Positions 1-64,000 of a DNA stretch of 64,000 bases are shown here, one piece after another. The stretch is taken from positions 128,339-192,338 of the forward strand of contig DOQR01000002.1 in NCBI GenBank assembly GCA_003514385.1, written 5' to 3'. A program made the translations under genes and the position numbers. Below the pieces are notes generated by a model. The model was not told the DNA's origin. It searched no databases and saw nothing but the letters and a program-made list of their open reading frames with translations. The DNA is from Oscillospiraceae bacterium (GTDB lineage Bacteria; Bacillota; Clostridia; Oscillospirales; Acutalibacteraceae). How positions within the stretch are numbered: position 1 is the stretch's first letter; each line of letters opens with the position of its first letter.

Positions 1-1039
1 TGGTCGTCTCGGGGGCATCCGTTGTAGTCTCAGGAGCGGCGGTTGTGCCGGGCTCGACATACGGAACAAGCTTCAAATTGTTGCCGCGGAAATAGGTGCC
101 ATTCTCGAGCGTGATCACAGTGCCTGCCTTAACATCCTCTTTGTAGTCCTTGATGGAGAGCTCGATATATCTCAGATCGTAATAGACCATATATCCGTTT
201 TCGGAATCCGTGGGAACGAGGGTGTATTTGCCGGGTTTGATATCCTTGCCGACCTTGTACATTCCGGAGTTGTAGCTGCCGTCGCTGTTTGCACCGGGGA
301 TTTTTACTCCGAGGGAAGTGTCTTCCATGAACAGGACGCGCTGACCCTTTTCAAGGTTGTAATAAACGGGATAATCCTCGGCGAACATGATTGCCGTTGC
401 GTCCTCGTCAAAATAATCGCTTGATGAGAAAACAGTGAAGAACGAGCCTTCGGATGAACCGAGAGTGGTTATGCCTGCGGGGATGTCAACGCCGACTCTG
501 TAGGAGCCGAGCTTGTATTTGCCGTTTGTGGCGCCCATTTTATCGACTTCGGAGGCGAGGATGAATTTGCCGTTCTTGACTTCAAGAGTATATCCGGCTT
601 TCATGGTGACGAACAGTCCGCAGGGAAGAATCTCAAATTCAAGCTCGCCGTCTTTACCGTCGGTAAGCATAAGCGAGCATTTCTTTGAATTGGGAACTAC
701 ATAGTATTCGCCTGCCGCGAGGTTCTTGCCGCAGGTATATTTTCCGTCCTTTTTCCACTCGGGCTTTCTGACCGAGGGAGTGGTGGTGTTGACATGACCG
801 GGATTTCTTGAGATGTCTGTAACCCTTCTGACGGCGTCGGAAGCGGGCTCTTTCTTCTCGGGCTCAGTCGTCTCTTCGGATGAGGGTTCGGTGCTCTCAT
901 CGGTGATTGCATCGACTGCCGCGCCGCTCTCTGAGGGGGCAGTTGTGTCGTCTCCGTTCTTCTTCGACTTGCAGCCGCAGAAGAGGAACATTATCGCGCA
1001 CATGATGAGCGCAACGGCGGAGATAAGTTTTCTTTTCAT
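1..1039 (-). CDS. Putative secreted lipoprotein with repeated G-Y-x-V/L-G-x-x-I-x-x-G modules (3' end outside window)
   Basis: The frame runs leftwards from an ATG at 1039 and is still open at base 1, so the C-terminus is missing. The N-terminus is MKRK followed by a hydrophobic segment and a Cys at residue 21 within LFCGC, a lipobox-like site although the -3 residue is Phe, which is atypical. A Thr/Glu/Ser-rich linker follows (about residues 24-70). At about residues 96-112, 172-186 and 260-276 related motifs recur (GKYTCGKNLAAGEYYV, GSYRVGVDIPAG, GMYKVGKDIKPGKYTL). This short beta-rich module is seen in Firmicutes surface lipoproteins of unknown role. The visible end is again Thr/Pro/Ala-rich. 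AAAGGAAAAG lies just upstream of the start. Export and lipidation are inferred; no enzymatic function is visible. Confidence 0.75.
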   Translation of the reverse strand, partial: MKRKLISAVALIMCAIMFLFCGCKSKKNGDDTTAPSESGAAVDAITDESTEPSSEETTEPEKKEPASDAVRRVTDISRNPGHVNTTTPSVRKPEWKKDGKYTCGKNLAAGEYYVVPNSKKCSLMLTDGKDGELEFEILPCGLFVTMKAGYTLEVKNGKFILASEVDKMGATNGKYKLGSYRVGVDIPAGITTLGSSEGSFFTVFSSSDYFDEDATAIMFAEDYPVYYNLEKGQRVLFMEDTSLGVKIPGANSDGSYNSGMYKVGKDIKPGKYTLVPTDSENGYMVYYDLRYIELSIKDYKEDVKAGTVITLENGTYFRGNNLKLVPYVEPGTTAAPETTTDAPETT

Positions 1040-1125
1040 TGTCTTTTCCTTTCTTTTTTTGACTTTCTTTTTTCTTTCCCTGAGAAGACTTTGCGGGATA
1101 ATTCCGTTCGGTCAATCTCAAATTG

Positions 1126-1154
1126 AGTATATCAAAATATGCAAAACTTGTCAA
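1126..1154 (-). promoter_or_regulatory. Sigma-A promoter of the lipoprotein gene
   Basis: On the minus strand TTGACA (1154-1149) and TATACT (1131-1126) are separated by 17 bp, about 90 bp upstream of the start codon at 1039. The match to consensus is strong. Confidence 0.75.
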
Positions 1155-1267
1155 CGAAAATTCACCGAAAATTGTCAATTTGAACAAACATATGGGGAGG
1201 ATGTGAAAAGCGTGACTAAAAAATATATAAAAAATTATATTTTGCTGCGAAATTTATGTTAACTTTG

Positions 1268-1296
1268 TTGACTTAATTTGCCGAATGTTTTAAACT
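1268..1296 (+). promoter_or_regulatory. Possible promoter of the PHP gene pair
   Basis: TTGACT (1268-1273), 17 bp, TAAACT (1291-1296), 40 bp before the first PHP start codon. The -10 box matches only 4 of 6 positions. The rest of the 296-bp divergent region is AT-rich and shows no gene. Confidence 0.5.
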
Positions 1297-1335
1297 ATGT
1301 TACAGAATAAAAAATTAACATACGGAGGAATGACA

Positions 1336-2817
1336 ATGTTCAAACGCACCCTGTCGCTGCTGCTCTGCTTACTTGTTGCGGTGCCTTCGCTCGCGTTCTG
1401 TGCCTTTGCACAGGAGAACGAGGTGTCTCCTGCGGAGATAAGTTACGAGATAACAGACCCTTATGCGGATGTCGATTGGGACAGCTGGGGAATATATAAG
1501 GCTCAGCTGCACACTCAGAGCAACGCGAGCGACGGATATCTGCCGATCCACGAAGTCGTTGAGAGACACTATGACCTCAACTACGATATCCTCGCGCTCA
1601 CAGACCACGGCACGATAAACAAGGGCTGGGATCAGAAGCCGCAGCTCGTGCCGCTGATAAGACTCGTCAAATATGAGCGCACGAAGCTCGCGCCAATTTA
1701 CCCGCTGACCGATGAGGAGTACAAGGCCTATACGACCGGTACCGCCGCATCGCAGACGAGAACGCATAACAACGGTATGCTCGATGTCCCGCAGGGCATA
1801 GAGCTCAATATGGCGACCCCGAAGTGCGACTGCCATCTGACCGGCTACTATGCCGACTACGGTCAGGGTCTCGCCGGCGTTTACGGCGACTATGAGACTC
1901 CGTCGAAGGGCGTGCGACGCAAGGGCGGAATATCCATGCTCTCCCATGTCGGCGAGTATGTCTATCCCGAAAAGGACAGCAAAGACCATGTCGGTCAGAA
2001 GATAGACGATTATTATGCCAATAAATTTGCGCGCATCTTCCTTGATAACAAGGGCTCGAGCGTCGGCATGGGCATCAACAGCGCCACCGACGCGCACACC
2101 CGCTGCGACCGCATACTTTATGATCAGATACTCCAAAAGACCATACCCAATAACGTCGTCCCGTGGGGCTTCGCTTTCTCCGATTCTCACGATGTCCGCT
2201 CGATAAACGACGCCTATACCATGATGGTTCTGCCGGAACTCACCAACGAGAATGTCCGCAAGGGCATGGAGAACGGCTGGTGCTTCGCAGTCTCCCACTA
2301 TTCAAACGGTGTTGAGCTCAACGGCATGGAAGAGATGCCCGGCTTCGACGAGGATAAGGTCTATGACACCGAGGCTTATCTGCGCGACGACACTCCGCTC
2401 GTCACCCGCGTGACCGTCGACGACGAAAATGACACGATAAGCATCGAGGGCACGAACTTCAATTCGATAACCTGGGTCTCGAACTGCAATGTTATCAAGC
2501 GCGAGACGGATATAGACAGCGGCAAGGCGACCCTCGATCTTCACGCGGACGATCTGCTCGACACGCCCTATCTCTATGTCAGATTCTATATCACCGGCGA
2601 CAACGGCATCTGCTATTCTCAGCCCTTCGTTATCAGAAGAAACGGCGAGGACTTCGGCAAGGTCAGAGTTCCGAGAACCCACGACCTCTCGACCGCCCTG
2701 CGCGCCACAGTTACAGTGCTTGACTGGACTTATTTCAAGTTCAATCCCATTGTCTGGGCGTTCAAGTATTTCTTCCTCGGCTACAATGCTTTCGATCATT
2801 TCTTCGACGCATATTGA
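1336..2817 (+). CDS. Secreted PHP-domain metal-dependent phosphoesterase-like protein 1
   Basis: Start ATG at 1336 is chosen because GGAGG at 1324-1328 sits 7 bases upstream; an ATG at 1330 is too close. A signal peptide is clear (FKRTLSLLLCLLVAVPSLAF...). The PHP (polymerase and histidinol phosphatase) fold is indicated by QLHTQSNASDG near the mature N-terminus, LALTDHG about 45 residues later, GIELN in mid-protein, MLSHVGE, and AFSDSHD near the end. In the first motif the usual His-x-His metal pair reads His-Thr-Gln, so one metal ligand is replaced. The C-terminus ends in an aromatic, hydrophobic tail. The next gene is a paralogue 18 bp downstream, so the two form an operon. Substrate is unknown; extracellular phosphoester hydrolysis is a family-level inference. 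Confidence 0.8.
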   Translation: MFKRTLSLLLCLLVAVPSLAFCAFAQENEVSPAEISYEITDPYADVDWDSWGIYKAQLHTQSNASDGYLPIHEVVERHYDLNYDILALTDHGTINKGWDQKPQLVPLIRLVKYERTKLAPIYPLTDEEYKAYTTGTAASQTRTHNNGMLDVPQGIELNMATPKCDCHLTGYYADYGQGLAGVYGDYETPSKGVRRKGGISMLSHVGEYVYPEKDSKDHVGQKIDDYYANKFARIFLDNKGSSVGMGINSATDAHTRCDRILYDQILQKTIPNNVVPWGFAFSDSHDVRSINDAYTMMVLPELTNENVRKGMENGWCFAVSHYSNGVELNGMEEMPGFDEDKVYDTEAYLRDDTPLVTRVTVDDENDTISIEGTNFNSITWVSNCNVIKRETDIDSGKATLDLHADDLLDTPYLYVRFYITGDNGICYSQPFVIRRNGEDFGKVRVPRTHDLSTALRATVTVLDWTYFKFNPIVWAFKYFFLGYNAFDHFFDAY

Positions 2818-2835
2818 TTTAAGGAGAATATATAA

Positions 2836-4179
2836 ATGAAGAAGAACTTCAAGCGCGTTCTGTCGGCTGCGCTGGTTGTCGTGATGCTGTTCACCGCTTT
2901 CCCGGCGGCGTTCGCGTTCGGCTCGAAAGAGACGGATTATACGATAATCAGCCCCTATGAGCAGGTCGACTGGAGCACATGGAAAACCTACAAAGCAAAC
3001 CTCCACGCCCATTGCGACGCGAGCGACGGCGACCCGACGCTCGACGAGATGGTCGAGGAATATTATAAGGCGGACTATGATATCCTTGCGATGACCGACC
3101 ACGGCGTTATCACAAATGGCTGGACGAGTGAGCGAGAGACGAACGGAATTTTCAACAAGTTCAGAAAAGTCTACCCGATGAGCGAAGAAAACTACGAGCG
3201 CATCACAAAGGGACTTGACCGCGGCGGCAGAGGCATGACCGATATACGCGGCGGTATCGAATGCAATATGGCTGTTATCTCAAAGACCCATGTCAACGGA
3301 TATTTCACCACCTACGGTCAGGGCGAGTGGGGAATCGAAAACGACTACAGAACCGCTCCCGTTGAAATTGAAAAGGCGGGCGGCTATTCCGTGCTCAACC
3401 ATGTCGGCGACTGGGTCGATTCCGGCAGATTCCCGCACCGCTCGCACTGGAACGTCTACATAGCCTATTTCGCGGGCATATTCATCGACTGCCCGAGCTG
3501 CCTCGGCATGGAGATAGTCAACAACACCGACAGAGTCACCCGCGGCGACCGCGAGCTCTGGGATGAGCTGCTTCAGGTCGTTATCCCCAAGGGCAGAAAT
3601 ATCTGGGCTTTTGCCGATGACGATTCCGAAAAGCTCAACGAGGTCGGCAGATCTTTCGAGTTCTTCGTCCTGCCCGAGAACAACGAAGCGAATGTCAAAA
3701 AAGCGATGAAAGACGGCAACTTCTTTGCCGCGAGCAAATATTACAAGACCACCGACGGAGTCGGCGACTTTGACGGCGACGGCAATGTGCCGCTCGTGAC
3801 CGGTATCAAAGTCGACCAAAAAGCGAATACGATAACCGTTGCCACCGATCCTACCCGCGATTGCCGGGTCATCGAGTGGATAGCCGACGGCAAAGTTATC
3901 GCCACTGGCAACACTATCGACCTCAACGACTATGAAAAGGATCTCGGCTGCTACATCCGCTTCCAGATGAAGGGCAGCGGCGGCGTGACCTATTCTCAGC
4001 CGTTCGAGCTTCAGCACAAGGGCAGAATAGATAAGCCTGTCCCCAGCTGGGCGCTCTGGGTTTTCAAGACCGAAGCGGGTCAGAAGTTCATGAAGTTCTA
4101 CCATTCCCGTTCGTTCGCTCTCGGTGCGTTCATCGCCGAGAAGATAAGAATCCTCATCGAGGATAACATCAAAAAGTAA
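2836..4179 (+). CDS. Secreted PHP-domain metal-dependent phosphoesterase-like protein 2
   Basis: Paralogue of the preceding gene, preceded by AAGGAG. A signal peptide (VLSAALVVVMLFTAFPAAFA) leads into NLHAHCDASDG, which keeps the canonical His-x-His metal pair, then LAMTDHG, GGIECNMA, VLNHVGD and AFADDDSE. The match to its neighbour covers nearly the whole length, including the openings (DPYADVDW against SPYEQVDW), so a tandem duplication is likely. The C-terminus is amphipathic and basic. A hairpin with a T-tract follows at 4219-4249. It probably acts outside the membrane as a metal-dependent phosphoesterase of unknown substrate. Because it retains the ligands, it is the better candidate for the catalytically active member of the pair. 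Confidence 0.82.
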   Translation: MKKNFKRVLSAALVVVMLFTAFPAAFAFGSKETDYTIISPYEQVDWSTWKTYKANLHAHCDASDGDPTLDEMVEEYYKADYDILAMTDHGVITNGWTSERETNGIFNKFRKVYPMSEENYERITKGLDRGGRGMTDIRGGIECNMAVISKTHVNGYFTTYGQGEWGIENDYRTAPVEIEKAGGYSVLNHVGDWVDSGRFPHRSHWNVYIAYFAGIFIDCPSCLGMEIVNNTDRVTRGDRELWDELLQVVIPKGRNIWAFADDDSEKLNEVGRSFEFFVLPENNEANVKKAMKDGNFFAASKYYKTTDGVGDFDGDGNVPLVTGIKVDQKANTITVATDPTRDCRVIEWIADGKVIATGNTIDLNDYEKDLGCYIRFQMKGSGGVTYSQPFELQHKGRIDKPVPSWALWVFKTEAGQKFMKFYHSRSFALGAFIAEKIRILIEDNIKK

Positions 4180-4218
4180 ACTGCGGCACTTCTCCGGCTT
4201 TTCCCGGAGGGGTGCTCC

Positions 4219-4249
4219 GTGCTTTGAAAGCGCAAGAAAAGCACTTTTT
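4219..4249 (+). terminator. Terminator after the PHP operon
   Basis: GTGCTTT (4219-4225) pairs with AAAGCAC (4238-4244) and is followed by TTTTTC. A second GC-rich hairpin (CTCCGG...CCGGAG) lies just upstream. Confidence 0.6.
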
Positions 4250-4335
4250 CTTATAACTTTGATATCTTTGTTAAATTTTTGTATCGCGGTACAAAAATAA
4301 TTTGAAAAATGAAGATTGTTTATTGTTTTTGCATA

Positions 4336-4363
4336 TTGTCTTTTGCCATGTTGGTGATATAAT
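4336..4363 (+). promoter_or_regulatory. Promoter of the V-type ATPase operon
   Basis: TTGTCT (4336-4341), 16 bp, perfect TATAAT (4358-4363), about 85 bp before the first operon gene. Confidence 0.6.
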
Positions 4364-4446
4364 TTAGTAGCTGAAAGAAGCAGAAATAGTATATATAATA
4401 GGTATATCGGAAATGTATACCAAAACAGCGCAAAAGAGGTGCAGTT

Positions 4447-4761
4447 ATGGAAAGCATCATTAAAACGATAGTCGATATGGACAAGCGCGCGCGAAAGCGC
4501 ACCATGGAGGAACAGGAGTTCTTCGACAAGGCGGATTCCGAGCTTGCCGAGCAGGCGAAGAAGATTCAGTCTGAGGAGCAGGAACGCGCCGACAGCGAGA
4601 TAGCAAAGACCGCATCCGAATATGACGCAAAGCTGAAAGCGGCTCTCGACGAGATAGAGAAGAAGGCTCAGGCAGTCTCCGATACTCTCGACGAGCAGAG
4701 CAAGGCTAACCGCGAAAAATGGGCGCAGGAGCTCGCCGACAGAGCCGTGAACGCCGACTGA
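4447..4761 (+). CDS. V-type ATP synthase subunit H/G-like (peripheral stalk)
   Basis: A 104-residue, almost wholly alpha-helical, charged protein rich in Glu, Lys, Ala and Gln with no hydrophobic segment, typical of the coiled-coil stator subunit that pairs with subunit E in bacterial V/A-type ATPases. It is the first gene of a nine-gene operon and is followed by subunit C after 29 bp. The assignment relies on position and coiled-coil composition because the family is weakly conserved. It would connect the membrane subunit I to the catalytic head. The TATAAT at 4358-4363 lies upstream. Confidence 0.75.
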   Translation: MESIIKTIVDMDKRARKRTMEEQEFFDKADSELAEQAKKIQSEEQERADSEIAKTASEYDAKLKAALDEIEKKAQAVSDTLDEQSKANREKWAQELADRAVNAD

Positions 4762-4790
4762 TCAGATTCTTTTGAAAGGAAGTGTGCCGT

Positions 4791-5837
4791 ATGACAGTTT
4801 CGTCCGCCGCAAACGCAGTGCTCGCAAAGGCTCGTGCTATGTACGGCAAACGCCTGACCGCGCAGAACTACACCGATCTGCTCGCCTGCCGTTCCGTCAA
4901 CGAGGCGGCGGCTTATCTGAAGGCTCACACCGCCTATGCCGACGCGTTCGAGGGCGTGACAATGGGCTCGCTCAGACGCTGGCAGATAGAGATACTGCTC
5001 AGGGAGCATCTTTCAAACAACTTCGCTTCCCTTTGCAGATATGAAAAATCCATCGGCGACGGATTCTATAAATATTTCGTGACGCTGAGCGATGTTGATA
5101 TGCTGCTCCATTCGGTGCGCTATCTCAACAGCCGCCACCCGGAGAAGAACCTCGCCAAAGTGCCCGACTTCTTCGTGCGCCACTCGGAGCTCAACGCCGC
5201 AGCGCTTGAGACCGCGACAAATGTTGATCTGCTTTTGGCGGCAGTCGAGGGCTCACCGTATAAAGCGGTTCTTGCCCCGTTTGCCTCTGTCGGTTCCGAC
5301 GGCAGACCCGATTATTTCGCCATGGAGCTGGCGCTCAACAAATATCTCCACTCGCAGGCGGAGGCGCTCATCAAAAAGAACTACAAGGGCAAGGAACGCA
5401 AGGAGCTTGACGCGATGCACGCGTTCGACACGGATGCCGAGAATATCGTCTCGCTCTACAGGCTCAAGAGGCTTACGAATATGCCGCAGAGCGTGCTCAC
5501 CACGATGCTTATGCCCGGCGGAACGCTCGATGAGAAGGCGCTGACAGGATTTATGAAAGCGCCGGATGCCGAAAAGGCACTCCAAACGCTCAAGGGCACG
5601 GCGTATGCCGCATTTGCCGAGCGGGGTGACCGATCGGTCGAGCAGGTGAGTGCAAAGCTCAGATATGACCGCGCGAAAGGTCTTGTGCGGTTTTCAACCT
5701 TCCCGAGCGTCGTGATGATGAGTTATGTCGCGCTCGCGGAGAATGAAGCAGAAAATCTTACCCACATTATTGAGGGTATAAGATATAATATTCCGCCCGA
5801 AGAAATAAGCCGACTTCTTATCGGCGTGGGCGACTGA
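4791..5837 (+). CDS. ntpC: V-type ATP synthase subunit C (central-stalk socket, subunit d type)
   Basis: A 348-aa protein of mostly helical character. The ATG at 4791 is preferred over an in-frame GTG at 4782 because AAAGGAAG (4775-4782) gives proper spacing only to the ATG. The N-terminus (SAANAVLAKARAMYGKRLT) and the C-terminal VMMSYVALAENEAENLTHII followed by an IRYNIPPEEI segment are typical of the V/A-type C (d) subunit family, whose members build a funnel joining the rotor ring to the central stalk. It lies between the stalk subunit H and membrane subunit I. Confidence rests on these motifs and the operon context. Confidence 0.88.
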   Translation: MTVSSAANAVLAKARAMYGKRLTAQNYTDLLACRSVNEAAAYLKAHTAYADAFEGVTMGSLRRWQIEILLREHLSNNFASLCRYEKSIGDGFYKYFVTLSDVDMLLHSVRYLNSRHPEKNLAKVPDFFVRHSELNAAALETATNVDLLLAAVEGSPYKAVLAPFASVGSDGRPDYFAMELALNKYLHSQAEALIKKNYKGKERKELDAMHAFDTDAENIVSLYRLKRLTNMPQSVLTTMLMPGGTLDEKALTGFMKAPDAEKALQTLKGTAYAAFAERGDRSVEQVSAKLRYDRAKGLVRFSTFPSVVMMSYVALAENEAENLTHIIEGIRYNIPPEEISRLLIGVGD

Positions 5838-5873
5838 CAGCTTTTTAAGAGTTTAAAAGGACGGTGATAAACC

Positions 5874-7859
5874 TTGGCAGTTGCAAAAATGAAGCTTGTT
5901 AAAGTCACAGGTCCGCTCGACCAGCTTAACAATTTCATTTCAACCTGCTGCTTGGACGGATCGTTCCATCCCGAGCAGGCAACGCAGTATATGTCTGCGT
6001 CAATGGGTTATTCGACGCTCAGCGAGGAAAACCCGTATGCGCCGATGCTGCAAAAAATAGAGGAGCTTATCCGCGAGAATGATTCCGCGCCCGACCCGAC
6101 GATAGTCGGCGACCGCTCGCGTGAGATTCAGCTCGACGATAAGACCAGCGCCTACATCGACGAACTGGACGAAAAATTGTCCGCGATGCACGATGAGTAC
6201 AAGGAGCTTGAGGATCAGCTCGAGCAGTGCCGAAACGGCATTGCGAAATATGAGCATTTCACGGGCTTCGATGTCGGACTCGATGAGCTGTTCAACTGCA
6301 AGTTCATCAAAACCCGCTTCGGTCATATGCCCAAAGAGAGCTACGAGAAGCTTGTCGCCTATGACGACGACCCCTATGTGCTCTTCATCCCGTGCTCGAC
6401 CGATGCGACCGACTATTGGGGCGTCTACTGCGCGCCGAGAGAACGCGTCGACGAGGTCGACAGCATCTTCGCGGGACTCAATTTCGAGCGTCTCCAGGTT
6501 CCCTCGGCGGTCGGTACCGTTGAGCAGGTCATAGATCAACTCAAGAGCAATATCGAGATTATAGAGGGCGACTTAAAGCAGCTCGACGAGCGCGCCGCGG
6601 CACTCTGGAAAGAGAACCGCAAACGCTGCAACGAGATATATACGAAGCTCGTCGATCTCAATACAGTCTTTGAGATGCGCCGCTACGCCGCGTGCCACAA
6701 CAAGTATTTCTTCTATGTCGGCTGGGTGCTCGCGCATGATTCAAAGGCGTTTGAGAAGAAAGCGGAGGCTATAGAGAATGTCGAAGTCGAGGAGAATGAC
6801 CCCGACAAGAGCTCCGGAAAGACTCCGCCCGTGAAGCTCAGAAACCCCGCGATATTCAAGCCCTATGAATACTTCGTCGATATGTACGGTCTGCCGTCAT
6901 ATTCGGATATCGATGTCACGGGCTTCGTCGCGATAACTTATACACTGCTGTTCGGTATCATGTTCGGCGATCTCGGCCAGGGACTTGTGCTCTTCCTGCT
7001 CGGTATCCTCGGCTGGAAGATAAAGAAGATGCCCCTCGCGCGCATACTTATTCCGTGTGGTCTTTCGAGTGCGGTGTTCGGCTTCGTGTTCGGCTCGGTG
7101 TTCGGATATGAAGATATGCTCGACCCTGTTTATCATGCGCTGGGTATGGCGTCAAAGCCGCTGAGCGTTATGGATTCGATAAACACCGTTCTGATAGTTG
7201 CTATCGGCATAGGAGTCGTCCTTGTCGTGACCGCGATGCTCCTGAATGTAATATCCTGCCTCAAGCATAAAAAGATAGGCGAAGCGATATTAAGCAACAA
7301 CGGACTCGTCGGCATACTGTTCTATCTCGCGGGCGTTGCGTTCTGCGTAGCGTTCATGAACGGCCCCCAGGTTCTCCCGAACAGCGTGCTGTTCAGCGTC
7401 ATGGGCGTCTGCGCCGTGCTGCTCTATATCAAAGAGATACCGATCGGCATTATCGACAAGCATCCGGACTGGAAGCCCGACAGCATCGTTGACTTCCTGC
7501 TTCAGAACCTGTTCGAGCTTATCGAATATGTCCTGTCCTATTTCAGCAACACCGTGTCCTTCCTTCGTGTCGGCGCGTTTGTTATAGTCCACGCCAGTAT
7601 GATGATGGTTGTGTTCACCCTCGGCGGTGACGGCAGCAACATCCCCGTTATCATCATAGGCAATATTATCGTCATCGCCCTTGAAGGTCTGCTTTCGGGC
7701 ATTCAGGGACTGCGTCTTGAGTTCTACGAGATGTTCAGCCGCTTCTATGAAGGCGGCGGCAGGGCGTTCACACCCGCAAAGCTCGAGCAGGCTCAGACAA
7801 ATATAAAAACCAAAATTGCCGGTAAAAAGGCCAAAAAGGCTTTAGCCAATAAAGACTAA
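5874..7859 (+). CDS. ntpI: V-type ATP synthase subunit I (membrane subunit a)
   Basis: A 661-aa protein with a long soluble, coiled-coil N-terminal half (about residues 1-340) and a C-terminal half holding seven or so membrane helices, the normal plan of the V/A-type a subunit that carries the ion half-channels. Start is TTG at 5874 with AAAGGACGGTGA 7 bases upstream. The TYTLLFGIMFGDLGQGL segment and the late helix YVLSYFSNTVSFLRVGAF, which carries the essential Arg of the half-channel, are both visible. Family knowledge places it against the proteolipid ring encoded directly downstream. Ion specificity (H+ or Na+) cannot be read from this subunit. Confidence 0.95.
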   Translation: MAVAKMKLVKVTGPLDQLNNFISTCCLDGSFHPEQATQYMSASMGYSTLSEENPYAPMLQKIEELIRENDSAPDPTIVGDRSREIQLDDKTSAYIDELDEKLSAMHDEYKELEDQLEQCRNGIAKYEHFTGFDVGLDELFNCKFIKTRFGHMPKESYEKLVAYDDDPYVLFIPCSTDATDYWGVYCAPRERVDEVDSIFAGLNFERLQVPSAVGTVEQVIDQLKSNIEIIEGDLKQLDERAAALWKENRKRCNEIYTKLVDLNTVFEMRRYAACHNKYFFYVGWVLAHDSKAFEKKAEAIENVEVEENDPDKSSGKTPPVKLRNPAIFKPYEYFVDMYGLPSYSDIDVTGFVAITYTLLFGIMFGDLGQGLVLFLLGILGWKIKKMPLARILIPCGLSSAVFGFVFGSVFGYEDMLDPVYHALGMASKPLSVMDSINTVLIVAIGIGVVLVVTAMLLNVISCLKHKKIGEAILSNNGLVGILFYLAGVAFCVAFMNGPQVLPNSVLFSVMGVCAVLLYIKEIPIGIIDKHPDWKPDSIVDFLLQNLFELIEYVLSYFSNTVSFLRVGAFVIVHASMMMVVFTLGGDGSNIPVIIIGNIIVIALEGLLSGIQGLRLEFYEMFSRFYEGGGRAFTPAKLEQAQTNIKTKIAGKKAKKALANKD

Positions 7860-7875
7860 TCGGAGGTAAAGTAAA

Positions 7876-8373
7876 ATGACAACTCTTTTTTATTCCGTTA
7901 TGATCGTAGTTCCCGCGGCGGTGCTTCTCGCATCCGTTGTGTACACAATGAAGAAGCACTCTGAGGGTCAGAGCATCAAAAAGAGCCTTCGCATGAACGC
8001 GGCAACTTTCGCCGTCATGGTTCTGCTCGTTGCAGGCTGCGCTATGGGCGCTTTTGCAACCGGCAGCGAGGACACTACCGCAGCTCCGGCTGATACAACC
8101 GCCGCTCAGGCTTCCGACGCAGTCGCCGAGAGCGCAGAAGCGACAACCGTTAAAGATAACTCCAAGGGTCTCGGACTTCTTGCCGCTGGTCTTGTTACCG
8201 GTCTTGCCGGTATCGGCGGCGGTATCGCAGTTGCCGCCGGCGCTCCCGCAGCTATCGCCGCAACGAGCGAGGATCCCAAGGCATTCGGTAAAGCGCTTAT
8301 CTTCGTCGCCCTCGGTGAGTCGATAGCCCTTTACGGTGTCGTTATCTCCATACTTATCCTCAACAAGGTCTGA
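7876..8373 (+). CDS. ntpK: V-type ATP synthase subunit K (proteolipid ring) with N-terminal extension
   Basis: The last 65 residues form a standard two-helix proteolipid: a Gly/Ala-rich helix, the polar loop ATSEDPKAFGKA, and a second helix with the ion-binding Glu148 in VALGESIALYG. In front of this the protein has two extra hydrophobic segments (about residues 4-24 and 44-62) and a Thr/Ala/Asp-rich linker (63-96). The second segment ends in a signal-peptidase-like small-residue stretch (GAFA), so this part may be removed. The total, 165 aa, is about twice a single-hairpin c subunit, but the front half is not a second proteolipid copy. No Gln ligand is seen in the first ring helix, which argues mildly for H+ over Na+. 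Confidence 0.9.
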   Translation: MTTLFYSVMIVVPAAVLLASVVYTMKKHSEGQSIKKSLRMNAATFAVMVLLVAGCAMGAFATGSEDTTAAPADTTAAQASDAVAESAEATTVKDNSKGLGLLAAGLVTGLAGIGGGIAVAAGAPAAIAATSEDPKAFGKALIFVALGESIALYGVVISILILNKV

Positions 8374-8395
8374 CGCCTGCAGGGCAGAAGAACGG

Positions 8396-8423
8396 CAGTG
8401 TAAAGCAATATAACTTTACGCTG
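8396..8423 (+). other. TGTAAAG-type hairpin between ATPase genes K and F
   Basis: CAGTGTAAAG (8396-8405) pairs with CTTTACGCTG (8414-8423) around an 8-base loop, a 10-bp stem with one G-T pair. There is no T-tract, so it is not a standard terminator. Similar hairpins occur at 36887, 37042, 40686 and 45014. It may adjust expression or RNA stability between the proteolipid gene, needed in many copies, and the later genes. Confidence 0.5.
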
Positions 8424-8443
8424 CGTTGAAAGGAACGGAAGTT

Positions 8444-8749
8444 ATGCGTTTTTATTTGATAAGCGACAATGCCGATACGCTTGTCGGAATGCGCCTTGCG
8501 GGTATCGACGGCGAGCTTGTGCACGACGCCCAGTCGGTCGAGGATGCGGTCAACCGCTGCCTCGCCGATGAAGAGGTCGGAATCATTCTCATCACGCGCC
8601 CGCTGTGCGAGCTGTGCGGCGATTTCATAACGCAGACAAAGCGCAGTTACGATAAGCCGCTGATAGTCGAGATCCCAGACCGCCACGGTTCGCAGGGGAG
8701 CGACTCCATCGCGCGCTATGTGCGTGACACTATCGGCATAAAGATTTGA
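8444..8749 (+). CDS. ntpG: V-type ATP synthase subunit F (central stalk)
   Basis: A 101-aa Rossmann-like small subunit. The N-terminus RFYLISDNADTLVGMRLAGI matches the family signature for subunit F, followed by an EEVGIILITRPLC strand and LIVEIPDRHG near the end. ATG at 8444 is used rather than an upstream in-frame TTG at 8426, because AAAGGAACGG lies correctly in front of the ATG. It lies between the proteolipid gene and subunit E. In the complex it binds subunit D in the rotating shaft and can modulate ATPase activity. Confidence 0.9.
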   Translation: MRFYLISDNADTLVGMRLAGIDGELVHDAQSVEDAVNRCLADEEVGIILITRPLCELCGDFITQTKRSYDKPLIVEIPDRHGSQGSDSIARYVRDTIGIKI

Positions 8750-8761
8750 GGTGTTTAACCA

Positions 8762-9361
8762 ATGCTCAATCAGGAAGAAAGAGCCGCAAAGTTTTTTGAC
8801 GCCATAACCAAGGACGCCGAGGAACGCCACGATGAGATGACCCGCAAGACCCGCGAAACGGTCGAAAGCGGGCTTGAAAAGGCAAAGACGAAGGCGCACT
8901 CCCAGGCTCAGGCTAAAATAGAGCGCGAGCGTATGCTCAAGGAGCAGGAGTTCAACCGCACCGTCGCCAATGAGAGAACTCAGCAGCGCGCCCGCCTGAC
9001 CGACAAGCGCGGCGCAATTACCGACGAGGTTTTCGGTGACGCGCGTGAAAAGCTCGCTGCCTTTACAGAGTCGGACGGCTACGCGGATTTTCTCAAAAAG
9101 AGCGCGGCAGGTTTTGCGGCGGTTTTCCCGCAGGGGAATGTGACCGTCTATGTCCGCCCCGGCGATATGCGCTTTGCGGATGATATAAAGAAAGCTTTCG
9201 GCAGGGACTGCAAGGTCGAGAGCAGCGATGAAATAACTATTGGCGGATGTCGCGCCGGAGTTGCCGGCGGCAGCACCGTAGCTGACGATACGCTCGACAC
9301 GCGCCTTGAGGCGCAGCGCGAGTGGTTCCTCGAAAATTCGGGAATGTCAGTAATACTTTAA
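8762..9361 (+). CDS. ntpE: V-type ATP synthase subunit E (peripheral stalk)
   Basis: 199 aa. The first 90 or so residues form a highly charged coiled coil; the rest is a small alpha/beta domain (VTVYVRPGDM..., GGCRAGVAGGSTVADDTLDTRL). The last motif, a Gly-rich turn followed by D-T-R-L, is characteristic of V/A-type subunit E. It is separated by 12 bp from subunit F and is followed within 20 bp by subunit A. It should pair with the first operon product as the stator stalk. Confidence 0.88.
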   Translation: MLNQEERAAKFFDAITKDAEERHDEMTRKTRETVESGLEKAKTKAHSQAQAKIERERMLKEQEFNRTVANERTQQRARLTDKRGAITDEVFGDAREKLAAFTESDGYADFLKKSAAGFAAVFPQGNVTVYVRPGDMRFADDIKKAFGRDCKVESSDEITIGGCRAGVAGGSTVADDTLDTRLEAQREWFLENSGMSVIL

Positions 9362-9379
9362 CGGTCGGAGGTGAACGGC

Positions 9380-11137
9380 TTGTCCGAGAATAATGTTATA
9401 TACGGAATAAACGGACCCGTCGTTACGATAAAGGGCGAGACGGGACTGAGCATAATGGAGATGGTCTACGTCGGCGAGAAGCGTCTTGTCGGCGAAGTCA
9501 TACGCCTTGACAAGGATCTCACCACCATTCAGGTCTACGAGGAGACGACCGGGCTCAAGCCCGGCGAGCCGGTCTATGCTACCGGCGGCGCAATGTTCGC
9601 CACCCTCGGCCCCGGAATAATCAGAAATATATTTGACGGAATCGAGCGTCCGCTTTCGGCTATTGCCGAGCACAACGGCGCGTTCATATCAAAGGGCTGC
9701 GCCGAGAGTGCTCTCGACGAGGAGCGCGAGTGGCAGGTCAATATGCTCGTCAAGCCCGGCGACAGGCTCAAGGGCGGCGACATCTACGGCGAATGCCCCG
9801 AAACGCCTGTTGTCAAGCACAGATTTATGGTTCCGCCCGGACTTGAGGGAGAGGTTACGGAAGTCAAGCCCGACGGAAAATATAAAATAAACGATACGAT
9901 AGTTACTTTAAAGGACAAAAAAGGCAACGCTCATGAGCTGACGCTCTGCCAGCGCTGGCCTATCCGAATCCCGCGCCCCGTCAGCCGCAGACTGCCCGCG
10001 CAGCGTCCGCTGATAACCGGTCAGCGTGTCATAGATACGCTCTTCCCGATAGCAAAGGGCGGCGCGGCGGCAATACCCGGCGGCTTCGGAACGGGCAAAA
10101 CCATGACGCAGCATCAGCTTGCAAAGTGGTGCGACGCGGATATCATCATCTATGTCGGCTGCGGCGAGCGCGGCAACGAGATGACCCAGGCTCTTAAAGA
10201 GTTCGGCGAGATATCCGACCCGCGCACGGGCAAGCCCCTGACGGACAGAACGGTGCTCATAGCGAACACCTCTAATATGCCCGTCGCCGCGCGTGAAGCT
10301 TCAATATACACCGGTATCACCCTCGCCGAGTATTACCGCGACATGGGCTATCACACGGCTATCATGGCGGACTCCACCTCCCGTTGGGCTGAGGCTCTGC
10401 GTGAGATATCCGGACGCCTTGAAGAGATGCCCGCCGATGAGGGCTTCCCGGCTTACCTGCCGTCGAGACTTTCCGAGTTCTATGAGCGCGCAGGCTATGT
10501 TAAGAACCTAAACGGCACCGAGGGCTCGATAACGATAATCGGCGCTGTTTCGCCGCAGGGCTCCGACTTCTCCGAGCCTGTTACCCAGAACACGAAGCGT
10601 TTCACCCGCTGCTTCTGGGCGCTTGATAAGTCGCTCGCCTATGCGCGTCACTATCCTGCGATAAACTGGAATACGAGCTATTCCGAATATGTCAACGACC
10701 TGTCCGCATGGTACTATGACAACGCGGGTCCGGAGTTCATGAACTACCGCGATGAGCTGTGCTCCATCCTGCTCGAGGAGAACAGCCTTATGGAGATAGT
10801 CAAGCTTATCGGCGCGGACGTTCTGCCCGACGATCAGAAGCTTGTTATGGAAGTGGCAAGGGTCATCAGAGTCGGCTTCCTGCAGCAGAACGCCTTCCAC
10901 AAGGAGGACACCTATGTTCCGCTCGCGAAGCAGATGAAGATGATGGAAATAATCCTCTATCTCTATCATCAGTGCCGCGAGGTAGTCGCAAAGCAGGTGC
11001 CGATCTCGAAGATAACGAAGCTCGGTCTGTTCGATAAGCTCGTCAAGATAAAATACGATGTGCCCAACGACAGACTCGATATGTTTGACGATTACCGCAC
11101 TGAGATAGACAAGGCGCTCGCTCCGCTGCTGCGCTGA
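9380..11137 (+). CDS. ntpA: V-type ATP synthase catalytic subunit A
   Basis: 585 aa, normal length for the catalytic A subunit. The TTG at 9380 is taken as start because GGAGGTGA (9367-9374) overlaps the alternative GTG at 9371 and leaves a 5-base gap to the TTG. The Walker A loop GGFGTGKT falls at about residues 233-240. [38 protein letters not shown] (split across two motifs) and the long non-homologous insertion before the P-loop distinguish it from F-type beta subunits. It hydrolyses or makes ATP at the A/B interface. Neighbours E and B are adjacent, as expected. Confidence 0.97.
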
Positions 11138-11176
11138 GTCCGCTTATTCTGAAGGCAAGGAAGGATTTAAACAGCT

Positions 11177-12553
11177 ATGATTTTTGAACACATCGGTTTA
11201 AATCAGATAAACGGTTCGCTCGTTGTGCTTGACGGCGTCAAGGGCGCGAGCTACGAGGAAATGGTCGAACTCAGGCTTGAGGACGGCACCTCGCGCGCGG
11301 GCCGTATAGTCAAAATAGACGGCGAGCTTGTGGTCATTCAGGTCTTTGAGGGAACTCGCGGAATATCGATGAACAACAGCACCACCGTGCTCTCCGGCAG
11401 ACCCATGGAGATGCCGCTGTCGCCAGAGATACTCGGCAGAGTGTTCGACGGCCTCGGCAGACCGATAGACGGTCTAGGTGAGATATATCCCGAGTGCCGC
11501 CGTGATGTCAACGGTTCGCCCATTAACCCCGTTTCGCGTGTTTATCCGCGAAATTATATAAACACCGGCATATCTTCTATAGACGCGCTCGCAACGCTTA
11601 TCAGAGGTCAGAAGCTTCCGATATTCTCAGGCTCCGGCATGAAGCATAACGAGCTCGCCGTTCAGATAGTGCGTCAGGCGAACGTTGCCGACGGCGACGA
11701 TTTTGCAATCGTCTTCGCCGCCATGGGCGTCAAGAACGATGTCGCCGAGTATTTCCGTACTTCGTTTGAAAACGCAAACGTCATGAACCGTGTTACGATG
11801 TTCATGAACCTCTCGAACGACCCGATAATCGAGCGTATCATCACGCCCCGCTGCGCGCTGACCGCCGCCGAATATCTCGCGTTCGATCTCGGCAAGCAGA
11901 CGCTTGTTATCCTGACTGATATGACCTCATATGCCGAGGCTCTTCGTGAGTTCAGCTCGTCAAAGGGCGAGATTCCCGGCAGAAAGGGCTTCCCCGGTTA
12001 TCTCTATTCCGACCTCGCGTCTCTCTATGAGCGCGCCGGAATAGTCGAGGGCAAGAAGGGTTCGGTCACTCAGATACCGATTCTCACCATGCCCAACGAC
12101 GATATCACGCACCCCATCCCCGACCTCACGGGCTATATAACCGAGGGCCAGATAGTGCTTGACAGAGGACTCGACTACAAGGGCATCTATCCGCCCGTCA
12201 GCGTCCTGCCGTCGCTGTCGCGTCTGATGAAAGACGGCATCGGCGAGGGTTACACTCGCTCCGACCACAGTATGCTCGCAAACCAGCTCTTCGCATCCTA
12301 CGCCAAGGTGCAGGATGCCAAGGCACTCGCGTCCGTTATAGGTGAGGATGAGCTTTCCGCATCGGATAAGCGCCTCATGGAGTTCGGCAGAGCGTTTGAA
12401 GAGAGATTCATCAACCAGGGCTATGACGAGAACAGGACGATAGACCAGACTCTCGACCTTGGCTGGGAGCTGCTCTCCATGCTGCCCGAATCCGAGCTCG
12501 ACCGTGTTGATGAGGATGTTCTCAAGGAGCATTACAAGCCCGCGCAGCAGTAA
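11177..12553 (+). CDS. ntpB: V-type ATP synthase subunit B
   Basis: 458 aa. It is homologous to the A subunit but has the degenerate P-loop typical of B ([15 protein letters not shown]). [32 protein letters not shown] and [19 protein letters not shown] are diagnostic. The start ATG has AAGGAAGGA upstream. B subunits alternate with A in the head and carry non-catalytic sites. The gene follows A by 39 bp and precedes D by 18 bp. Confidence 0.97.
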
Positions 12554-12571
12554 AGAAAGGGGGAGAGCGTC

Positions 12572-13189
12572 ATGGCACAGGTATTCCCGACAAAAAGCAA
12601 TCTGATGAGCACGAAGAAGTCGTTGGATCTCGCCAAGCTCGGCTATGATCTGCTCGACCGCAAAAGAAATATACTCGTGCATGAGATGATGCAGCTCATA
12701 GACAAGGCGTCGAAGATACAGCAGGAGATAGACGAGACCTATTCAAAGGCTTATCTTGCGCTCCAGCGTGCGAATGTCACGCTCGGTATGTGCGCCGAGT
12801 TCGCGCAGGCGATACCGGTCGATGAGTCGCTCGATATAGATCTTCGCAGCGTCATGGGCGTTGAACTGCCGGTTGTGACTCTCGGCGATGAGAAGCTCGA
12901 TATGTATTACGGACTCAACTCGACGAATTCACAGCTCGACGAGGCTTATCTGAGCTTCGTGCAGGTCAAGCACATGACCGCAGAGCTCGCGGAGATAGAG
13001 AACAGCGTATACCGCCTCGCCGATGCGATAAAGAAAACGCAGAAGCGAGCAAACGCGCTCGACAATATCATGATCCCGCAGTTCACCGCGACGATAAAAT
13101 ATATCACCGAAGCTCTTGAAGAAAAAGAACGCGAGGATTTCTCGCGCCTGAAAGTCATCAAGAGACAGAAGAAAGAAAAAGAGTCGTAA
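12572..13189 (+). CDS. ntpD: V-type ATP synthase subunit D (rotor shaft)
   Basis: 205 aa, long antiparallel coiled coil. The N-terminus (VFPTKSNLMSTKKSLDLAKLGYDLL) and C-terminus (TQKRANALDNIMIPQFTATI, then a KREDFSRLKVIKRQK-like basic tail) are family hallmarks. AAAGGGGGAG precedes the ATG. It is the last gene of the operon and is followed 10 bp later by a strong terminator. D is the gamma-like central shaft that rotates within the A3B3 head. Confidence 0.95.
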   Translation: MAQVFPTKSNLMSTKKSLDLAKLGYDLLDRKRNILVHEMMQLIDKASKIQQEIDETYSKAYLALQRANVTLGMCAEFAQAIPVDESLDIDLRSVMGVELPVVTLGDEKLDMYYGLNSTNSQLDEAYLSFVQVKHMTAELAEIENSVYRLADAIKKTQKRANALDNIMIPQFTATIKYITEALEEKEREDFSRLKVIKRQKKEKES

Positions 13190-13199
13190 AATCAAATCA

Positions 13200-13223
13200 G
13201 CCCTCCCGATTGGGAGGGCTTTT
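13200..13223 (+). terminator. Terminator of the V-ATPase operon
   Basis: GCCCTCCC (13200-13207), GATT loop, GGGAGGGC (13212-13219), then TTTT. It may also serve the convergent acetyltransferase gene from the other side, although the T-tract on that side is interrupted. Confidence 0.9.
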
Positions 13224-13237
13224 GCATTTGTGCTGTT

Positions 13238-13666
13238 TTATTTTTTATTCCAACTCATCAGATAATCTTCTTCTCCGGTTTCTTCATCAATGCCGCGCGA
13301 GTCTATTGAAAACTGCTCGCGACGGTAGAACTTCACGGCTCCGGAGTTTTTTATGTATGCATTGAGCGTCAGCCGCGCGTGGTTATTTTTTGCAAAATCC
13401 AGCAGTTCTTTTCCGATGCCCATGTTTCGTGCGGTTTTGTCTACGAACAGCCCCTCAATGTGTCCGCCGTTGAGCCCAATGAAGCCGTCGAGTTCGGCTT
13501 CATCGTTTTCGTGTACATAAACTTCGGCGCAGGGGAGCGCGGCTTTCACCGCTTCGAAATTTTCGTCCCAATAGCTTTCTTTTATGAATCCGTGAGCCTC
13601 TTTGTTCGCGCTCAGCCATATCTGCATGACGTGCGACAGGTCGGATTCCTTGAATTTTCTTATCAT
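13238..13666 (-). CDS. GNAT-family N-acetyltransferase
   Basis: 142 aa. IRKFKESDLSHVMQIWLSAN at the N-terminus, then a central strand with FIGL, and IEGLFVDKTARNMGIGKELL, the acetyl-CoA pyrophosphate loop (R-x-x-G-x-G-K). The C-terminal YIKNSGAVKFYRREQF is the usual late GNAT motif. The overall plan is similar to the small YjaB/YiaC-type enzymes. Substrate is unknown. It lies downstream of the YhhN gene on the same strand but is separated from it by a terminator-like hairpin, so it may be expressed partly on its own. Confidence 0.85.
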   Translation of the reverse strand: MIRKFKESDLSHVMQIWLSANKEAHGFIKESYWDENFEAVKAALPCAEVYVHENDEAELDGFIGLNGGHIEGLFVDKTARNMGIGKELLDFAKNNHARLTLNAYIKNSGAVKFYRREQFSIDSRGIDEETGEEDYLMSWNKK

Positions 13667-13685
13667 AGCGATTCTCCGTTTTCAA

Positions 13686-13718
13686 TAAAACGGGCGCGGC
13701 AGTTTGTTCTGCTGCGCC
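13686..13718 (-). terminator. Terminator between the YhhN gene and the acetyltransferase gene
   Basis: On the minus strand GGCGCAGCAG (13718-13709) pairs with CTGCCGCGCC (13702-13693) and is followed by CGTTTTATTG. One mismatch in the stem. Confidence 0.6.
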
Positions 13719-13735
13719 TGTCTGTTATGCCGGTT

Positions 13736-14440
13736 TTATTTTATCAGATACACCGTCGCCGCCATGAGTATCTGACCGGTGTAGTATGTCGCGAGCTCGA
13801 TTGTAACGAGCGGGTTCTTTCTCTTCACGGGCGTGAAATAGACGAACGCGAGCACCGAGTCGCTGATTACGAACACAACCGAAGCAATGGTGGTTATAAT
13901 GAATGTCAGCGAGCGCGTGAGATAGAGCATATAGCCCGAGACGCAGGTGCAAAGCGCAATGACGAAGAAATAGAACACGCAGAGAATATACATCTTGCTG
14001 TCGAGCTTCATTTTGACCGCTTTCATGACAATGGCGATTATCGCGGTTATTACAAACGCCGCTATGTACGGGATTATCGAGAAGGTCGGCTCCGCTTTAT
14101 AAAAAGACGCAAGGTAGAAAAAATGCCCTATCAGAAACGCGAGAGTGCCGAGCGCGATGAGCTTGTTCTTGTATTTCGGCGCGATCTCTTTTATGCCGAG
14201 CAGAACGTCGCCGCCGAGCCCGAACAGCAGTCCGAACGCCACGAGGCAGAAATAGAACGGGTGGACTAATTTATCCGCCTCTTCAATGCGGTAGCAGAAG
14301 CCGATAAATGCCATGGACATGAAGCCAAAGCTCGAGATGAACTTGCAGAGCATGCCCTCGAATGATTTTCCCTTGCGGCGCAGAAGAATCGTGAGCGTCG
14401 CAAATATCGCCGTCACAACGGAGAGAATGGGGATGAACAT
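13736..14440 (-). CDS. YhhN/TMEM86-family membrane protein (putative lysoplasmalogenase)
   Basis: 234 aa with about eight hydrophobic helices. Start is placed at ATG 14440 (FIPILSVVTAIF...), preceded by AAAGGA; a longer frame to 14515 would overlap rarA. Conserved motifs of the YhhN family are visible: LLFGLGGDVLLG, IGHFFYLASF, FVISDSVLAF and YYTGQILMA, with the paired Asp residues thought to be catalytic. Characterised relatives cleave the vinyl-ether bond of lysoplasmalogens; anaerobic Clostridia make plasmalogens, so the role is plausible but inferred. It lies 41 bp downstream of rarA on the same strand. Confidence 0.82.
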   Translation of the reverse strand: MFIPILSVVTAIFATLTILLRRKGKSFEGMLCKFISSFGFMSMAFIGFCYRIEEADKLVHPFYFCLVAFGLLFGLGGDVLLGIKEIAPKYKNKLIALGTLAFLIGHFFYLASFYKAEPTFSIIPYIAAFVITAIIAIVMKAVKMKLDSKMYILCVFYFFVIALCTCVSGYMLYLTRSLTFIITTIASVVFVISDSVLAFVYFTPVKRKNPLVTIELATYYTGQILMAATVYLIK

Positions 14441-14481
14441 ATACCAAATATCCTTTCTTTCTTGCCGCGTCGCGGCATAGT

Positions 14482-15759
14482 TTACTTTTGAGCTGCTTTC
14501 TTCACCTTTTCCCAATATTCCCCGGCGGTGCGTTCGGTGCGGTTGTCGCCGAACTCATAGTATACCGCGTCTTTTATCGCGTCCGGCAGATACTGCTGCG
14601 GCACCCAGTGATTGCGGTATGAATGCGGATAGATATAGAACTGTCCCTTGTTCGGGTTATCCTCGCCGTCGCAGTGGACATTCTGTAACTGCCTCGGAAC
14701 GGGACCCGTGCGGCCTTTCTGCACATCAGCCATCGCGGCGTTTATCCCGTTGTAGGCGGAGTTTGATTTCGGGCTCGTCGCCACAAGCACAACCGCATCC
14801 GCGAGCGGTATCCGCGCCTCGGGCAGTCCGAGCATATTCGCCGCGTCAACGGCGGCTTTTACTATAGGTATTATCTGCGGATACGCAAGCCCGACATCCT
14901 CGCACGCGCAGACCATAAGCCTGCGGCATGCGCTGACAAGGTCGCCCGCTTCGAGCAGCCGCGCCAGATAGTGGAGCGCCGCGTTCGGGTCGGAGCCGCG
15001 CATCGATTTCTGATATGCGGAGATTATGTCGTAGTGCTCGTCGCCCTCGCGGTCGTATCGCATCGCGCTGTGCTGGGTCAGTTCCTGCGCGCGCTGAAGA
15101 GTTATCTTGCAAACGCCGCTTTCGTCGGCAGGGGAGGAGAGCACGCACAGCTCAACGGAGTTTATCGCCTTTCTCACATCGCCGCCGCAGGCGTTGGCAA
15201 TGTGCTCAAACACTCCGTCCTCTATATCATATGTCTCGTGCCGCTCGGTGCCTATATAATCAAATGCACGCTTGACGGCGGGAATTACATCTTCAGCCGA
15301 GACAAATTTGAATTCAAACACGGTCGAGCGGCTGAGAATCGCGTTGTATATATAAAAATACGGGTTCTCGGTCGTCGACGCTATAAGCGTTATGTCGCCG
15401 TTTTCTATGTATTCGAGCAGCGTCTGCTGCTGCTTTTTGTTGAAATACTGAATCTCGTCGAGATAGAGCAGGATCCCGTTGGGCGCGACGAATGTGTTGA
15501 GCTTTGCGACGACATCCTTTATATCTGCTGTCGAAGCGGTTGTGCCGTTTAATTTAACGAGATGGCGGTCGGTCGTCTTTGCGATGATGCTCGCGAGAGT
15601 CGTTTTGCCGACCCCGGACGGACCGTAAAAGACCATGTTCGGCAGCTCGCCCGAAAGTATAATATTTCTCAGCGGCTTGCCCTCGCCGAGCAGATGCCTC
15701 TGACCGACGATATCGTCGATAGTCTGTGGGCGCATTCTCTGCGCCAGCGGTGCTGACAT
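14482..15759 (-). CDS. rarA: Replication-associated recombination protein A (RarA/MgsA), AAA+ ATPase
   Basis: 425 aa. Walker A GPSGVGKT at residues 46-53 and Walker B LLYLDEI at about 97-103, sensor region STTENPYFYI and the RarA-specific C-terminal segment (MLGLPEARIPLADAVVLVA, then SPKSNSAY) are all present. RarA is a tetrameric ATPase related to clamp loaders that acts at stalled replication forks together with SSB. A strong SD (GGAGGAAG) precedes the ATG, and a promoter lies at 15793-15821. The YhhN gene follows, probably cotranscribed. Confidence 0.95.
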   Translation of the reverse strand: MSAPLAQRMRPQTIDDIVGQRHLLGEGKPLRNIILSGELPNMVFYGPSGVGKTTLASIIAKTTDRHLVKLNGTTASTADIKDVVAKLNTFVAPNGILLYLDEIQYFNKKQQQTLLEYIENGDITLIASTTENPYFYIYNAILSRSTVFEFKFVSAEDVIPAVKRAFDYIGTERHETYDIEDGVFEHIANACGGDVRKAINSVELCVLSSPADESGVCKITLQRAQELTQHSAMRYDREGDEHYDIISAYQKSMRGSDPNAALHYLARLLEAGDLVSACRRLMVCACEDVGLAYPQIIPIVKAAVDAANMLGLPEARIPLADAVVLVATSPKSNSAYNGINAAMADVQKGRTGPVPRQLQNVHCDGEDNPNKGQFYIYPHSYRNHWVPQQYLPDAIKDAVYYEFGDNRTERTAGEYWEKVKKAAQK

Positions 15760-15792
15760 GATCTTCCTCCTCTCCGCTTGTTACAGTACCAT

Positions 15793-15821
15793 ATTATATT
15801 AAATTTTAACGATTTAGTCAA
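15793..15821 (-). promoter_or_regulatory. Promoter of rarA
   Basis: Minus strand TTGACT (15821-15816), 17 bp, TATAAT (15798-15793), followed 26 bases later by GGAGGAAG and the start codon. Confidence 0.8.
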
Positions 15822-16021
15822 CATGATTTAAAAAGTGAGCGGATTTGATGAACGGCTTGTGGAAAAGGAATAAACAAATATATAATCTTTGAGGAAAATA
15901 TTGACGGCGCATAAAAGGCCTGACGTTCCCGCTTGCTGTCGTCTATCCGCCGCTCTACGGCTATTGCACGTTGTTTTATATCGTTATGGGCTGATAGCCA
16001 AAAAAATGTACTGCCCGAACA

Positions 16022-16062
16022 TAAAAAATACCGGCAGTTCTGCATGAAAACAGGACTGCCGG
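16022..16062 (-). terminator. Terminator of the decarboxylase operon
   Basis: A 12-bp stem (16031-16042 with 16051-16062, one G-T pair) and an 8-base loop; on the minus strand it is followed by ATTTTTTAT. T-rich sequence on the other side makes it bidirectional in form. Confidence 0.85.
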
Positions 16063-16082
16063 ATTTTTTGTTTTATCTTTAA

Positions 16083-17264
16083 TTATTTGCCGAACAGCAG
16101 GAGCAGGAAACCGGCGGCAACAGCCGAGCCGATAACGCCCGCGACGTTCGGACCCATTGCGTGCATGAGCAGGAAGTTCGTCGGGTTTGCCTTGCGTCCC
16201 TCGACCTGCGAAACGCGCGCCGCCATGGGAACGGCGGAGACGCCTGCGGAGCCGATAAGGGGATTGACCTTGCCCTTGGTGACAAGATACATGAGCTTGC
16301 CGAGAAGCACGCCGCCTGCGGTCGAGAAGCAGAATGCAGTCAGACCGAGGATGATAATGAATATGGTCTGCTTCGACAGGAAGGTCTGACCGTTCGCCGT
16401 TGCGCCGACGGTAACGCCGAGCAGGATGGTGACGATGTTGGTCAGTGCGTTCTGTGCGGTGTCGCTGAGTCTTTCAACAACGCCGCTCTCTCTGAACAGG
16501 TTGCCGAGCATGAACATGCCGATAAGCGGAGCGACGGAGGGAAGCATGAAAGCGCAGATGACAAGCACGACGACGGGGAAGATTATCTTCTCTGTCTTGC
16601 TGACGGTTCTGAGCTGCTTCATCTCGACCGCGCGCTCTTTCTTTGTGGTGAGCAGCTTCATGATCGGGGGCTGAATGATCGGGATAAGAGCCATATACGA
16701 ATATGCCGCAACGGCTATGGGAGCGAGCAGGTGAGCTGCAAGCTTTGATGCAAGGAATATGGCGGTCGGGCCGTCCGCGCCGCCGATGATGCCGATAGCG
16801 GCAGCCTCCTGCGGAGTGAAGCCAAGCAGGATAGCGATGGTGAATGCAACATAGATGCCGAGCTGAGCGGCAGCGCCGAGCAGCAGGCTCATCGGGTTTG
16901 CGAGCAGGGGACCAAAGTCCGTCATTGCGCCGACGCCCATAAAGATAAGGCACGGGAAGATACTGCTCTTGACGCCTGCGTAGATAAGACGCAGGATTCC
17001 GATGTCATACCAGTGCGCGCCCTCCCGTATCGTCGTACTCAGCGGGTCGATGATACCGGTCGGGTCATCCATAAGACCTGCGCCGGGCAGGTTCGCGAGC
17101 AGAATGCCGAACGCGATGGGAAGAAGCAGCAGCGGTTCGAATTTTTTAGCGATGGCCAGATAGAGCAGGACGAACGATACGAGGATCATTACGCCCTCTC
17201 TCCAGGTGAGCACGGCGAGACCCGAGCTCTCCCAGAAGCCTTTCAAGATTCCGAGTATGTCCAT
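16083..17264 (-). CDS. oadB: Na+-transporting decarboxylase subunit beta (OadB/GcdB type)
   Basis: 393 aa with about ten membrane helices. Family motifs include [34 protein letters not shown] segment ([16 protein letters not shown]), [19 protein letters not shown], and the late [14 protein letters not shown]. The Asp in GGADGPT is the essential ion-binding residue in characterised OadB proteins. It performs decarboxylation of carboxybiotin coupled to export of two Na+ ions. It is the last of four decarboxylase genes on the minus strand, 12 bp after the biotin carrier gene. Confidence 0.96.
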
Positions 17265-17276
17265 TTGCTATCCCCC

Positions 17277-17663
17277 TTAGCCGACTACGGCGAGCAGTGC
17301 GTCCGTAGCGACGGTCGAGCCCTTCTGGACGGCGAGCTGCTTTACGGTGCCGTCGCAGGGAGCGACTATTTCGTTTTCCATCTTCATAGCCTCAAGAATG
17401 AGGATGACTTCGCCCGCTTTGACGGCAGAGCCGACCGAGACATTGACGCTCAGTATCGTGCCGGGCATGGGCGAGAGAACTTTCTGACCGTCTGCGGCTG
17501 CTGCGGGAGCGGCGGCAGGAGCGGGAGCTGCTGCGGGGGCAGCGGGTGCGGCTGCAGCAACGGGAGCTGCGGGAGCGGCGTCGGTAACAGCGGTGATAAC
17601 GGCGTCGGTCTCCTCGACCTCAACCTCATAGTTTTTGCCGTTTAATGTAACAACATATTTCAT
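17277..17663 (-). CDS. Biotin carboxyl carrier subunit of the Na+-transporting decarboxylase
   Basis: 128 aa. A short N-terminal strand region (KYVVTLNGKNYEVEVEE) is followed by an Ala/Pro linker (about residues 28-57) and a biotinyl domain with EAMKMEN, in which Lys94 would be biotinylated. A Pro/Ala linker of this sort is typical of glutaconyl-CoA, methylmalonyl-CoA and oxaloacetate decarboxylase carriers. Here the carrier is a separate polypeptide, consistent with the alpha subunit (18110-19489) lacking a biotinyl domain. It shuttles CO2 from the alpha to the beta subunit. Confidence 0.93.
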   Translation of the reverse strand: MKYVVTLNGKNYEVEVEETDAVITAVTDAAPAAPVAAAAPAAPAAAPAPAAAPAAAADGQKVLSPMPGTILSVNVSVGSAVKAGEVILILEAMKMENEIVAPCDGTVKQLAVQKGSTVATDALLAVVG

Positions 17664-17700
17664 GATGATCGTTCCTTTCAGGTGTTGGCGGCGAGCCGCA

Positions 17701-18081
17701 TCAGTCTTTCTTCTTTATGGATTTGAACAGCAGCCTGTTGAGCGGGATGCCGCTCTCGTCGCTGACTATAGCCATGATGACCGCGGCGGTCGGCTCGTCA
17801 ACGCCGTCAAGTTCGAGCGTGCCCTGCGACTGAGTGCCGGGCAGAGGAGTTCCGGCAGCAGCGCTCTGCTGCACGGGTGCGGGTTCATCGGAAGCAGCAT
17901 TCTTCTTGCCCTTCTTGCCTGCAAGATTCTCGCCGAGTCTGACGACGCGGGAGATTATCATTATCAGCACGGCAAGGATAATGAGCAGCAGGAATACCAT
18001 AAGTATTCCGAAGAGGGAGACCTGAAGAGCGAAAACAAGCTTTTCGCCCAGGGGCATACCCATGTCAAAATTATCAAACAT
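17701..18081 (-). CDS. oadG: Na+-transporting decarboxylase subunit gamma (OadG family)
   Basis: 126 aa with one N-terminal membrane helix (LFGILMVFLLLIILAVLIMII) followed by a basic cytoplasmic stretch, a linker, and a short C-terminal segment (VIMAIVSDESG). This is the OadG plan: a single anchor that assembles alpha with beta. The position between the alpha and biotin carrier genes supports the call. Sequence conservation in this family is low, so context carries much of the weight. Confidence 0.82.
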   Translation of the reverse strand: MFDNFDMGMPLGEKLVFALQVSLFGILMVFLLLIILAVLIMIISRVVRLGENLAGKKGKKNAASDEPAPVQQSAAAGTPLPGTQSQGTLELDGVDEPTAAVIMAIVSDESGIPLNRLLFKSIKKKD

Positions 18082-18109
18082 TGATAAAACCTATCCTTTC
18101 TGCCGAGGC

Positions 18110-19489
18110 TCAGTCGAGTCTCTCTATCTTATATGTGAAAGTGTTTTTCTTTCTCTCGTCGCGCTTGTCGAAGAATGCTTCCGCCTGAGTCGGGAAAGCG
18201 ATATAGGAGAGAACATCCTCGTCGCAGGTCGCTCTGTCGCCGAGATACTCTCTTGCGGCGGGGAGACCGGGCTCAAGCAGGTCTGCGTAGCGGCAGGTTA
18301 TCGGCTTCTCGTCGCCGAGAACCTTCTTCTGGAGCTCCTCGTTTATCTTGCCGGGAGCCTTGCCGTATTCGCCCTTGATATAGTTCTTGACTTCCTTGGA
18401 GATGTTCTTGTATCTCTCGCCCGCGAGCACATTTGCGGTCGCCTGAACGCCGACCATCTGGCTCATCGGGGTGACGAGCGGAGGATAACCGAGGTCTTCG
18501 CGGACTCTCGGAGTCTCTGCGAGAACTTCGTCGAGCTTGTCGAGCTTGTTCTGAGCGGTGAGCTGAGCGACAAGGTTCGAGAGCATTCCACCGGGTATCT
18601 GATAGTTGAGAGCGTCGGTCTGGGTGGTCAGCACGACGGGGTTGAGCAGGCCGCTCTTGAGAGCGTCGTTGCGGACGGGCTTGAAGAAATCGTTGATTTT
18701 CTTGAGCTGTGCCATGTCGAGCGGAACTTCGTAGCCCTCTTTCTGGAGGATATAAGCCATGGTCTCTGTGGGCGGCTGAGAGGTGCCGTTGGAGAAGCAG
18801 GAGATAGCGGTGTCGATAACATCCGCGCCGGCTTCAACAGCCTTCTGCAATGTCACAGGGCCGAGACCCGTGGTCGAGTGAGTGTGAACGATAACGGGGA
18901 GACTGATGTTCTCCTTTATGCCCTTGACAAGATCATATGCTGTCTGGGGATCCATGATGCCCGCCATGTCCTTGATGCACACGGACTGAACGCCCATGCT
19001 CTCGAGATCTTTGGCAAGCTTGATGTAGCTCTCGATGTTGTGGATGGGGCTCGTGGTGTAGCAGATGGTGCCCGATGCGTGAGCGCCGCACTTGATAGTC
19101 TCGTCAACGGCGGTCTCGATGTTTCTCAGGTCGTTGAGCGCATCGAATATACGGATGATGTCGATGCCGTTTTCAACGCTCTTTCTGACGAAAAGGCGAA
19201 CGACATCGTCGGGATAATGCTTGTAGCCCAGAAGGTTCTGACCTCTGAGGAGCATCTGCAGCTTGGTGTTCGGGCACGCCTTGCGGATCTTGCGCAGGCG
19301 CTCCCACGGATCTTCGTTGAGATAGCGCAGGCAGGAGTCGAACGTAGCGCCGCCCCAGCACTCGAGCGAATAGTAGCCCGCCTTGTCAAGCTCGGGCAGT
19401 ATTGCCTCGAAATCCTCATAGGGCATACGGGTCGCGATAAGCGACTGGTTCGCGTCTCTGAGGACAGTCTCAGTGAAATTTACTTTCAT
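18110..19489 (-). CDS. oadA: Oxaloacetate decarboxylase-type carboxyltransferase subunit alpha (no biotinyl domain)
   Basis: 459 aa. It has the HMGL-like TIM barrel of the carboxyltransferases: FTETVLRDANQSLIATRM, LECWGGATFD, LLRGQNLLGYKHYPDDVV, RIFDALNDLRN, SVCIKDMAG (the carbamylated Lys) and VHTHSTTG (metal His pair), then a conserved carboxylase domain. It ends after this domain, so the biotin domain found at the C-terminus of Klebsiella OadA is missing here and is supplied by the gene at 17277-17663. Oxaloacetate is the probable substrate. It lies 44 bp downstream of glyS. Confidence 0.93.
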   Translation of the reverse strand: MKVNFTETVLRDANQSLIATRMPYEDFEAILPELDKAGYYSLECWGGATFDSCLRYLNEDPWERLRKIRKACPNTKLQMLLRGQNLLGYKHYPDDVVRLFVRKSVENGIDIIRIFDALNDLRNIETAVDETIKCGAHASGTICYTTSPIHNIESYIKLAKDLESMGVQSVCIKDMAGIMDPQTAYDLVKGIKENISLPVIVHTHSTTGLGPVTLQKAVEAGADVIDTAISCFSNGTSQPPTETMAYILQKEGYEVPLDMAQLKKINDFFKPVRNDALKSGLLNPVVLTTQTDALNYQIPGGMLSNLVAQLTAQNKLDKLDEVLAETPRVREDLGYPPLVTPMSQMVGVQATANVLAGERYKNISKEVKNYIKGEYGKAPGKINEELQKKVLGDEKPITCRYADLLEPGLPAAREYLGDRATCDEDVLSYIAFPTQAEAFFDKRDERKKNTFTYKIERLD

Positions 19490-19533
19490 ATATTTCGCTC
19501 TCCTTTGGATTTGATTTTATAAACTTATTTGAA

Positions 19534-20916
19534 TCAGAACTCGATGCGCGAAGCGATGTAGCTTTCGAGCTCGTCTATAGCGATGCGCTCCTGCTTCATC
19601 GTGTCGCGGTCGCGCACGGTCACGCAGTGATCATCGACGGAGTCGAAGTCATAGGTGATGCACAGCGGAGTACCGATCTCGTCCTGGCGGCGATAGCGCT
19701 TGCCGATGGAGCCGGTCTCGTCGAAATCGACCATGAACTTGCGGCTCAAGTCGTCGCAGATCTTTATAGCCTCTTCCGAAAGCTTCTTCGAGAGGGGAAG
19801 CACCGCGGCCTTGTAGGGCGCGACGACGGGGGAGAGATGGAGCACCACGCGGGTGTCGTTCTTCTCTGCGTCGATAACTTCCTCGTCATATGCTTCGCAG
19901 AGCAGCGCGAGTACGGTTCTGTCGAGTCCGTAGGTGGATTCTATTATATAGGGAATGAACTTCTCGTTCGTCTCGGGATCAAGATAGTCCATCTTCTGGC
20001 CGCTGTATTCCTGATGTCTCGTCAGGTCGAAGTCAGTTCTGTTGTGGGTGCCGTTTATCTCGCCCCAGCCGAACGGGAAGAGGAACTCAATGTCGCACGC
20101 GGCTTTCGCGTAGTGGGCGAGCTTCTCATGGTCGTGGAAGCGAAGATGCTCGGGAGCTATGCCTAGATCCTCAAAATACTTCTTGCCGAATTGCTTGAAG
20201 TAGTCGTAGAGCTCGTTGTCGGAGCCCTTCTTGCAGAAGGTCTGGAACTCCATCTGCTCGAACTCTATTGTTCTGAAAGTGAAGTTACCGGGGGTTATCT
20301 CGTTTCTGAACGCCTTGCCGATCTGACCGATGCTGAAGGGCAGCTTCGCTCTCATCGAACGCTGGACGTTGAGAAAGTTGACATATTCACCCTGCGCGTT
20401 TTCGGGGCGCAGATAGATAACGCTCTTTGCGTCGTTGGTGACTCCGCGGTAGGTCTGGAACATGAGGTTGAATTCTCTTATGTCCGTGAAATTGTGCTTG
20501 CCGCAGTGGGGGCAGGGGATCGAATGAGCCTTGATGTACTCAAACATCTCCTCTTTCGTCATCTTGTCGGGGTGGGCATCGGGATCAAAGTTCTCGATGA
20601 GCGTGTCCGCTCTGTGGCGCATCTTGCACTCCTTGCAGTCGAGAAGAGGGTCGGAGAAGCTGGCGATGTGACCGCTTGCCTCCCAGACTTTCGGATGCAT
20701 GAGAATGTCTGCGTCAACTTCGTAGCTGTTCCTGCGCTCCTGAATGAATCTCTTGCGCCAGGTGTCCTTGACGTTGTTCTTCATTCTTGCGCCGAGCGGG
20801 CCGTAGTCCCAGGTGTTCGCAAGTCCGCCGTAGATGTCGCTGCCGGCGAAAATGAAGCCTCTGTTTTTACACAGAGCGACGATTTTTTCCATTGTTTTTT
20901 CGGTATTATTTAGCAT
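19534..20916 (-). CDS. glyS: Glycyl-tRNA synthetase (dimeric, alpha2 type)
   Basis: 460 aa, class II enzyme of the single-chain type. RGFIFAGSDIYGGLANTWDY near the start, YLRPENAQGEYVNFLNVQRS-like motif 2 region, RNEITPGNFTFRTIEFEQME, and ESTYGLDRTVLALL (motif 3) are all visible. Two Cys pairs (CKEC about residue 94 and CPHC about residue 135) form the usual zinc site. The C-terminus is an anticodon-binding domain (HLSPVVAPYKAAVLPLSKK). The start is preceded by GGGGAG. No T-box leader motif is present upstream. Confidence 0.96.
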   Translation of the reverse strand: MLNNTEKTMEKIVALCKNRGFIFAGSDIYGGLANTWDYGPLGARMKNNVKDTWRKRFIQERRNSYEVDADILMHPKVWEASGHIASFSDPLLDCKECKMRHRADTLIENFDPDAHPDKMTKEEMFEYIKAHSIPCPHCGKHNFTDIREFNLMFQTYRGVTNDAKSVIYLRPENAQGEYVNFLNVQRSMRAKLPFSIGQIGKAFRNEITPGNFTFRTIEFEQMEFQTFCKKGSDNELYDYFKQFGKKYFEDLGIAPEHLRFHDHEKLAHYAKAACDIEFLFPFGWGEINGTHNRTDFDLTRHQEYSGQKMDYLDPETNEKFIPYIIESTYGLDRTVLALLCEAYDEEVIDAEKNDTRVVLHLSPVVAPYKAAVLPLSKKLSEEAIKICDDLSRKFMVDFDETGSIGKRYRRQDEIGTPLCITYDFDSVDDHCVTVRDRDTMKQERIAIDELESYIASRIEF

Positions 20917-20949
20917 AAGCGCTTACTCCCCTATTATTCATTGTAGCCT

Positions 20950-20978
20950 ATAATAATCTAAAAAATGCCAAAAGTCAA
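20950..20978 (-). promoter_or_regulatory. Promoter of glyS
   Basis: Minus strand TTGACT (20978-20973), 17 bp, TATTAT (20955-20950), about 35 bp before the start codon; the leader is therefore too short for a T-box. Confidence 0.72.
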
Positions 20979-21199
20979 GGCACGTAAAAGAGATTTTGAG
21001 CCCTTGTCCGCCCGCCTTTTTGTGCGCTTTTTCGGGTATGTGTTTTTGTCTGTGCATTTTGCCGAAAATAATGCTGTGAAAGGGCTTAAAAACATAAACA
21101 GTAACAAAATATCGATATAAAAAGCACAATAAAAACTTTTTCGCCAAAGCCGCCTTAAAAAATATTTTTTTGCCCATTCGGGGCTTTTTCAACACTGTA

Positions 21200-21227
21200 T
21201 TGACAAATCCGTGTTTTAATGTAAAAT
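21200..21227 (+). promoter_or_regulatory. Promoter of the GPH symporter gene
   Basis: TTGACA (21200-21205), 16 bp, TAAAAT (21222-21227), about 60 bp before the GTG start. Confidence 0.6.
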
Positions 21228-21285
21228 TATAGTATTATCTATAATGGGTAGATATTTGAGAAAACAATGCAAAGAGGGTAAGACT

Positions 21286-22821
21286 GTGGCAAGACAGGAA
21301 TCAAAAGTTTCGTCATTCTTTCAGAAGATAGGCCCGATGGTGGGCTACAATGCCGCGAGCATACTTTTCGGCGGCGGCGGATACATCATCTCGCTCTATT
21401 TTCTGTCGTTTTTGACCGAGGTCGAAAAGCTCAGCGTCGATCAGGCGGGTATGGTTATCGCCATGGCTCATATCTGGGACGCCGTCACCGACCCCGTCAT
21501 GGGTATTATAACCGACCGCACGCGTTCGAAATACGGCAGACACAGAAGATATCTGCTCTGGGGCGTTATTCCGATAGCCATCTCGTATTTCTGCCTGTGG
21601 AACTCGTTCGGCATTTCCGCGACCGGCAACAAGACCGCGACGATGCTCTACTACATGCTCGCGTATATGCTCTATAACACGGCGCTGACTCTCGTCACCG
21701 TGCCGCATGTTGCGATGCTGCCCGTTATCGCGCCCGATTATTCCCTGCGCACTCAGTATAACTCCGTGCAGTATATAATGAACTCCGTCGGCATGGTTTC
21801 GTCGTTCCTGCTCGTGTCGCTGTCGCTCGGCTTTACGAACATGGAGATGACCGCCGCGTCAAGACCGAAGTTCATGTTCTTCGGCGCAGTGTTGTGCTTG
21901 TGGTTCTCACTGCCGCTGCTCGTGACTTTCAAATGCACGAAAGAGCCGAGCTCGCTCGACATGAAGCTGCCGCCTTTCAACGCGACTATGCTCTTTGAAG
22001 AGTACAAGCAGGTTTTCCGCAACAAGGCGTTCAGACGCTATTTTGTCCTGAGCTCGATGTACACCATGGCAAAGGGCTTCTATGCAAACTCCAACCAGTA
22101 TTTCATCAAATACAGTGCCCAGCGCTTCGGCTATTTCAACACCCTGCAAACGATTGCGGGTGCGGCTGAGGCATCCGGCTTCCCCGTCAATTATCTGCTG
22201 ACTATGAAAAAGGGCAAGCAGCTGTGCGGAAAGCTCCTGACTCCGCTCATGGCGGCGGGACTTATCATAAACCTGTTCATCGGCAAGAGCACTCCGCTCT
22301 GGGTCGTCATTGTTTCGATAATCCTCTATAACTTCGGCTTCTCCGGCCCCGGATTTACCGCCACAAATATCCAGCCCGATGTCACGGATGTTGACGAGAT
22401 GATAACCGGACGCCGCCGCGAGGGCGTTATCTCGACCTTCAACACGCTCATCAAAAAGACCATAAACGGTCTCATGAGCGCGTTCACCGGATTTATTCTT
22501 AAAGGCTTCGGCTTCCGTACCGGCGCAGAGGGCGCGAATGCCCTCGAACAGACCGCTAAGGGTATATTCGGACTGAAGGTGACTTACTGCATCCTGCCTC
22601 TCATCTTCGTCGGCCTCGTCTATGTCTGCGTGTTCACCTATAAGATGACCCGCGAGGATCACAAGATGATAACCGAGGCTATAAAAGAGAAGAAAGAGAC
22701 AGGCAAGTGCTCACTGACCCCCGAGCAGATGAAACGCTGCGAGGAGATAGCGGGTCAGAGCTTCGGCGATATGTGGATCGGCAAACCTTCCGCAGAGACC
22801 CTTGTGACCGAGCTTGACTAA
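21286..22821 (+). CDS. GPH-family (MelB-like) sugar:cation symporter
   Basis: 511 aa with about twelve membrane helices. The GTG at 21286 is preferred because AGAGGG lies 7 bases upstream, whereas the in-frame ATG at 21244 has no ribosome site. The GPH signature is clear: IWDAVTDPVMGIITDRTRSK plus YGRHRRYLLWG (Asp residues for cation binding), and IQPDVTDVDEMITGRRREG late in the protein. The substrate is probably a glycoside, pentoside or hexuronide; it cannot be fixed from sequence. It is followed by lepA on the same strand after 24 bp. Confidence 0.9.
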   Translation: MARQESKVSSFFQKIGPMVGYNAASILFGGGGYIISLYFLSFLTEVEKLSVDQAGMVIAMAHIWDAVTDPVMGIITDRTRSKYGRHRRYLLWGVIPIAISYFCLWNSFGISATGNKTATMLYYMLAYMLYNTALTLVTVPHVAMLPVIAPDYSLRTQYNSVQYIMNSVGMVSSFLLVSLSLGFTNMEMTAASRPKFMFFGAVLCLWFSLPLLVTFKCTKEPSSLDMKLPPFNATMLFEEYKQVFRNKAFRRYFVLSSMYTMAKGFYANSNQYFIKYSAQRFGYFNTLQTIAGAAEASGFPVNYLLTMKKGKQLCGKLLTPLMAAGLIINLFIGKSTPLWVVIVSIILYNFGFSGPGFTATNIQPDVTDVDEMITGRRREGVISTFNTLIKKTINGLMSAFTGFILKGFGFRTGAEGANALEQTAKGIFGLKVTYCILPLIFVGLVYVCVFTYKMTREDHKMITEAIKEKKETGKCSLTPEQMKRCEEIAGQSFGDMWIGKPSAETLVTELD

Positions 22822-22845
22822 AAGACCCACGAAAGGATCAATAAA

Positions 22846-24657
22846 TTGTCTACCAAGAAAGAAAACATCAGAAATTTCAGCATCATAGCGCATATCGACC
22901 ACGGCAAATCAACCCTCGCGGACAGACTCCTTGAGCTCACCGACTCCGTGGCGAAGCGCGATATGACTGCTCAGATACTTGATAACATGGATCTTGAGCG
23001 CGAGCGCGGAATAACTATAAAGGCGCACGCGGTCAAAATGGACTATACCGCGAGCGACGGCGAGGTCTATGAACTGAATCTTATAGACACTCCCGGCCAT
23101 GTTGACTTCAACTATGAAGTCTCGCGTTCCCTTGCCGCCTGCGAGGGTGCGGTGCTCATAATCGACGCGTCGCAGGGAATCGAAGCGCAGACGCTCGCGA
23201 ACACATATCTGGCGCTCGACCACGACCTTGAGATAGTCCCAGTTATCAATAAAATAGACCTGCCCGCCGCCGACCCCGACAGAGTTGCTTCCGAGGTCGA
23301 GGAGGTCATAGGCCTCGATTGCTCGAACGCTCCGCGCGTCTCGGCAAAGACGGGCGAGAATGTCGAAGAGGTTCTCGAACGCATCGTTCTCGATATTCCC
23401 GCGCCCGTAACCGATGATAACGCACCGCTCAGAGCGCTCATATTCGACTCGGTCTATGACAGCTACAAGGGCGTTATCGTCTATGTCAGAATAAAAGAGG
23501 GCAAGATAAAGCCCGGCGACACCATGCGCATGATGGCGACCGGCGCGCAGTTCACGGTCGTTGAAGTCGGCTATATGCGCGCCACGAGCATGGAGCCCGC
23601 CGATGAACTGACCTCCGGCGAGGTCGGCTATATAACCGCCTCGATAAAGACCGTCAGCGACGCCCGCGTCGGTGATACCGTAACGACTGCGGAGAATCCC
23701 GCAAAAGAGCCGCTTGCAGGCTACCGCAAGGTGAACCCGATGGTTTTCTGCGGAGTCTATCCCGCCGATGGCGCGGACTACGAAAATCTGCGCGACGCGC
23801 TCGAAAAGCTCCAGTTAAACGACGCTTCGCTTTCATATGAGCCGGAGACCTCCGGCGCGCTCGGATTCGGCTTCCGCTGCGGCTTCCTCGGTCTGCTCCA
23901 TCTCGAGATAATCCAGGAACGCCTTGAGCGCGAATATGACCTCGACCTCGTAACAACTGTGCCGAGCGTTATATATAAGATACACCTGACCGACGGCAGC
24001 GTTATAGAGATAGATAACCCGACCCACTATCCCGACCCGGTCAATATAGACTACAGCGAAGAGCCGTTCACCAACGCGCATATCTATTCTCCGCCCGAAT
24101 ATGTCGGCGCTATAATGGATCTGTGCCAGGAGCGCCGCGGCGTGTTCAAGAACATGACCTATATCGCCTCCGACCGCGTGGACATTCTCTATGAGCTGCC
24201 GCTCAACGAGATAATCTATGATTTCTTCGATTCGCTCAAGTCGCGCACCCGCGGCTATGCGTCGTTTGACTATGAGATAACCGATTACCGCCGCTCGAAC
24301 CTCGTTAAACTCGATGTTCTCCTGAATGGCGATATAATCGATGCGCTCTCGTTTATTATCCACGCCGACAAGGCGTATGGACGCGCGAGAAAGATAGCCG
24401 AAAAGCTCAAGGATAATATCCCGCGTCAGCTGTTTGAGATTCCGATCCAGATAGCCATCGGCGGCAAGGTCATAGCCCGTGAAACAGTCAAGGCGATGAG
24501 AAAAGACGTTCTTGCCAAGTGCTACGGCGGCGACATAACCCGAAAGAAAAAGCTGCTCGAAAAGCAGAAGGAAGGCAAGAAGCGTATGCGCCAGTTCGGC
24601 ACGGTCGAAGTGCCGCAGGAGGCGTTTATGGCGGTTCTCAAGCTCGACGACGATTGA
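22846..24657 (+). CDS. lepA: Elongation factor 4 (LepA), back-translocating ribosomal GTPase
   Basis: 603 aa, standard length. TTG start at 22846 with GAAAGGAT upstream. G1 [17 protein letters not shown]3 [11 protein letters not shown]4 [10 protein letters not shown] and the LepA-specific C-terminal domain ([38 protein letters not shown]) are all present. LepA acts on stalled or mis-translocated ribosomes and in 30S assembly. A perfect 16-bp stem terminator follows directly. Confidence 0.98.
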
Positions 24658-24671
24658 TAGACAAAACAAAC

Positions 24672-24722
24672 AAAGCTGTAAATTACCTGCCCTGCGGCGA
24701 TCGGTAATTTACAGCTTTTTGC
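24672..24722 (+). terminator. Terminator of lepA
   Basis: AAAGCTGTAAATTACC (24672-24687) is fully complementary to 24703-24718, with a 15-base loop and a T-rich 3' side (CTTTTTGCTTTTTTG). Confidence 0.9.
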
Positions 24723-24741
24723 TTTTTTGACTGTCTGTGAT

Positions 24742-25326
24742 TTATTTTTTGGCGGCAACGCTTTTCTGCATACTGTCAAGCTTAGCAAGAACGGCGGCGT
24801 ACATATCGCATAGTGAAAGCGAAATGAAGTCGGCGGACTGCGAAAAATCGTTGTTGACCCATTCCTCGATTGTGCCCAAGGAGCCCTTGACCATAAATGT
24901 GTATGTCGTGTTTAGGACCAGGTCGTCCAAGTCGGGGAATTTTTGCCGCCACTCGTTCGTTATGTCCTGTCTGTTTATTTCGCAGCACTTGTCTAAAAAC
25001 TGTTTGCTGCCGTATTTGCCGAACAGCGCGTCGCAAAACGAACGCTCGGCCTCCACGGTCTCTATTATTTTGTTTATCCGGGGGAAGTCGCTTTTTGTGT
25101 AGTTGCAGTTTCTCACGGCATCGCAGAGGCGCTCGTAGACAATGCCTTCTATTTGATCCAAAAGGTCGTAAACATCGGCATAGTGGGCATAGAAAGACCC
25201 TCTGTTGACGTTGGCTGCTTGGCAGAGTTCCGTTACCGAAATTTTGTCTATGGGCTTTTGCTTGAGCAGTGAAATGAAGCTCTCGCAAAGCAGCTGCTTT
25301 GTTATTAAAATGCGGCGGTTTTCCAT
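24742..25326 (-). CDS. TetR/AcrR-family transcriptional regulator
   Basis: 194 aa. Start ATG at 25326 with GGAGG 9 bases upstream; the frame runs on further upstream but without a ribosome site. The N-terminal helix-turn-helix reads ISVTELCQAANVNRGSFYAHY, the usual TetR form, followed by DVYDLLDQIEGIV. The C-terminal ligand domain is of the DhaS-like type common in Firmicutes. It is divergent from two very short peptide genes, and the region between holds two inverted repeats (25350-25383 and 25401-25421) that are likely operators. Repression of itself and of the peptide genes is inferred. The inducer is unknown. Confidence 0.9.
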   Translation of the reverse strand: MENRRILITKQLLCESFISLLKQKPIDKISVTELCQAANVNRGSFYAHYADVYDLLDQIEGIVYERLCDAVRNCNYTKSDFPRINKIIETVEAERSFCDALFGKYGSKQFLDKCCEINRQDITNEWRQKFPDLDDLVLNTTYTFMVKGSLGTIEEWVNNDFSQSADFISLSLCDMYAAVLAKLDSMQKSVAAKK

Positions 25327-25349
25327 GAAATCTTGCCTCCGTAGGTTGT

Positions 25350-25383
25350 CAACTGAACAAAAAAGCCCCGATTTGTTCAGTTG
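25350..25383. promoter_or_regulatory. Inverted repeat, probable TetR operator 1
   Basis: CAACTGAACAAA (25350-25361) and TTTGTTCAGTTG (25372-25383) are perfect 12-bp arms around a 10-bp GC-rich spacer. It lies between the regulator start codon and the peptide promoter. A terminator role is less likely because no T-tract follows on the plus strand and it sits in the regulator's 5' leader. Confidence 0.6.
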
Positions 25384-25400
25384 CGCACAAATCATAAATT

Positions 25401-25421
25401 TTTGTTGATTGACGCAACAAA
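25401..25421. promoter_or_regulatory. Inverted repeat overlapping the -35 box, probable operator 2
   Basis: TTTGTTG (25401-25407) and CAACAAA (25415-25421) flank ATTGACG, so the -35 box TTGACG is inside the palindrome. It shares the TTTGTT/AACAAA core with the first inverted repeat. Confidence 0.55.
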
Positions 25422-25437
25422 GCGTAGAGATTATACT
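25409..25437 (+). promoter_or_regulatory. Promoter of the twin micro-peptide operon
   Basis: TTGACG (25409-25414), 17 bp, TATACT (25432-25437), about 48 bp upstream of the first peptide start codon. Confidence 0.72.
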
Positions 25438-25485
25438 ATAAATGCAGTTATAAGTCAATCTTACAATGCGAAGGGAGGGGACGAA

Positions 25486-25602
25486 ATGGAAGTGGCATTG
25501 GAACTGTTGCTTAAGGCACTCGAGTGGTCTGGCAAGGCACTTTATTGGGTTACTATAGGCCCGATAATAGAGCTTATAAAGCTGATCTTCGGAATCGCTT
25601 AA
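25486..25602 (+). CDS. 38-aa amphipathic peptide (unknown function)
   Basis: ATG at 25486 with a near-perfect ribosome site AAGGGAGGGG. The product starts MEVALELLLKALEWSGKALY and ends in a hydrophobic segment (GPIIELIKLIFGIA). Glu at 2, 6, 13 and 29 and Lys at 10, 17 and 32 are spaced so that one helix face is charged and the other is Leu/Ile/Val-rich. There is no Cys, no signal peptide and no leader cleavage motif. The strong promoter, the SD and a second, similarly built peptide 22 bp downstream argue that it is real. A membrane-active or membrane-associated peptide is plausible (leaderless bacteriocin, PSM-like or a toxin), but I recognise no family. Confidence 0.7.
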   Translation: MEVALELLLKALEWSGKALYWVTIGPIIELIKLIFGIA

Positions 25603-25624
25603 ATTTAACGAGGAGGGAAAAGTA

Positions 25625-25711
25625 ATGGAGATCATCCAGAGAATTTTAGAAGCGTACTTTGAGTATGTAAGATTTATTCTTGAGCACCTTTTCTGGTTCA
25701 TTCCGAAATAA
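25625..25711 (+). CDS. 28-aa amphipathic peptide (unknown function)
   Basis: ATG at 25625 preceded by GAGGAGGGAAA, an excellent ribosome site. The peptide starts MEIIQRILEAYFEYVRFILE and ends HLFWFIPK. Glu2, Glu9, Glu13 and Glu20 with Arg6, Arg16 and Lys28 give an amphipathic helix rich in Ile, Leu and aromatic residues. Net charge is about -1, as for the 38-aa partner. It is too short for standard gene callers. It lies in the same transcript, which ends at the hairpin at 25751-25788. Function unknown; the pair may act together in the membrane. Confidence 0.68.
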   Translation: MEIIQRILEAYFEYVRFILEHLFWFIPK

Positions 25712-25750
25712 GAGGGACTGCATTTTAATGCAGAGCTGAAGAAAAATTCA

Positions 25751-25798
25751 AAGGTCATAATTCGAGCGGTTGCTGCGATTATGACCTTCTTTTTTTAT
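25751..25798 (+). terminator. Terminator of the micro-peptide operon
   Basis: AAGGTCATAAT (25751-25761) pairs with ATTATGACCTT (25778-25788), extended by a few bases in the loop, followed by CTTTTTTTT. A small palindrome at 25718-25733 precedes it. Confidence 0.85.
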
Positions 25799-25816
25799 TT
25801 GTTTTCCGCGCCGGAA

Positions 25817-27169
25817 TCAGTTTTTCGGGCTGCCCGCGGCCGCGCGCATCGTCATGACGACTGTAAAGGTGTCTCCCTTGTCGTCGGTCACAAGCCGTCC
25901 GCCGTATTTTTCGGCGGCGTCTCTGAGAATCCTCAATCCGTAGCCGTGCTCGCCCGTGCGGCTCTTTTTCTTGTCCTCATAGTCCGGAGCCACATTGTTT
26001 TCGCCGGTTATGTAGAGCATCCCGTCGCTCTCGTCTGTAAAGCTCTTTATCTTTACATATCTTTTCCCGTCGATTGCCTTCGCCGCGTTTATCGCGTTGT
26101 CGAAAATGTTGACGTAAGCCTTACATATATCTATTTCTTCTATGTCGAGAGTCTCCGGAACGCGCAGGTCAAAGTCGAAATCGATTTCGTTCTTTCTGCA
26201 TTCAGCCGCCTTGTTCGAGGCTATCGCATTTACGAGCGTGTTTTGGCAGAAGCGCTCTATTTTTATGTCCGCAACCTCTGCTTTGAGCTGAGAGAGCATC
26301 TTCTTTGCGGACTCCTTATCGCTGTCCGTACCGTTCTCCATTATCTCGCAGGCGGTCTGTACCATGTTGGCGAGGTCGTGACGTATCTTTCTCGCCTCAA
26401 CGCTGTTTTGCTCGACATTCTTGTAGTATTCGAGGTTGACGCTGTTCTGATATTCCTGCATCTTCAGCGCCTCGCGCAGCTTTTCGTTCTGCGAAGAGCG
26501 GTTCATGACATAGAAAAGTATGACGTCCGCGGCGATACTGAAAATTGCGACGACGGCAAAAACTATTATTGTTGTGCGATCGCGGTCTTTAAAAAGGGAG
26601 AGAGGGCTGTTTTCGCCCGCCCAATCGAAGTGATTTAACAGGATCATGCAGGTGTCGAGCAGCAGCATTTGACTCAGCGGAAAGATGATAAATGCAAGCA
26701 TCGAAGTCGGTTTTATTGACCCGCCCTCAAGCTTTCGCTTTCTGAAATATGTAAACACAAGAAAAACCACTGTGTACACGAGCAGAAACGGCGTGAGAAC
26801 CAGATTGGCCTCAGGGTCGTTGCTGCCTATTCCAAACAGATTTAACATCGAAGCCACAACGGCGGTGAAGCTGGATTCCAATGCAAAAATTGCTATCGAC
26901 ACAAATGCCTTCGTTCGGAACTTGTCCTTGTATAGCACCGCCGCGCAGATGAAATAATACGCGAGCGGAAGCAGAACCAGAAACGACGGGGCAACAAAGG
27001 TCACGAATTTCTGCGAGACAACCAAAAATACAAACGGAACGGTGGTTATCAAAAAGACAAGGTGTTTGTTAAATTTCGGTGTCAGGTTATACCAAAGAAA
27101 GCCGCCCTGAAGCAGAGCGAGCATTATGTTGTTGACATACCATAAAAATTCGTAAATAGATTCGGACAT
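25817..27169 (-). CDS. AgrC-like GHKL sensor histidine kinase (orphan)
   Basis: 450 aa. ATG at 27169 with GGGAGGGG upstream is chosen over the longer frame from 27184. The first 220 residues hold six or so membrane helices with no obvious extracellular domain. A linker with a coiled coil (QNEKLREALKMQEYQNSVNL) leads to the phosphoacceptor motif ARKIRHDLANMVQ, then the GHKL ATPase with an N-box (VNIFDNAINAA) and GEHGYGLRIL. This organisation is that of AgrC/ComD-type peptide sensors. No LytTR or other response regulator and no AgrB/AgrD lie nearby. It follows the HAD phosphatase gene by 23 bp and is probably cotranscribed. Confidence 0.88.
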   Translation of the reverse strand: MSESIYEFLWYVNNIMLALLQGGFLWYNLTPKFNKHLVFLITTVPFVFLVVSQKFVTFVAPSFLVLLPLAYYFICAAVLYKDKFRTKAFVSIAIFALESSFTAVVASMLNLFGIGSNDPEANLVLTPFLLVYTVVFLVFTYFRKRKLEGGSIKPTSMLAFIIFPLSQMLLLDTCMILLNHFDWAGENSPLSLFKDRDRTTIIVFAVVAIFSIAADVILFYVMNRSSQNEKLREALKMQEYQNSVNLEYYKNVEQNSVEARKIRHDLANMVQTACEIMENGTDSDKESAKKMLSQLKAEVADIKIERFCQNTLVNAIASNKAAECRKNEIDFDFDLRVPETLDIEEIDICKAYVNIFDNAINAAKAIDGKRYVKIKSFTDESDGMLYITGENNVAPDYEDKKKSRTGEHGYGLRILRDAAEKYGGRLVTDDKGDTFTVVMTMRAAAGSPKN

Positions 27170-27192
27170 TGTTTCCCCTCCCACAAAATCCG

Positions 27193-27840
27193 TTATTCCA
27201 TAATACCTAATATATCCTCCGCGCGGTCGGCAATATAATCCGCGCCACCGTCAACGAGCACCTTTCTGTCGCGGAACCCCCACGACACGCCGATGCACGG
27301 CAATCTTGAGTTTCTCGCCGTCACAACATCGACCTCGGAATCGCCGGAATAGACTGTCTCGGCAGGATTCGCGCCGAGCAGCTTCATCGCGTATAAAACG
27401 CCGTCGGGAGCGGGCTTTTTCTGTCTGTCCTCCGTCTGACCGACTGCGGCGTCAACGAGTTCGCCGAAGTAGTCCTCGCACAGCCCGACAACGGCGGGCT
27501 CGAATTTGTTCGAGACTACCGCTATCTTGACTCCGAGAGCTCGCAATTTTTTCAGCAGCTCCATTATCCCCGGGTAGGGTGCGGTTTTGTTGGTCATATT
27601 ATTTTTGTAGTGCGCCTTGAAAACGGTGAGACAGTCGGCTTCGTTCTTTTCGTCCGTGCCCTCGGGCACTGCGAGATGAATGAGCCTCGCCACGCCGTTG
27701 CCGACAAATCTTCTGACCTCGTCCGTTGTGCGCTCGGGAAAGCCGAATCGGCGCAGGGCAAAATTCGTGCTGTCCCGAAGATCGTCGAGCGTGTTCAGCA
27801 GAGTTCCGTCAAGGTCAAATATAATATAATTGTATTTCAT
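27193..27840 (-). CDS. HAD-superfamily hydrolase, phosphoglycolate phosphatase-like
   Basis: 215 aa. ATG at 27840 is preceded by GGGAGT. Motif I is FDLDGTLLNT, motif II is the Ser in AVVSNK, motif III Lys lies in KKPAPDG, and motif IV is YSGDSEVDV, the full set of a class IA-capped HAD phosphatase of the Gph/PpaX group. Family members remove phosphate from phosphoglycolate or pyrophosphate, or act on other small phosphates; the substrate is not fixed. It has its own promoter at 27883-27910 and leads a two-gene unit with the sensor kinase. Confidence 0.88.
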   Translation of the reverse strand: MKYNYIIFDLDGTLLNTLDDLRDSTNFALRRFGFPERTTDEVRRFVGNGVARLIHLAVPEGTDEKNEADCLTVFKAHYKNNMTNKTAPYPGIMELLKKLRALGVKIAVVSNKFEPAVVGLCEDYFGELVDAAVGQTEDRQKKPAPDGVLYAMKLLGANPAETVYSGDSEVDVVTARNSRLPCIGVSWGFRDRKVLVDGGADYIADRAEDILGIME

Positions 27841-27882
27841 GTCATAACTCCCGGATTTTTGCTTTTTTTCTGTCGTATTCTT

Positions 27883-27910
27883 ATTATATCGCAAATCTCG
27901 CGTATGTCAA
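27883..27910 (-). promoter_or_regulatory. Promoter of the HAD/kinase unit
   Basis: Minus strand TTGACA (27910-27905), 16 bp, TATAAT (27888-27883). The promoter overlaps one copy of a direct repeat whose core TCGCAAATCT is at 27889-27898 and again at 27921-27930. Confidence 0.75.
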
Positions 27911-27975
27911 TGTGAGTATGTCGCAAATCTTGCCAATGTAGATGCGAAGTTCACAAAGTGTTTACAAATAAATTG

Positions 27976-28004
27976 TTGACAAAATCTGCATGTAGTTGTA
28001 TAGT
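27976..28004 (+). promoter_or_regulatory. Promoter of the hrcA heat-shock operon
   Basis: TTGACA (27976-27981), 17 bp, TATAGT (27999-28004). The CIRCE operator lies 12 bases downstream, so it covers the start of transcription. Confidence 0.85.
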
Positions 28005-28016
28005 ATGAATTGTAAG

Positions 28017-28043
28017 TTAGCACTCGGACATCGAGAGTGCTAA
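28017..28043 (+). promoter_or_regulatory. CIRCE element (HrcA operator)
   Basis: Perfect TTAGCACTC (28017-28025), 9-bp spacer, GAGTGCTAA (28035-28043), matching the CIRCE consensus without a mismatch. HrcA, encoded directly downstream, binds it and represses the chaperone operon until heat shock. Confidence 0.97.
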
Positions 28044-28068
28044 CGAACAAAACGAAAGGCAGAGACAA

Positions 28069-29094
28069 ATGGAACTCAGCGAGAGAAAAGAGAAGATCCT
28101 TGCAGCCGTTGTCGAGCAGTATATAAAGACCGGCGAGCCCGTTGGCTCAAAGGCTCTGCTTGATTCTCTTGATATGTCCGTTTCCTCCGCCACCGTGCGA
28201 AATGAGATGGCGGATCTCGGTTATCTCGGGCTGCTCGATCAGCCGCACACCTCGGCAGGGCGTGTCCCCACCGGCGAGGGCTATCGATATTATGTCGATA
28301 ACCTCGTTCCCGAGAGCGAGCTCAGCGAGGAATCGCGCAGGCTTATCGACGCGGGTATCGGCAATGCGAACGGCGACCCCGAAAGCCTCCTGAGGCACGC
28401 GGGCGAAGCGCTCGCTTATCTCACACAGTGCGCCGCCGTTATGACGACGCCGTCTGGCGAGAATACAAAGATAAAGCGCGTCGAATTGGTTCCGATTTCA
28501 CCGCACACCGCGATGATAGTGCTCTTGGCGAGCAACGGTATCCTCAGAAGCAAGCTGTTCAGGCTTGACTCCGCGATAGACACGACAATCTGCGAAACAT
28601 TTTACAATGTCGCGCAGGCGATGCTTATCGGCGTGCCGGTCAGCAGCCTGACCCCCGCTTATCTCCAGTCGATAGCGGCGCGGCTCGGAATGGAGTCACT
28701 TGCGATGTTCCCGATGCTCTCGGCAGTCGCCGAGCTTTCGCAGAACGCCGCTCAGCCGCACGTCTTTCTCTCCGGTCAGTCGAATCTGCTGCACCACAGA
28801 GAGTATGCAGGCAGAGCATACGAGCTGCTCGAGTTTTTGAGCCGCGGAGCTCCGCTGCGAACCCTCGCGGACAGCATGAAGGGCGAGCTTGAGATAAGAA
28901 TCGGTAGAGAGAACGGCTTCGTTCAGCTCGACAATTCGAGCGTTATTCTCGCGCGGTACACCGTCGGCGAGGACAGCAGCGGTTCGATAGGCATTATCGG
29001 ACCGACAAGAATGGACTACCGCAGACTGGTTCCCGGTCTTAAATATATTTCTCAGTGCATCAGCAAAACGATGGAAAAAGCACTTGAAGAATAA
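28069..29094 (+). CDS. hrcA: Heat-inducible transcription repressor HrcA
   Basis: 341 aa. An N-terminal winged helix (LSERKEKILAAVVEQYIKTG, VGSKALLDSLDMSVSSATVRNEM read in two motifs, LGLLDQPHTSAGRVPT) is followed by a GAF-like and C-terminal domain ending in VPGLKYISQCISKTME. It is preceded by GAAAGGCAG and by a perfect CIRCE box, so autoregulation is expected. GroEL normally maintains HrcA activity. grpE starts 20 bp downstream. Confidence 0.97.
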   Translation: MELSERKEKILAAVVEQYIKTGEPVGSKALLDSLDMSVSSATVRNEMADLGYLGLLDQPHTSAGRVPTGEGYRYYVDNLVPESELSEESRRLIDAGIGNANGDPESLLRHAGEALAYLTQCAAVMTTPSGENTKIKRVELVPISPHTAMIVLLASNGILRSKLFRLDSAIDTTICETFYNVAQAMLIGVPVSSLTPAYLQSIAARLGMESLAMFPMLSAVAELSQNAAQPHVFLSGQSNLLHHREYAGRAYELLEFLSRGAPLRTLADSMKGELEIRIGRENGFVQLDNSSVILARYTVGEDSSGSIGIIGPTRMDYRRLVPGLKYISQCISKTMEKALEE

Positions 29095-29113
29095 CGAAAG
29101 GAATGTAACACCA

Positions 29114-29689
29114 ATGAGCGAGAGCACGAAAAAGCCCGAGCAGGTGGAGGAGAACACCACCCCCGAGACCGCTCCGGCAGAGGACACAAAGAAGGCTGAA
29201 AAGAAAGCCTCGAAGTCCTCGAAGAAAGACCGCATAGCCGAGCTCGAAAAAGAGCTCGAAAAGGCTCAGCAGTCACTCAAGGAGAGCGCCGACAACTTCC
29301 TGCGCCTCGCGGCGGAATATGATAACTTCCGCAAGCGTTCGCTGCGCGAGAAGGACGACATAAAAATCCGCTCGAAAACGGATGTCGTCGAGAAGCTTCT
29401 CCCGGTCATAGATAATTTTGAACGCGCGGCGATGAACGCTGAGGCGGATGCCGACAGCTACCGCAAGGGAGTCGAGCAGATATACAGGCAGTTCGGCGAT
29501 ATTCTCAAAGCGCTCGACATTGAGGCGTTCGGCGCCGAGGGCGACGCATTCGACCCGAACATCCACTCGGCCGTCATGCACGTTGAGGACGAGAGCGTCG
29601 GCGAGAATATTATCGTCAAAGTGTTCACAAAGGGCTATAAGCTCGGCGACACGGTCATAAGACCCGCAGTCGTTCAGGTTGCCAACTGA
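29114..29689 (+). CDS. grpE: Nucleotide exchange factor GrpE
   Basis: 191 aa. ATG at 29114 is used (SESTKKPEQVEE...), with AAAGGA upstream. A disordered Glu/Lys/Ala-rich N-terminus (about 50 residues) is followed by a long coiled coil and then the conserved core: LAAEYDNFRKRSLREKDDI, LLPVIDNFERA, and the C-terminal beta domain with FDPNIHSAVMHVEDESVGE and VRPAVVQVAN-like end. GrpE releases ADP from DnaK, encoded next. A small hairpin lies between the two genes. Confidence 0.96.
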   Translation: MSESTKKPEQVEENTTPETAPAEDTKKAEKKASKSSKKDRIAELEKELEKAQQSLKESADNFLRLAAEYDNFRKRSLREKDDIKIRSKTDVVEKLLPVIDNFERAAMNAEADADSYRKGVEQIYRQFGDILKALDIEAFGAEGDAFDPNIHSAVMHVEDESVGENIIVKVFTKGYKLGDTVIRPAVVQVAN

Positions 29690-29706
29690 TGCCGCAAGGC
29701 ATTTTT
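29689..29706 (+). terminator. Weak hairpin between grpE and dnaK
   Basis: ATGCC (29689-29693), GCAA tetraloop, GGCAT (29698-29702), followed by TTTT. The stem is only 5 bp, so it may cause partial termination or mark a processing site between hrcA-grpE and dnaK. Confidence 0.4.
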
Positions 29707-29749
29707 GGAATATAAATTAAACAATTCATTACTTCGGAGGTAATTTATT

Positions 29750-31588
29750 ATGTCAAAGGTTATAGGTATTGACTTAGGTACAACAAATTCATGTGTAGCA
29801 GTTATCGAGGGCGGCGAGCCCGTCGTTATCCCCAACGCCGAGGGCGCAAGAACCACGCCTTCCGTCGTCGCATTCGGCAAGACCGGCGAGAGACTTGTCG
29901 GCCAGGTCGCAAAGCGTCAGGCTATCACAAATCCCGACAGAACCGTCTCCTCCATCAAGAGACAGATGGGTTCCGACTACAAAGTTAAGATTGATGACAA
30001 GAAGTACACCCCTCAGGAGATTTCCGCAATGATCCTGCAGAAGCTCAAAACCGACGCAGAGTCTTATCTCGGCGAGAAGGTCACCGAGGCTGTTATCACC
30101 GTTCCCGCTTACTTCACCGACTCCCAGCGTCAGGCTACAAAGGATGCCGGTAAGATAGCAGGCCTTGAGGTCAAGAGAATAATCAACGAGCCCACAGCGG
30201 CGGCTCTTGCTTACGGTATCGATAAAGAGAACGATCAGAAGGTCATGGTTTATGACCTCGGCGGCGGCACATTCGATGTCTCCATCATCGAGATGGGCGA
30301 TGGCGTTCAGGAAGTTCTTGCAACTGCCGGTAACAACCGCCTCGGCGGCGACGATTTCGACCAGAGAGTTATCGACTGGATCGCCGACGAGTTCAAGAAG
30401 AGCGAGGGCGTTGACCTTCGCGGCGACAAGATGGCTATGCAGAGACTGAAAGAGGCTGCCGAGAAAGCGAAGATCGAGCTTTCCAATGTCACCACTTCCA
30501 CCATCAACCTGCCCTTCATCGGCATGAATTCGGACGGCACTCCGCTCAACCTTGAGATGACCCTCACCAGAGCTAAGTTCAACGAACTGACCGCAGACCT
30601 CGTTGAAGCGACAATGGGTCCTGTTCGCCAGGCTATCTCGGACTCCGGTCTCAAGACTTCCGATCTTCACAAGATCCTTATGGTCGGCGGCTCGTCCCGT
30701 ATCCCCGCTGTTCAGGAAGCTGTTAAGAAGTACACCGGCGTCGAGCCCTTCAAGGGCATCAACCCCGATGAGTGCGTCGCTATCGGTGCTGCTATCCAGG
30801 GCGGCGTCCTTGCAGGCGATGTCAAGGGACTGCTTCTTCTTGATGTTACCCCGCTGTCACTCGGCATCGAGACCATGGGCGGCATAAACACCAAGATCAT
30901 CGACAGAAACACCACAATCCCTGTCAAGAAGAGCCAGATCTTCTCGACCGCAGTTGATAATCAGCCCTCAGTTGAAGTCCATGTCCTCCAGGGCGAGAGA
31001 GACTTCGCTAAGGATAACAAGACCCTCGGCGTGTTCCACCTCGACGGCATCATGCCCGCGCGCAGAGGCGTGCCGCAGATCGAAGTTACCTTCGATATCG
31101 ATGCAAACGGCATAGTCCATGTTTCCGCAAAGGATCTGGGCACCGGCAAGGAGCAGTCGATCTCCATCACCTCTTCGTCCAACATGTCCAAGGAGGATAT
31201 CCAGAAGGCTGTTGACGAGGCTGAGAAGTTCGCTGAGGAAGACAAGAAGCGCCGCGAGGAAGTTGATATCAGAAACGGCGCAGACCAGATGGTCTATCAG
31301 TGCGAGAAGCTCGTCAGCGAGGACGGCGACAAGTTCTCCGAGGACGACAAGAAGGACATCAACGACAAGGTCGATGCCCTTAAAGAAGCCCTCAAGGGCG
31401 AGGATATCAACCTCATCAAGTCCCGCCAGGAGGAGCTCACCGCTAAGTTCTATGAGATCTCCGAGAAGGTCTACAAGGCAGCAGCCGAGCAGGCTCAGGC
31501 TCAGCAGGGCGCCGACGGCGCTCAGCCCGGCAATGATGCGGGATACACTGAGGCGAATTATACCGACGTCCCCGAAGACAACGACTAA
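29750..31588 (+). CDS. dnaK: Chaperone protein DnaK (Hsp70)
   Basis: 612 aa, normal length for Gram-positive Dna[21 protein letters not shown] starts the ATPase domain; [28 protein letters not shown] and [11 protein letters not shown] are its phosphate and adenosine motifs. The substrate-binding domain begins around [14 protein letters not shown] and the lid ends in a Gln/Ala/Glu-rich disordered tail. GGAGG lies 8 bases upstream of the ATG. It is followed by tandem 146-bp repeats and a REP-associated transposase rather than directly by dnaJ. Confidence 0.98.
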
Positions 31589-31589
31589 G

Positions 31590-31940
31590 TCGGCAATGCG
31601 TAATTTCGCGCGATACGGCGTTGTGAGAACCTGAGAACTTGGTCACGTACCGACGTACGCTCCCGCGTTCTCAGAACCTCACGCCTTGTCTCGCACAAAA
31701 TTCCGCTATTGCCTGCCTTTCGCAGGAATTGACAGCCGGCAATGCATAATTTCGCGCGATACTGCGTTGTGAGAACCATGCCCGTTCGGTCACGTACCAA
31801 CGTACGCTCCCGCGTTCTCAGAACCTCACGCCTTGTCTCGCACAAAATTCCGTGATTGCCTGCCTTTCGCAGGAATTGACAGTCGGCAATGCGTAATTCT
31901 GCGTGATACTGCGTTGTGAGAACCATGCCCGTTCGGTCAC
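31590..31940 (+). repeat. Two and a half tandem copies of a 146/147-bp repeat behind dnaK
   Basis: Unit 1 starts at 31590 (TCGGCAATGCGTAATTTCG), unit 2 at 31736 and unit 3 at 31883, the last stopping near 31940. The copies differ at few positions. Each contains GTTGTGAGAACC, the palindrome-like CGTACxxACGTACG, CCCGCGTTCTCAG and ends with TTTCGCAGGAATTGACAG. Inverted segments (TGAGAAC / GTTCTCA) allow each unit to fold. No protein-coding role is evident. They lie directly between dnaK and a REP-associated transposase gene. Confidence 0.9.
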
Positions 31941-31944
31941 CGCT

Positions 31945-31968
31945 GTAGGGGCGGATATCATCCGCCCG
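31945..31968 (+). repeat. REP-like palindrome, copy 1 (5' of the transposase)
   Basis: Begins GTAGGG; arms GGGCGGAT (31949-31957 region) and ATCCGCCC with a 3-base loop, then G. It ends 4 bases before the transposase start codon. The exact reverse complement lies at 32257-32280 inside the gene. Confidence 0.88.
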
Positions 31969-31972
31969 TGAT

Positions 31973-32458
31973 ATGATGATGCCTATGGACACGACGAAAC
32001 CGTCGAGAAAGAAGATTCGCCTTGTTGGATATGACTATTCTTCAAGCGGCGCTTATTTCATAACGATTTGTACCGTGGATAGAAAGCCGTTGCTATGGAA
32101 ACGCTCCGATGCGGATTTCGGGCTTTCTCGCTGCGGCGAAACGGTGAAAACTGCAATTGAGTCAATCGGAAAACACTATGAATGTGTTGCGGTAGACAAA
32201 TATTGCATTATGCCGAACCATGTTCATCTGATTCTTACAATTACCGCCGATGAGTGCGGGCGGATGATATCCGCCCCTACGGTGTCGAATGTTGTGGGCT
32301 CGATGAAGCGGTGGGTCTCAAAAGAACTCGGCGTGTCGATTTGGCAGAAATCATTCTTTGACCGCGTGATACGCGGCGAAAAAGACTATTTAGAAATTTG
32401 GCAATACATTGATGAAAATCCGTTAAAATGGGTTTCGGATGAATTGTATATTGGGTAA
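31973..32458 (+). mobile_element. REP-associated tyrosine transposase (RAYT, Y1/HUH family) gene
   Basis: 161 aa. GAYFITICTVDRKPLL near the start, the HUH motif HVH at residues 83-85 in MPNHVHLIL, and IWQKSFFDRVIRGEKDYLE followed by IWQYIDENPLKW, which carries the likely nucleophile Tyr (Tyr145; Tyr139 is an alternative). These are the marks of RAYT proteins related to IS200/IS605 transposases, which process REP palindromes. No good ribosome site is seen before the ATG at 31973; ATG at 31985 is an alternative. Residues 95-102 (ECGRMISA) are encoded by an exact inverted copy of the REP. It sits between dnaK and dnaJ, 16 bp before the dnaJ start. Confidence 0.92.
32257..32280 (-). repeat. REP-like palindrome, copy 2 (inverted, within the transposase gene)
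   Basis: Exact 24-base reverse complement of 31945-31968. It is in the coding frame of the transposase and encodes the segment around C-G-R-M-I-S-A-P-T. Confidence 0.88.
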
Positions 32459-32474
32459 AAAGGAGTAATTTCCC

Positions 32475-33635
32475 TTGGCTGATAAAAGAGATTTTTACGA
32501 GGTGCTCGGGGTCAGCAAAAATGCCACTGAGGACGAGATAAAAAAAGCATACCGTCAGAAGGCGAAGCAGTATCATCCCGATCTCAACCCCGGTGACGCT
32601 GACGCCGAGGCGAAATTTAAGGAGGTCAACGAGGCATACGAGGTGCTCTCCGATAAGGATAAGCGCGGCAGGTACGACCAGTTCGGCCATGCCGGCGTCG
32701 ATCCGAACTTCGGCGCGGGCGGCGGCGCAGGCGGCTGGGGCACAGGCTCCGGCGGCGTTGACTTCGATTTAGGTGATATTTTCGGCAGTTTCTTCGGAGG
32801 CGGCGGAGGTTTCGGCGGCTTCGGCGGCGGACGCTCCGGCCCCAACGCCCCGAGGCGCGGCGACGACGTTCAGGCGCGCGTCACCATTTCGTTTGAAGAG
32901 GCGGCGAAGGGCTGCAAGCGCAAGATAGAGATACACCGCATCGAGACCTGTCCAGACTGCGGCGGCTCGGGCGCCCAAAAGGGCTCGACCACCAAGACCT
33001 GCCCCGACTGCGGCGGCAGAGGTCAGGTGAATGTCCAGCAGAGAACACCGTTCGGTGTTATTTCGACCACTAAGACCTGTACCAGGTGCGGCGGCAAAGG
33101 CAAAATTGTCGAGAAGCCGTGCCAGAAGTGCCGCGGCGGCGGACGAGTGTCCAAGCGCCGTGAACTCGAGGTGAATATCCCCGCCGGTATCGACGACAGA
33201 CAGGTCATCTCCGTGCGCGGCGAGGGCAGCATGGGCTCGAACGGAGGTCCCTCCGGCGATCTTCATGTGTCCGTGTTCGTCAGACCGCATCCGTTCTTTG
33301 AACGCGAGGGCTATAACATCTGGTATGACTGCAAGGTAAACTTTGTCCAGGCGGCTCTGGGCGACAGCATCATGGTGCCTACCATTGACGGCAAGGTCAA
33401 GTTCGACCTGCCCGCCGGCACTCAGCCCGGCACCGTCATGTCCCTCAAGGGCAAGGGCATTCAGTATCTCAATTCGCGCGGCAGAGGCGATCAGTATATA
33501 CGCATAATCGTCGAAGTCCCGAAGGATCTGACTGCGCCTCAGCGCGAGGCACTCAAAAACTTCAAGGATACCATGGGCTACAGCGATGTCACCCCTGATG
33601 AGAAGCGCGGATTCTTTGGCAAAAAGAAGAAATAA
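32475..33635 (+). CDS. dnaJ: Chaperone protein DnaJ (Hsp40)
   Basis: 386 aa. TTG start at 32475 with AAGGAG 8 bases upstream. J domain with the HPD triad (YHPDLNPGD), then a very Gly/Phe-rich stretch (about residues 70-120), four CxxCxGxG zinc motifs ([32 protein letters not shown]) and the C-terminal substrate domains ending with FFGKKKK. It delivers substrates to DnaK and stimulates its ATPase. Its separation from dnaK by a mobile element may make expression depend on read-through. Confidence 0.97.
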
Positions 33636-33642
33636 TTTCTCA

Positions 33643-33678
33643 GACCGGAACGGCACGCACCGCTCCGGTCGCGTTTTT
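33643..33678 (+). terminator. Terminator of the hrcA-dnaJ operon
   Basis: GACCGGA (33643-33649) pairs with TCCGGTC (33664-33670); GCGTTTTTAT follows. Confidence 0.8.
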
Positions 33679-33733
33679 ATATAATCAAACCGTCTGTGTC
33701 CTTTATTTTACATATTACCGTCGGCTCTGTCTG

Positions 33734-33762
33734 TTGACGGAGCGGGTAATATGAAGTATAAT
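33734..33762 (+). promoter_or_regulatory. Promoter of lon
   Basis: TTGACG (33734-33739), 17 bp, TATAAT (33757-33762), 80 bp before the lon ATG. The -35 box lies in an imperfect inverted repeat (ATTACC near 33715 ... GGTAAT near 33750). No CIRCE or CtsR box is seen. Confidence 0.75.
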
Positions 33763-33841
33763 AAACAGATAAAGCGTTTACGATTTAAAGACGGGGAAAG
33801 CCGCTTTTCGGCGGCATATCAACGAAAAAGGAAGATATATT

Positions 33842-36286
33842 ATGGAAGATAAATTTGAATCTGCGGCTCTGCTTATGCCGACCGTTGCGCTGCGAGGTCT
33901 CGTGGTGTTCCCCGGCATGCAGGTGCATTTTGATGTTGGCAGAGAAAAATCTATAGATGCGCTGAAAGCGGCGCTCGCGGGCGACAGAAAAATTTTCCTG
34001 ACCGCGCAGAAAGATATAGCGGTCGACGATCCCGATTTCAACGACCTCTATAAGCTCGGCGTTGTCGCGACTGTTTCGCGCGTCGCGAAGCTCCCGGGCG
34101 AGGGGGATATAGTGCGCGTGTCCGTCAAGGGTATGTACCGCGCGCGTCTCAACGGCATAGTCTCGACCGAGCCGCATCTTGTCGGCGCGATAAGAGCCTG
34201 CGCAATACGCAAATATGACAGAGAAAACGAGTACGGTCAGGCACTCATCAGAAGCGCAAAGAGTATCTTTGAGGGCTATGCGCAGAGTGCGCCCCAGCTC
34301 TCTCCCGATGTCGTGCTCGCGGTTCTCGGTTTTGACCATCCCGGCGACATGGCGGATTTCATCGCCGGCAATATAGCTCTCGAATTCTCGGACAGGCAGT
34401 CTGTTCTCGAAGAGCTCGACCCGATAAAGCGCCTTGAAAAGCTCTGCGTGCTCCTGCTCAAAGAGTCCCGTCTGCTCGAATATGAGGATGAGATTCAGGA
34501 GATGGTGCAGAAGCAGATGGACGACAGCCAGCGCGAATACTATCTTCGCGAGCAGCTCAAAGTCATTTCGTCCCAGCTCAACAACGGCGTGTCTCCCGAG
34601 GAGGAGATTCAGGAGTTCCGCGACAAAATCGCGGCTCTGCCCGTTGACGATGCGTCAAAAGAGAAGCTTCTGCGCGAGTGCGACAGGCTCGAACGCTATG
34701 CGGTTCAGTCACCCGAGGCGGCGGTGAGCAGGAACTATCTTGAGACCTGCCTTGAACTCCCCTGGGGCAAATATACAAAAGATAACCTCGACCTTACCCG
34801 CGCCCACAAGATACTTGAGGCGGATCACTACGGGCTCAAAAAGGTCAAGGAACGCATACTCGAATTCATGGCGGTGCGCTCGCTCGCACCCGATGTCGGC
34901 GGCCAGATAATCTGCCTCGTCGGCCCTCCCGGAGTCGGCAAGACCTCGGTCGCAAAGTCGGTCGCCCGCGCTATGGGCAGAAAATATGCCCGCATATCTC
35001 TCGGCGGCGTCCATGACGAGGCGGAGATACGCGGCCACAGAAAGACATATATTGGCTCAATGCCCGGCAGAATAATTGCCGCTATCCAGCAGGCGGGCAG
35101 CTCGAATCCGCTCATTCTGCTCGATGAGGTCGATAAGCTCGGCAGCGACTACAAGGGCGATCCGTCCTCCGCGCTGCTCGAAGTGCTCGATTCCGAACAG
35201 AACTATGCGTTCAGGGACAATTATCTTGAGATTCCCTATGACCTGAGCAAGGTGCTGTTTATAACCACGGCGAATGTCGCGTCCGATATCCCCGCGCCGC
35301 TCTATGACCGCATGGAGGTCATTGAGCTCGGCAGCTACACGGCGGAAGAGAAGTTCCATATCGCCAAGAAGCATCTTATCCCCAAACAGCTCAAGAAACA
35401 CGGGCTCACCGCGCGTCAGCTCCGCTTTACGGACGGCGCGATAAGAAATATGATTGACGGCTACACCCGCGAGGCGGGCGTCAGAAGGCTCGAACAGCTC
35501 ATAGCCTCCGTCTGCCGCAAGGCTGCCAAGCGTATAGCCGAGGGCGAGGAGAAGATAAGCGTCAAAGAGAGCGATCTTCAAGCTCTGCTCGGCAACCCGA
35601 AGTTCAAGGAGGAGAAGCTCAGGGATTCCGATGAGGTCGGCGTGGTCAACGGGCTTGCGTGGACTTCCGTCGGCGGCGAGCTGCTCGAGGTCGAAGCGGC
35701 CGTGCTCGATGGCACGGGCAAGCTTGAGCTCACCGGCTCTCTCGGCGATGTGATGAAGGAGAGCGCCCATGCGGCAATGTCCTATGTCCGCTCACGCGCC
35801 GATGTGCTCGGAATAGACAGCAAATTCTATAAAAATAAAGATATACATATCCATTGCCCCGAGGGCGCAGTCCCGAAGGACGGCCCGTCCGCGGGTGTCA
35901 CGATGACCACGGCGCTCGTCTCCGCGCTGACAGGCGCGCCCGTCAGAAGAGATGTGGCGATGACCGGCGAAGTCACCCTGCGCGGCAGAGTCCTGCCGAT
36001 AGGCGGACTCAAGGAGAAGTCCATGGCGGCTTACATACGCGGCATAAAGACCGTTATCATCCCCAAGGCGAATGTGCCCGATCTCGACGAGGTCGACGAT
36101 GCGGTGAAAGCGAATGTCGAGTTCGTTCCCGTCAGCCATGTTGATGAGGTGCTGAACATCGCGCTTCTGCCCGTCAGTAAGCCTGCCGAGGTCGTTGACG
36201 CGCACGATGACTCTAAAGACAGCAAACACGCCGATATCCCGGCGCACGATAAAACAGGCGGACGCAGAAGCCGCGTCACTCAGTGA
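33842..36286 (+). CDS. lon: ATP-dependent Lon protease
   Basis: 814 aa. The LAN domain at the N-terminus (LPTVALRGLVVFPGMQVH-like), a coiled coil around residues 220-260 (DDSQREYYLREQLKVI), AAA+ module with Walker A GPPGVGKTS near residue 361 and LLDEVDKLG, and the serine protease domain with Ser683 in GPSAG and Lys726 in LKEKS, 43 residues apart as in E. coli Lon. The C-terminus carries a short charged tail. It degrades damaged and regulatory proteins. engB starts 8 bp downstream. Confidence 0.98.
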   Translation: MEDKFESAALLMPTVALRGLVVFPGMQVHFDVGREKSIDALKAALAGDRKIFLTAQKDIAVDDPDFNDLYKLGVVATVSRVAKLPGEGDIVRVSVKGMYRARLNGIVSTEPHLVGAIRACAIRKYDRENEYGQALIRSAKSIFEGYAQSAPQLSPDVVLAVLGFDHPGDMADFIAGNIALEFSDRQSVLEELDPIKRLEKLCVLLLKESRLLEYEDEIQEMVQKQMDDSQREYYLREQLKVISSQLNNGVSPEEEIQEFRDKIAALPVDDASKEKLLRECDRLERYAVQSPEAAVSRNYLETCLELPWGKYTKDNLDLTRAHKILEADHYGLKKVKERILEFMAVRSLAPDVGGQIICLVGPPGVGKTSVAKSVARAMGRKYARISLGGVHDEAEIRGHRKTYIGSMPGRIIAAIQQAGSSNPLILLDEVDKLGSDYKGDPSSALLEVLDSEQNYAFRDNYLEIPYDLSKVLFITTANVASDIPAPLYDRMEVIELGSYTAEEKFHIAKKHLIPKQLKKHGLTARQLRFTDGAIRNMIDGYTREAGVRRLEQLIASVCRKAAKRIAEGEEKISVKESDLQALLGNPKFKEEKLRDSDEVGVVNGLAWTSVGGELLEVEAAVLDGTGKLELTGSLGDVMKESAHAAMSYVRSRADVLGIDSKFYKNKDIHIHCPEGAVPKDGPSAGVTMTTALVSALTGAPVRRDVAMTGEVTLRGRVLPIGGLKEKSMAAYIRGIKTVIIPKANVPDLDEVDDAVKANVEFVPVSHVDEVLNIALLPVSKPAEVVDAHDDSKDSKHADIPAHDKTGGRRSRVTQ

Positions 36287-36293
36287 GGTTTTT

Positions 36294-36875
36294 ATGAGAT
36301 TTGATATCATTGAATTCGACCGCTCTTACGGCACATCTTCTCAGCTCAAGAGATTCTCGGAGCCCGAAATAGTTTTTTCGGGACGCTCGAATGTCGGCAA
36401 GTCGTCGCTTATCAACAAGCTTTTTAACCGCAAGAATCTTGCCCGCGTCAGCTCTGTACCGGGAAAGACTGTCACCGTCAACTTTTTTAAGGGCGACAAG
36501 GTGAATTTTGTCGATCTCCCGGGCTACGGCTACGCCAAGGCGGCAAAGAGCGAGAAGCTGCGTTGGGCGGAGCTTATGGAGGGCTTTTTCGGCTCCGAGC
36601 GCAATATAACGCTCGTCGTTCAGCTTATAGACTCGCGTCACAAGCCGAGCAAGGATGACTACGATATGCTGAACTTCCTGAAGTCCGGCGGATACAGAAC
36701 CGTTATCGCTCTGACGAAGATAGACAAGCTCAACAAAACCGAGCGCGCCCAGCGCCTTGAGGCGTTCAAAACCGAGCTTGCCGACTTCCCGGATTACGAG
36801 ACTGTTCCGTTCTCGTCGCAGACCGGCGAGGGCGTGGATACGCTCAGAAAAATAATCGCTAGCGCGGCGGAATAA
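36294..36875 (+). CDS. engB: Ribosome biogenesis GTPase EngB (YsxC)
   Basis: 193 aa. ATG at 36294 with GTGAGG upstream; 7 bp after the lon stop. G1 FSGRSNVGKSSLIN, G2 region PGKTVTVNFF, G3 FVDLPGYGYA, G4 LTKIDKL and G5 SSQTGEG are all in order. EngB is an essential GTPase in large ribosomal subunit assembly. The lon-engB (ysxC) order is conserved in Firmicutes. Confidence 0.97.
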   Translation: MRFDIIEFDRSYGTSSQLKRFSEPEIVFSGRSNVGKSSLINKLFNRKNLARVSSVPGKTVTVNFFKGDKVNFVDLPGYGYAKAAKSEKLRWAELMEGFFGSERNITLVVQLIDSRHKPSKDDYDMLNFLKSGGYRTVIALTKIDKLNKTERAQRLEAFKTELADFPDYETVPFSSQTGEGVDTLRKIIASAAE

Positions 36876-36886
36876 GCAAAATAATG

Positions 36887-36908
36887 TGTAAAGTTATATA
36901 ACTTTACA
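36887..36908. repeat. Perfect 22-bp palindrome of the TGTAAAG class
   Basis: TGTAAAGTTAT followed by its exact complement in reverse, directly downstream of engB. No T-tract. Related hairpins are at 8396, 37042, 40686 and 45014. Confidence 0.7.
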
Positions 36909-37041
36909 GGCTGATCTGACAAATTTCTGCTTTGCGTTTGCCAATCGCATATAAACGCGAAAAGCGTTGAAAAATATCGGGTTTAGCGCTAAAAAACAAG
37001 ACTTAAAACGACCGAGCCCGATATTTCAGTGATACAAAACC

Positions 37042-37063
37042 TGTAAAGCTAATCAGCTTTACA
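37042..37063. repeat. TGTAAAG-class hairpin before lgt
   Basis: TGTAAAGCT (37042-37050), AATC loop, AGCTTTACA (37055-37063). It ends 8 bases before the lgt ribosome site, so it could affect lgt translation. The 130 bp between this and the preceding palindrome hold a small AACGC/GCGTT hairpin but no gene. Confidence 0.65.
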
Positions 37064-37087
37064 TCTTAAAATGAGAGGATGATGTAT

Positions 37088-38179
37088 ATGTCCGATTTCA
37101 CAACCGTATATTTCACATGGATCAAGAGGGGATTCAACATCCCGTCGACCCTCGTTGAGTTCTCGCTCTTCGGAAACGAGATAAGCATCAAGTTCTACGG
37201 AGTCATTATCGCCTTCGGCTTTATACTCGCCGCGCTCTTCGGCGGCAGAATGGCCTACAAGTGGCGCATAAGCCTCGATAAGATGCTCGATGTGCTCATC
37301 TACGGCACTCTCGCGGGAATAATCGGTGCGCGTGCGTACTATGTTATATTCCAGTGGGACTATTATAAGCTCCATCCGGCGGAGATACCGCAGATCTGGC
37401 AGGGCGGTCTCGCCATCTACGGAGGAATAATCGGCGGACTCATCGCCGCGTTCATAGTCTGCAAGGTCAGAAAGATAAATATTCTTAACCTACTTGATAT
37501 GGGCGGCATCAGCCTGCTTATCGGTCAGGGAATCGGACGCTGGGGCAACTTCATGAATCAGGAGGCCTTCGGCACAAATACCGACGCGCCCTGGGGAATG
37601 TGGAGCAAGAAGATTGCGGCGACGATAATTCAGGACAGTCAGCTACTCGCCGAAAAAGGCATAACAATGGATCCGAACAAGCCGGTTCATCCGACTTTCC
37701 TCTATGAGTCGCTTTGGTGCCTTATCGGATTCCTCATCCTCTATGTTATCTATAAGAAGTTCAGAAAATTCAGCGGTCAGCTTTTCCTCGGCTACGGCGC
37801 GTGGTACGGGCTGGGCAGAATGATAATCGAGGGCTTCAGAACCGACAGCCTCTATATCGCACACACGACTATAAGAGTTTCGCAGGTAGTCTCGGGTGTG
37901 CTTATGCTCGTCTGCCTTGTGCTGTATATAGTGTTCACAGTCAAATATACGAAGCATCCCAAGCCCATTGAGGGCGTGGATTACTTCCCGGAGGACGCCG
38001 TAAAGACCAAGAAGGAGCGCCTTGCGGACGAGGCCGCCGCTATGCAGGCGCAGACCGAGAAGACTTCCGCGGAGAAGTCCGAGGAGGTTTCCGAAGAAGC
38101 TCCCGAAAAAGAGCCCGAAGAAAAAATCGAGGAGACTCCCGAAGAGGAGAAGCACGAAGACGGCGAAAAAGCGGAATAA
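37088..38179 (+). CDS. lgt: Prolipoprotein diacylglyceryl transferase (Lgt)
   Basis: 363 aa. ATG at 37088 chosen over two earlier ATGs because GAGAGGA lies at the right distance. Seven membrane helices. QGGLAIYGGIIGG, GRWGNFMNQEAFG (the catalytic-core R-G-N-N-E region) and HPTFLYESLW are diagnostic. Lgt attaches diacylglycerol to the lipobox Cys of lipoproteins such as the one encoded at 1-1039. The last 65 or so residues are an unusual, highly acidic Glu/Lys-rich tail (EEAPEKEPEEKIEETPEEE) not needed for the fold. Confidence 0.96.
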   Translation: MSDFTTVYFTWIKRGFNIPSTLVEFSLFGNEISIKFYGVIIAFGFILAALFGGRMAYKWRISLDKMLDVLIYGTLAGIIGARAYYVIFQWDYYKLHPAEIPQIWQGGLAIYGGIIGGLIAAFIVCKVRKINILNLLDMGGISLLIGQGIGRWGNFMNQEAFGTNTDAPWGMWSKKIAATIIQDSQLLAEKGITMDPNKPVHPTFLYESLWCLIGFLILYVIYKKFRKFSGQLFLGYGAWYGLGRMIIEGFRTDSLYIAHTTIRVSQVVSGVLMLVCLVLYIVFTVKYTKHPKPIEGVDYFPEDAVKTKKERLADEAAAMQAQTEKTSAEKSEEVSEEAPEKEPEEKIEETPEEEKHEDGEKAE

Positions 38180-38202
38180 ATCAATTGAAAAGAGTGGATA
38201 AG

Positions 38203-39057
38203 ATGGCAAAGCTGATAGACGGAAAGCTTATTTCCTCAGAGGTGCTCGACTCGGTACGCGAGCGCGTGGAATATCTGAAAAGCCGCGGCGTTGAGCCGTG
38301 CCTTGCGGTCATAATCGTCGGAGACGACCCCGCCTCGAGGGTGTATGTCAACAATAAAAAGAAGAGCTGCGAAAAGGTCGGCATAAAGTCGCTCGAATTT
38401 GCGCTCCCCGCCGATACGAAGCGGGAGGAGCTCATCGCGCTCATTGACCGCCTCAATGCGGATTCGTCCGTCAGCGGCATACTCTGCCAGCTTCCCGTGC
38501 CGGAGCATATCGACTCAGAAGAGCTTATCCGCCGCATCTCGCCCGAAAAGGATGTCGATTGCTTCCATCCGCAGAATGTCGGCGCGGTGGTGACCGGCGG
38601 CAATGTGTTTTTGCCCTGCACCCCGGCGGGAATAATCGAGATGCTGAATCATGAAAATATAGCGACCGCGGGCAAAAACTGCGTTATCGTCGGCAGAAGC
38701 AATATTGTCGGCAAGCCCATGGCAATGCTCATGCTCAGAGAGAACGCCACCGTCACCGTCTGCCATTCAAAGACGGAAAATCTTGCCTCGTTTACCTCGA
38801 ACGCGGATATTCTTATCGCGGCGGTCGGCAGGGCGAAGATGATAACTGCGGATATGGTGAAGTCCGGCGCGGCGGTCATCGATGTCGGTATGAACAGGGA
38901 CGAAAACGGCAAGCTCTGCGGCGATGTGGATTTTGAGAGCGTCAGTAAAATCGCCGGCGCGATAACGCCCGTACCCGGCGGGGTAGGACCGATGACGGTA
39001 GCGATGCTGATGCGAAACACCGCCGAAGCAGCGGCGCATCAGAATAATATAAGATAA
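38203..39057 (+). CDS. folD: Bifunctional methylenetetrahydrofolate dehydrogenase/cyclohydrolase FolD
   Basis: 284 aa, normal length if the ATG at 38203 is used. DPASRVYVNNKKKSCEKVGI holds the catalytic Tyr and Lys, GILCQLPVPEHI and KDVDCFHPQNVG the folate site, GRSNIVGKPMAMLM the NADP loop and TPVPGGVGPMTVAMLMRNT the C-terminal signature. It interconverts 5,10-methylene-, methenyl- and 10-formyl-THF. It lies 23 bp after lgt and 51 bp before the PspC gene. Confidence 0.97.
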   Translation: MAKLIDGKLISSEVLDSVRERVEYLKSRGVEPCLAVIIVGDDPASRVYVNNKKKSCEKVGIKSLEFALPADTKREELIALIDRLNADSSVSGILCQLPVPEHIDSEELIRRISPEKDVDCFHPQNVGAVVTGGNVFLPCTPAGIIEMLNHENIATAGKNCVIVGRSNIVGKPMAMLMLRENATVTVCHSKTENLASFTSNADILIAAVGRAKMITADMVKSGAAVIDVGMNRDENGKLCGDVDFESVSKIAGAITPVPGGVGPMTVAMLMRNTAEAAAHQNNIR

Positions 39058-39108
39058 AACCGCTTTTGCGGATATCAGGAATAACTCATTTTGAAAGGAT
39101 GGTTTTTC

Positions 39109-39342
39109 ATGGCATCAGGAAAGAAACTTTATAAAAAGACGAGCGAAAAGAAAATCTGCGGCGTCTGCGCAGGTCTTGCCGAGTATCTCAACATCGATGT
39201 GACGGTCGTCAGAGTACTTTTTGTACTTCTTTCGCTTTTCACCACCGGATTCCCGGGACTTCTCGTTTATGTTATAATGGCGCTTGTCATGCCCGATGAG
39301 GATGATATTCAGCCTCCTTATGACAACAGCGTGGATCAGTAA
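39109..39342 (+). CDS. PspC-domain small membrane protein
   Basis: 77 aa. ATG at 39109 with AAAGGATG upstream. KLYKKTSEKKICGVCAGLAE then YLNIDVTVVRVLFVL, a Gly-Phe-Pro-Gly turn and a second membrane stretch ending YVIMALVMPDED are the classic PspC domain. In Proteobacteria PspC is part of the phage-shock envelope-stress response; in Firmicutes stand-alone PspC proteins are common and poorly understood. It ends the lon-to-pspC run, followed by a terminator. Confidence 0.92.
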   Translation: MASGKKLYKKTSEKKICGVCAGLAEYLNIDVTVVRVLFVLLSLFTTGFPGLLVYVIMALVMPDEDDIQPPYDNSVDQ

Positions 39343-39350
39343 CAGCGTCG

Positions 39351-39380
39351 GCTCTCCGGTTTTTAGCCGGGGAGCTTTTT
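39351..39380 (+). terminator. Terminator after the PspC gene
   Basis: GCTCTCCGG (39351-39359), 7-base loop, CCGGGGAGC (39367-39375) with one G-T pair, then TTTTT. Confidence 0.85.
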
Positions 39381-39426
39381 AATTGCAAAAAACTGCGGAA
39401 AACCGCAAAAAAATTTGCCGTAATGT

Positions 39427-39456
39427 TTGACAACCCGGTGCAGTATATGATATAAT
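39427..39456 (+). promoter_or_regulatory. Promoter of the rplU-prp-rpmA operon
   Basis: TTGACA (39427-39432), 18 bp, perfect TATAAT (39451-39456). Confidence 0.8.
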
Positions 39457-39462
39457 CACCTA

Positions 39463-39550
39463 TGCCGCATATCTCGGGCAGTGCTATGCACTATGAAGCG
39501 GATTATCCCGCCCGCACATAGCGAGTCTTAAAAAAGGAAGGTAAATATTG
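39463..39550 (+). ncRNA. Probable ribosomal protein L21 leader
   Basis: The 88-base untranslated leader between the predicted start of transcription and rplU has several complementary segments (for example GCGGAT...ATCCCGC-like pairings around GAAGCGGATTATCCCGC). Firmicutes rplU genes typically carry an autoregulatory L21 leader. The call rests on position and general shape; a covariance-model match was not possible here. Confidence 0.5.
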
Positions 39551-39862
39551 ATGTACGCAATTATCGAAACCGGCGGAAAGCAGTATAAGGTTCAGGCCGG
39601 CGATGTCGTATTCATCGAGAAGCTGGACGTTGAGCCTGAGCAGGAAATCACCTTTGACAAGGTCATGGTCGTCGGCAAGGATGACGGCGTCGTTGTCGGT
39701 ACCCCCACTGTCGCAGGAGCCACTGTCTCGGCTAAGGTTCTCAAGAACGGCAAGGCTAAGAAAGTCACCGTCTTCACCTACAAGCCCAAGAAGAATGAGA
39801 AACGCAAGCTCGGTCACAGACAGCCCTACACCAAGGTGGAAATTTCCGCTATCAACGCTTAA
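39551..39862 (+). CDS. rplU: 50S ribosomal protein L21
   Basis: 103 aa. [20 protein letters not shown] at the N-terminus, and at the C-terminus [20 protein letters not shown] followed by TKVEI, the L21 signature. The ATG at 39551 follows AAGGAAGG. First gene in the standard rplU-prp-rpmA order. Confidence 0.98.
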
Positions 39863-39865
39863 CCA

Positions 39866-40171
39866 ATGATAAGAGCGGTATTTTTTGAAGGCGAAAACGG
39901 CAGGGGATTCGAGATAAGCGGCCATGCAGGCGGCAGCGCGGGCACGGATATAGTCTGTGCGGCTGTTTCTTCCGCAGTGTATATGGCGGCGAATACCGTC
40001 ACCGAGATTATCAAGGTTCACGCCGATATCTCCGAGCAGGACGGATACTTGAAGTTTTCCGTCGGCGAGGAAAATGATTCGGCTGCAGCAATCCTCGACG
40101 GACTGAAACTGCATCTGACTGAGCTTTCAAAGCAGTACCCGAAAAAGATCAAAGTCATTACGGAGGTGTAA
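39866..40171 (+). CDS. prp: Ribosomal-processing cysteine protease Prp
   Basis: 101 aa. The catalytic pair is visible as His in FEISGHAGG and Cys in [18 protein letters not shown]. It begins 3 bp after rplU and ends 4 bp before rpmA, the conserved Firmicutes location. Prp removes the N-terminal extension of L27; the L27 encoded next carries the matching motif ([10 protein letters not shown]). The process is essential in Staphylococcus aureus. Confidence 0.95.
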
Positions 40172-40175
40172 CACA

Positions 40176-40460
40176 ATGCTCAAGATAAATATTCAGCTTT
40201 TCGCACATAAGAAGGGCGGCGGATCGACCAAGAACGGCCGTGATTCTGAGTCCAAGAGACTCGGCGTCAAGAGAGGCGACGGTCAGTTCGTTCTCGCAGG
40301 CAATGTCCTTGTCAGACAGCGCGGAACCCACATCCATCCCGGCAACAACGTCGGCAAGGGTTCTGATGACACCCTCTTCGCTCTCGTCGACGGCAACGTC
40401 AAGTTCGAGAGAATGGGCAAGGATCGCAAGAAAGTCAGCGTTTACGCTGTCGAGCAGTAA
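40176..40460 (+). CDS. rpmA: 50S ribosomal protein L27 with cleavable N-terminal extension
   Basis: 94 aa. [20 protein letters not shown]: the first nine residues are the Firmicutes-type extension, cleaved before AHKKGGG by Prp, which frees the N-terminus that reaches the peptidyl-transferase centre. The body ([19 protein letters not shown], then [18 protein letters not shown]) is typical L27. AGGTGT lies before the start. A terminator follows. Confidence 0.98.
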
Positions 40461-40482
40461 TCTGCCTGAATTTTTAAAATTA

Positions 40483-40510
40483 CGGCTTCGCTTCGGCGGA
40501 GCTGTTTTTT
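40483..40510 (+). terminator. Terminator of the rplU-prp-rpmA operon
   Basis: CGGCTTCGC (40483-40491), TTCG tetraloop, GCGGAGCTG (40496-40504) with G-T pairs, then TTTTTTT. Confidence 0.85.
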
Positions 40511-40685
40511 TATATTTAACGCTGAAAATCACTTATATATTGCTTAAATATCTGTAATAATGCGCGCTTAACAAAGTGATCTGTATACCTTTTATATATA
40601 GGGCATTTTCGGGCAAAAAATCTGTCGAAAAATGCAAGTAAAAAGCTCCGCCGATGTGACGGTACGGCGGCGGATAATTATCAAG

Positions 40686-40714
40686 AAAGTGTAAAGCGTT
40701 TTACTTTACACTTT
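40686..40714 (+). repeat. TGTAAAG-class hairpin with T-tract
   Basis: AAAGTGTAAAG (40686-40696), 7-base loop, CTTTACACTTT (40704-40714), followed by TTC. The 11-bp stem is perfect and the T-rich end could make it a terminator. Confidence 0.65.
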
Positions 40715-41041
40715 TTCGGTCTTTTTTGCAGGTAAAATTATGTAAAGCGAAGAGGTTTACAAGCCCTGTTTATTTTTCTTTGCCAGTATAGTTTGATGAG
40801 GGGTAAAACAAGTTTGAGAGCTTGAAAATGATTCTCTAAAAATATTAAAACGCTGAATTTGTTACGGATTTTCATTGATTTGTAACCATTTGTAACTTTT
40901 TGGACTTTTCACAAAAGTTTAGCCATTTTTTCCCATTTTAACGGGCGGTTTCAAGGGTCAGTGCCACACTTTGAGCGTTATCGTATTTGATTTGCAAGTA
41001 CGCTCTTGTGCAAACTGCACAAAATGAGAGCCTCAAAAAAT

Positions 41042-41070
41042 TTGACAAATGCCGATTGTGTCAATATAAT
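41042..41070 (+). promoter_or_regulatory. Promoter of the 3D/G5 gene
   Basis: TTGACA (41042-41047), 17 bp, TATAAT (41065-41070); both boxes are consensus. Confidence 0.9.
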
Positions 41071-41142
41071 AGCAGGAGTCGTTTCAAAAACGGCTCAGCA
41101 CACCCACGGAACCCAAAGCAAAGAACAAAGGAGTTTTACCTG

Positions 41143-42411
41143 ATGTTAGAGCATATCAAGGCTTTCTTTGCAAAACTGCCCGTGAGAAATATGTCAAAAC
41201 GCAAAGTTCTGGCAACGGTTTCAGCCCTTGTGATTATCGTCTCTGTTGTGACGATAACGGCATTCGCGGCTGCGGCGACTTATAAAGTCACCGTAAACGA
41301 GGCAGGCAAAAAGGCCTACACAGTTTCGACCCGCGCAGACTCAGTTGAAAAATTTGTTGAGGATAACGCGGACGCCCTGTCACTCGGCAAGTATGATTAT
41401 CTTGACACCTCTTCTTTCGAAGTCGGCGAGAACTGCACAGTGACCGTCCTTCGCGCGCAGGTCATCAGAGTTATCGACAATGGCGAGGAGCACTTTCTCA
41501 ACGGAGCCGGTCCTGCGGCTCAGATGCTCGAGAAGCACAACATGGCTCTCGGTAAGTTCGACGAGATAAACCTCGCCGACAATGAATTCGTCAGCAGCGA
41601 CAAGACACTTGAAATCAAGCGTTCGTTCGGCGTCACTGTTATAGCGGACGGAAAATCAAAAGATGTCCAGATAGCCTCCGGCACTGTCAAAGATGCAGTT
41701 GCCCGCGCAGGCATCACGCTCGGCGAGAATGACGAGACCGATCCCGCGCTCGATACGGAGCTCATCAACGGCATGGAGATAAACGTCCTGCGTGTTGAGT
41801 ACAAGGAGCGCACCGAGACCGTCAAGATCCCGTTCGACACAGTCACAAAGAGAACCCCCGATCTCTATGTTGACCAGACAAAGGTCTCCGTCGAGGGCGT
41901 GGACGGCGAGAAGATAGTCACCTATAAAGACAAATATGTCAACGGCGACCTTGACTCTTCCGAGACTGTCAACGAAAAGATAACCAAGCAGATGGTGACC
42001 GAGGTCATCCTCAAGGGCAGAGTCAAGCGCGTCAAGAATATCAGACTCAAGACTCATACGCCGATATCCGAGCTCAAAGTTCCCTCGAGAGTTCAGCTGA
42101 ACGCGAACGGCGTGCCCAAGAACTACAAGAGAATAGTTGACGGCACCGCAACCGCATATTACGGCGGCACGGGAACGGCATCCGGACGCAAACCGATGCC
42201 CGGACACATCGCGGTCAACCCCAAGCAGTTCCCCTACGGAACCGAGCTTTATATCGTCTCGCTTGACGGCAAGTTCGTCTACGGCTACTGCATAGCGGCC
42301 GATACCGGCGGATTTGCAAAGAGAAATTCCTGCACTGTAGACCTCTATATGAACACATATGAGGAGTGCTGTGCGTGGGGCTACAGAGGCGTGCGAATCT
42401 ACGTTCTCTGA
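41143..42411 (+). CDS. YabE-like cell-wall protein (DUF348, G5 and 3D domains)
   Basis: 422 aa. ATG at 41143 with AAAGGAG 9 bases upstream. A membrane or signal segment (residues 21-44) is followed by two ubiquitin-like DUF348 domains (starting near 47 and near 160), a G5 domain (about 220-293) and a C-terminal 3D domain (about 330-422) with VDGTATAYYGGTGTASG, AADTGGFAKRN and the Asp of TVDLYM. The 3D fold resembles the MltA double-psi barrel, and relatives such as YabE/YocH are peptidoglycan-active. It probably works in the wall during growth or spore outgrowth. It stands alone with its own promoter and terminator. Confidence 0.92.
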   Translation: MLEHIKAFFAKLPVRNMSKRKVLATVSALVIIVSVVTITAFAAAATYKVTVNEAGKKAYTVSTRADSVEKFVEDNADALSLGKYDYLDTSSFEVGENCTVTVLRAQVIRVIDNGEEHFLNGAGPAAQMLEKHNMALGKFDEINLADNEFVSSDKTLEIKRSFGVTVIADGKSKDVQIASGTVKDAVARAGITLGENDETDPALDTELINGMEINVLRVEYKERTETVKIPFDTVTKRTPDLYVDQTKVSVEGVDGEKIVTYKDKYVNGDLDSSETVNEKITKQMVTEVILKGRVKRVKNIRLKTHTPISELKVPSRVQLNANGVPKNYKRIVDGTATAYYGGTGTASGRKPMPGHIAVNPKQFPYGTELYIVSLDGKFVYGYCIAADTGGFAKRNSCTVDLYMNTYEECCAWGYRGVRIYVL

Positions 42412-42424
42412 TGAATTGAAAATC

Positions 42425-42452
42425 AGGACTGTCTTATAGGCAGTCCTTTTTT
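42425..42452 (+). terminator. Terminator of the 3D/G5 gene
   Basis: AGGACTG (42425-42431) pairs with CAGTCCT (42441-42447), followed by TTTTTTC. Confidence 0.8.
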
Positions 42453-42478
42453 CATGCCTATTCCACCACGCCCAACAA

Positions 42479-42508
42479 AAAATCCTATCCAATAGCGGAT
42501 AGGATTTT
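42479..42508 (-). terminator. Bidirectional terminator before the ABC ATPase gene
   Basis: AAAATCCTATCC (42479-42490), 6-base loop, complementary 42497-42508. A/T runs on both sides let it stop the minus-strand ABC transcript and plus-strand read-through. Confidence 0.8.
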
Positions 42509-42532
42509 TGTCTTATAAGCATTGCTAAATTT

Positions 42533-43225
42533 TTATGCTCTGTTGCTCGGTCGGTCTTCGATTATCCTGCCGTCGGATATCCTGACAACGCGCGTTCCCT
42601 CTTCGGCGATCTCGTTGTCGTGGGTGATGAGGATTATCGTGCGCCCCTCGTCGTTGAGCTCGTGGAGTATCTTCATGACCTCTTTGCCGGAGTGTGAGTC
42701 AAGGTTGCCGGTCGGTTCGTCTGCGAGGATTATCGGCGGGCGCGCGGCAACTGCGCGGGCTATCGCGACTCTCTGCTGCTGACCGCCGGACATCTGCGAG
42801 GGCAGGTGGTTCATGCGCTTTTCGAGTCCGACTCGGCGCAGCGCGTCGACCGAGAGCTTCTCGCGTTCCTCTTTTTTGACGCCTCTGTATATCAGCGGCA
42901 GCTCAACGTTTCCCTTTGCCGTAAGGCTCGGAATCAGATTAAAGCCCTGGAAGATGAAGCCTATTTCTTTGTTGCGTATCTCCGAAAGCTCGTCGTCCGA
43001 CAGGTTTGAAACATCCTTGCCGTCAATGAGATATTCGCCGCTCGTGCAGATGTCGAGCAGACCGAGCATGTTCATCAGCGTCGATTTGCCCGAGCCGGAG
43101 TGACCGACGATCATCAGAAATTCTCCGCGGTCAACGGTCAGCGAAACTCCGTCGAGCGCGTGAACTTCATTTTCGCCGGGATTGTATATTTTATATGCGT
43201 CCTTGACTTCGATAAGATGCGCCAT
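42533..43225 (-). CDS. ABC transporter ATP-binding protein (MacB/LolD-type), no permease nearby
   Basis: 230 aa. ATG at 43225 with GAGGAG upstream. Walker A GHSGSGKST, Q-loop FIFQGFNLIPSLTA, signature MSGGQQQRVAIARAV, Walker B ILADEPTGNLD and the His switch ITHDN are intact. FNLIPSLTA with NVELPLIY is typical of the MacB/LolD group, which drives FtsX-like permeases for lipoprotein or peptide export or lysis protection. No FtsX-like permease is present on either side, so it must pair with one encoded elsewhere or its partner was lost. Confidence 0.9.
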   Translation of the reverse strand: MAHLIEVKDAYKIYNPGENEVHALDGVSLTVDRGEFLMIVGHSGSGKSTLMNMLGLLDICTSGEYLIDGKDVSNLSDDELSEIRNKEIGFIFQGFNLIPSLTAKGNVELPLIYRGVKKEEREKLSVDALRRVGLEKRMNHLPSQMSGGQQQRVAIARAVAARPPIILADEPTGNLDSHSGKEVMKILHELNDEGRTIILITHDNEIAEEGTRVVRISDGRIIEDRPSNRA

Positions 43226-43252
43226 TGCAAAGCTCCTCAAGTGTTTTTTATA

Positions 43253-43282
43253 ATTTTATCGCGATGTTGTTCATCAAGTCAA
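43253..43282 (-). promoter_or_regulatory. Possible promoter of the ABC ATPase gene
   Basis: Minus strand TTGACT (43282-43277), 18 bp, TAAAAT (43258-43253). Confidence 0.55.
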
Positions 43283-43360
43283 GTCAACATTTGTAAATTA
43301 TTTTCGCGGCGGTATATTTCTTTCGCGCGTGCAGAAAATAGACGCAAGGGAGATGAAAGT

Positions 43361-43810
43361 ATGTCGCTGTCCGGAAAAGAATATGAAAAAATGACGAAGC
43401 GCGCCTCGCCGCCGAGCCCGAAGCTGATGAACCTGCTGAAAGCTTTTTTGATAGGGGGGCTCATCTGCGCGATAGGCGAGGGATTTTCTATGCTCTATGA
43501 GTCGCTCGGCGCGGACGAAAAGACGGTGTCGAGCCTTGTACCGTGTACTCTTGTCGTCGTTGCCGCCGTGCTGACCGCACTCGGCGTGTTCGATAAAATC
43601 GCCCGTCATGCGGGCGCAGGTACACTCGTGCCGATAACCGGCTTTGCGAATGCAGTCGTTTCGCCCGCGATGGAGTTTCAGAGCGAGGGCAGGATTCTCG
43701 GCACGGGCGCAAATATGTTTAAGGTCGCGGGGCCTGTCATAGTCTATGGCAGTGCCGCGGCGGTCGTCTACGGCGTAATTTATTATATCGCGCTCAGGAT
43801 AATGGGGTGA
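43361..43810 (+). CDS. spoVAC: Stage V sporulation protein AC
   Basis: 149 aa with four or so membrane helices. ATG at 43361 after AAGGGAGATGA. FLIGGLICAIGEGF, LVPITGFANAVVSPAMEFQSEG, and ILGTGANMFKVAGPVIVYG are the SpoVAC motifs. SpoVAC forms a channel in the spore inner membrane used for dipicolinate uptake and release. spoVAD starts 4 bp downstream. A forespore sigma-G promoter would be expected; the 60 bp upstream contain AT-rich elements but no convincing match. Confidence 0.95.
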   Translation: MSLSGKEYEKMTKRASPPSPKLMNLLKAFLIGGLICAIGEGFSMLYESLGADEKTVSSLVPCTLVVVAAVLTALGVFDKIARHAGAGTLVPITGFANAVVSPAMEFQSEGRILGTGANMFKVAGPVIVYGSAAAVVYGVIYYIALRIMG

Positions 43811-43814
43811 ACCG

Positions 43815-44822
43815 ATGGCAGAGAGAATTGGAAAATATACGCTGAAGTTCGGCAGCCGTCCGGGGATAATAGCGTCCGCCTCAATAGTCGGCAGCAAAGA
43901 GGGGGACGGGCCTCTCGGCGGGAGTTTTGATGAGGTGATAACCGACGGCACATTCGGCGAAAAAACATGGGAGAAGGCGGAGAGCGCGTTTCAGCACCGC
44001 GCCGTGGTGAAGGCTATTGAAAAATCCGGCATGACGGCCGCCGATATAGATATGCTAATGGCGGGTGATTTGCTCAGCCAGTGCAGCGGCTCGGCGTTCG
44101 GCGCACGCGATCTCGGCATACCGTTTGTCGGGCTTTACGGCGCGTGCTCGACAATGGCTCTTTCGCTGGCAATGGCGGCGCTGAGCGTCGATTCTGGTGC
44201 GGCGCGTATAGCCGCCGCGGCGACCTCGTCGCATTTCTGCTCAGCGGAGAAGCAGTTCCGCACTCCGCTCGAATACGGCGGTCAGCGTCCCCCGACTGCC
44301 CAGTGGACGGCGACGGCGGCTGGGTGCGCCGTGATAGGGAAATCAGCGTCGCCGCATATTGAATTGGCCACATTCGGCAGGATAACCGACTACGGAGTCA
44401 AGGACGCGAACAACATGGGCGCGGCAATGGCGCCCGCTGCTTGTTCGACGATAACCGCCTTTTTGCAGGACACAAAAACGCAGCCGGAGGATCTCGATCT
44501 TATCTTAACGGGCGACCTCGGCTATGTCGGCTCAACGCTCCTGCGCGAGCTGATGAGGAAGCAGGAGCATATCGATATCACGACCCGCCACAACGACTGC
44601 GGACTGATGCTCTATCGGCTCAACGAGCAGGATGTGAACTCCGGCGGCTCGGGCTGCGGATGCAGCGCGGCGGTGGTCTGCTCGCATATCGTCAGCGAGA
44701 TGCGTTCGGGCAGGCTCAATAAAGTGCTCTTCGTCGGAACGGGCGCGCTGCTCTCGGCAGTCTCACCGCTCCAGGGCGAGACGGTGCCGTCGATAGCCCA
44801 CGCAGTCCTGCTGACAAACTGA
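43815..44822 (+). CDS. spoVAD: Stage V sporulation protein AD
   Basis: 335 aa, thiolase-like fold. SRPGIIASASIVGSKEGDGP, DLLSQCSGSAFGARDLGIPF, YGACSTMALSLAMAAL, THICSAEKQFRTPLEYGGQR-like (SHFCSAEKQFRTPLEYGGQR) and NDCGLMLY are all SpoVAD features. SpoVAD binds dipicolinic acid and works with SpoVAC. In most Clostridia spoVAE follows; here a 54-aa membrane protein follows instead. Confidence 0.96.
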   Translation: MAERIGKYTLKFGSRPGIIASASIVGSKEGDGPLGGSFDEVITDGTFGEKTWEKAESAFQHRAVVKAIEKSGMTAADIDMLMAGDLLSQCSGSAFGARDLGIPFVGLYGACSTMALSLAMAALSVDSGAARIAAAATSSHFCSAEKQFRTPLEYGGQRPPTAQWTATAAGCAVIGKSASPHIELATFGRITDYGVKDANNMGAAMAPAACSTITAFLQDTKTQPEDLDLILTGDLGYVGSTLLRELMRKQEHIDITTRHNDCGLMLYRLNEQDVNSGGSGCGCSAAVVCSHIVSEMRSGRLNKVLFVGTGALLSAVSPLQGETVPSIAHAVLLTN

Positions 44823-44834
44823 AAGGGGATAGCA

Positions 44835-44999
44835 ATGGATACTGTGCAGAGTGTTTCAAAGAGCCTGAAGCTCGTCAGCTGCGCGCTGACCTCGATGCGC
44901 TGGCTCGATATAATCAAAAAGCTCATCGCCGCCGCGGCGATAGCGACAGCCGCCTGCTCGGCGCTGAGTATAATAGCCGCGTGCAGGGAGAAAAAGTGA
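44835..44999 (+). CDS. 54-aa small membrane protein behind spoVAD
   Basis: ATG at 44835 with AAAGGGGAT upstream, 12 bp after spoVAD. The product starts MDTVQSVSKSLKLVSCALTS, has an amphipathic basic patch (RWLDIIKKL) and one Ala-rich membrane helix with two Cys (IAAAAIATAACSALSIIAAC), ending REKK. It is not SpoVAE, which is twice as long with several helices. The position suggests a sporulation role, but I do not recognise the family. A terminator follows at 45014. Confidence 0.7.
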   Translation: MDTVQSVSKSLKLVSCALTSMRWLDIIKKLIAAAAIATAACSALSIIAACREKK

Positions 45000-45013
45000 A
45001 TAAACCGCGAAAG

Positions 45014-45050
45014 CCGGCTGTAAAGTGCGATTGCTTTACGGCCGGTTTTT
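45014..45050 (+). terminator. Terminator of the spoVAC-spoVAD unit (TGTAAAG class)
   Basis: CCGGCTGTAAAG (45014-45025), 8-base loop, CTTTACGGCCGG (45034-45045) with one G-T pair, then TTTTT. The stem contains the TGTAAAG/CTTTACA-like core found at other sites. Confidence 0.85.
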
Positions 45051-45151
45051 GTGTTTCTCAGATGCTTGACAGCCTTATCTGCAGAGGAGCCGGATTGACG
45101 AAGCCGAGACTGAGAGCTTATTTCACGAAATTCGCACTAAATTTATTACCC

Positions 45152-45276
45152 TGTACCTTGTAGGGTGCGGCGACTCGACGCACCGCTGCCGCTGACGGCG
45201 GCACGAAGTTTTCGCAAGATTTGTTCTACTGACCGCAGGGGAGGACTTCGCTCGCCTGCCTTTGAAGTCTGTATAG
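45152..45276 (+). repeat. 125-bp dispersed repeat, copy 1
   Basis: Starts TGTACCTTGTAGGGTGCGGC and ends TTTGAAGTCTGTATAG; copy 2 is 45527-45650. It contains the REP-like palindrome 45160-45185 (GGTGCG...CGCACC). The two copies are most similar at both ends and in the TTTTCGCAA segment. Confidence 0.8.
45160..45185 (+). repeat. REP-like palindrome, GTGCG type
   Basis: GTAGGG head, arms GGTGCG and CGCACC around GCGACTCGA. Confidence 0.7.
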
Positions 45277-45345
45277 TGGATAAAGCGCCTGATTGGTTGC
45301 TGCACTTGCGCTCACCTTAAAACCACTGTGACGCTTGCGCGTCAA

Positions 45346-45372
45346 CGGGTCGTCGAGGTCGCCGACCCCTAC
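45346..45372 (-). repeat. REP-like palindrome, GTCG type (inverted)
   Basis: Read on the minus strand it starts GTAGGGGTCGGCGA and has arms GGGTCG and CGACCC. Confidence 0.7.
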
Positions 45373-45424
45373 AACCGCCCACGCACTGTCCGCACAAAAT
45401 CACACCGACAGGCTACCCTGCAGT

Positions 45425-45451
45425 GGAACTGTCACGAAGCGACTGAGGGGT
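45425..45451. repeat. Short palindromic relic (ACTGTCACGAAGCGACTGAG)
   Basis: An imperfect palindrome around GTCACGAAGCGAC followed by TGAGGGG. GACTGAGGGG (45441-45450) recurs in inverted form at 57467-57476, so it may belong to another dispersed repeat family. Confidence 0.45.
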
Positions 45452-45478
45452 TAGCGCGCTTCGCTCAAAGCAGTAAAT

Positions 45479-45503
45479 GTAGGGCAGATGCCTTCCGCCT
45501 GCG
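45479..45503 (+). repeat. REP-like palindrome, degenerate
   Basis: GTAGGG head with a weaker stem (GCAG ... CTGC) around ATGCCTTCCGC. Confidence 0.55.
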
Positions 45504-45526
45504 AAATTTGCACTATCTTACGCATA

Positions 45527-45650
45527 TGTACCTTGTAGGGTGCGGCGACTCGACGCACCGCTGTGCGCGAGCAGCACAAAGTTTTCGCAAAGATTTATTC
45601 TATCGACCGTAGCGGCGAACTTCGTTCGCCTGCTTTTGAAGTCTGTATAG
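45527..45650 (+). repeat. 125-bp dispersed repeat, copy 2
   Basis: Second copy of 45152-45276; includes the REP-like palindrome at 45535-45560, identical to 45160-45185 over 26 bases. Confidence 0.8.
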
Positions 45651-46078
45651 GGGTGACGGAGCCGGTTTTTCTGCTTATCTGTGTTGCTTTTTACCCCGAT
45701 AAATCACTGCCGCAATGCTATGTTACTATACATTATATATAAGCCTTTTCATATAACGGATATGTAAAACAAATATAGCCGAAAAAATCCGTTTTTTATG
45801 TACTGTCGGCAAATAACAGCTTTCTTGTTTCTATAACAAACATTAATATGGTAAATAAACGATATTATTCTTTAATATCATGATTTTTTGTGCATTTTTT
45901 ACCCATAAAAAACGGCTATTAATTCCTGATAAACATAAAAACGCCATTTTTAATGGCAATATAAAACAAAAATTACATTTTTCAACATATTTGCCAAATC
46001 TGTATTGTTAGCATACTATAAAAAATTAAAAAATCGTTGTGCAAACCATACAAAAATGATTAAAAAATTTTAAACTTA

Positions 46079-46108
46079 TTGACAAAGTGCTGAACAGAGG
46101 GTTATTCT
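46079..46108 (+). promoter_or_regulatory. Possible promoter of the giant secreted protein gene
   Basis: TTGACA (46079-46084), 18 bp, TATTCT (46103-46108). The -10 box matches 4 of 6 positions. Confidence 0.5.
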
Positions 46109-46152
46109 TTACATGGGGGATAATCATACCCTCTTGCTTTGTATTGCCCGAA

Positions 46153-46213
46153 CAGAGCAAAATGACTTTGTCGCCAATGTGTTCCGTCAATTTGCGGGAG
46201 ACGGAATGCTCTG
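46153..46213 (+). promoter_or_regulatory. Structured 5' leader of the giant protein gene
   Basis: CAGAGCA (46153-46159) pairs with TGCTCTG (46207-46213), and TTCCGTC (46182-46188) pairs with GACGGAA (46200-46206). The two perfect 7-bp stems abut at 46206/46207, leaving a 22-base junction strand. It does not match c-di-GMP or other riboswitch consensus known to me. It ends 23 bases before the ribosome site. Confidence 0.5.
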
Positions 46214-46247
46214 ATATATGGTGAAATTTTTAAATGGAGGTGTAAAT

Positions 46248-49200
46248 TTGAAGAAAATGAAACGCTTGTTGGCAGTCATCCTTGCTTCGCTGCTCATCTT
46301 GTCCTCGGCAACCGCCGCAGCGAGCGCGTACAAGTACGATTCTTACAAGGATGGAAAGCTGACAAAGTACGACTTTACCGATTCTGCGGTTCTGACCACA
46401 GAGCAGTATGCGTCTATGTTGCTTGACTATGCCGATGAGGCGCTCGCCAAAGCGAACATCACGATGGATCTTTCGATTCTCGGTTCACTTGATGCGACGT
46501 CTATAGACAATGCTCTTTCGAGCGTCTATAAGCTCATCGACAGCAACAGCGCCATTCTTGGTGCGGCCGGCGACCTGAAACATGTCAATGTTTCCGCAAT
46601 AAAGGACGCACGTCGAAGCAACGGAACCGATGTAGCAGTTATCAACTCGCTTTTGCAGTTCCTTGTGGACAACAACCCGGTTATCAAGAAGGTTGTTCTC
46701 GGCGGTATCGGTAAGCAGAGACGAGACGGCGGCCTCAGCCTTGGTGTTGCCAACTCGTTCGTCAAGGTCGATCTGAATATCGAAGTCATGCTCAGAGAGC
46801 TTCTCTGGGGTATTGCGTATCCGAATACGGCATACAACAGCAGCACGACTGTCGATACGATGCTTCAGACCATCATTCAGAATGCTCTCGCAGGCGTACC
46901 GATAATTCCCGAAAGTGTCAGGAATCTCGTTGACCTCAATTCGACAAAGTCAACCTATGACTTCATTGAGGATCTGCTTCAGGCGGCTTATAATGATATG
47001 GCTGTCCCGATGCTCAACGAGCAGGTTATTCCGTGGCTCGAGATGCAGATTCGCTGCGATGAGACGGGCACTCTTGCCGATCTGTTCAACACAGGTTATC
47101 AGGTTCAGACTTATACTGTCCCCGCGGGCAGCACTTTGGTCGGCGAACTTAATAATATCGCAGGACAGATTGTCAACGGACTTCTGAAGGGCTACACCGG
47201 CTGGGTAGACGGAGACAACTCCAAGCTCACCGACAACGTAGTCTCGGTTGCGAGATTTGTTCTCAAGAAGACCGGCGGTTACTTCTTCCCGGATTGGCAG
47301 AAGCATATCGCAACACCGGAAGAGATCGATGCTATGAGCAAGGAGGAGCTTATTGCTTACATTGCTCGCTCGGTCATTAACGCATCAGTCGGCTATATGT
47401 ACATCCCCGAGGATGTTACGACTGTTGTCGGAGTTACATGGGAGGCTGTCAAGCAGCTCATGGCTCAGTTCCTTCCCGAAAGAGATTACAGCAATTATCC
47501 CAAGACTATTGACGGTATTCTTGATATGCTTGCGGATTACATTGCTTACAATGTCAACCCCGGTATCGACCTCAACGCAAGCGATCTGAAGAAGGCGCTC
47601 AACTACGGCGACGGTATGGATAAGATGCTGACTACTGCCGTTCAGTGGCTTAAAGCTGACCCGCAGTTCTACACAGGTCTCCTTCCCGACACGACGGTTG
47701 ATACCTCTAACGGATGGAAAGCACTCGATGATATCATCTTCAAGCTGTTAGACAAATCACTTCTTCCCGCAAAATTTGCTAACAGCGGCAGTGAGACCAT
47801 CTTAAAGGATGTCGTTTATTCTGTCCTTAACGGACTGATTATGAATCAGGATCTGACCTGCCTTACCGACCTCTTCGAGAGAAATCAGAACGGCGCATTC
47901 GCCAAGCAGACTGTCAAGAAGAGCATCGTAAGACTTGTCACAGACATCCTCAACGCGATTATCCCCGGAACGATTACGACGAAGTACTATGACTCGCTCG
48001 ACGCCATAGTGAAGAACAATGAGCTTGCCAACATCGTTGAGAGACTTATCAGCTCTCTTAACGGCAACAAGGGCAAACTCGTTCCGCCTATCGTCAACAT
48101 CGTGGCCCAGGTAATGGGTCTGGCGGATAAATCCAAGTTCGACCAGATGAAGTTTACCGGTCCGACCAGAGTATCCGATGCTTACACCGTTACGATCTAC
48201 AACGGATCCAAGGGTATAAACAGAGGCTACACCGACAAGAACGGCAACTTCACTCAGGACGCTCTCTATAAGTATAGAATCGACAGCGTTTCTGCAACTG
48301 CCTATAATATGGCGGGCAACGGAACCAATGTCGGCGTCTCCGGAGTCAGCAAGGGCGATATAATCAACGGCGGATTCTCCAAGGACATAGCCGTGTCCAA
48401 GCCCGGTGCAACGGATACCACCGTCGTCCTCACGGTCGGCTACTTTATCCTCACCGAGAACGGCGAATCGCTCACAGGCACTACTCCGGTTTACGCTTCG
48501 TACTATACTTATTACAGTTCCGATACTCAGGACGATTCTGAGCCCAAGGACATTGAGACGATTACCGGAAAATTGAGACTTGTTAAGCCTCGCGCCGGAT
48601 TTATCAACCAGAATGAGGCTCTTGATAAAATCGACAGCGTCCGTGTAAGAATCAACAGAGTTAAGGATGGCGGACATCTGACGAAATCTACTTATACTCA
48701 GAATGCATCCACGTTTAAGAACAATAGCGGAACATTCTTTAAAGATGTAGGCTTCTCGGGTGAAACGGAAAACGAAAAAACTAATATAACCGAAAACCTT
48801 TGGGCAGCAAAAGCAGGAGCAGACAGAACAGCGCTTGCCGACGGAACATATACGATTGATTATTCCGTTAAAGGAACAAGAACGGCTTCTATCGGCGGTA
48901 AAACCGGTACGGTTAGCGGCTCTGCCTTGATCTTTGTCTACAATGACTATGAGGTTCCTGCCAAGTACAGCCAGTATTCCGGCGAGCAGCGTCAGCGCGC
49001 TAACTACAGCGCAGATGCGGACGCAGAGTGGGCAGAGTATCAGGCAGCTCTTATAGCAGCCGCCAACTATTCTCTCAGACCCAAGCTGAAAGCCAACTTC
49101 AGCAATGCCTCTTATCTCGCAGCCTATCAGACGATCTCCACGAGATTGACCGCAGCTGCCGAGGCTCTTGATGCAAAGCTGGTTGCGGCTTCCGTTGATT

Positions 49201-52200
49201 CGCTCAAGACCGCCGTTGAGGCAGTTCAGGGCGCACCCAATCCGGAAGGCTCCGTCTACAGGGATCAGGGATATAACTTCTTCGGTTACGATGATTTTAA
49301 TTCCGTCTCCTGGAACGGCTGGAAGGAAGCCAGAAACCGCGCGATGAATCTCTACAACTCGACCAAGGCTCCCGAGGAGCCGGTTGCTCCCAAGCATCCC
49401 GGCGAGGGCGCCAACGAGTGCCAGCTTGCTACTTATAATAAGAAGTATGCACAGTGGGAGAAGGATCACGCAGCTTGGGAGACCAAGATGGCTACGTGGA
49501 AAGCGCCCACTATATCCGCTGTCGATGTTGCTTATGCAGAGCAGCAGGTTGCGCTTTGGGGTCCCAGACTCATAAAGCTTGACGCTGTTAAGACGTATCT
49601 CGACGCGGCTATAGCAATGTGCACCATCAACCCCGCCGATGCTTCCAAGTATGACGCGGAGAGATGGGAAGCATACTCGCAGGCATTTGCCTACGCGCAG
49701 AATGTTTCGACCTCGTTCAACTCCTCTACGACCATGCGCACGCAGGTCAGAGAAGCTATGAACAACCTTATCTACAACTGGAAGCGCCTTATTGCTAACC
49801 CCGTTGTCACCGTCACCTTCACCTTCACCGTGAATGGCGTGACTCACGCGGTTCTCACCGGCAACCAGGGCGATCCCGTTGATCTCAGCTCCATCGAAGC
49901 TCCTGCCGCACCTGTCGGAATGCACTTCGTCGGCTGGGGCAATGTACCCGCAACGTTTGACGCTGACGCTACATTCGAAGCTCAGTTCGCAAACAACACG
50001 GATACAAAGTACACCGTGAATGTTTATAATATGGACACCACCGGCAACTATCCGGCTACTCCCGACAGCACCTATCAGGGCGCAGGCGAGACCGGTTCGA
50101 CCGCCGACATAACCGCCGACGCAGCTCCCGCAGAGGGCTTTTCGCTCGATTCCGCGAAGAGCGTCCTTACCGGCACCATCGCCGCTGACGGTTCTCTTGT
50201 CCTCAGCATTTACTATTCACGCAACCAGTACACCATAACTTATGCTAACACGGATCTCGAACCCGATACATATTATTATGGCGCTACTGTTTCCGCCCGT
50301 ACTCCCGAGAAGGCTGGCTTTGCTTTCCAGGGTTGGGAGGAAGAGGTTCCCTCCACCATGCCCGCACAGAACATCACTCTTACGGCTAAGTGGAACGAGA
50401 ATCCCGCAGACTACACCGATTATGACATAGCTGTTGCAGCTGCCAACGCTAAGAAGGCAGAGGCCAACTACGACAAGACCTACACCGAGGCTTCCAGAAA
50501 AGCTCTTGACGCCGCTCTCACAGTTGACGTCTCCAACAAGAAGCGCAGCGAGCAGGGTGTTGTCGACGCTCAGACCGCGGCTATCAACGCTGCTGTTAAG
50601 GGTCTTGAGAAGATGACCTACAACGCAACATTCTATGTTGACGGCGAAGAGTACAGAGTCGTTCCCACCAAGGTCGGCGAGCAGATCGTCGCCCCCGAGG
50701 CTCCCTCCAAGCAGGGTTACACCTTCACCGGATGGACTCCCGAGGTCGGAACGATGGGCATTGAGGATCTTTCCTTCAACGCAGTATTCTCCGCAGGCAC
50801 CGTTGCTTACACTGTCGAGACATACGTAATGGATGTCAACGGCAACTATGGCGACGCTGCTACCGAGAACAAGTCCGCTACTACCGGCGAGACCGTCTCC
50901 GTTACTCCCGAGGCTCGTGAGGGCTTCTCGGTTGCAGCTGAGAGCGTACTTTCCGGCGAAGTCAAGGCTGACGGCAGCCTTGTTCTCAAGGTTTACTACA
51001 GCCGCAACCAGTACAAGCTTACTGTTGACGGCAATGTGACCAATGTTTATTACGGCGCAGCCATCAGTGTTTCCGAGCCGGCAGCTCGTGAGGGCTACAC
51101 CTTCGCCGGTTGGGACAGAGATGTTCCCGAAACCATGCCCGCTTCCGATGTAACTCTTGTTTCCCAGTGGAACGAGAACGACGCTGACTACACCGCTTAC
51201 AACAAGGCAGTCTCAGCGGCTAAAGCTAAGCAGGCAGAAGCAAACTTCGACAAGACCTATACCGCAGAGTCCAGACAGGCTCTCGCCGATGCCCTTGCGA
51301 AGGATGTTTCCGGCAGGAAGTACACCCAGCAGGGTGAAGTTGATGCAGCCGCTAAGGCAATCAACGATGCGGTCACAGCTCTTGAGCTCATGACCTACAA
51401 AGCCACCTTCTATGTTGACGGCGCTGAATACAAGGTTGTTACTGCGAAGGTCGGCGAGCAGATCGCTAAGCCCGGAGATCCCTCCAAGACAGGTTATGTC
51501 TTCACCGGTTGGGATCCCGAGGTCGGAACCATGGGCACTGAGGACCTCACCTTCAATGCTAAGTTCTCCGCAGGCGAAGTTTCTTACACTGTTGAGACCT
51601 ATGTCATGGGTCTTGACGGTCAGTACGGCGCAGCCGATTCCAAGAATGTTGCAGCAACCACCGGCGCAGAGATAACTCTTACCCCTGATGCCCGCGAGGG
51701 CTTCACGGTTGCAGGCGAGAGCGTTCTCAACGGCAAAGTCGAAGCTGACAGCAGCCTTGTTCTCAAGGTTTACTACAGCCGTAACCAGTACAAGCTTACT
51801 GTTGACGGCACAACGACCGAAGTCTACTACGGCGCAGCTCTTGAGATCGCAGATCCCGAGGCAAGAACCGGTTACACCTTCGCCGGCTGGAAACCCGCGG
51901 CTCCCGCGACCATGCCCGCTAACGATGTAACTCTTGAGTCCCAGTGGACAGAGAACGATGCTGATTACACTGCCTATAACAAGGCAGTTGCAGCGGCTCA
52001 TGAAAAGCAGGCCGAGTCCGACTACGCAGCAAGATACACCGAGGAGAGCAGAAATGCTCTTGCAGCGGCTCTTGCAGCAGATGTCTCCGGCAAGAAGTAC
52101 ACCCAGCAGGGTGAAGTTGATGCGGCAACAACCGCTATCAACAACGCAGTCGCAGGTCTCAACAAGATGACCTACAACGCAATATTCACAGTCGACGGCG

Positions 52201-55200
52201 CAGAGTACGCCAAGGTTCCCACGAAGGTTGACGATCAGATCGTCGCTCCCAAGGATCCGTCCAAGGAAGGCTACACCTTTGCAGGCTGGAAACCCGAAGT
52301 CGGCATTATGGGTACCGCAGACGCTACCTTCGAGGCAGTGTTCGCAGCAGCAGGTGACACCGCTTACACCGTCAATACCTATGTAATGGGCACCGACGGC
52401 ACTTACGGCGATCCCACTTCTGAGAAGCTTACCGGTACCACCGGATCGACCGCTACCTACGCACCTGAGGCTCGCGAGGGCTTCACCGTTGCGGACGAGA
52501 GCGTTCTTTCCGGCACTATCGCAGCTGAGGGCAACCTTGTCCTCAAGGTCTACTACAGCCGCAACAAGTATACCCTGACCGTTGACGGTGTCGCTTCCGA
52601 AGTCTACTACGGCGCAGCTGTTTCCGTGGCAGAGCCTTCTAAGGAGCACTACACCTTCGCAGGTTGGGAGCCCGAGCTTCCCGACACCATGCCCGCGAAT
52701 GACGTAACAGTCGTTTCCAAGTGGACAGAGGACGGCGCTGACTACACCGCATATGATGCAGCAGTCGCAGCGGCTCAGGCGAAGAAGGCCGAGACTGACT
52801 ATGATAAGACCTACACCGCAGAGTCCAGAGCGGCTCTCGATGCAGCTCTTGCAGAAAAAGTTTCCGGCAAGAAGTATTCCGAGCAGTCTGTTGTCGATGC
52901 AGCCACCAAGGCTATCAACGACGCAATCGCAGCTCTCGATCTTATGACCTACAACGCAACCTTCTATGTTGACGGCACTGAGTACAGAGTCGTTCCCACG
53001 AAGGTCGGCGCGCAGATCGTTGCTCCCAAAGCTCCTTCCAAGACCGGCTATGTCTTCACCGGTTGGGATCCCGCAGTCGGCGTTATGGGCACTGAGGATG
53101 TTTCCTTCAACGCTCAGTTCTCCGCAGGCGAGGTTTCCTACAAGGTTGAGACTTATGTCATGGGTCTTGACGGACAGTACGGCGCAGCAGAGACCAAGAC
53201 TGTTCCCGCAACCACCGGCGCAGCCGTCTCCGTCGAGCCTGAGGCTCGCGAGGGCTTCACCGTTGCTGACAACAGCGTCCTCTCCGGCGTTGTTGCTGCC
53301 GACAGCAGCCTTGTTCTTAAGGTCTACTACAGCCGTAACCAGTACAAGCTTTCTGTTGACGGCGTAGAGTCCGATGTTTACTATGGCGCAGCTCTTAACA
53401 TTGCCGCTCCGGCAGCAAGAGAGGGCTTCACCTTCACCGGCTGGAATGTCGAAGTTCCCGCCAACATGCCCGCATCTGACCTGACCCTCGTTTCCCAGTG
53501 GAGCGAGAACGACGCCGACTACTCCGCTTACAACGCGGCAGTCTCAGCGGCTAAGGCAAAGCAGGGCGAAGAGAATTATGACAAGACCTACACCGCCGAG
53601 ACCAGAGCTGCTCTCGCAGGCGCTCTTGCTAACGATGTCGCCGGCAAGAAGTATTCCGAGCAGTCTGTTGTCGATGCAGCTACCAAGGCTATCAACGACG
53701 CAGTTGCAGCTCTCGAAGTTATGACCTACAACGCGATCTTCACGGTCGACGGCGTCCAGTACGAAGTCGTTCCCACGAAGGTTGGCGAGCAGATCGTCGC
53801 TCCGAAGGATCCCGCTAAGGAAGGCTATGTCTTCAAGGGATGGGATAAGGAAGTCGGCAAGATGGGCGTTGAGGATATCACCTTCGCCGCCCAGTTCGAA
53901 AAGGCGTCCGGCATTGCCTACACCGTCGAGGTTTACACGATGGATGTCAACGGCAACTACGGCGCAGCTGAGACAAAGACCCTTTACGGCACCACCGACG
54001 CTGAGGTCACTGCAGACACAACTGCCGCCGAAGGCTTCACCTTCGACGAGTCGGCAGCTAATGTTGTCAGTGGCAAGGTCGCAGCCGACGGCAGCCTCGT
54101 ACTGAAAGTCTACTTTGCCCGTAACCAGTACAAGCTTACTGTTGACGGCGCAGAGTCCGATGTTTACTACGGCGCAGCTCTTGACATTGCCACCCCGGCA
54201 GCGCGTAAGGGCTACACCTTCATCGGCTGGAACGTTGATGTTCCCGCCAATATGCCCGCATCCGACCTGACCCTCGTTTCTCAGTGGAGCGAGAACGACG
54301 CTGACTACACCGCTTACAATGCGGCAGTTGCAGCGGCTCAGGCGAAGAAGGCCGAGACTGACTATGATAAGACCTACACCGCAGAGTCCAGAGCGGCTCT
54401 CGATGCAGCTCTTGCAGAAAAAGTTTCCGGCAAGAAGTATTCCGAGCAGTCTGTTGTCGATGCAGCCACCAAGGCTATCAACGATGCAGTTGCCTCTCTC
54501 GAGGTCATGACCTACAACGCAACCTTCTATGTTGACGGCGCTGAGTACAGAGTCGTTCCCACGAAGGTCGGCGAGCAGATCATCGCTCCCGAGAATCCCA
54601 CCAAGGAAGGCTTCGTCTTCACCGGTTGGGATAAGGAAGTCGGAGCCATGGGCACCGAGAATGTTTCCTTCAACGCTCAGTTCTCCGCCGGCGAAGTCTC
54701 CTACAAGGTTGAGACTTATGTCATGGGTCTTGACGGACAGTACGGCGCAGCAGAGACCAAGACTGTTCCCGCAACCACCGACGCGGCCGTCTCCGTCGAT
54801 CCCGAGGCTCGTGAGGGCTTCACGATCGCCGCTGACAGCGTCCTCTCCGGCACAGTCGCAGCTGACGGCAGCCTTGTTCTCAAGGTTTACTACAGCCGTA
54901 ACCAGTATAAGCTTACTGTTGACGGTGCAGAGTCCATGGTTTACTACGGTGCTGAGCTCAACATCGCAGAGCCCACCAAGGATCACTACACCTTCGCAGG
55001 TTGGAACGTCGAAGTTCCTGCCACCATGCCCGCATCCGACCTGACCCTCGTTTCCCAGTGGACCGAGGAAGGCGCTGACTACACTGCATATGATGCAGCA
55101 GTCAAGGCCGCTCAGGCGAAGAAGGCTGAGGCGGACTATGACAAGACCTACACAGCAGAGTCCAGAGCGGCTCTCGATGCAGCTCTTGCCATAGACGTTG

Positions 55201-56402
55201 CCGATAAGAAGTATTCCGAGCAGGCTGTTGTCGATGCAGCAACCGCTGCTATAAATGACGCAGTCGCAGGTCTCGAGCGTATGACCTACACCGCTACCTT
55301 CTATGTCAACGGCCAGCTCTATAAGGCTGTTACCGCGAAGGTCGGCGAGCAGATCATAGCTCCTAAGGATCCGTCTGTCGACGGTTACAACTTCAACGGT
55401 TGGGATCCCGCAGTCGGAACCATGGGCACCGAGGACGTCAGATTTGACGCTATCCTTGTTGCCAGCAGCTCCTCCATCATCTCCGTCACTCCGGAGACCC
55501 CGAACTACGGCGGCATGCATCAGTATGCAGTCAAGGTTAAGGGCGAGCCTCTGAAGATCAAGATAGTTGACGCAAACGGCAATACCCGCACGTTTGACAG
55601 AAACACCTCCATGACAAGCGATGCCAATGCGCTCGGTATCTTGAAGATAGAGAAGACTGAGGATGGCGAGATCTGGACCATCAATGCTAACCTCGCAGAA
55701 GGCAAGTTTACTGCCTATGCGAAGATGGCGAAGGAATACTGGGAGAACGATGGCTATGGCTTCACAGTCTCGTTCGATCAGAAGCCCGAGCCTAAGACCG
55801 GCGACGTTACCGAAGTTACCTACGACACCCCGAACTACGGCGGCAAGCAGGACTATCGCGTTAAGGTCACCGATAAGGCTGACAAGATCCAGTTCGTCTA
55901 TGCAAACGGCGGAACCACCACCCTTACAAGACTTGATCCGAGAGTCTCCATCAAGTCTTATGACGCACAGGGCAATGAGGTCTATGCAAACAGCACCAAC
56001 CTCGCTTATGAGATCTGGACTGTTAACTTCAACCTTCCCGCAGGCAACTATGTTGTCAGAGCGAAGTATGGAAGAAATACATGGAGCGAAGGCCTTGCAG
56101 TCAACGTAGTTATCAGCACTAAGCCGGCAACGGCTGTCAGCGTTACCGGGGTCAATGCCTCTGCTGATTCTGTCGCAGTTACCGTCAACGGCACTGCCAA
56201 GAAGGTCAAGATAACCTACGCTTCGGGTGCAACCAGAACTTATGACAGAGATAATGCCAATGTCTCCATCGCTTCTGACGGCGACGGCGAGATCTGGACC
56301 ATCAATGTTAAGCTCACCGAAGGCGATTACACCGCAACCGCGAAGTACATCGACAACGGCAAGCAGGTCTGGGATACCACCGACTTTGCTTTCACGGTCT
56401 AA
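46248..56402 (+). CDS. Giant (3384-aa) secreted repeat protein with InlB-type and FIVAR repeats
   Basis: Start TTG at 46248 with GGAGGTG 5 bases upstream. Signal peptide at residues 1-27. Residues 28-640 form a helical region I cannot assign. About 641-900 look Ig-like (TVTIYNGSKG...). Helical FIVAR-like segments and a linker reach 1183, then an InlB/Flg_new-type strand repeat. From 1456 to 3011 six copies of a 259-260-aa unit follow: InlB-like (TYNATFYVDG...GYTFTGW), a MucBP-like strand block (YTVETYVM...LVLKVYYSRNQ), a second InlB-like block and a FIVAR helical domain (ADYTAYNKAV...). A seventh, partial InlB block ends at about 3070. Three C-terminal beta modules (3076, 3187, 3295) share E-I-W-T-[IV]-N. 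There is no LPXTG, SLH or hydrophobic tail. Adhesion or surface scaffolding is inferred. Confidence 0.88.
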   Translation: MKKMKRLLAVILASLLILSSATAAASAYKYDSYKDGKLTKYDFTDSAVLTTEQYASMLLDYADEALAKANITMDLSILGSLDATSIDNALSSVYKLIDSNSAILGAAGDLKHVNVSAIKDARRSNGTDVAVINSLLQFLVDNNPVIKKVVLGGIGKQRRDGGLSLGVANSFVKVDLNIEVMLRELLWGIAYPNTAYNSSTTVDTMLQTIIQNALAGVPIIPESVRNLVDLNSTKSTYDFIEDLLQAAYNDMAVPMLNEQVIPWLEMQIRCDETGTLADLFNTGYQVQTYTVPAGSTLVGELNNIAGQIVNGLLKGYTGWVDGDNSKLTDNVVSVARFVLKKTGGYFFPDWQKHIATPEEIDAMSKEELIAYIARSVINASVGYMYIPEDVTTVVGVTWEAVKQLMAQFLPERDYSNYPKTIDGILDMLADYIAYNVNPGIDLNASDLKKALNYGDGMDKMLTTAVQWLKADPQFYTGLLPDTTVDTSNGWKALDDIIFKLLDKSLLPAKFANSGSETILKDVVYSVLNGLIMNQDLTCLTDLFERNQNGAFAKQTVKKSIVRLVTDILNAIIPGTITTKYYDSLDAIVKNNELANIVERLISSLNGNKGKLVPPIVNIVAQVMGLADKSKFDQMKFTGPTRVSDAYTVTIYNGSKGINRGYTDKNGNFTQDALYKYRIDSVSATAYNMAGNGTNVGVSGVSKGDIINGGFSKDIAVSKPGATDTTVVLTVGYFILTENGESLTGTTPVYASYYTYYSSDTQDDSEPKDIETITGKLRLVKPRAGFINQNEALDKIDSVRVRINRVKDGGHLTKSTYTQNASTFKNNSGTFFKDVGFSGETENEKTNITENLWAAKAGADRTALADGTYTIDYSVKGTRTASIGGKTGTVSGSALIFVYNDYEVPAKYSQYSGEQRQRANYSADADAEWAEYQAALIAAANYSLRPKLKANFSNASYLAAYQTISTRLTAAAEALDAKLVAASVDSLKTAVEAVQGAPNPEGSVYRDQGYNFFGYDDFNSVSWNGWKEARNRAMNLYNSTKAPEEPVAPKHPGEGANECQLATYNKKYAQWEKDHAAWETKMATWKAPTISAVDVAYAEQQVALWGPRLIKLDAVKTYLDAAIAMCTINPADASKYDAERWEAYSQAFAYAQNVSTSFNSSTTMRTQVREAMNNLIYNWKRLIANPVVTVTFTFTVNGVTHAVLTGNQGDPVDLSSIEAPAAPVGMHFVGWGNVPATFDADATFEAQFANNTDTKYTVNVYNMDTTGNYPATPDSTYQGAGETGSTADITADAAPAEGFSLDSAKSVLTGTIAADGSLVLSIYYSRNQYTITYANTDLEPDTYYYGATVSARTPEKAGFAFQGWEEEVPSTMPAQNITLTAKWNENPADYTDYDIAVAAANAKKAEANYDKTYTEASRKALDAALTVDVSNKKRSEQGVVDAQTAAINAAVKGLEKMTYNATFYVDGEEYRVVPTKVGEQIVAPEAPSKQGYTFTGWTPEVGTMGIEDLSFNAVFSAGTVAYTVETYVMDVNGNYGDAATENKSATTGETVSVTPEAREGFSVAAESVLSGEVKADGSLVLKVYYSRNQYKLTVDGNVTNVYYGAAISVSEPAAREGYTFAGWDRDVPETMPASDVTLVSQWNENDADYTAYNKAVSAAKAKQAEANFDKTYTAESRQALADALAKDVSGRKYTQQGEVDAAAKAINDAVTALELMTYKATFYVDGAEYKVVTAKVGEQIAKPGDPSKTGYVFTGWDPEVGTMGTEDLTFNAKFSAGEVSYTVETYVMGLDGQYGAADSKNVAATTGAEITLTPDAREGFTVAGESVLNGKVEADSSLVLKVYYSRNQYKLTVDGTTTEVYYGAALEIADPEARTGYTFAGWKPAAPATMPANDVTLESQWTENDADYTAYNKAVAAAHEKQAESDYAARYTEESRNALAAALAADVSGKKYTQQGEVDAATTAINNAVAGLNKMTYNAIFTVDGAEYAKVPTKVDDQIVAPKDPSKEGYTFAGWKPEVGIMGTADATFEAVFAAAGDTAYTVNTYVMGTDGTYGDPTSEKLTGTTGSTATYAPEAREGFTVADESVLSGTIAAEGNLVLKVYYSRNKYTLTVDGVASEVYYGAAVSVAEPSKEHYTFAGWEPELPDTMPANDVTVVSKWTEDGADYTAYDAAVAAAQAKKAETDYDKTYTAESRAALDAALAEKVSGKKYSEQSVVDAATKAINDAIAALDLMTYNATFYVDGTEYRVVPTKVGAQIVAPKAPSKTGYVFTGWDPAVGVMGTEDVSFNAQFSAGEVSYKVETYVMGLDGQYGAAETKTVPATTGAAVSVEPEAREGFTVADNSVLSGVVAADSSLVLKVYYSRNQYKLSVDGVESDVYYGAALNIAAPAAREGFTFTGWNVEVPANMPASDLTLVSQWSENDADYSAYNAAVSAAKAKQGEENYDKTYTAETRAALAGALANDVAGKKYSEQSVVDAATKAINDAVAALEVMTYNAIFTVDGVQYEVVPTKVGEQIVAPKDPAKEGYVFKGWDKEVGKMGVEDITFAAQFEKASGIAYTVEVYTMDVNGNYGAAETKTLYGTTDAEVTADTTAAEGFTFDESAANVVSGKVAADGSLVLKVYFARNQYKLTVDGAESDVYYGAALDIATPAARKGYTFIGWNVDVPANMPASDLTLVSQWSENDADYTAYNAAVAAAQAKKAETDYDKTYTAESRAALDAALAEKVSGKKYSEQSVVDAATKAINDAVASLEVMTYNATFYVDGAEYRVVPTKVGEQIIAPENPTKEGFVFTGWDKEVGAMGTENVSFNAQFSAGEVSYKVETYVMGLDGQYGAAETKTVPATTDAAVSVDPEAREGFTIAADSVLSGTVAADGSLVLKVYYSRNQYKLTVDGAESMVYYGAELNIAEPTKDHYTFAGWNVEVPATMPASDLTLVSQWTEEGADYTAYDAAVKAAQAKKAEADYDKTYTAESRAALDAALAIDVADKKYSEQAVVDAATAAINDAVAGLERMTYTATFYVNGQLYKAVTAKVGEQIIAPKDPSVDGYNFNGWDPAVGTMGTEDVRFDAILVASSSSIISVTPETPNYGGMHQYAVKVKGEPLKIKIVDANGNTRTFDRNTSMTSDANALGILKIEKTEDGEIWTINANLAEGKFTAYAKMAKEYWENDGYGFTVSFDQKPEPKTGDVTEVTYDTPNYGGKQDYRVKVTDKADKIQFVYANGGTTTLTRLDPRVSIKSYDAQGNEVYANSTNLAYEIWTVNFNLPAGNYVVRAKYGRNTWSEGLAVNVVISTKPATAVSVTGVNASADSVAVTVNGTAKKVKITYASGATRTYDRDNANVSIASDGDGEIWTINVKLTEGDYTATAKYIDNGKQVWDTTDFAFTV
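50613..55280 (+). repeat. Six tandem ~778-bp coding repeats
   Basis: Each unit encodes about 259 residues (InlB-MucBP-InlB-FIVAR) of the giant protein. Unit similarity at DNA level is high; bases 52768-52921 (154 bp) are identical to 54331-54484, two units downstream, showing recent conversion or duplication between non-adjacent units. Confidence 0.92.
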
Positions 56403-56447
56403 GGCTGTGAACAAAAACTGAAATCCTGCTCAAAAGGCAGGTGAGAA

Positions 56448-56483
56448 GGGGAGTCGCCCTCGGGCGGCTCCCCCGATTTTTTT
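56448..56483 (+). terminator. Terminator of the giant protein gene
   Basis: GGGGAGTCGCCC (56448-56459), 2-base loop, GGGCGGCTCCCC (56462-56473) with one G-T pair, then CGATTTTTTT. Confidence 0.9.
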
Positions 56484-56497
56484 GCCCCGAAGTTTAC

Positions 56498-56526
56498 TTG
56501 AACTATCTGAAAAAATATGATACAAT
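56498..56526 (+). promoter_or_regulatory. Promoter of rex
   Basis: TTGAAC (56498-56503), 17 bp, TACAAT (56521-56526), 41 bp before the start codon. Confidence 0.75.
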
Positions 56527-56567
56527 AGTTGCAGTACAAGTATAATCTTCAGGTTGGTGAAATTTTT

Positions 56568-57194
56568 ATGACTCCGAATATCTCGAAACACACTCTTCAG
56601 AGACTGCCGATGTACCTGAGCTATATCCAGGGGCTTCCGGAGGATGCACCGAAAAATATATCCGCTACAACTATCGCCGAAGCGCTTCAGCTCAATGATG
56701 TTCAGGTGCGCAAGGATCTCGCGAGCGTCAGCTCGTCCGGCAAACCGAAGGTCGGCTACAATGTCAAGGATCTTATCGCGGAGCTTGAAGCTTTCCTCGG
56801 CTATAATGATATAGATAATGCCGTGATAGTCGGCGCCGGCAGCCTCGGTAAGGCGCTGCTCAACTACAGCGGTTTCAAGGCTTACGGACTCAACATAATC
56901 GCCGCGTTCGATCTCTGCGAAGAGCCGACCGAATTCCAGGGCAAGACGGTATTCCCGATAGCCCAGCTCGGCAGCTTCTGCCGCAAGGTGAATGTGCATA
57001 TAGGCATCATCACTGTCCCTGCATCGAGCGCGCAGGAGATATGCGATCTGCTTGTTAAAAGCGGCATCCGCGCTATCTGGAACTTTGCTCCGGTTCATCT
57101 CGTCGTCCCGGACGGCATACTCGTCCAGAACGAGAATATGGCGTCGTCGCTCGCTCTGCTTTCAAACCACCTGCGCGAGCAAATGAAAAAGTGA
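56568..57194 (+). CDS. rex: Redox-sensing transcriptional repressor Rex
   Basis: 208 aa. ATG at 56568 with GGTTGGTGA upstream. N-terminal winged helix: ISKHTLQRLPMYLSYIQGL and LNDVQVRKDLASVSSSGKP. NAD(H)-binding Rossmann domain: NAVIVGAGSLGKALLNY, then IAAFDLCEEP and the C-terminal helix that swaps between subunits (SLALLSNHLREQ). Rex senses the NADH/NAD+ ratio and represses fermentation genes. The position between a giant surface protein and a glycosidase carries no functional link. A terminator follows. Confidence 0.96.
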   Translation: MTPNISKHTLQRLPMYLSYIQGLPEDAPKNISATTIAEALQLNDVQVRKDLASVSSSGKPKVGYNVKDLIAELEAFLGYNDIDNAVIVGAGSLGKALLNYSGFKAYGLNIIAAFDLCEEPTEFQGKTVFPIAQLGSFCRKVNVHIGIITVPASSAQEICDLLVKSGIRAIWNFAPVHLVVPDGILVQNENMASSLALLSNHLREQMKK

Positions 57195-57206
57195 ACATAA
57201 AAAATC

Positions 57207-57243
57207 ATCGGCTGTCGAATAAAAACGGCAGCCGATTTTTTTG
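57207..57243 (+). terminator. Terminator of rex
   Basis: ATCGGCTG (57207-57214) pairs with CAGCCGAT (57229-57236), then TTTTTT. Confidence 0.88.
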
Positions 57244-57378
57244 TATCAATATGCGGAAATTTGATGTGTTCATATTAAATTATAAATGCTGGTACGGTAA
57301 AAATGTATAAATTTGGATTTGTAGGTGTAAATGCCGATGATAAACGGTTATCACAATATTACAAATCGGCACAATCAT

Positions 57379-57402
57379 GTAGGGACGGATATCATCCGCC
57401 CG
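57379..57402 (+). repeat. REP-like palindrome, copy near rex
   Basis: Differs at one base (G to A) from 31945-31968 beside the transposase. The 5' GTAGGG head is intact. Confidence 0.85.
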
Positions 57403-57593
57403 TGAGATTTGTACTATTCTACTGGCATGCACCCTGCAAATCATATCATGAACGTCGGCGAGCTACCCCCTCAGTCTCAGCTTACGCCGAGTCGGCTCCT
57501 CTTGCAGGGTCGCCTAATAGATTCTGCAACAAATCCCAATTTACCTATCTCACAAAGGTACATTTTAAATAATACTTCTCTTGCAACGCATAA

Positions 57594-57634
57594 ATATAAA
57601 AAATCCTACCCAACGGAAAACCGTGGGTAGGATT
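57594..57634 (-). terminator. Terminator of the beta-galactosidase gene
   Basis: On the minus strand AATCCTACCC (57634-57625) pairs with GGGTAGGATT (57611-57602), extended by ACGG/CCGT, and is followed by TTTTTATATTT. Confidence 0.85.
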
Positions 57635-57673
57635 CTTGCTTTATTATACGATCGCCAAATTTGTCGTGGCTTT

Positions 57674-60712
<3,039 letters not shown>

Positions 60713-60726
60713 TTATAAGCACGGAT

Positions 60727-60755
60727 ATATTAGCATATTTTTCATCAATCTTCAA
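60727..60755 (-). promoter_or_regulatory. Possible promoter of the beta-galactosidase gene
   Basis: Minus strand TTGAAG (60755-60750), 17 bp, TAATAT (60732-60727). No clear promoter is found for the divergent GH127 gene in 60756-60883. Confidence 0.5.
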
Positions 60756-60883
60756 TCCGTTGGCGGATTTGTTCATAAAATTTTTTAAATGTCCTACCAA
60801 TTTTGACTATTTTGTGGTATTCTTGTTGAGCCGAGAAAATCATATTGGCTTTTGAAATTTTTATCCCGCGAAAGGACTATTAT

Positions 60884-62734
60884 ATGAACAAACAGCACCC
60901 GATATCGTTTGACAAAGTGAATATCACAGGCGGATTCTGGAAGGACCGCATTGAGCTCAACGAGTCCGTGACGCTCGACAGCGTGCGCCGCAGATTTGAG
61001 GACACCGGAAGATTTTCCGCACTCAGCTGCGAGTGGAAGCAGGGCGAGCCCGACCGCCCGCATTTCTTCTACGATTCCGATGCGGCGAAGTGGATGGAAG
61101 CGGCGGCATATGTGCTTGAAAGAAAGAATGACAAGCGGCTTGAAAGCTATGTCGAGGATCTTATCGACCGCATCGAGAGGAACATGACCCCCGACGGATA
61201 TTTCAATGTCTGGTATACCGTTGTCGAGCCGGGCAAACGCTTCACCGACCGCGACCACCACGAATTATACTGCGCCGGACATCTTATCGAAGCGGCGGTC
61301 GCCTACTATGAAGCTACAGGCAAGCGCAGATTTCTTGACCTGATGTGCCGCTATGCCGGACTTATAGACGATGTTTTCCGCAGAGACGATTCCGCAGCTT
61401 TCACGACTCCCGGGCATCCCGAGATAGAACTTGCCCTCGTGCGCCTCTATCGCTGCACGGGCGAAAAGCGCTGGCTTGACCTCAGCCGATTCTTTATAGA
61501 TAAGCGCGGCGACAACGAAAAGGACAGGGGAGAGGCGAGCGGATTTGCGTCCGAGGATTATCTCCAGGACAGAATCCCCCTGCGCGACCAGAACGAAGCG
61601 GTCGGTCACAGCGTCAGAGCCTGCTATCTCTACAGCGCGATGGCAGATATCGCCTACGAGTGCGGCGACGAAGAATTGCTCGCGGCGGCGAACAGAATAT
61701 TCAAAAATATGACGGAGCACCGCATGTATATAACCGGCGGCATCGGCTCAACCCGCATCGGAGAGGCATTCACCGTTGACGGTGACCTGCCCAACGAGAC
61801 CGCCTATGCGGAGACATGCGCCGCAATATCTCTTGCGATGTTCGCACAGCGTATGTCGCTGACCGCCGTCGATTCGCGCTATGCCGATATCGTGGAGCGG
61901 GTCATCTATAACGGATTCCTCTCGGGCACTTCGCTCGACGGAAAGAGCTTCTTCTATGAAAATCCGCTGTCTATAGATCTTCTGAACCGCAGGATAAAAT
62001 ATTGGCGCGGCAATGAAGTCCGCCTGCCGATAACCCAGCGCGTCGAGGTGTTTGATTGCTCCTGCTGTCCGCCGAATGTCACCCGCTTTGTCGAGAGCAT
62101 CGGAAAGTATATATATTCGTATGACAGGGACACCGTCTATGTCCATCAGTTTATGGAGAGCGATACGGATGTCGCAATAAACGGCGGCACGGCGCATATC
62201 TCCCAGTCAACGGACTACCCGTCCGACGGCTCGGTGACAATACGCGTCAGCGGCGCGCCCGCTAAGCTTGCCGTCAGAATACCCTCATGGTGCCGTGACT
62301 GCTCGGCGGGAGCCGAACGAGCCGAAAATCTCGGTATCAGCGGCGGCTATCTGTTATTCGACTGTGAGGACGGCGCTAAGATAGAGCTGGACTTCGATAT
62401 GTCTCCGGTTATTATCTCCGCGGACCCCTCAGTGCATGAGGACTCGGGCAAGGTCGCTGTTATGCGCGGCCCCGTCGTCTACTGCGCCGAAGGAGTCGAT
62501 AACGGCGATATATTCTCACTCGCTGTTTCTCCGGAGCTCAACGCCGAGCCAGTCGATCTCGGCTTCGGTATTCCCGCGCTCGATGTTGATGGAACAAGAA
62601 AGCTCGGAGCGGGCACTCTGTATGCCCCCGCGGACGAGATGAAATATGAACCAGCACGCATAAGGCTCATCCCGTATTTCGCCTTTGCCAATCGAGGCGA
62701 GAGCGATATGAGAGTCTGGATGAACATAAAATAA
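60884..62734 (+). CDS. GH127 beta-L-arabinofuranosidase (HypBA1-like)
   Basis: 616 aa. ATG at 60884 with AAAGGA upstream. VNITGGFWKDRIELNESVTL opens the protein as in HypBA1. The residues that correspond to the known site are in place: Glu294 in IGEAFTVDGD (acid/base), Glu310 and Cys312 in YAETCA (zinc ligands), and Cys394-Cys395 in CSCCPPNVTR, Cys394 being the expected nucleophile. The 16-residue spacing from Glu294 to Glu310 equals that of E322 to E338 in HypBA1. No signal peptide. Intracellular removal of beta-L-arabinofuranose from plant hydroxyproline-linked oligosaccharides or related glycans is the likely role. Confidence 0.92.
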   Translation: MNKQHPISFDKVNITGGFWKDRIELNESVTLDSVRRRFEDTGRFSALSCEWKQGEPDRPHFFYDSDAAKWMEAAAYVLERKNDKRLESYVEDLIDRIERNMTPDGYFNVWYTVVEPGKRFTDRDHHELYCAGHLIEAAVAYYEATGKRRFLDLMCRYAGLIDDVFRRDDSAAFTTPGHPEIELALVRLYRCTGEKRWLDLSRFFIDKRGDNEKDRGEASGFASEDYLQDRIPLRDQNEAVGHSVRACYLYSAMADIAYECGDEELLAAANRIFKNMTEHRMYITGGIGSTRIGEAFTVDGDLPNETAYAETCAAISLAMFAQRMSLTAVDSRYADIVERVIYNGFLSGTSLDGKSFFYENPLSIDLLNRRIKYWRGNEVRLPITQRVEVFDCSCCPPNVTRFVESIGKYIYSYDRDTVYVHQFMESDTDVAINGGTAHISQSTDYPSDGSVTIRVSGAPAKLAVRIPSWCRDCSAGAERAENLGISGGYLLFDCEDGAKIELDFDMSPVIISADPSVHEDSGKVAVMRGPVVYCAEGVDNGDIFSLAVSPELNAEPVDLGFGIPALDVDGTRKLGAGTLYAPADEMKYEPARIRLIPYFAFANRGESDMRVWMNIK

Positions 62735-62747
62735 TCAATATATATGT

Positions 62748-62785
62748 ATATATCCGCCCTTTTTGAGAGCGGGTATATTCTTTTT
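62748..62785 (+). terminator. Terminator of the GH127 gene
   Basis: ATATATCCGC (62748-62757) pairs with GCGGGTATAT (62769-62778, one G-T pair), followed by TCTTTTTG. Confidence 0.75.
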
Positions 62786-62798
62786 GCATTCCGTTTTA

Positions 62799-62827
62799 TT
62801 GACACCGACATTTTCAATTGGTATAAT
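62799..62827 (+). promoter_or_regulatory. Promoter of the alpha/beta hydrolase gene
   Basis: TTGACA (62799-62804), 17 bp, TATAAT (62822-62827), both consensus; the start codon is 30 bp downstream. Confidence 0.9.
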
Positions 62828-62856
62828 TTGGTCAAAAACACAAAGGAGATAATTTT

Positions 62857-63777
62857 ATGCAGCAGCTGGATATCCGAAGCTTCGATTCAACCCCGATACA
62901 TTGCTATCTCTGGGATGACGTTGAGAATCCCAAGGGTGTTGTCCAGATCTCCCACGGAATGTGTGAATATGCCGGCAGATATCATGAGACCGCGCAGATG
63001 TTCAACGAGCACGGTTATATAGTCTTTGCCGACGATCACCGCGCCCACGGAAACACCGAGACCGATGAAAACCGCGGCAGACATCCCGGCGATATTGAGA
63101 AGAAAACAGTCAAAGATCTTGTCTTCTTCTATAATTGGCTCAAGGATCGCTACCATCTCCCGCAGGTGCTTATGGGTCACAGCTACGGCAGCTTCTTGGC
63201 GCAGGATTTTCTCCAGCAGGGGACTGACGTCAAGGCAGTCGCGCTCTGCGGAACCGCCGATATGGACGGCGCGCAGGCGGCTCTCGCTCTGCTCTGGCCG
63301 CTCGAGCTGTTCGCAAAGGACTGGTGCCCGAAGTTTGTCAATCCCGTCAGCGATATGATTTTCGACGCGCGCTATAAGGGTGAAAAAGGTCCGAGCCAGT
63401 GGGTGACGAGCGATGTCGCGCGCCGTCAAGTGTTTATCGATGACCCGATGGCGGGAATAGATATCAGTGTCAACTTCGATTGGAACATGATAAAGGCGTT
63501 CGGCAGGATATATAAAAAAGAAAACATAGCGAAAATAAGCCCCGATGTTCGCATCGGTATATTCAGCGGCGACATGGATCCCATCGGCGGCACGAAGTCG
63601 TCAAAGGCAAAGAAGCTCCTGCGCCGCTATCAGAAAGCCGGACTCAATGCCGAGATACATATATATAAAGATGCCCGCCATGAACTGCACAACGAGAAGT
63701 GCCGCGACGAATACTTCCGCGATCTCGTCGGATTTTTCGACAGCGCAGTGAAAGCGGCAGAGCCCGCGAAAGCCTGA
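62857..63777 (+). CDS. Alpha/beta hydrolase, serine aminopeptidase S33 / monoacylglycerol-lipase type
   Basis: 306 aa. VVQISHGMCEYAGRYHETAQ forms the oxyanion-hole region, FADDHRAHGNTE the next strand, and the nucleophile is Ser109 in LMGHSYGSF. The acid is probably Asp in FSGDMDPIGG and the base His in DARHELHNE, completing the triad. This group includes lysophospholipases and monoglyceride lipases; the substrate here is unknown. No signal peptide. It has its own promoter and lies just upstream of a ribosomal RNA promoter. Confidence 0.9.
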   Translation: MQQLDIRSFDSTPIHCYLWDDVENPKGVVQISHGMCEYAGRYHETAQMFNEHGYIVFADDHRAHGNTETDENRGRHPGDIEKKTVKDLVFFYNWLKDRYHLPQVLMGHSYGSFLAQDFLQQGTDVKAVALCGTADMDGAQAALALLWPLELFAKDWCPKFVNPVSDMIFDARYKGEKGPSQWVTSDVARRQVFIDDPMAGIDISVNFDWNMIKAFGRIYKKENIAKISPDVRIGIFSGDMDPIGGTKSSKAKKLLRRYQKAGLNAEIHIYKDARHELHNEKCRDEYFRDLVGFFDSAVKAAEPAKA

Positions 63778-63786
63778 AACCGTTGT

Positions 63787-63835
63787 ATATCAATGCCTGT
63801 GCGGTTCTCTGTGCCCGCGCAGGCATCTTTGATAT
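63787..63835 (+). other. Long hairpin after the hydrolase gene
   Basis: ATATCAA + TGCCTG (63787-63799) pairs with CAGGCA + TTGATAT (63820-63825 and 63829-63835), with a 3-base bulge and extra pairs inside. No T-tract follows, so it may be an mRNA 3' end stabiliser or weak terminator. Confidence 0.5.
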
Positions 63836-63888
63836 CGGGGTCGCGTCAAATAAAATGAAAAAAATCTGAAATTTTTTGAAAATTAGTG

Positions 63889-63917
63889 TTGACAAGTCCC
63901 TCCGGTTGTGTTATTAT
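63889..63917 (+). promoter_or_regulatory. Strong promoter of a ribosomal RNA operon
   Basis: TTGACA (63889-63894), 17 bp, TATTAT (63912-63917), preceded by an A/T-rich upstream stretch (AAAAAAATCTGAAATTTTTT-like) that could act as an UP element. Confidence 0.8.
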
Positions 63918-63923
63918 AGTCGA

Positions 63924-64000
63924 GCACTTGAGGGACGGGTCAAACGAAAGTGAGACGCGGACGAAAAGAAAAGTGTCGAGTACCTTGAAAATTAAACAAC
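63924..64000 (+). other. Pre-16S rRNA leader (16S gene lies beyond the window)
   Basis: The window ends ACCTTGAAAATTAAACAAC, a sequence typical of the region upstream of 16S rRNA genes in Clostridia. No mature 16S sequence is inside the window. The leader contains CACTTGAGGG and GAAAGTGAGACG, which can pair in part. Confidence 0.65.

Follow-up and report, generated by a model that had tools for sequence, protein, structure and literature searches.

In the window, the 64,000-nt stretch of DNA analysed here, a TetR-family regulator gene stands divergently opposite two tiny frames that encode peptides of 38 and 28 amino acids (peptides 1 and 2). From comparisons with LnqR and TisB we class the find with locally controlled small membrane-active peptides, a function that is predicted. 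Tentatively, and with somewhat less than even confidence, we read the locus as an autoregulated one-component-sensor module, in which a ligand would release a pair of membrane-active helices that act in the producer's own membrane.

The regulator gene (194 aa, with a TetR_C_8 (PF14278) C-terminal region) occupies 24742-25326 on the minus strand, with its ATG at 25326. On the plus strand, ribosome binding site 1 (GGGAGGG, 25473-25479) lies 6 nt 5' of the ATG of peptide 1 (MEVALELLLKALEWSGKALYWVTIGPIIELIKLIFGIA, 25486-25602), and ribosome binding site 2 (GAGGAGGG, 25610-25617) lies 7 nt 5' of the ATG of peptide 2 (MEIIQRILEAYFEYVRFILEHLFWFIPK, 25625-25711), the stop codon of peptide 1 and the ATG of peptide 2 being 22 nt apart. 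These are the only two frames 5' of a plus-strand terminator-like element (25751-25796), an 11-bp perfect stem (25751-25761/25778-25788) followed by C and seven T. A terminator scan did not return this element because its 16-nt loop exceeds the scan's loop limit of 8; judging from its A-rich side, it may serve the convergent GHKL gene as well.

Upstream of peptide 1, a plus-strand promoter-like site (TTGACG-17-TATACT, 25409-25437) matches 10 of 12 consensus positions and a minus-strand site for tetR (TTGACT-17-TATAAT, 25430-25458) matches 11 of 12; their -10 boxes overlap at 25430-25437. A scan of 1301 nt gave five promoter-like sites where 1.5 would be expected; the remaining three are antisense to the peptide unit and score 9/12 each. 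Nearby are three operator-like palindromes, to which no strand applies: TTGT-N7-ACAA (25346-25360, from a motif scan); TTTGT-N10-ACAAA (25372-25391), which holds the right arm of a perfect 12+12 inverted repeat found by palindrome search (CAACTGAACAAA-N10-TTTGTTCAGTTG, 25350-25383); and TTTGTTG-N7-CAACAAA (25401-25421), which spans the -35 box of the peptide promoter. Three of the five matches to the operator-like motif in the 64-kb window thus fall within 76 bp here, the motif having been written after the site was seen. The third palindrome overlies the -35 box of the peptide promoter and, read on the other strand, falls just within the predicted start of the tetR transcript, so that a single dimer bound there could silence both genes. 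The layout given in the preliminary description, with its consensus-like promoter, two good ribosome sites, frames 22 bp apart, strong terminator and TetR gene divergent across inverted repeats, is all present at these coordinates, the ribosome sites being read directly from the sequence. Control of the peptide promoter by TetR, which it had also proposed, is plausible, with predicted operators over and beside that promoter.

On the evidence of protein homology, both frames are genuine coding frames and not chance ones. Only three frames of 25-60 aa on both strands of the 64 kb combine a strong SD with an ATG, and two of them are these peptides; the chance expectation of such frames in this 490-nt gap is 0.006, and none of 2000 first-order Markov resamplings held two, with SD patterns that were chosen after seeing the locus. 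In-frame codon log-odds per codon reached 0.39 for peptide 1, 0.13 for peptide 2 and 0.14 for TetR, and two other sense frames gave -1.13/-0.48 and -0.65/-0.55. One antisense frame of peptide 2 scored 0.04, and synonymous-only scores were weak (peptide 1, 0.11; peptide 2, -0.14; TetR, -0.06), set against a codon table built from 26 genes whose own synonymous-only scores run from 0.02 to 0.47. Codon use alone is therefore undecisive, and it is protein homology that decides.

Among 5.8 billion proteins, we found 11 relatives of peptide 1 (E 3.6e-17 to 2.1e-6) and 4 of peptide 2 (E 6.4e-18 to 5.3e-5), so that the earlier reading of real coding frames is sustained by homology and SD statistics, and partly by codon use. 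The most distant relative of peptide 1, P0044, is 64-68% identical and P0039 is 83-85% identical; both keep the core ALYWVT[IV]GPIIELIK despite changes elsewhere. The intact form, P0037, has 72 members. Four homologues (P0034, P0035, P0036 and P0041) begin 28 codons upstream, within what is promoter here, and comparison of their translations with the 73-aa frame implies no indel from operator 3 to the ATG in 4/4. Changes in this read-through stretch fall at codons 2, 5, 8, 9, 12 and 28, mostly in the -35/-10 spacer and just before the ATG; P0034 also alters the end of the left arm of operator 3 and one base triplet of the -10.

Several homologues are altered or broken. P0042 (1 member) reads as frame-shifted in the N-terminus of peptide 1, and P0045 (1 member) as having lost an internal part of peptide 1 but kept peptide 2 whole. 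Six core residues are changed in P0041 (1 member) and three consecutive residues in P0038 (9 members), and the last part of peptide 2 is shifted in P0048 (2 members); the end of P0043 presumably derives from a sequencing adapter, which it resembles. These forms, the shortness of the frames and the weak synonymous codon signal of peptide 2 are what could be cited for chance ORFs in intergenic RNA, or for a regulatory RNA in which the frames are of no consequence. We consider this reading very improbable. Against it stand homologues with conservative changes; P0046, in which an implied shift in the spacer between the peptides appears to leave 27 of 28 peptide 2 residues in place; the SD statistics; a search of Rfam that gave no match at gathering score for the locus; and an unremarkable RNA fold of the peptide transcript (z -1.5, 8/100 shuffles).

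Computed composition agrees with the Glu2, the lack of Cys and the net charge of -1 first described for each peptide (pI 4.94 and 5.55). AgrD/AIP pheromones have an internal Cys for cyclisation, and an AIP pheromone was rejected since neither peptide contains one. The description of both as amphipathic held for peptide 2, whose hydrophobic moment of 0.50 is reached by 0.2% of shuffles; in peptide 1 the property is weak and not clearly conserved. The N-helix of peptide 1 has a moment of 0.33, reached by 5.5% of shuffles, and shuffles score as high in 16% of cases for whole peptide 1, 17% for P0044 and 86% for P0039. Amphipathicity is therefore firm only for peptide 2, and we slightly lowered our confidence in the membrane-helix reading because that of P0039 does not rise above shuffles. 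The reported match in charge pattern likewise survives in part: read as helices, residues 1-21 of peptide 1 and 1-24 of peptide 2 each confine their charges to a sector of 80 degrees (0.4% and 0.07% of shuffles), and the match fails for the whole of peptide 1 (180 degrees, 10%; whole peptide 2, 120 degrees, 0.3%). AF2, given five alignment rows, predicted peptide 1 as helices 2-22 and 24-35 separated by a kink (pLDDT 92.3, pTM 0.49), and a search of PDB structures with this model found no chain.

The 80-degree charged sector also fits a self-acting type I-like toxin, a TisB-like charge-zipper pore freed by loss of TetR instead of loss of an antisense RNA, a reading that we hold to be quite improbable. 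It is favoured by the size class (TisB has 29 aa), a polar stripe on a hydrophobic helix and the C-terminal Lys of peptide 2 (PMC11449926). It is weakened by position K17 of peptide 1, which is K, E or M among homologues and so not conserved, by a peptide 1 that lacks a C-terminal Lys, and by the ordinary transcript fold noted above. Pairing of opposite charges between and within the peptides did not exceed what sign shuffles give (peptide 1 antiparallel to peptide 2, 27%; the other five arrangements, at least 71%), and for this reason no charge zipper is claimed; the charge-zipper model is partly contradicted for TisB itself in PMC11449926.

Phenol-soluble modulins are marked by sequence relation and a dedicated exporter. 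It seems to us unlikely that the peptides are secreted through a non-dedicated transporter, under TetR control, as a two-peptide leaderless bacteriocin or a PSM-like surfactant. This reading would suit two small peptides without a leader, one of them clearly amphipathic, in a unit that holds no processing gene, and it has a precedent: the TetR-family protein LnqR positively regulates lnqBCDEF, the production and immunity genes of lacticin Q (PMC6131525). TetR control of a leaderless peptide is therefore already known, and the initial premise that TetR repressors often control adjacent exporters or enzymes, not peptides, is not supported. A PDB sequence search with peptide 1 moreover ranked the leaderless bacteriocin aureocin A53 first, matched over the peptide's conserved core (residues 10-31) at a chance-level E of 0.5; neither a five-homologue profile nor P0044, P0039 or P0037 singly repeated it, and kinship was dropped because the top match was not reproducible. 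Peptide 2 had no match in the PDB sequence search. Charge tells against a leaderless bacteriocin more directly, since the tabulated ones carry +2 to +9 with pI 9.78-11.08 in 33 of 33 cases (PMC6131525, Table 2) and the window peptides are anionic. We recognised no exporter, immunity, protease or modification gene adjoining the peptide unit, nor, among the frames compared with domain models, an adjacent PH-domain gene; transport, PH-domain and immunity genes are not universal in leaderless bacteriocin clusters according to PMC11580447. The leaderless bacteriocin first suggested is thus disfavoured by the anionic charge and by an adjacency in which neither exporter nor immunity gene was recognised.

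Behind the terminator, a GHKL-domain kinase gene (25817-27184, minus strand; HATPase_c_5, E=7.3e-16), whose N-terminal half is hydrophobic by eye, converges on the peptide unit. Leader-peptide attenuation was rejected, because the terminator and then this convergent gene come next. AcrZ- and KdpF-type small proteins are models for accessory subunits of membrane complexes, and the peptides might similarly belong to, or modulate, a membrane complex already present in the cell, be it a transporter, a protease or the GHKL kinase encoded alongside, a possibility that we regard as real though doubtful. Both are small, hydrophobic and predicted to be helical, with conserved small and aromatic residues, and the kinase gene is adjacent; yet that gene lies on the opposite strand behind the terminator, and the transcription unit is without a transporter.

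A further neighbour is a gene that we take, by recognition, to be lepA, beyond which lies an MFS_2 transporter gene (21244-22821). Elsewhere in the window, at 31588-31934 and 31973-32458, an IS200-like Y1 transposase-like gene sits between frames that read as dnaK and dnaJ, and this IS200-like region adjoins a pair of 147-bp direct repeats (95%) and a 44-bp sequence in three copies.

The regulator scored 42.1 bits against Pfam TetR_C_8 (gathering 26.1, E=9.7e-11), just under the cut-off for TetR_N (23.5 versus 24) and well below that of the DhaS equivalog TIGR02366 (50.9 versus 129 bits). The PDB structure nearest to its AF2 model (pLDDT 91.8) is 4mk6, Probable Dihydroxyacetone Kinase Regulator, with DhaS and MtrR bound to testosterone next; a hydrophobic ligand is plausible. 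A protein database search returned 30 TetR homologues at E<=1e-3, with full-length relatives at 97% (P0004), 89% (P0005) and 70% (P0013) identity. The peptide relatives and these TetR orthologues (70-97% identical) are known as database protein sequences.

For repression, ligand and effect alike, we infer the following for the autoregulated module. A TetR dimer would bind the palindromes, silencing both promoters, and would release the DNA once it bound a ligand that is small and probably lipophilic. Strongly translated, both peptides would then leave the ribosome and enter the cytoplasmic membrane of the producer itself, where peptide 2 would insert as an amphipathic helix and peptide 1 would form a kinked helix pair packed via its conserved A-x3-SG-x-A-x-Y face and T-x-x-P turn. 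Together the two would act as a local membrane effector, most likely causing a modest change in permeability or potential, or adjusting a membrane protein already in place, for as long as the ligand is present.

Among the genomes searched, the module looks narrow in its sequence distribution, though the regulator's nearest cluster has many members. The genome nearest by LepA among 295 genomes of the order was G222, at 88%. In six stretches around lepA from the genomes nearest by LepA, only lepA itself matched, out of 14 window genes and both peptides. The conserved peptide relatives anticipated in genomes did not appear convincingly with a peptide 1 profile in those searched: it matched 2 of 398 genomes of the family of G222 (E 0.004-0.005), and we put both matches down to chance, as their positions are off-frame or antisense relative to other genes. 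The profile matched 0 of 394 genomes of the order and 0 of 39, 60, 1 and 8 genomes in four genera, counts from overlapping samples in which an empty result, being without a positive control, shows nothing. No relative was found in viral contigs by TetR or the peptide 1 profile, no peptide 1 match in phage and plasmid records, and no match to the 481-nt locus in E. coli genomes. With the TetR alignment as query, a set of species genomes gave 113 stretches in 21 loci, all distant, and TetR queries matched 47 of 295 order genomes at E<=1e-18 and, at E<=1e-10, 132 of 300 family genomes and 10 of 11 in the genus of G222. We take the genomic TetR matches to be paralogues because the best long alignment is 39% identical.

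We scanned 77 related TetR loci, with strands taken from tblastn; 76 were scorable, L070 having too little upstream DNA. A frame passed the SD and hydrophobicity filter at 14 of the 76; 11 of these frames lie inside the nearest large frame, the one at L004 resembles the beginning of a disrupted ABC ATPase, and those of L046 and L047 stand alone. A further 35 of the 76 have a frame of at least 90 aa that ends within 170 nt, without any small frame that passed the filter. By eye, we take the neighbours at related TetR_C_8 loci to be MMPL/RND-type exporters, ABC ATPases and NAD-epimerase-like enzymes.

At both L046 and L047, a 46-aa hydrophobic frame with AAGGAGG faces the TetR gene, with a terminator-like end at L046. 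This micropeptide of 46-47 aa recurs in 4 of 26 genomes of another genus (G543, G472, G772 and, weakly, G776 at E 0.008) and lies opposite a related TetR_C_8 gene in 3 of the 26 (loci L046, L047, L088 and L089). In G772 (L089) the 47-aa form, at 1501-1644, has AAGGAG and a terminator-like end and stands opposite a TetR_C_8 gene scoring 62.7 bits. Over the first 24 codons (of 46/47), L046 and L089 differ at 7 first, 2 second and 11 third positions, most often at the third, giving 5 synonymous and 7 replacement codons. The relative in G776 (L090:1225-1344) is 39 aa long and starts with TTG; no TetR was recognised within 2.8 kb at L090, where a neighbouring frame is, by eye, presumably metal P-type ATPase/CopZ-like. 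By eye, the micropeptide has no evident sequence similarity to the window pair. That TetR_C_8 sensors have been repeatedly recruited for stand-alone micropeptide switches, with the pair and the 46-47 aa peptide as two independent origins, is a conjecture that we rate as rather doubtful.

The peptides match no Pfam, NCBIfam or PHROGs family (12 peptide 1 rows gave two single weak Pfam matches, E 0.09 and 0.27), yet the regulator's nearest cluster, P0004, counts 2069 member sequences. A common gene-calling limit is 90 nt, and the 28-aa peptide 2 falls below it. If the mechanism is right, the locus would be a small, ligand-gated, self-contained membrane effector, and a strong SD with tiny hydrophobic frames opposite TetR_C_8 genes would become a search rule for others. 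Membrane state would then be controlled through a repressor protein at a time set by the ligand; this role has otherwise been described for toxins that an RNA holds back, such as TisB.

In the open PMC literature searched, we found no TetR-divergent micropeptide pair of this kind, and its nearest counterparts each share part of the design. The TetR_C_8 system with the 46-47 aa peptide has a divergent TetR_C_8 gene, a strong SD, a small hydrophobic peptide and a terminator-like end in common with the window, and differs in having one longer peptide instead of a pair and a convergent gene that we take, by eye, to be MFS-like. Other TetR_C_8 regulators (DhaS and the paralogues found here) share the PF14278 domain and many divergent arrangements with the window TetR. 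TisB, an E. coli type I membrane toxin, is like peptide 2 in its size (29 aa) and in the polar stripe along its helix; as described, it is set apart by a charge of +1 and pairing with the RNA istR-1, whereas the window has two peptides of net -1 each and a protein regulator (PMC11449926). In the lacticin Q/LnqR system, as in the window, a TetR-family protein governs the genes of a leaderless membrane-active peptide, but lacticin Q has 53 aa, a charge of +6 and the accompanying lnqBCDEF genes, whereas the window peptides have 38 and 28 aa, a charge of -1 and no such genes recognised adjacent (PMC6131525).
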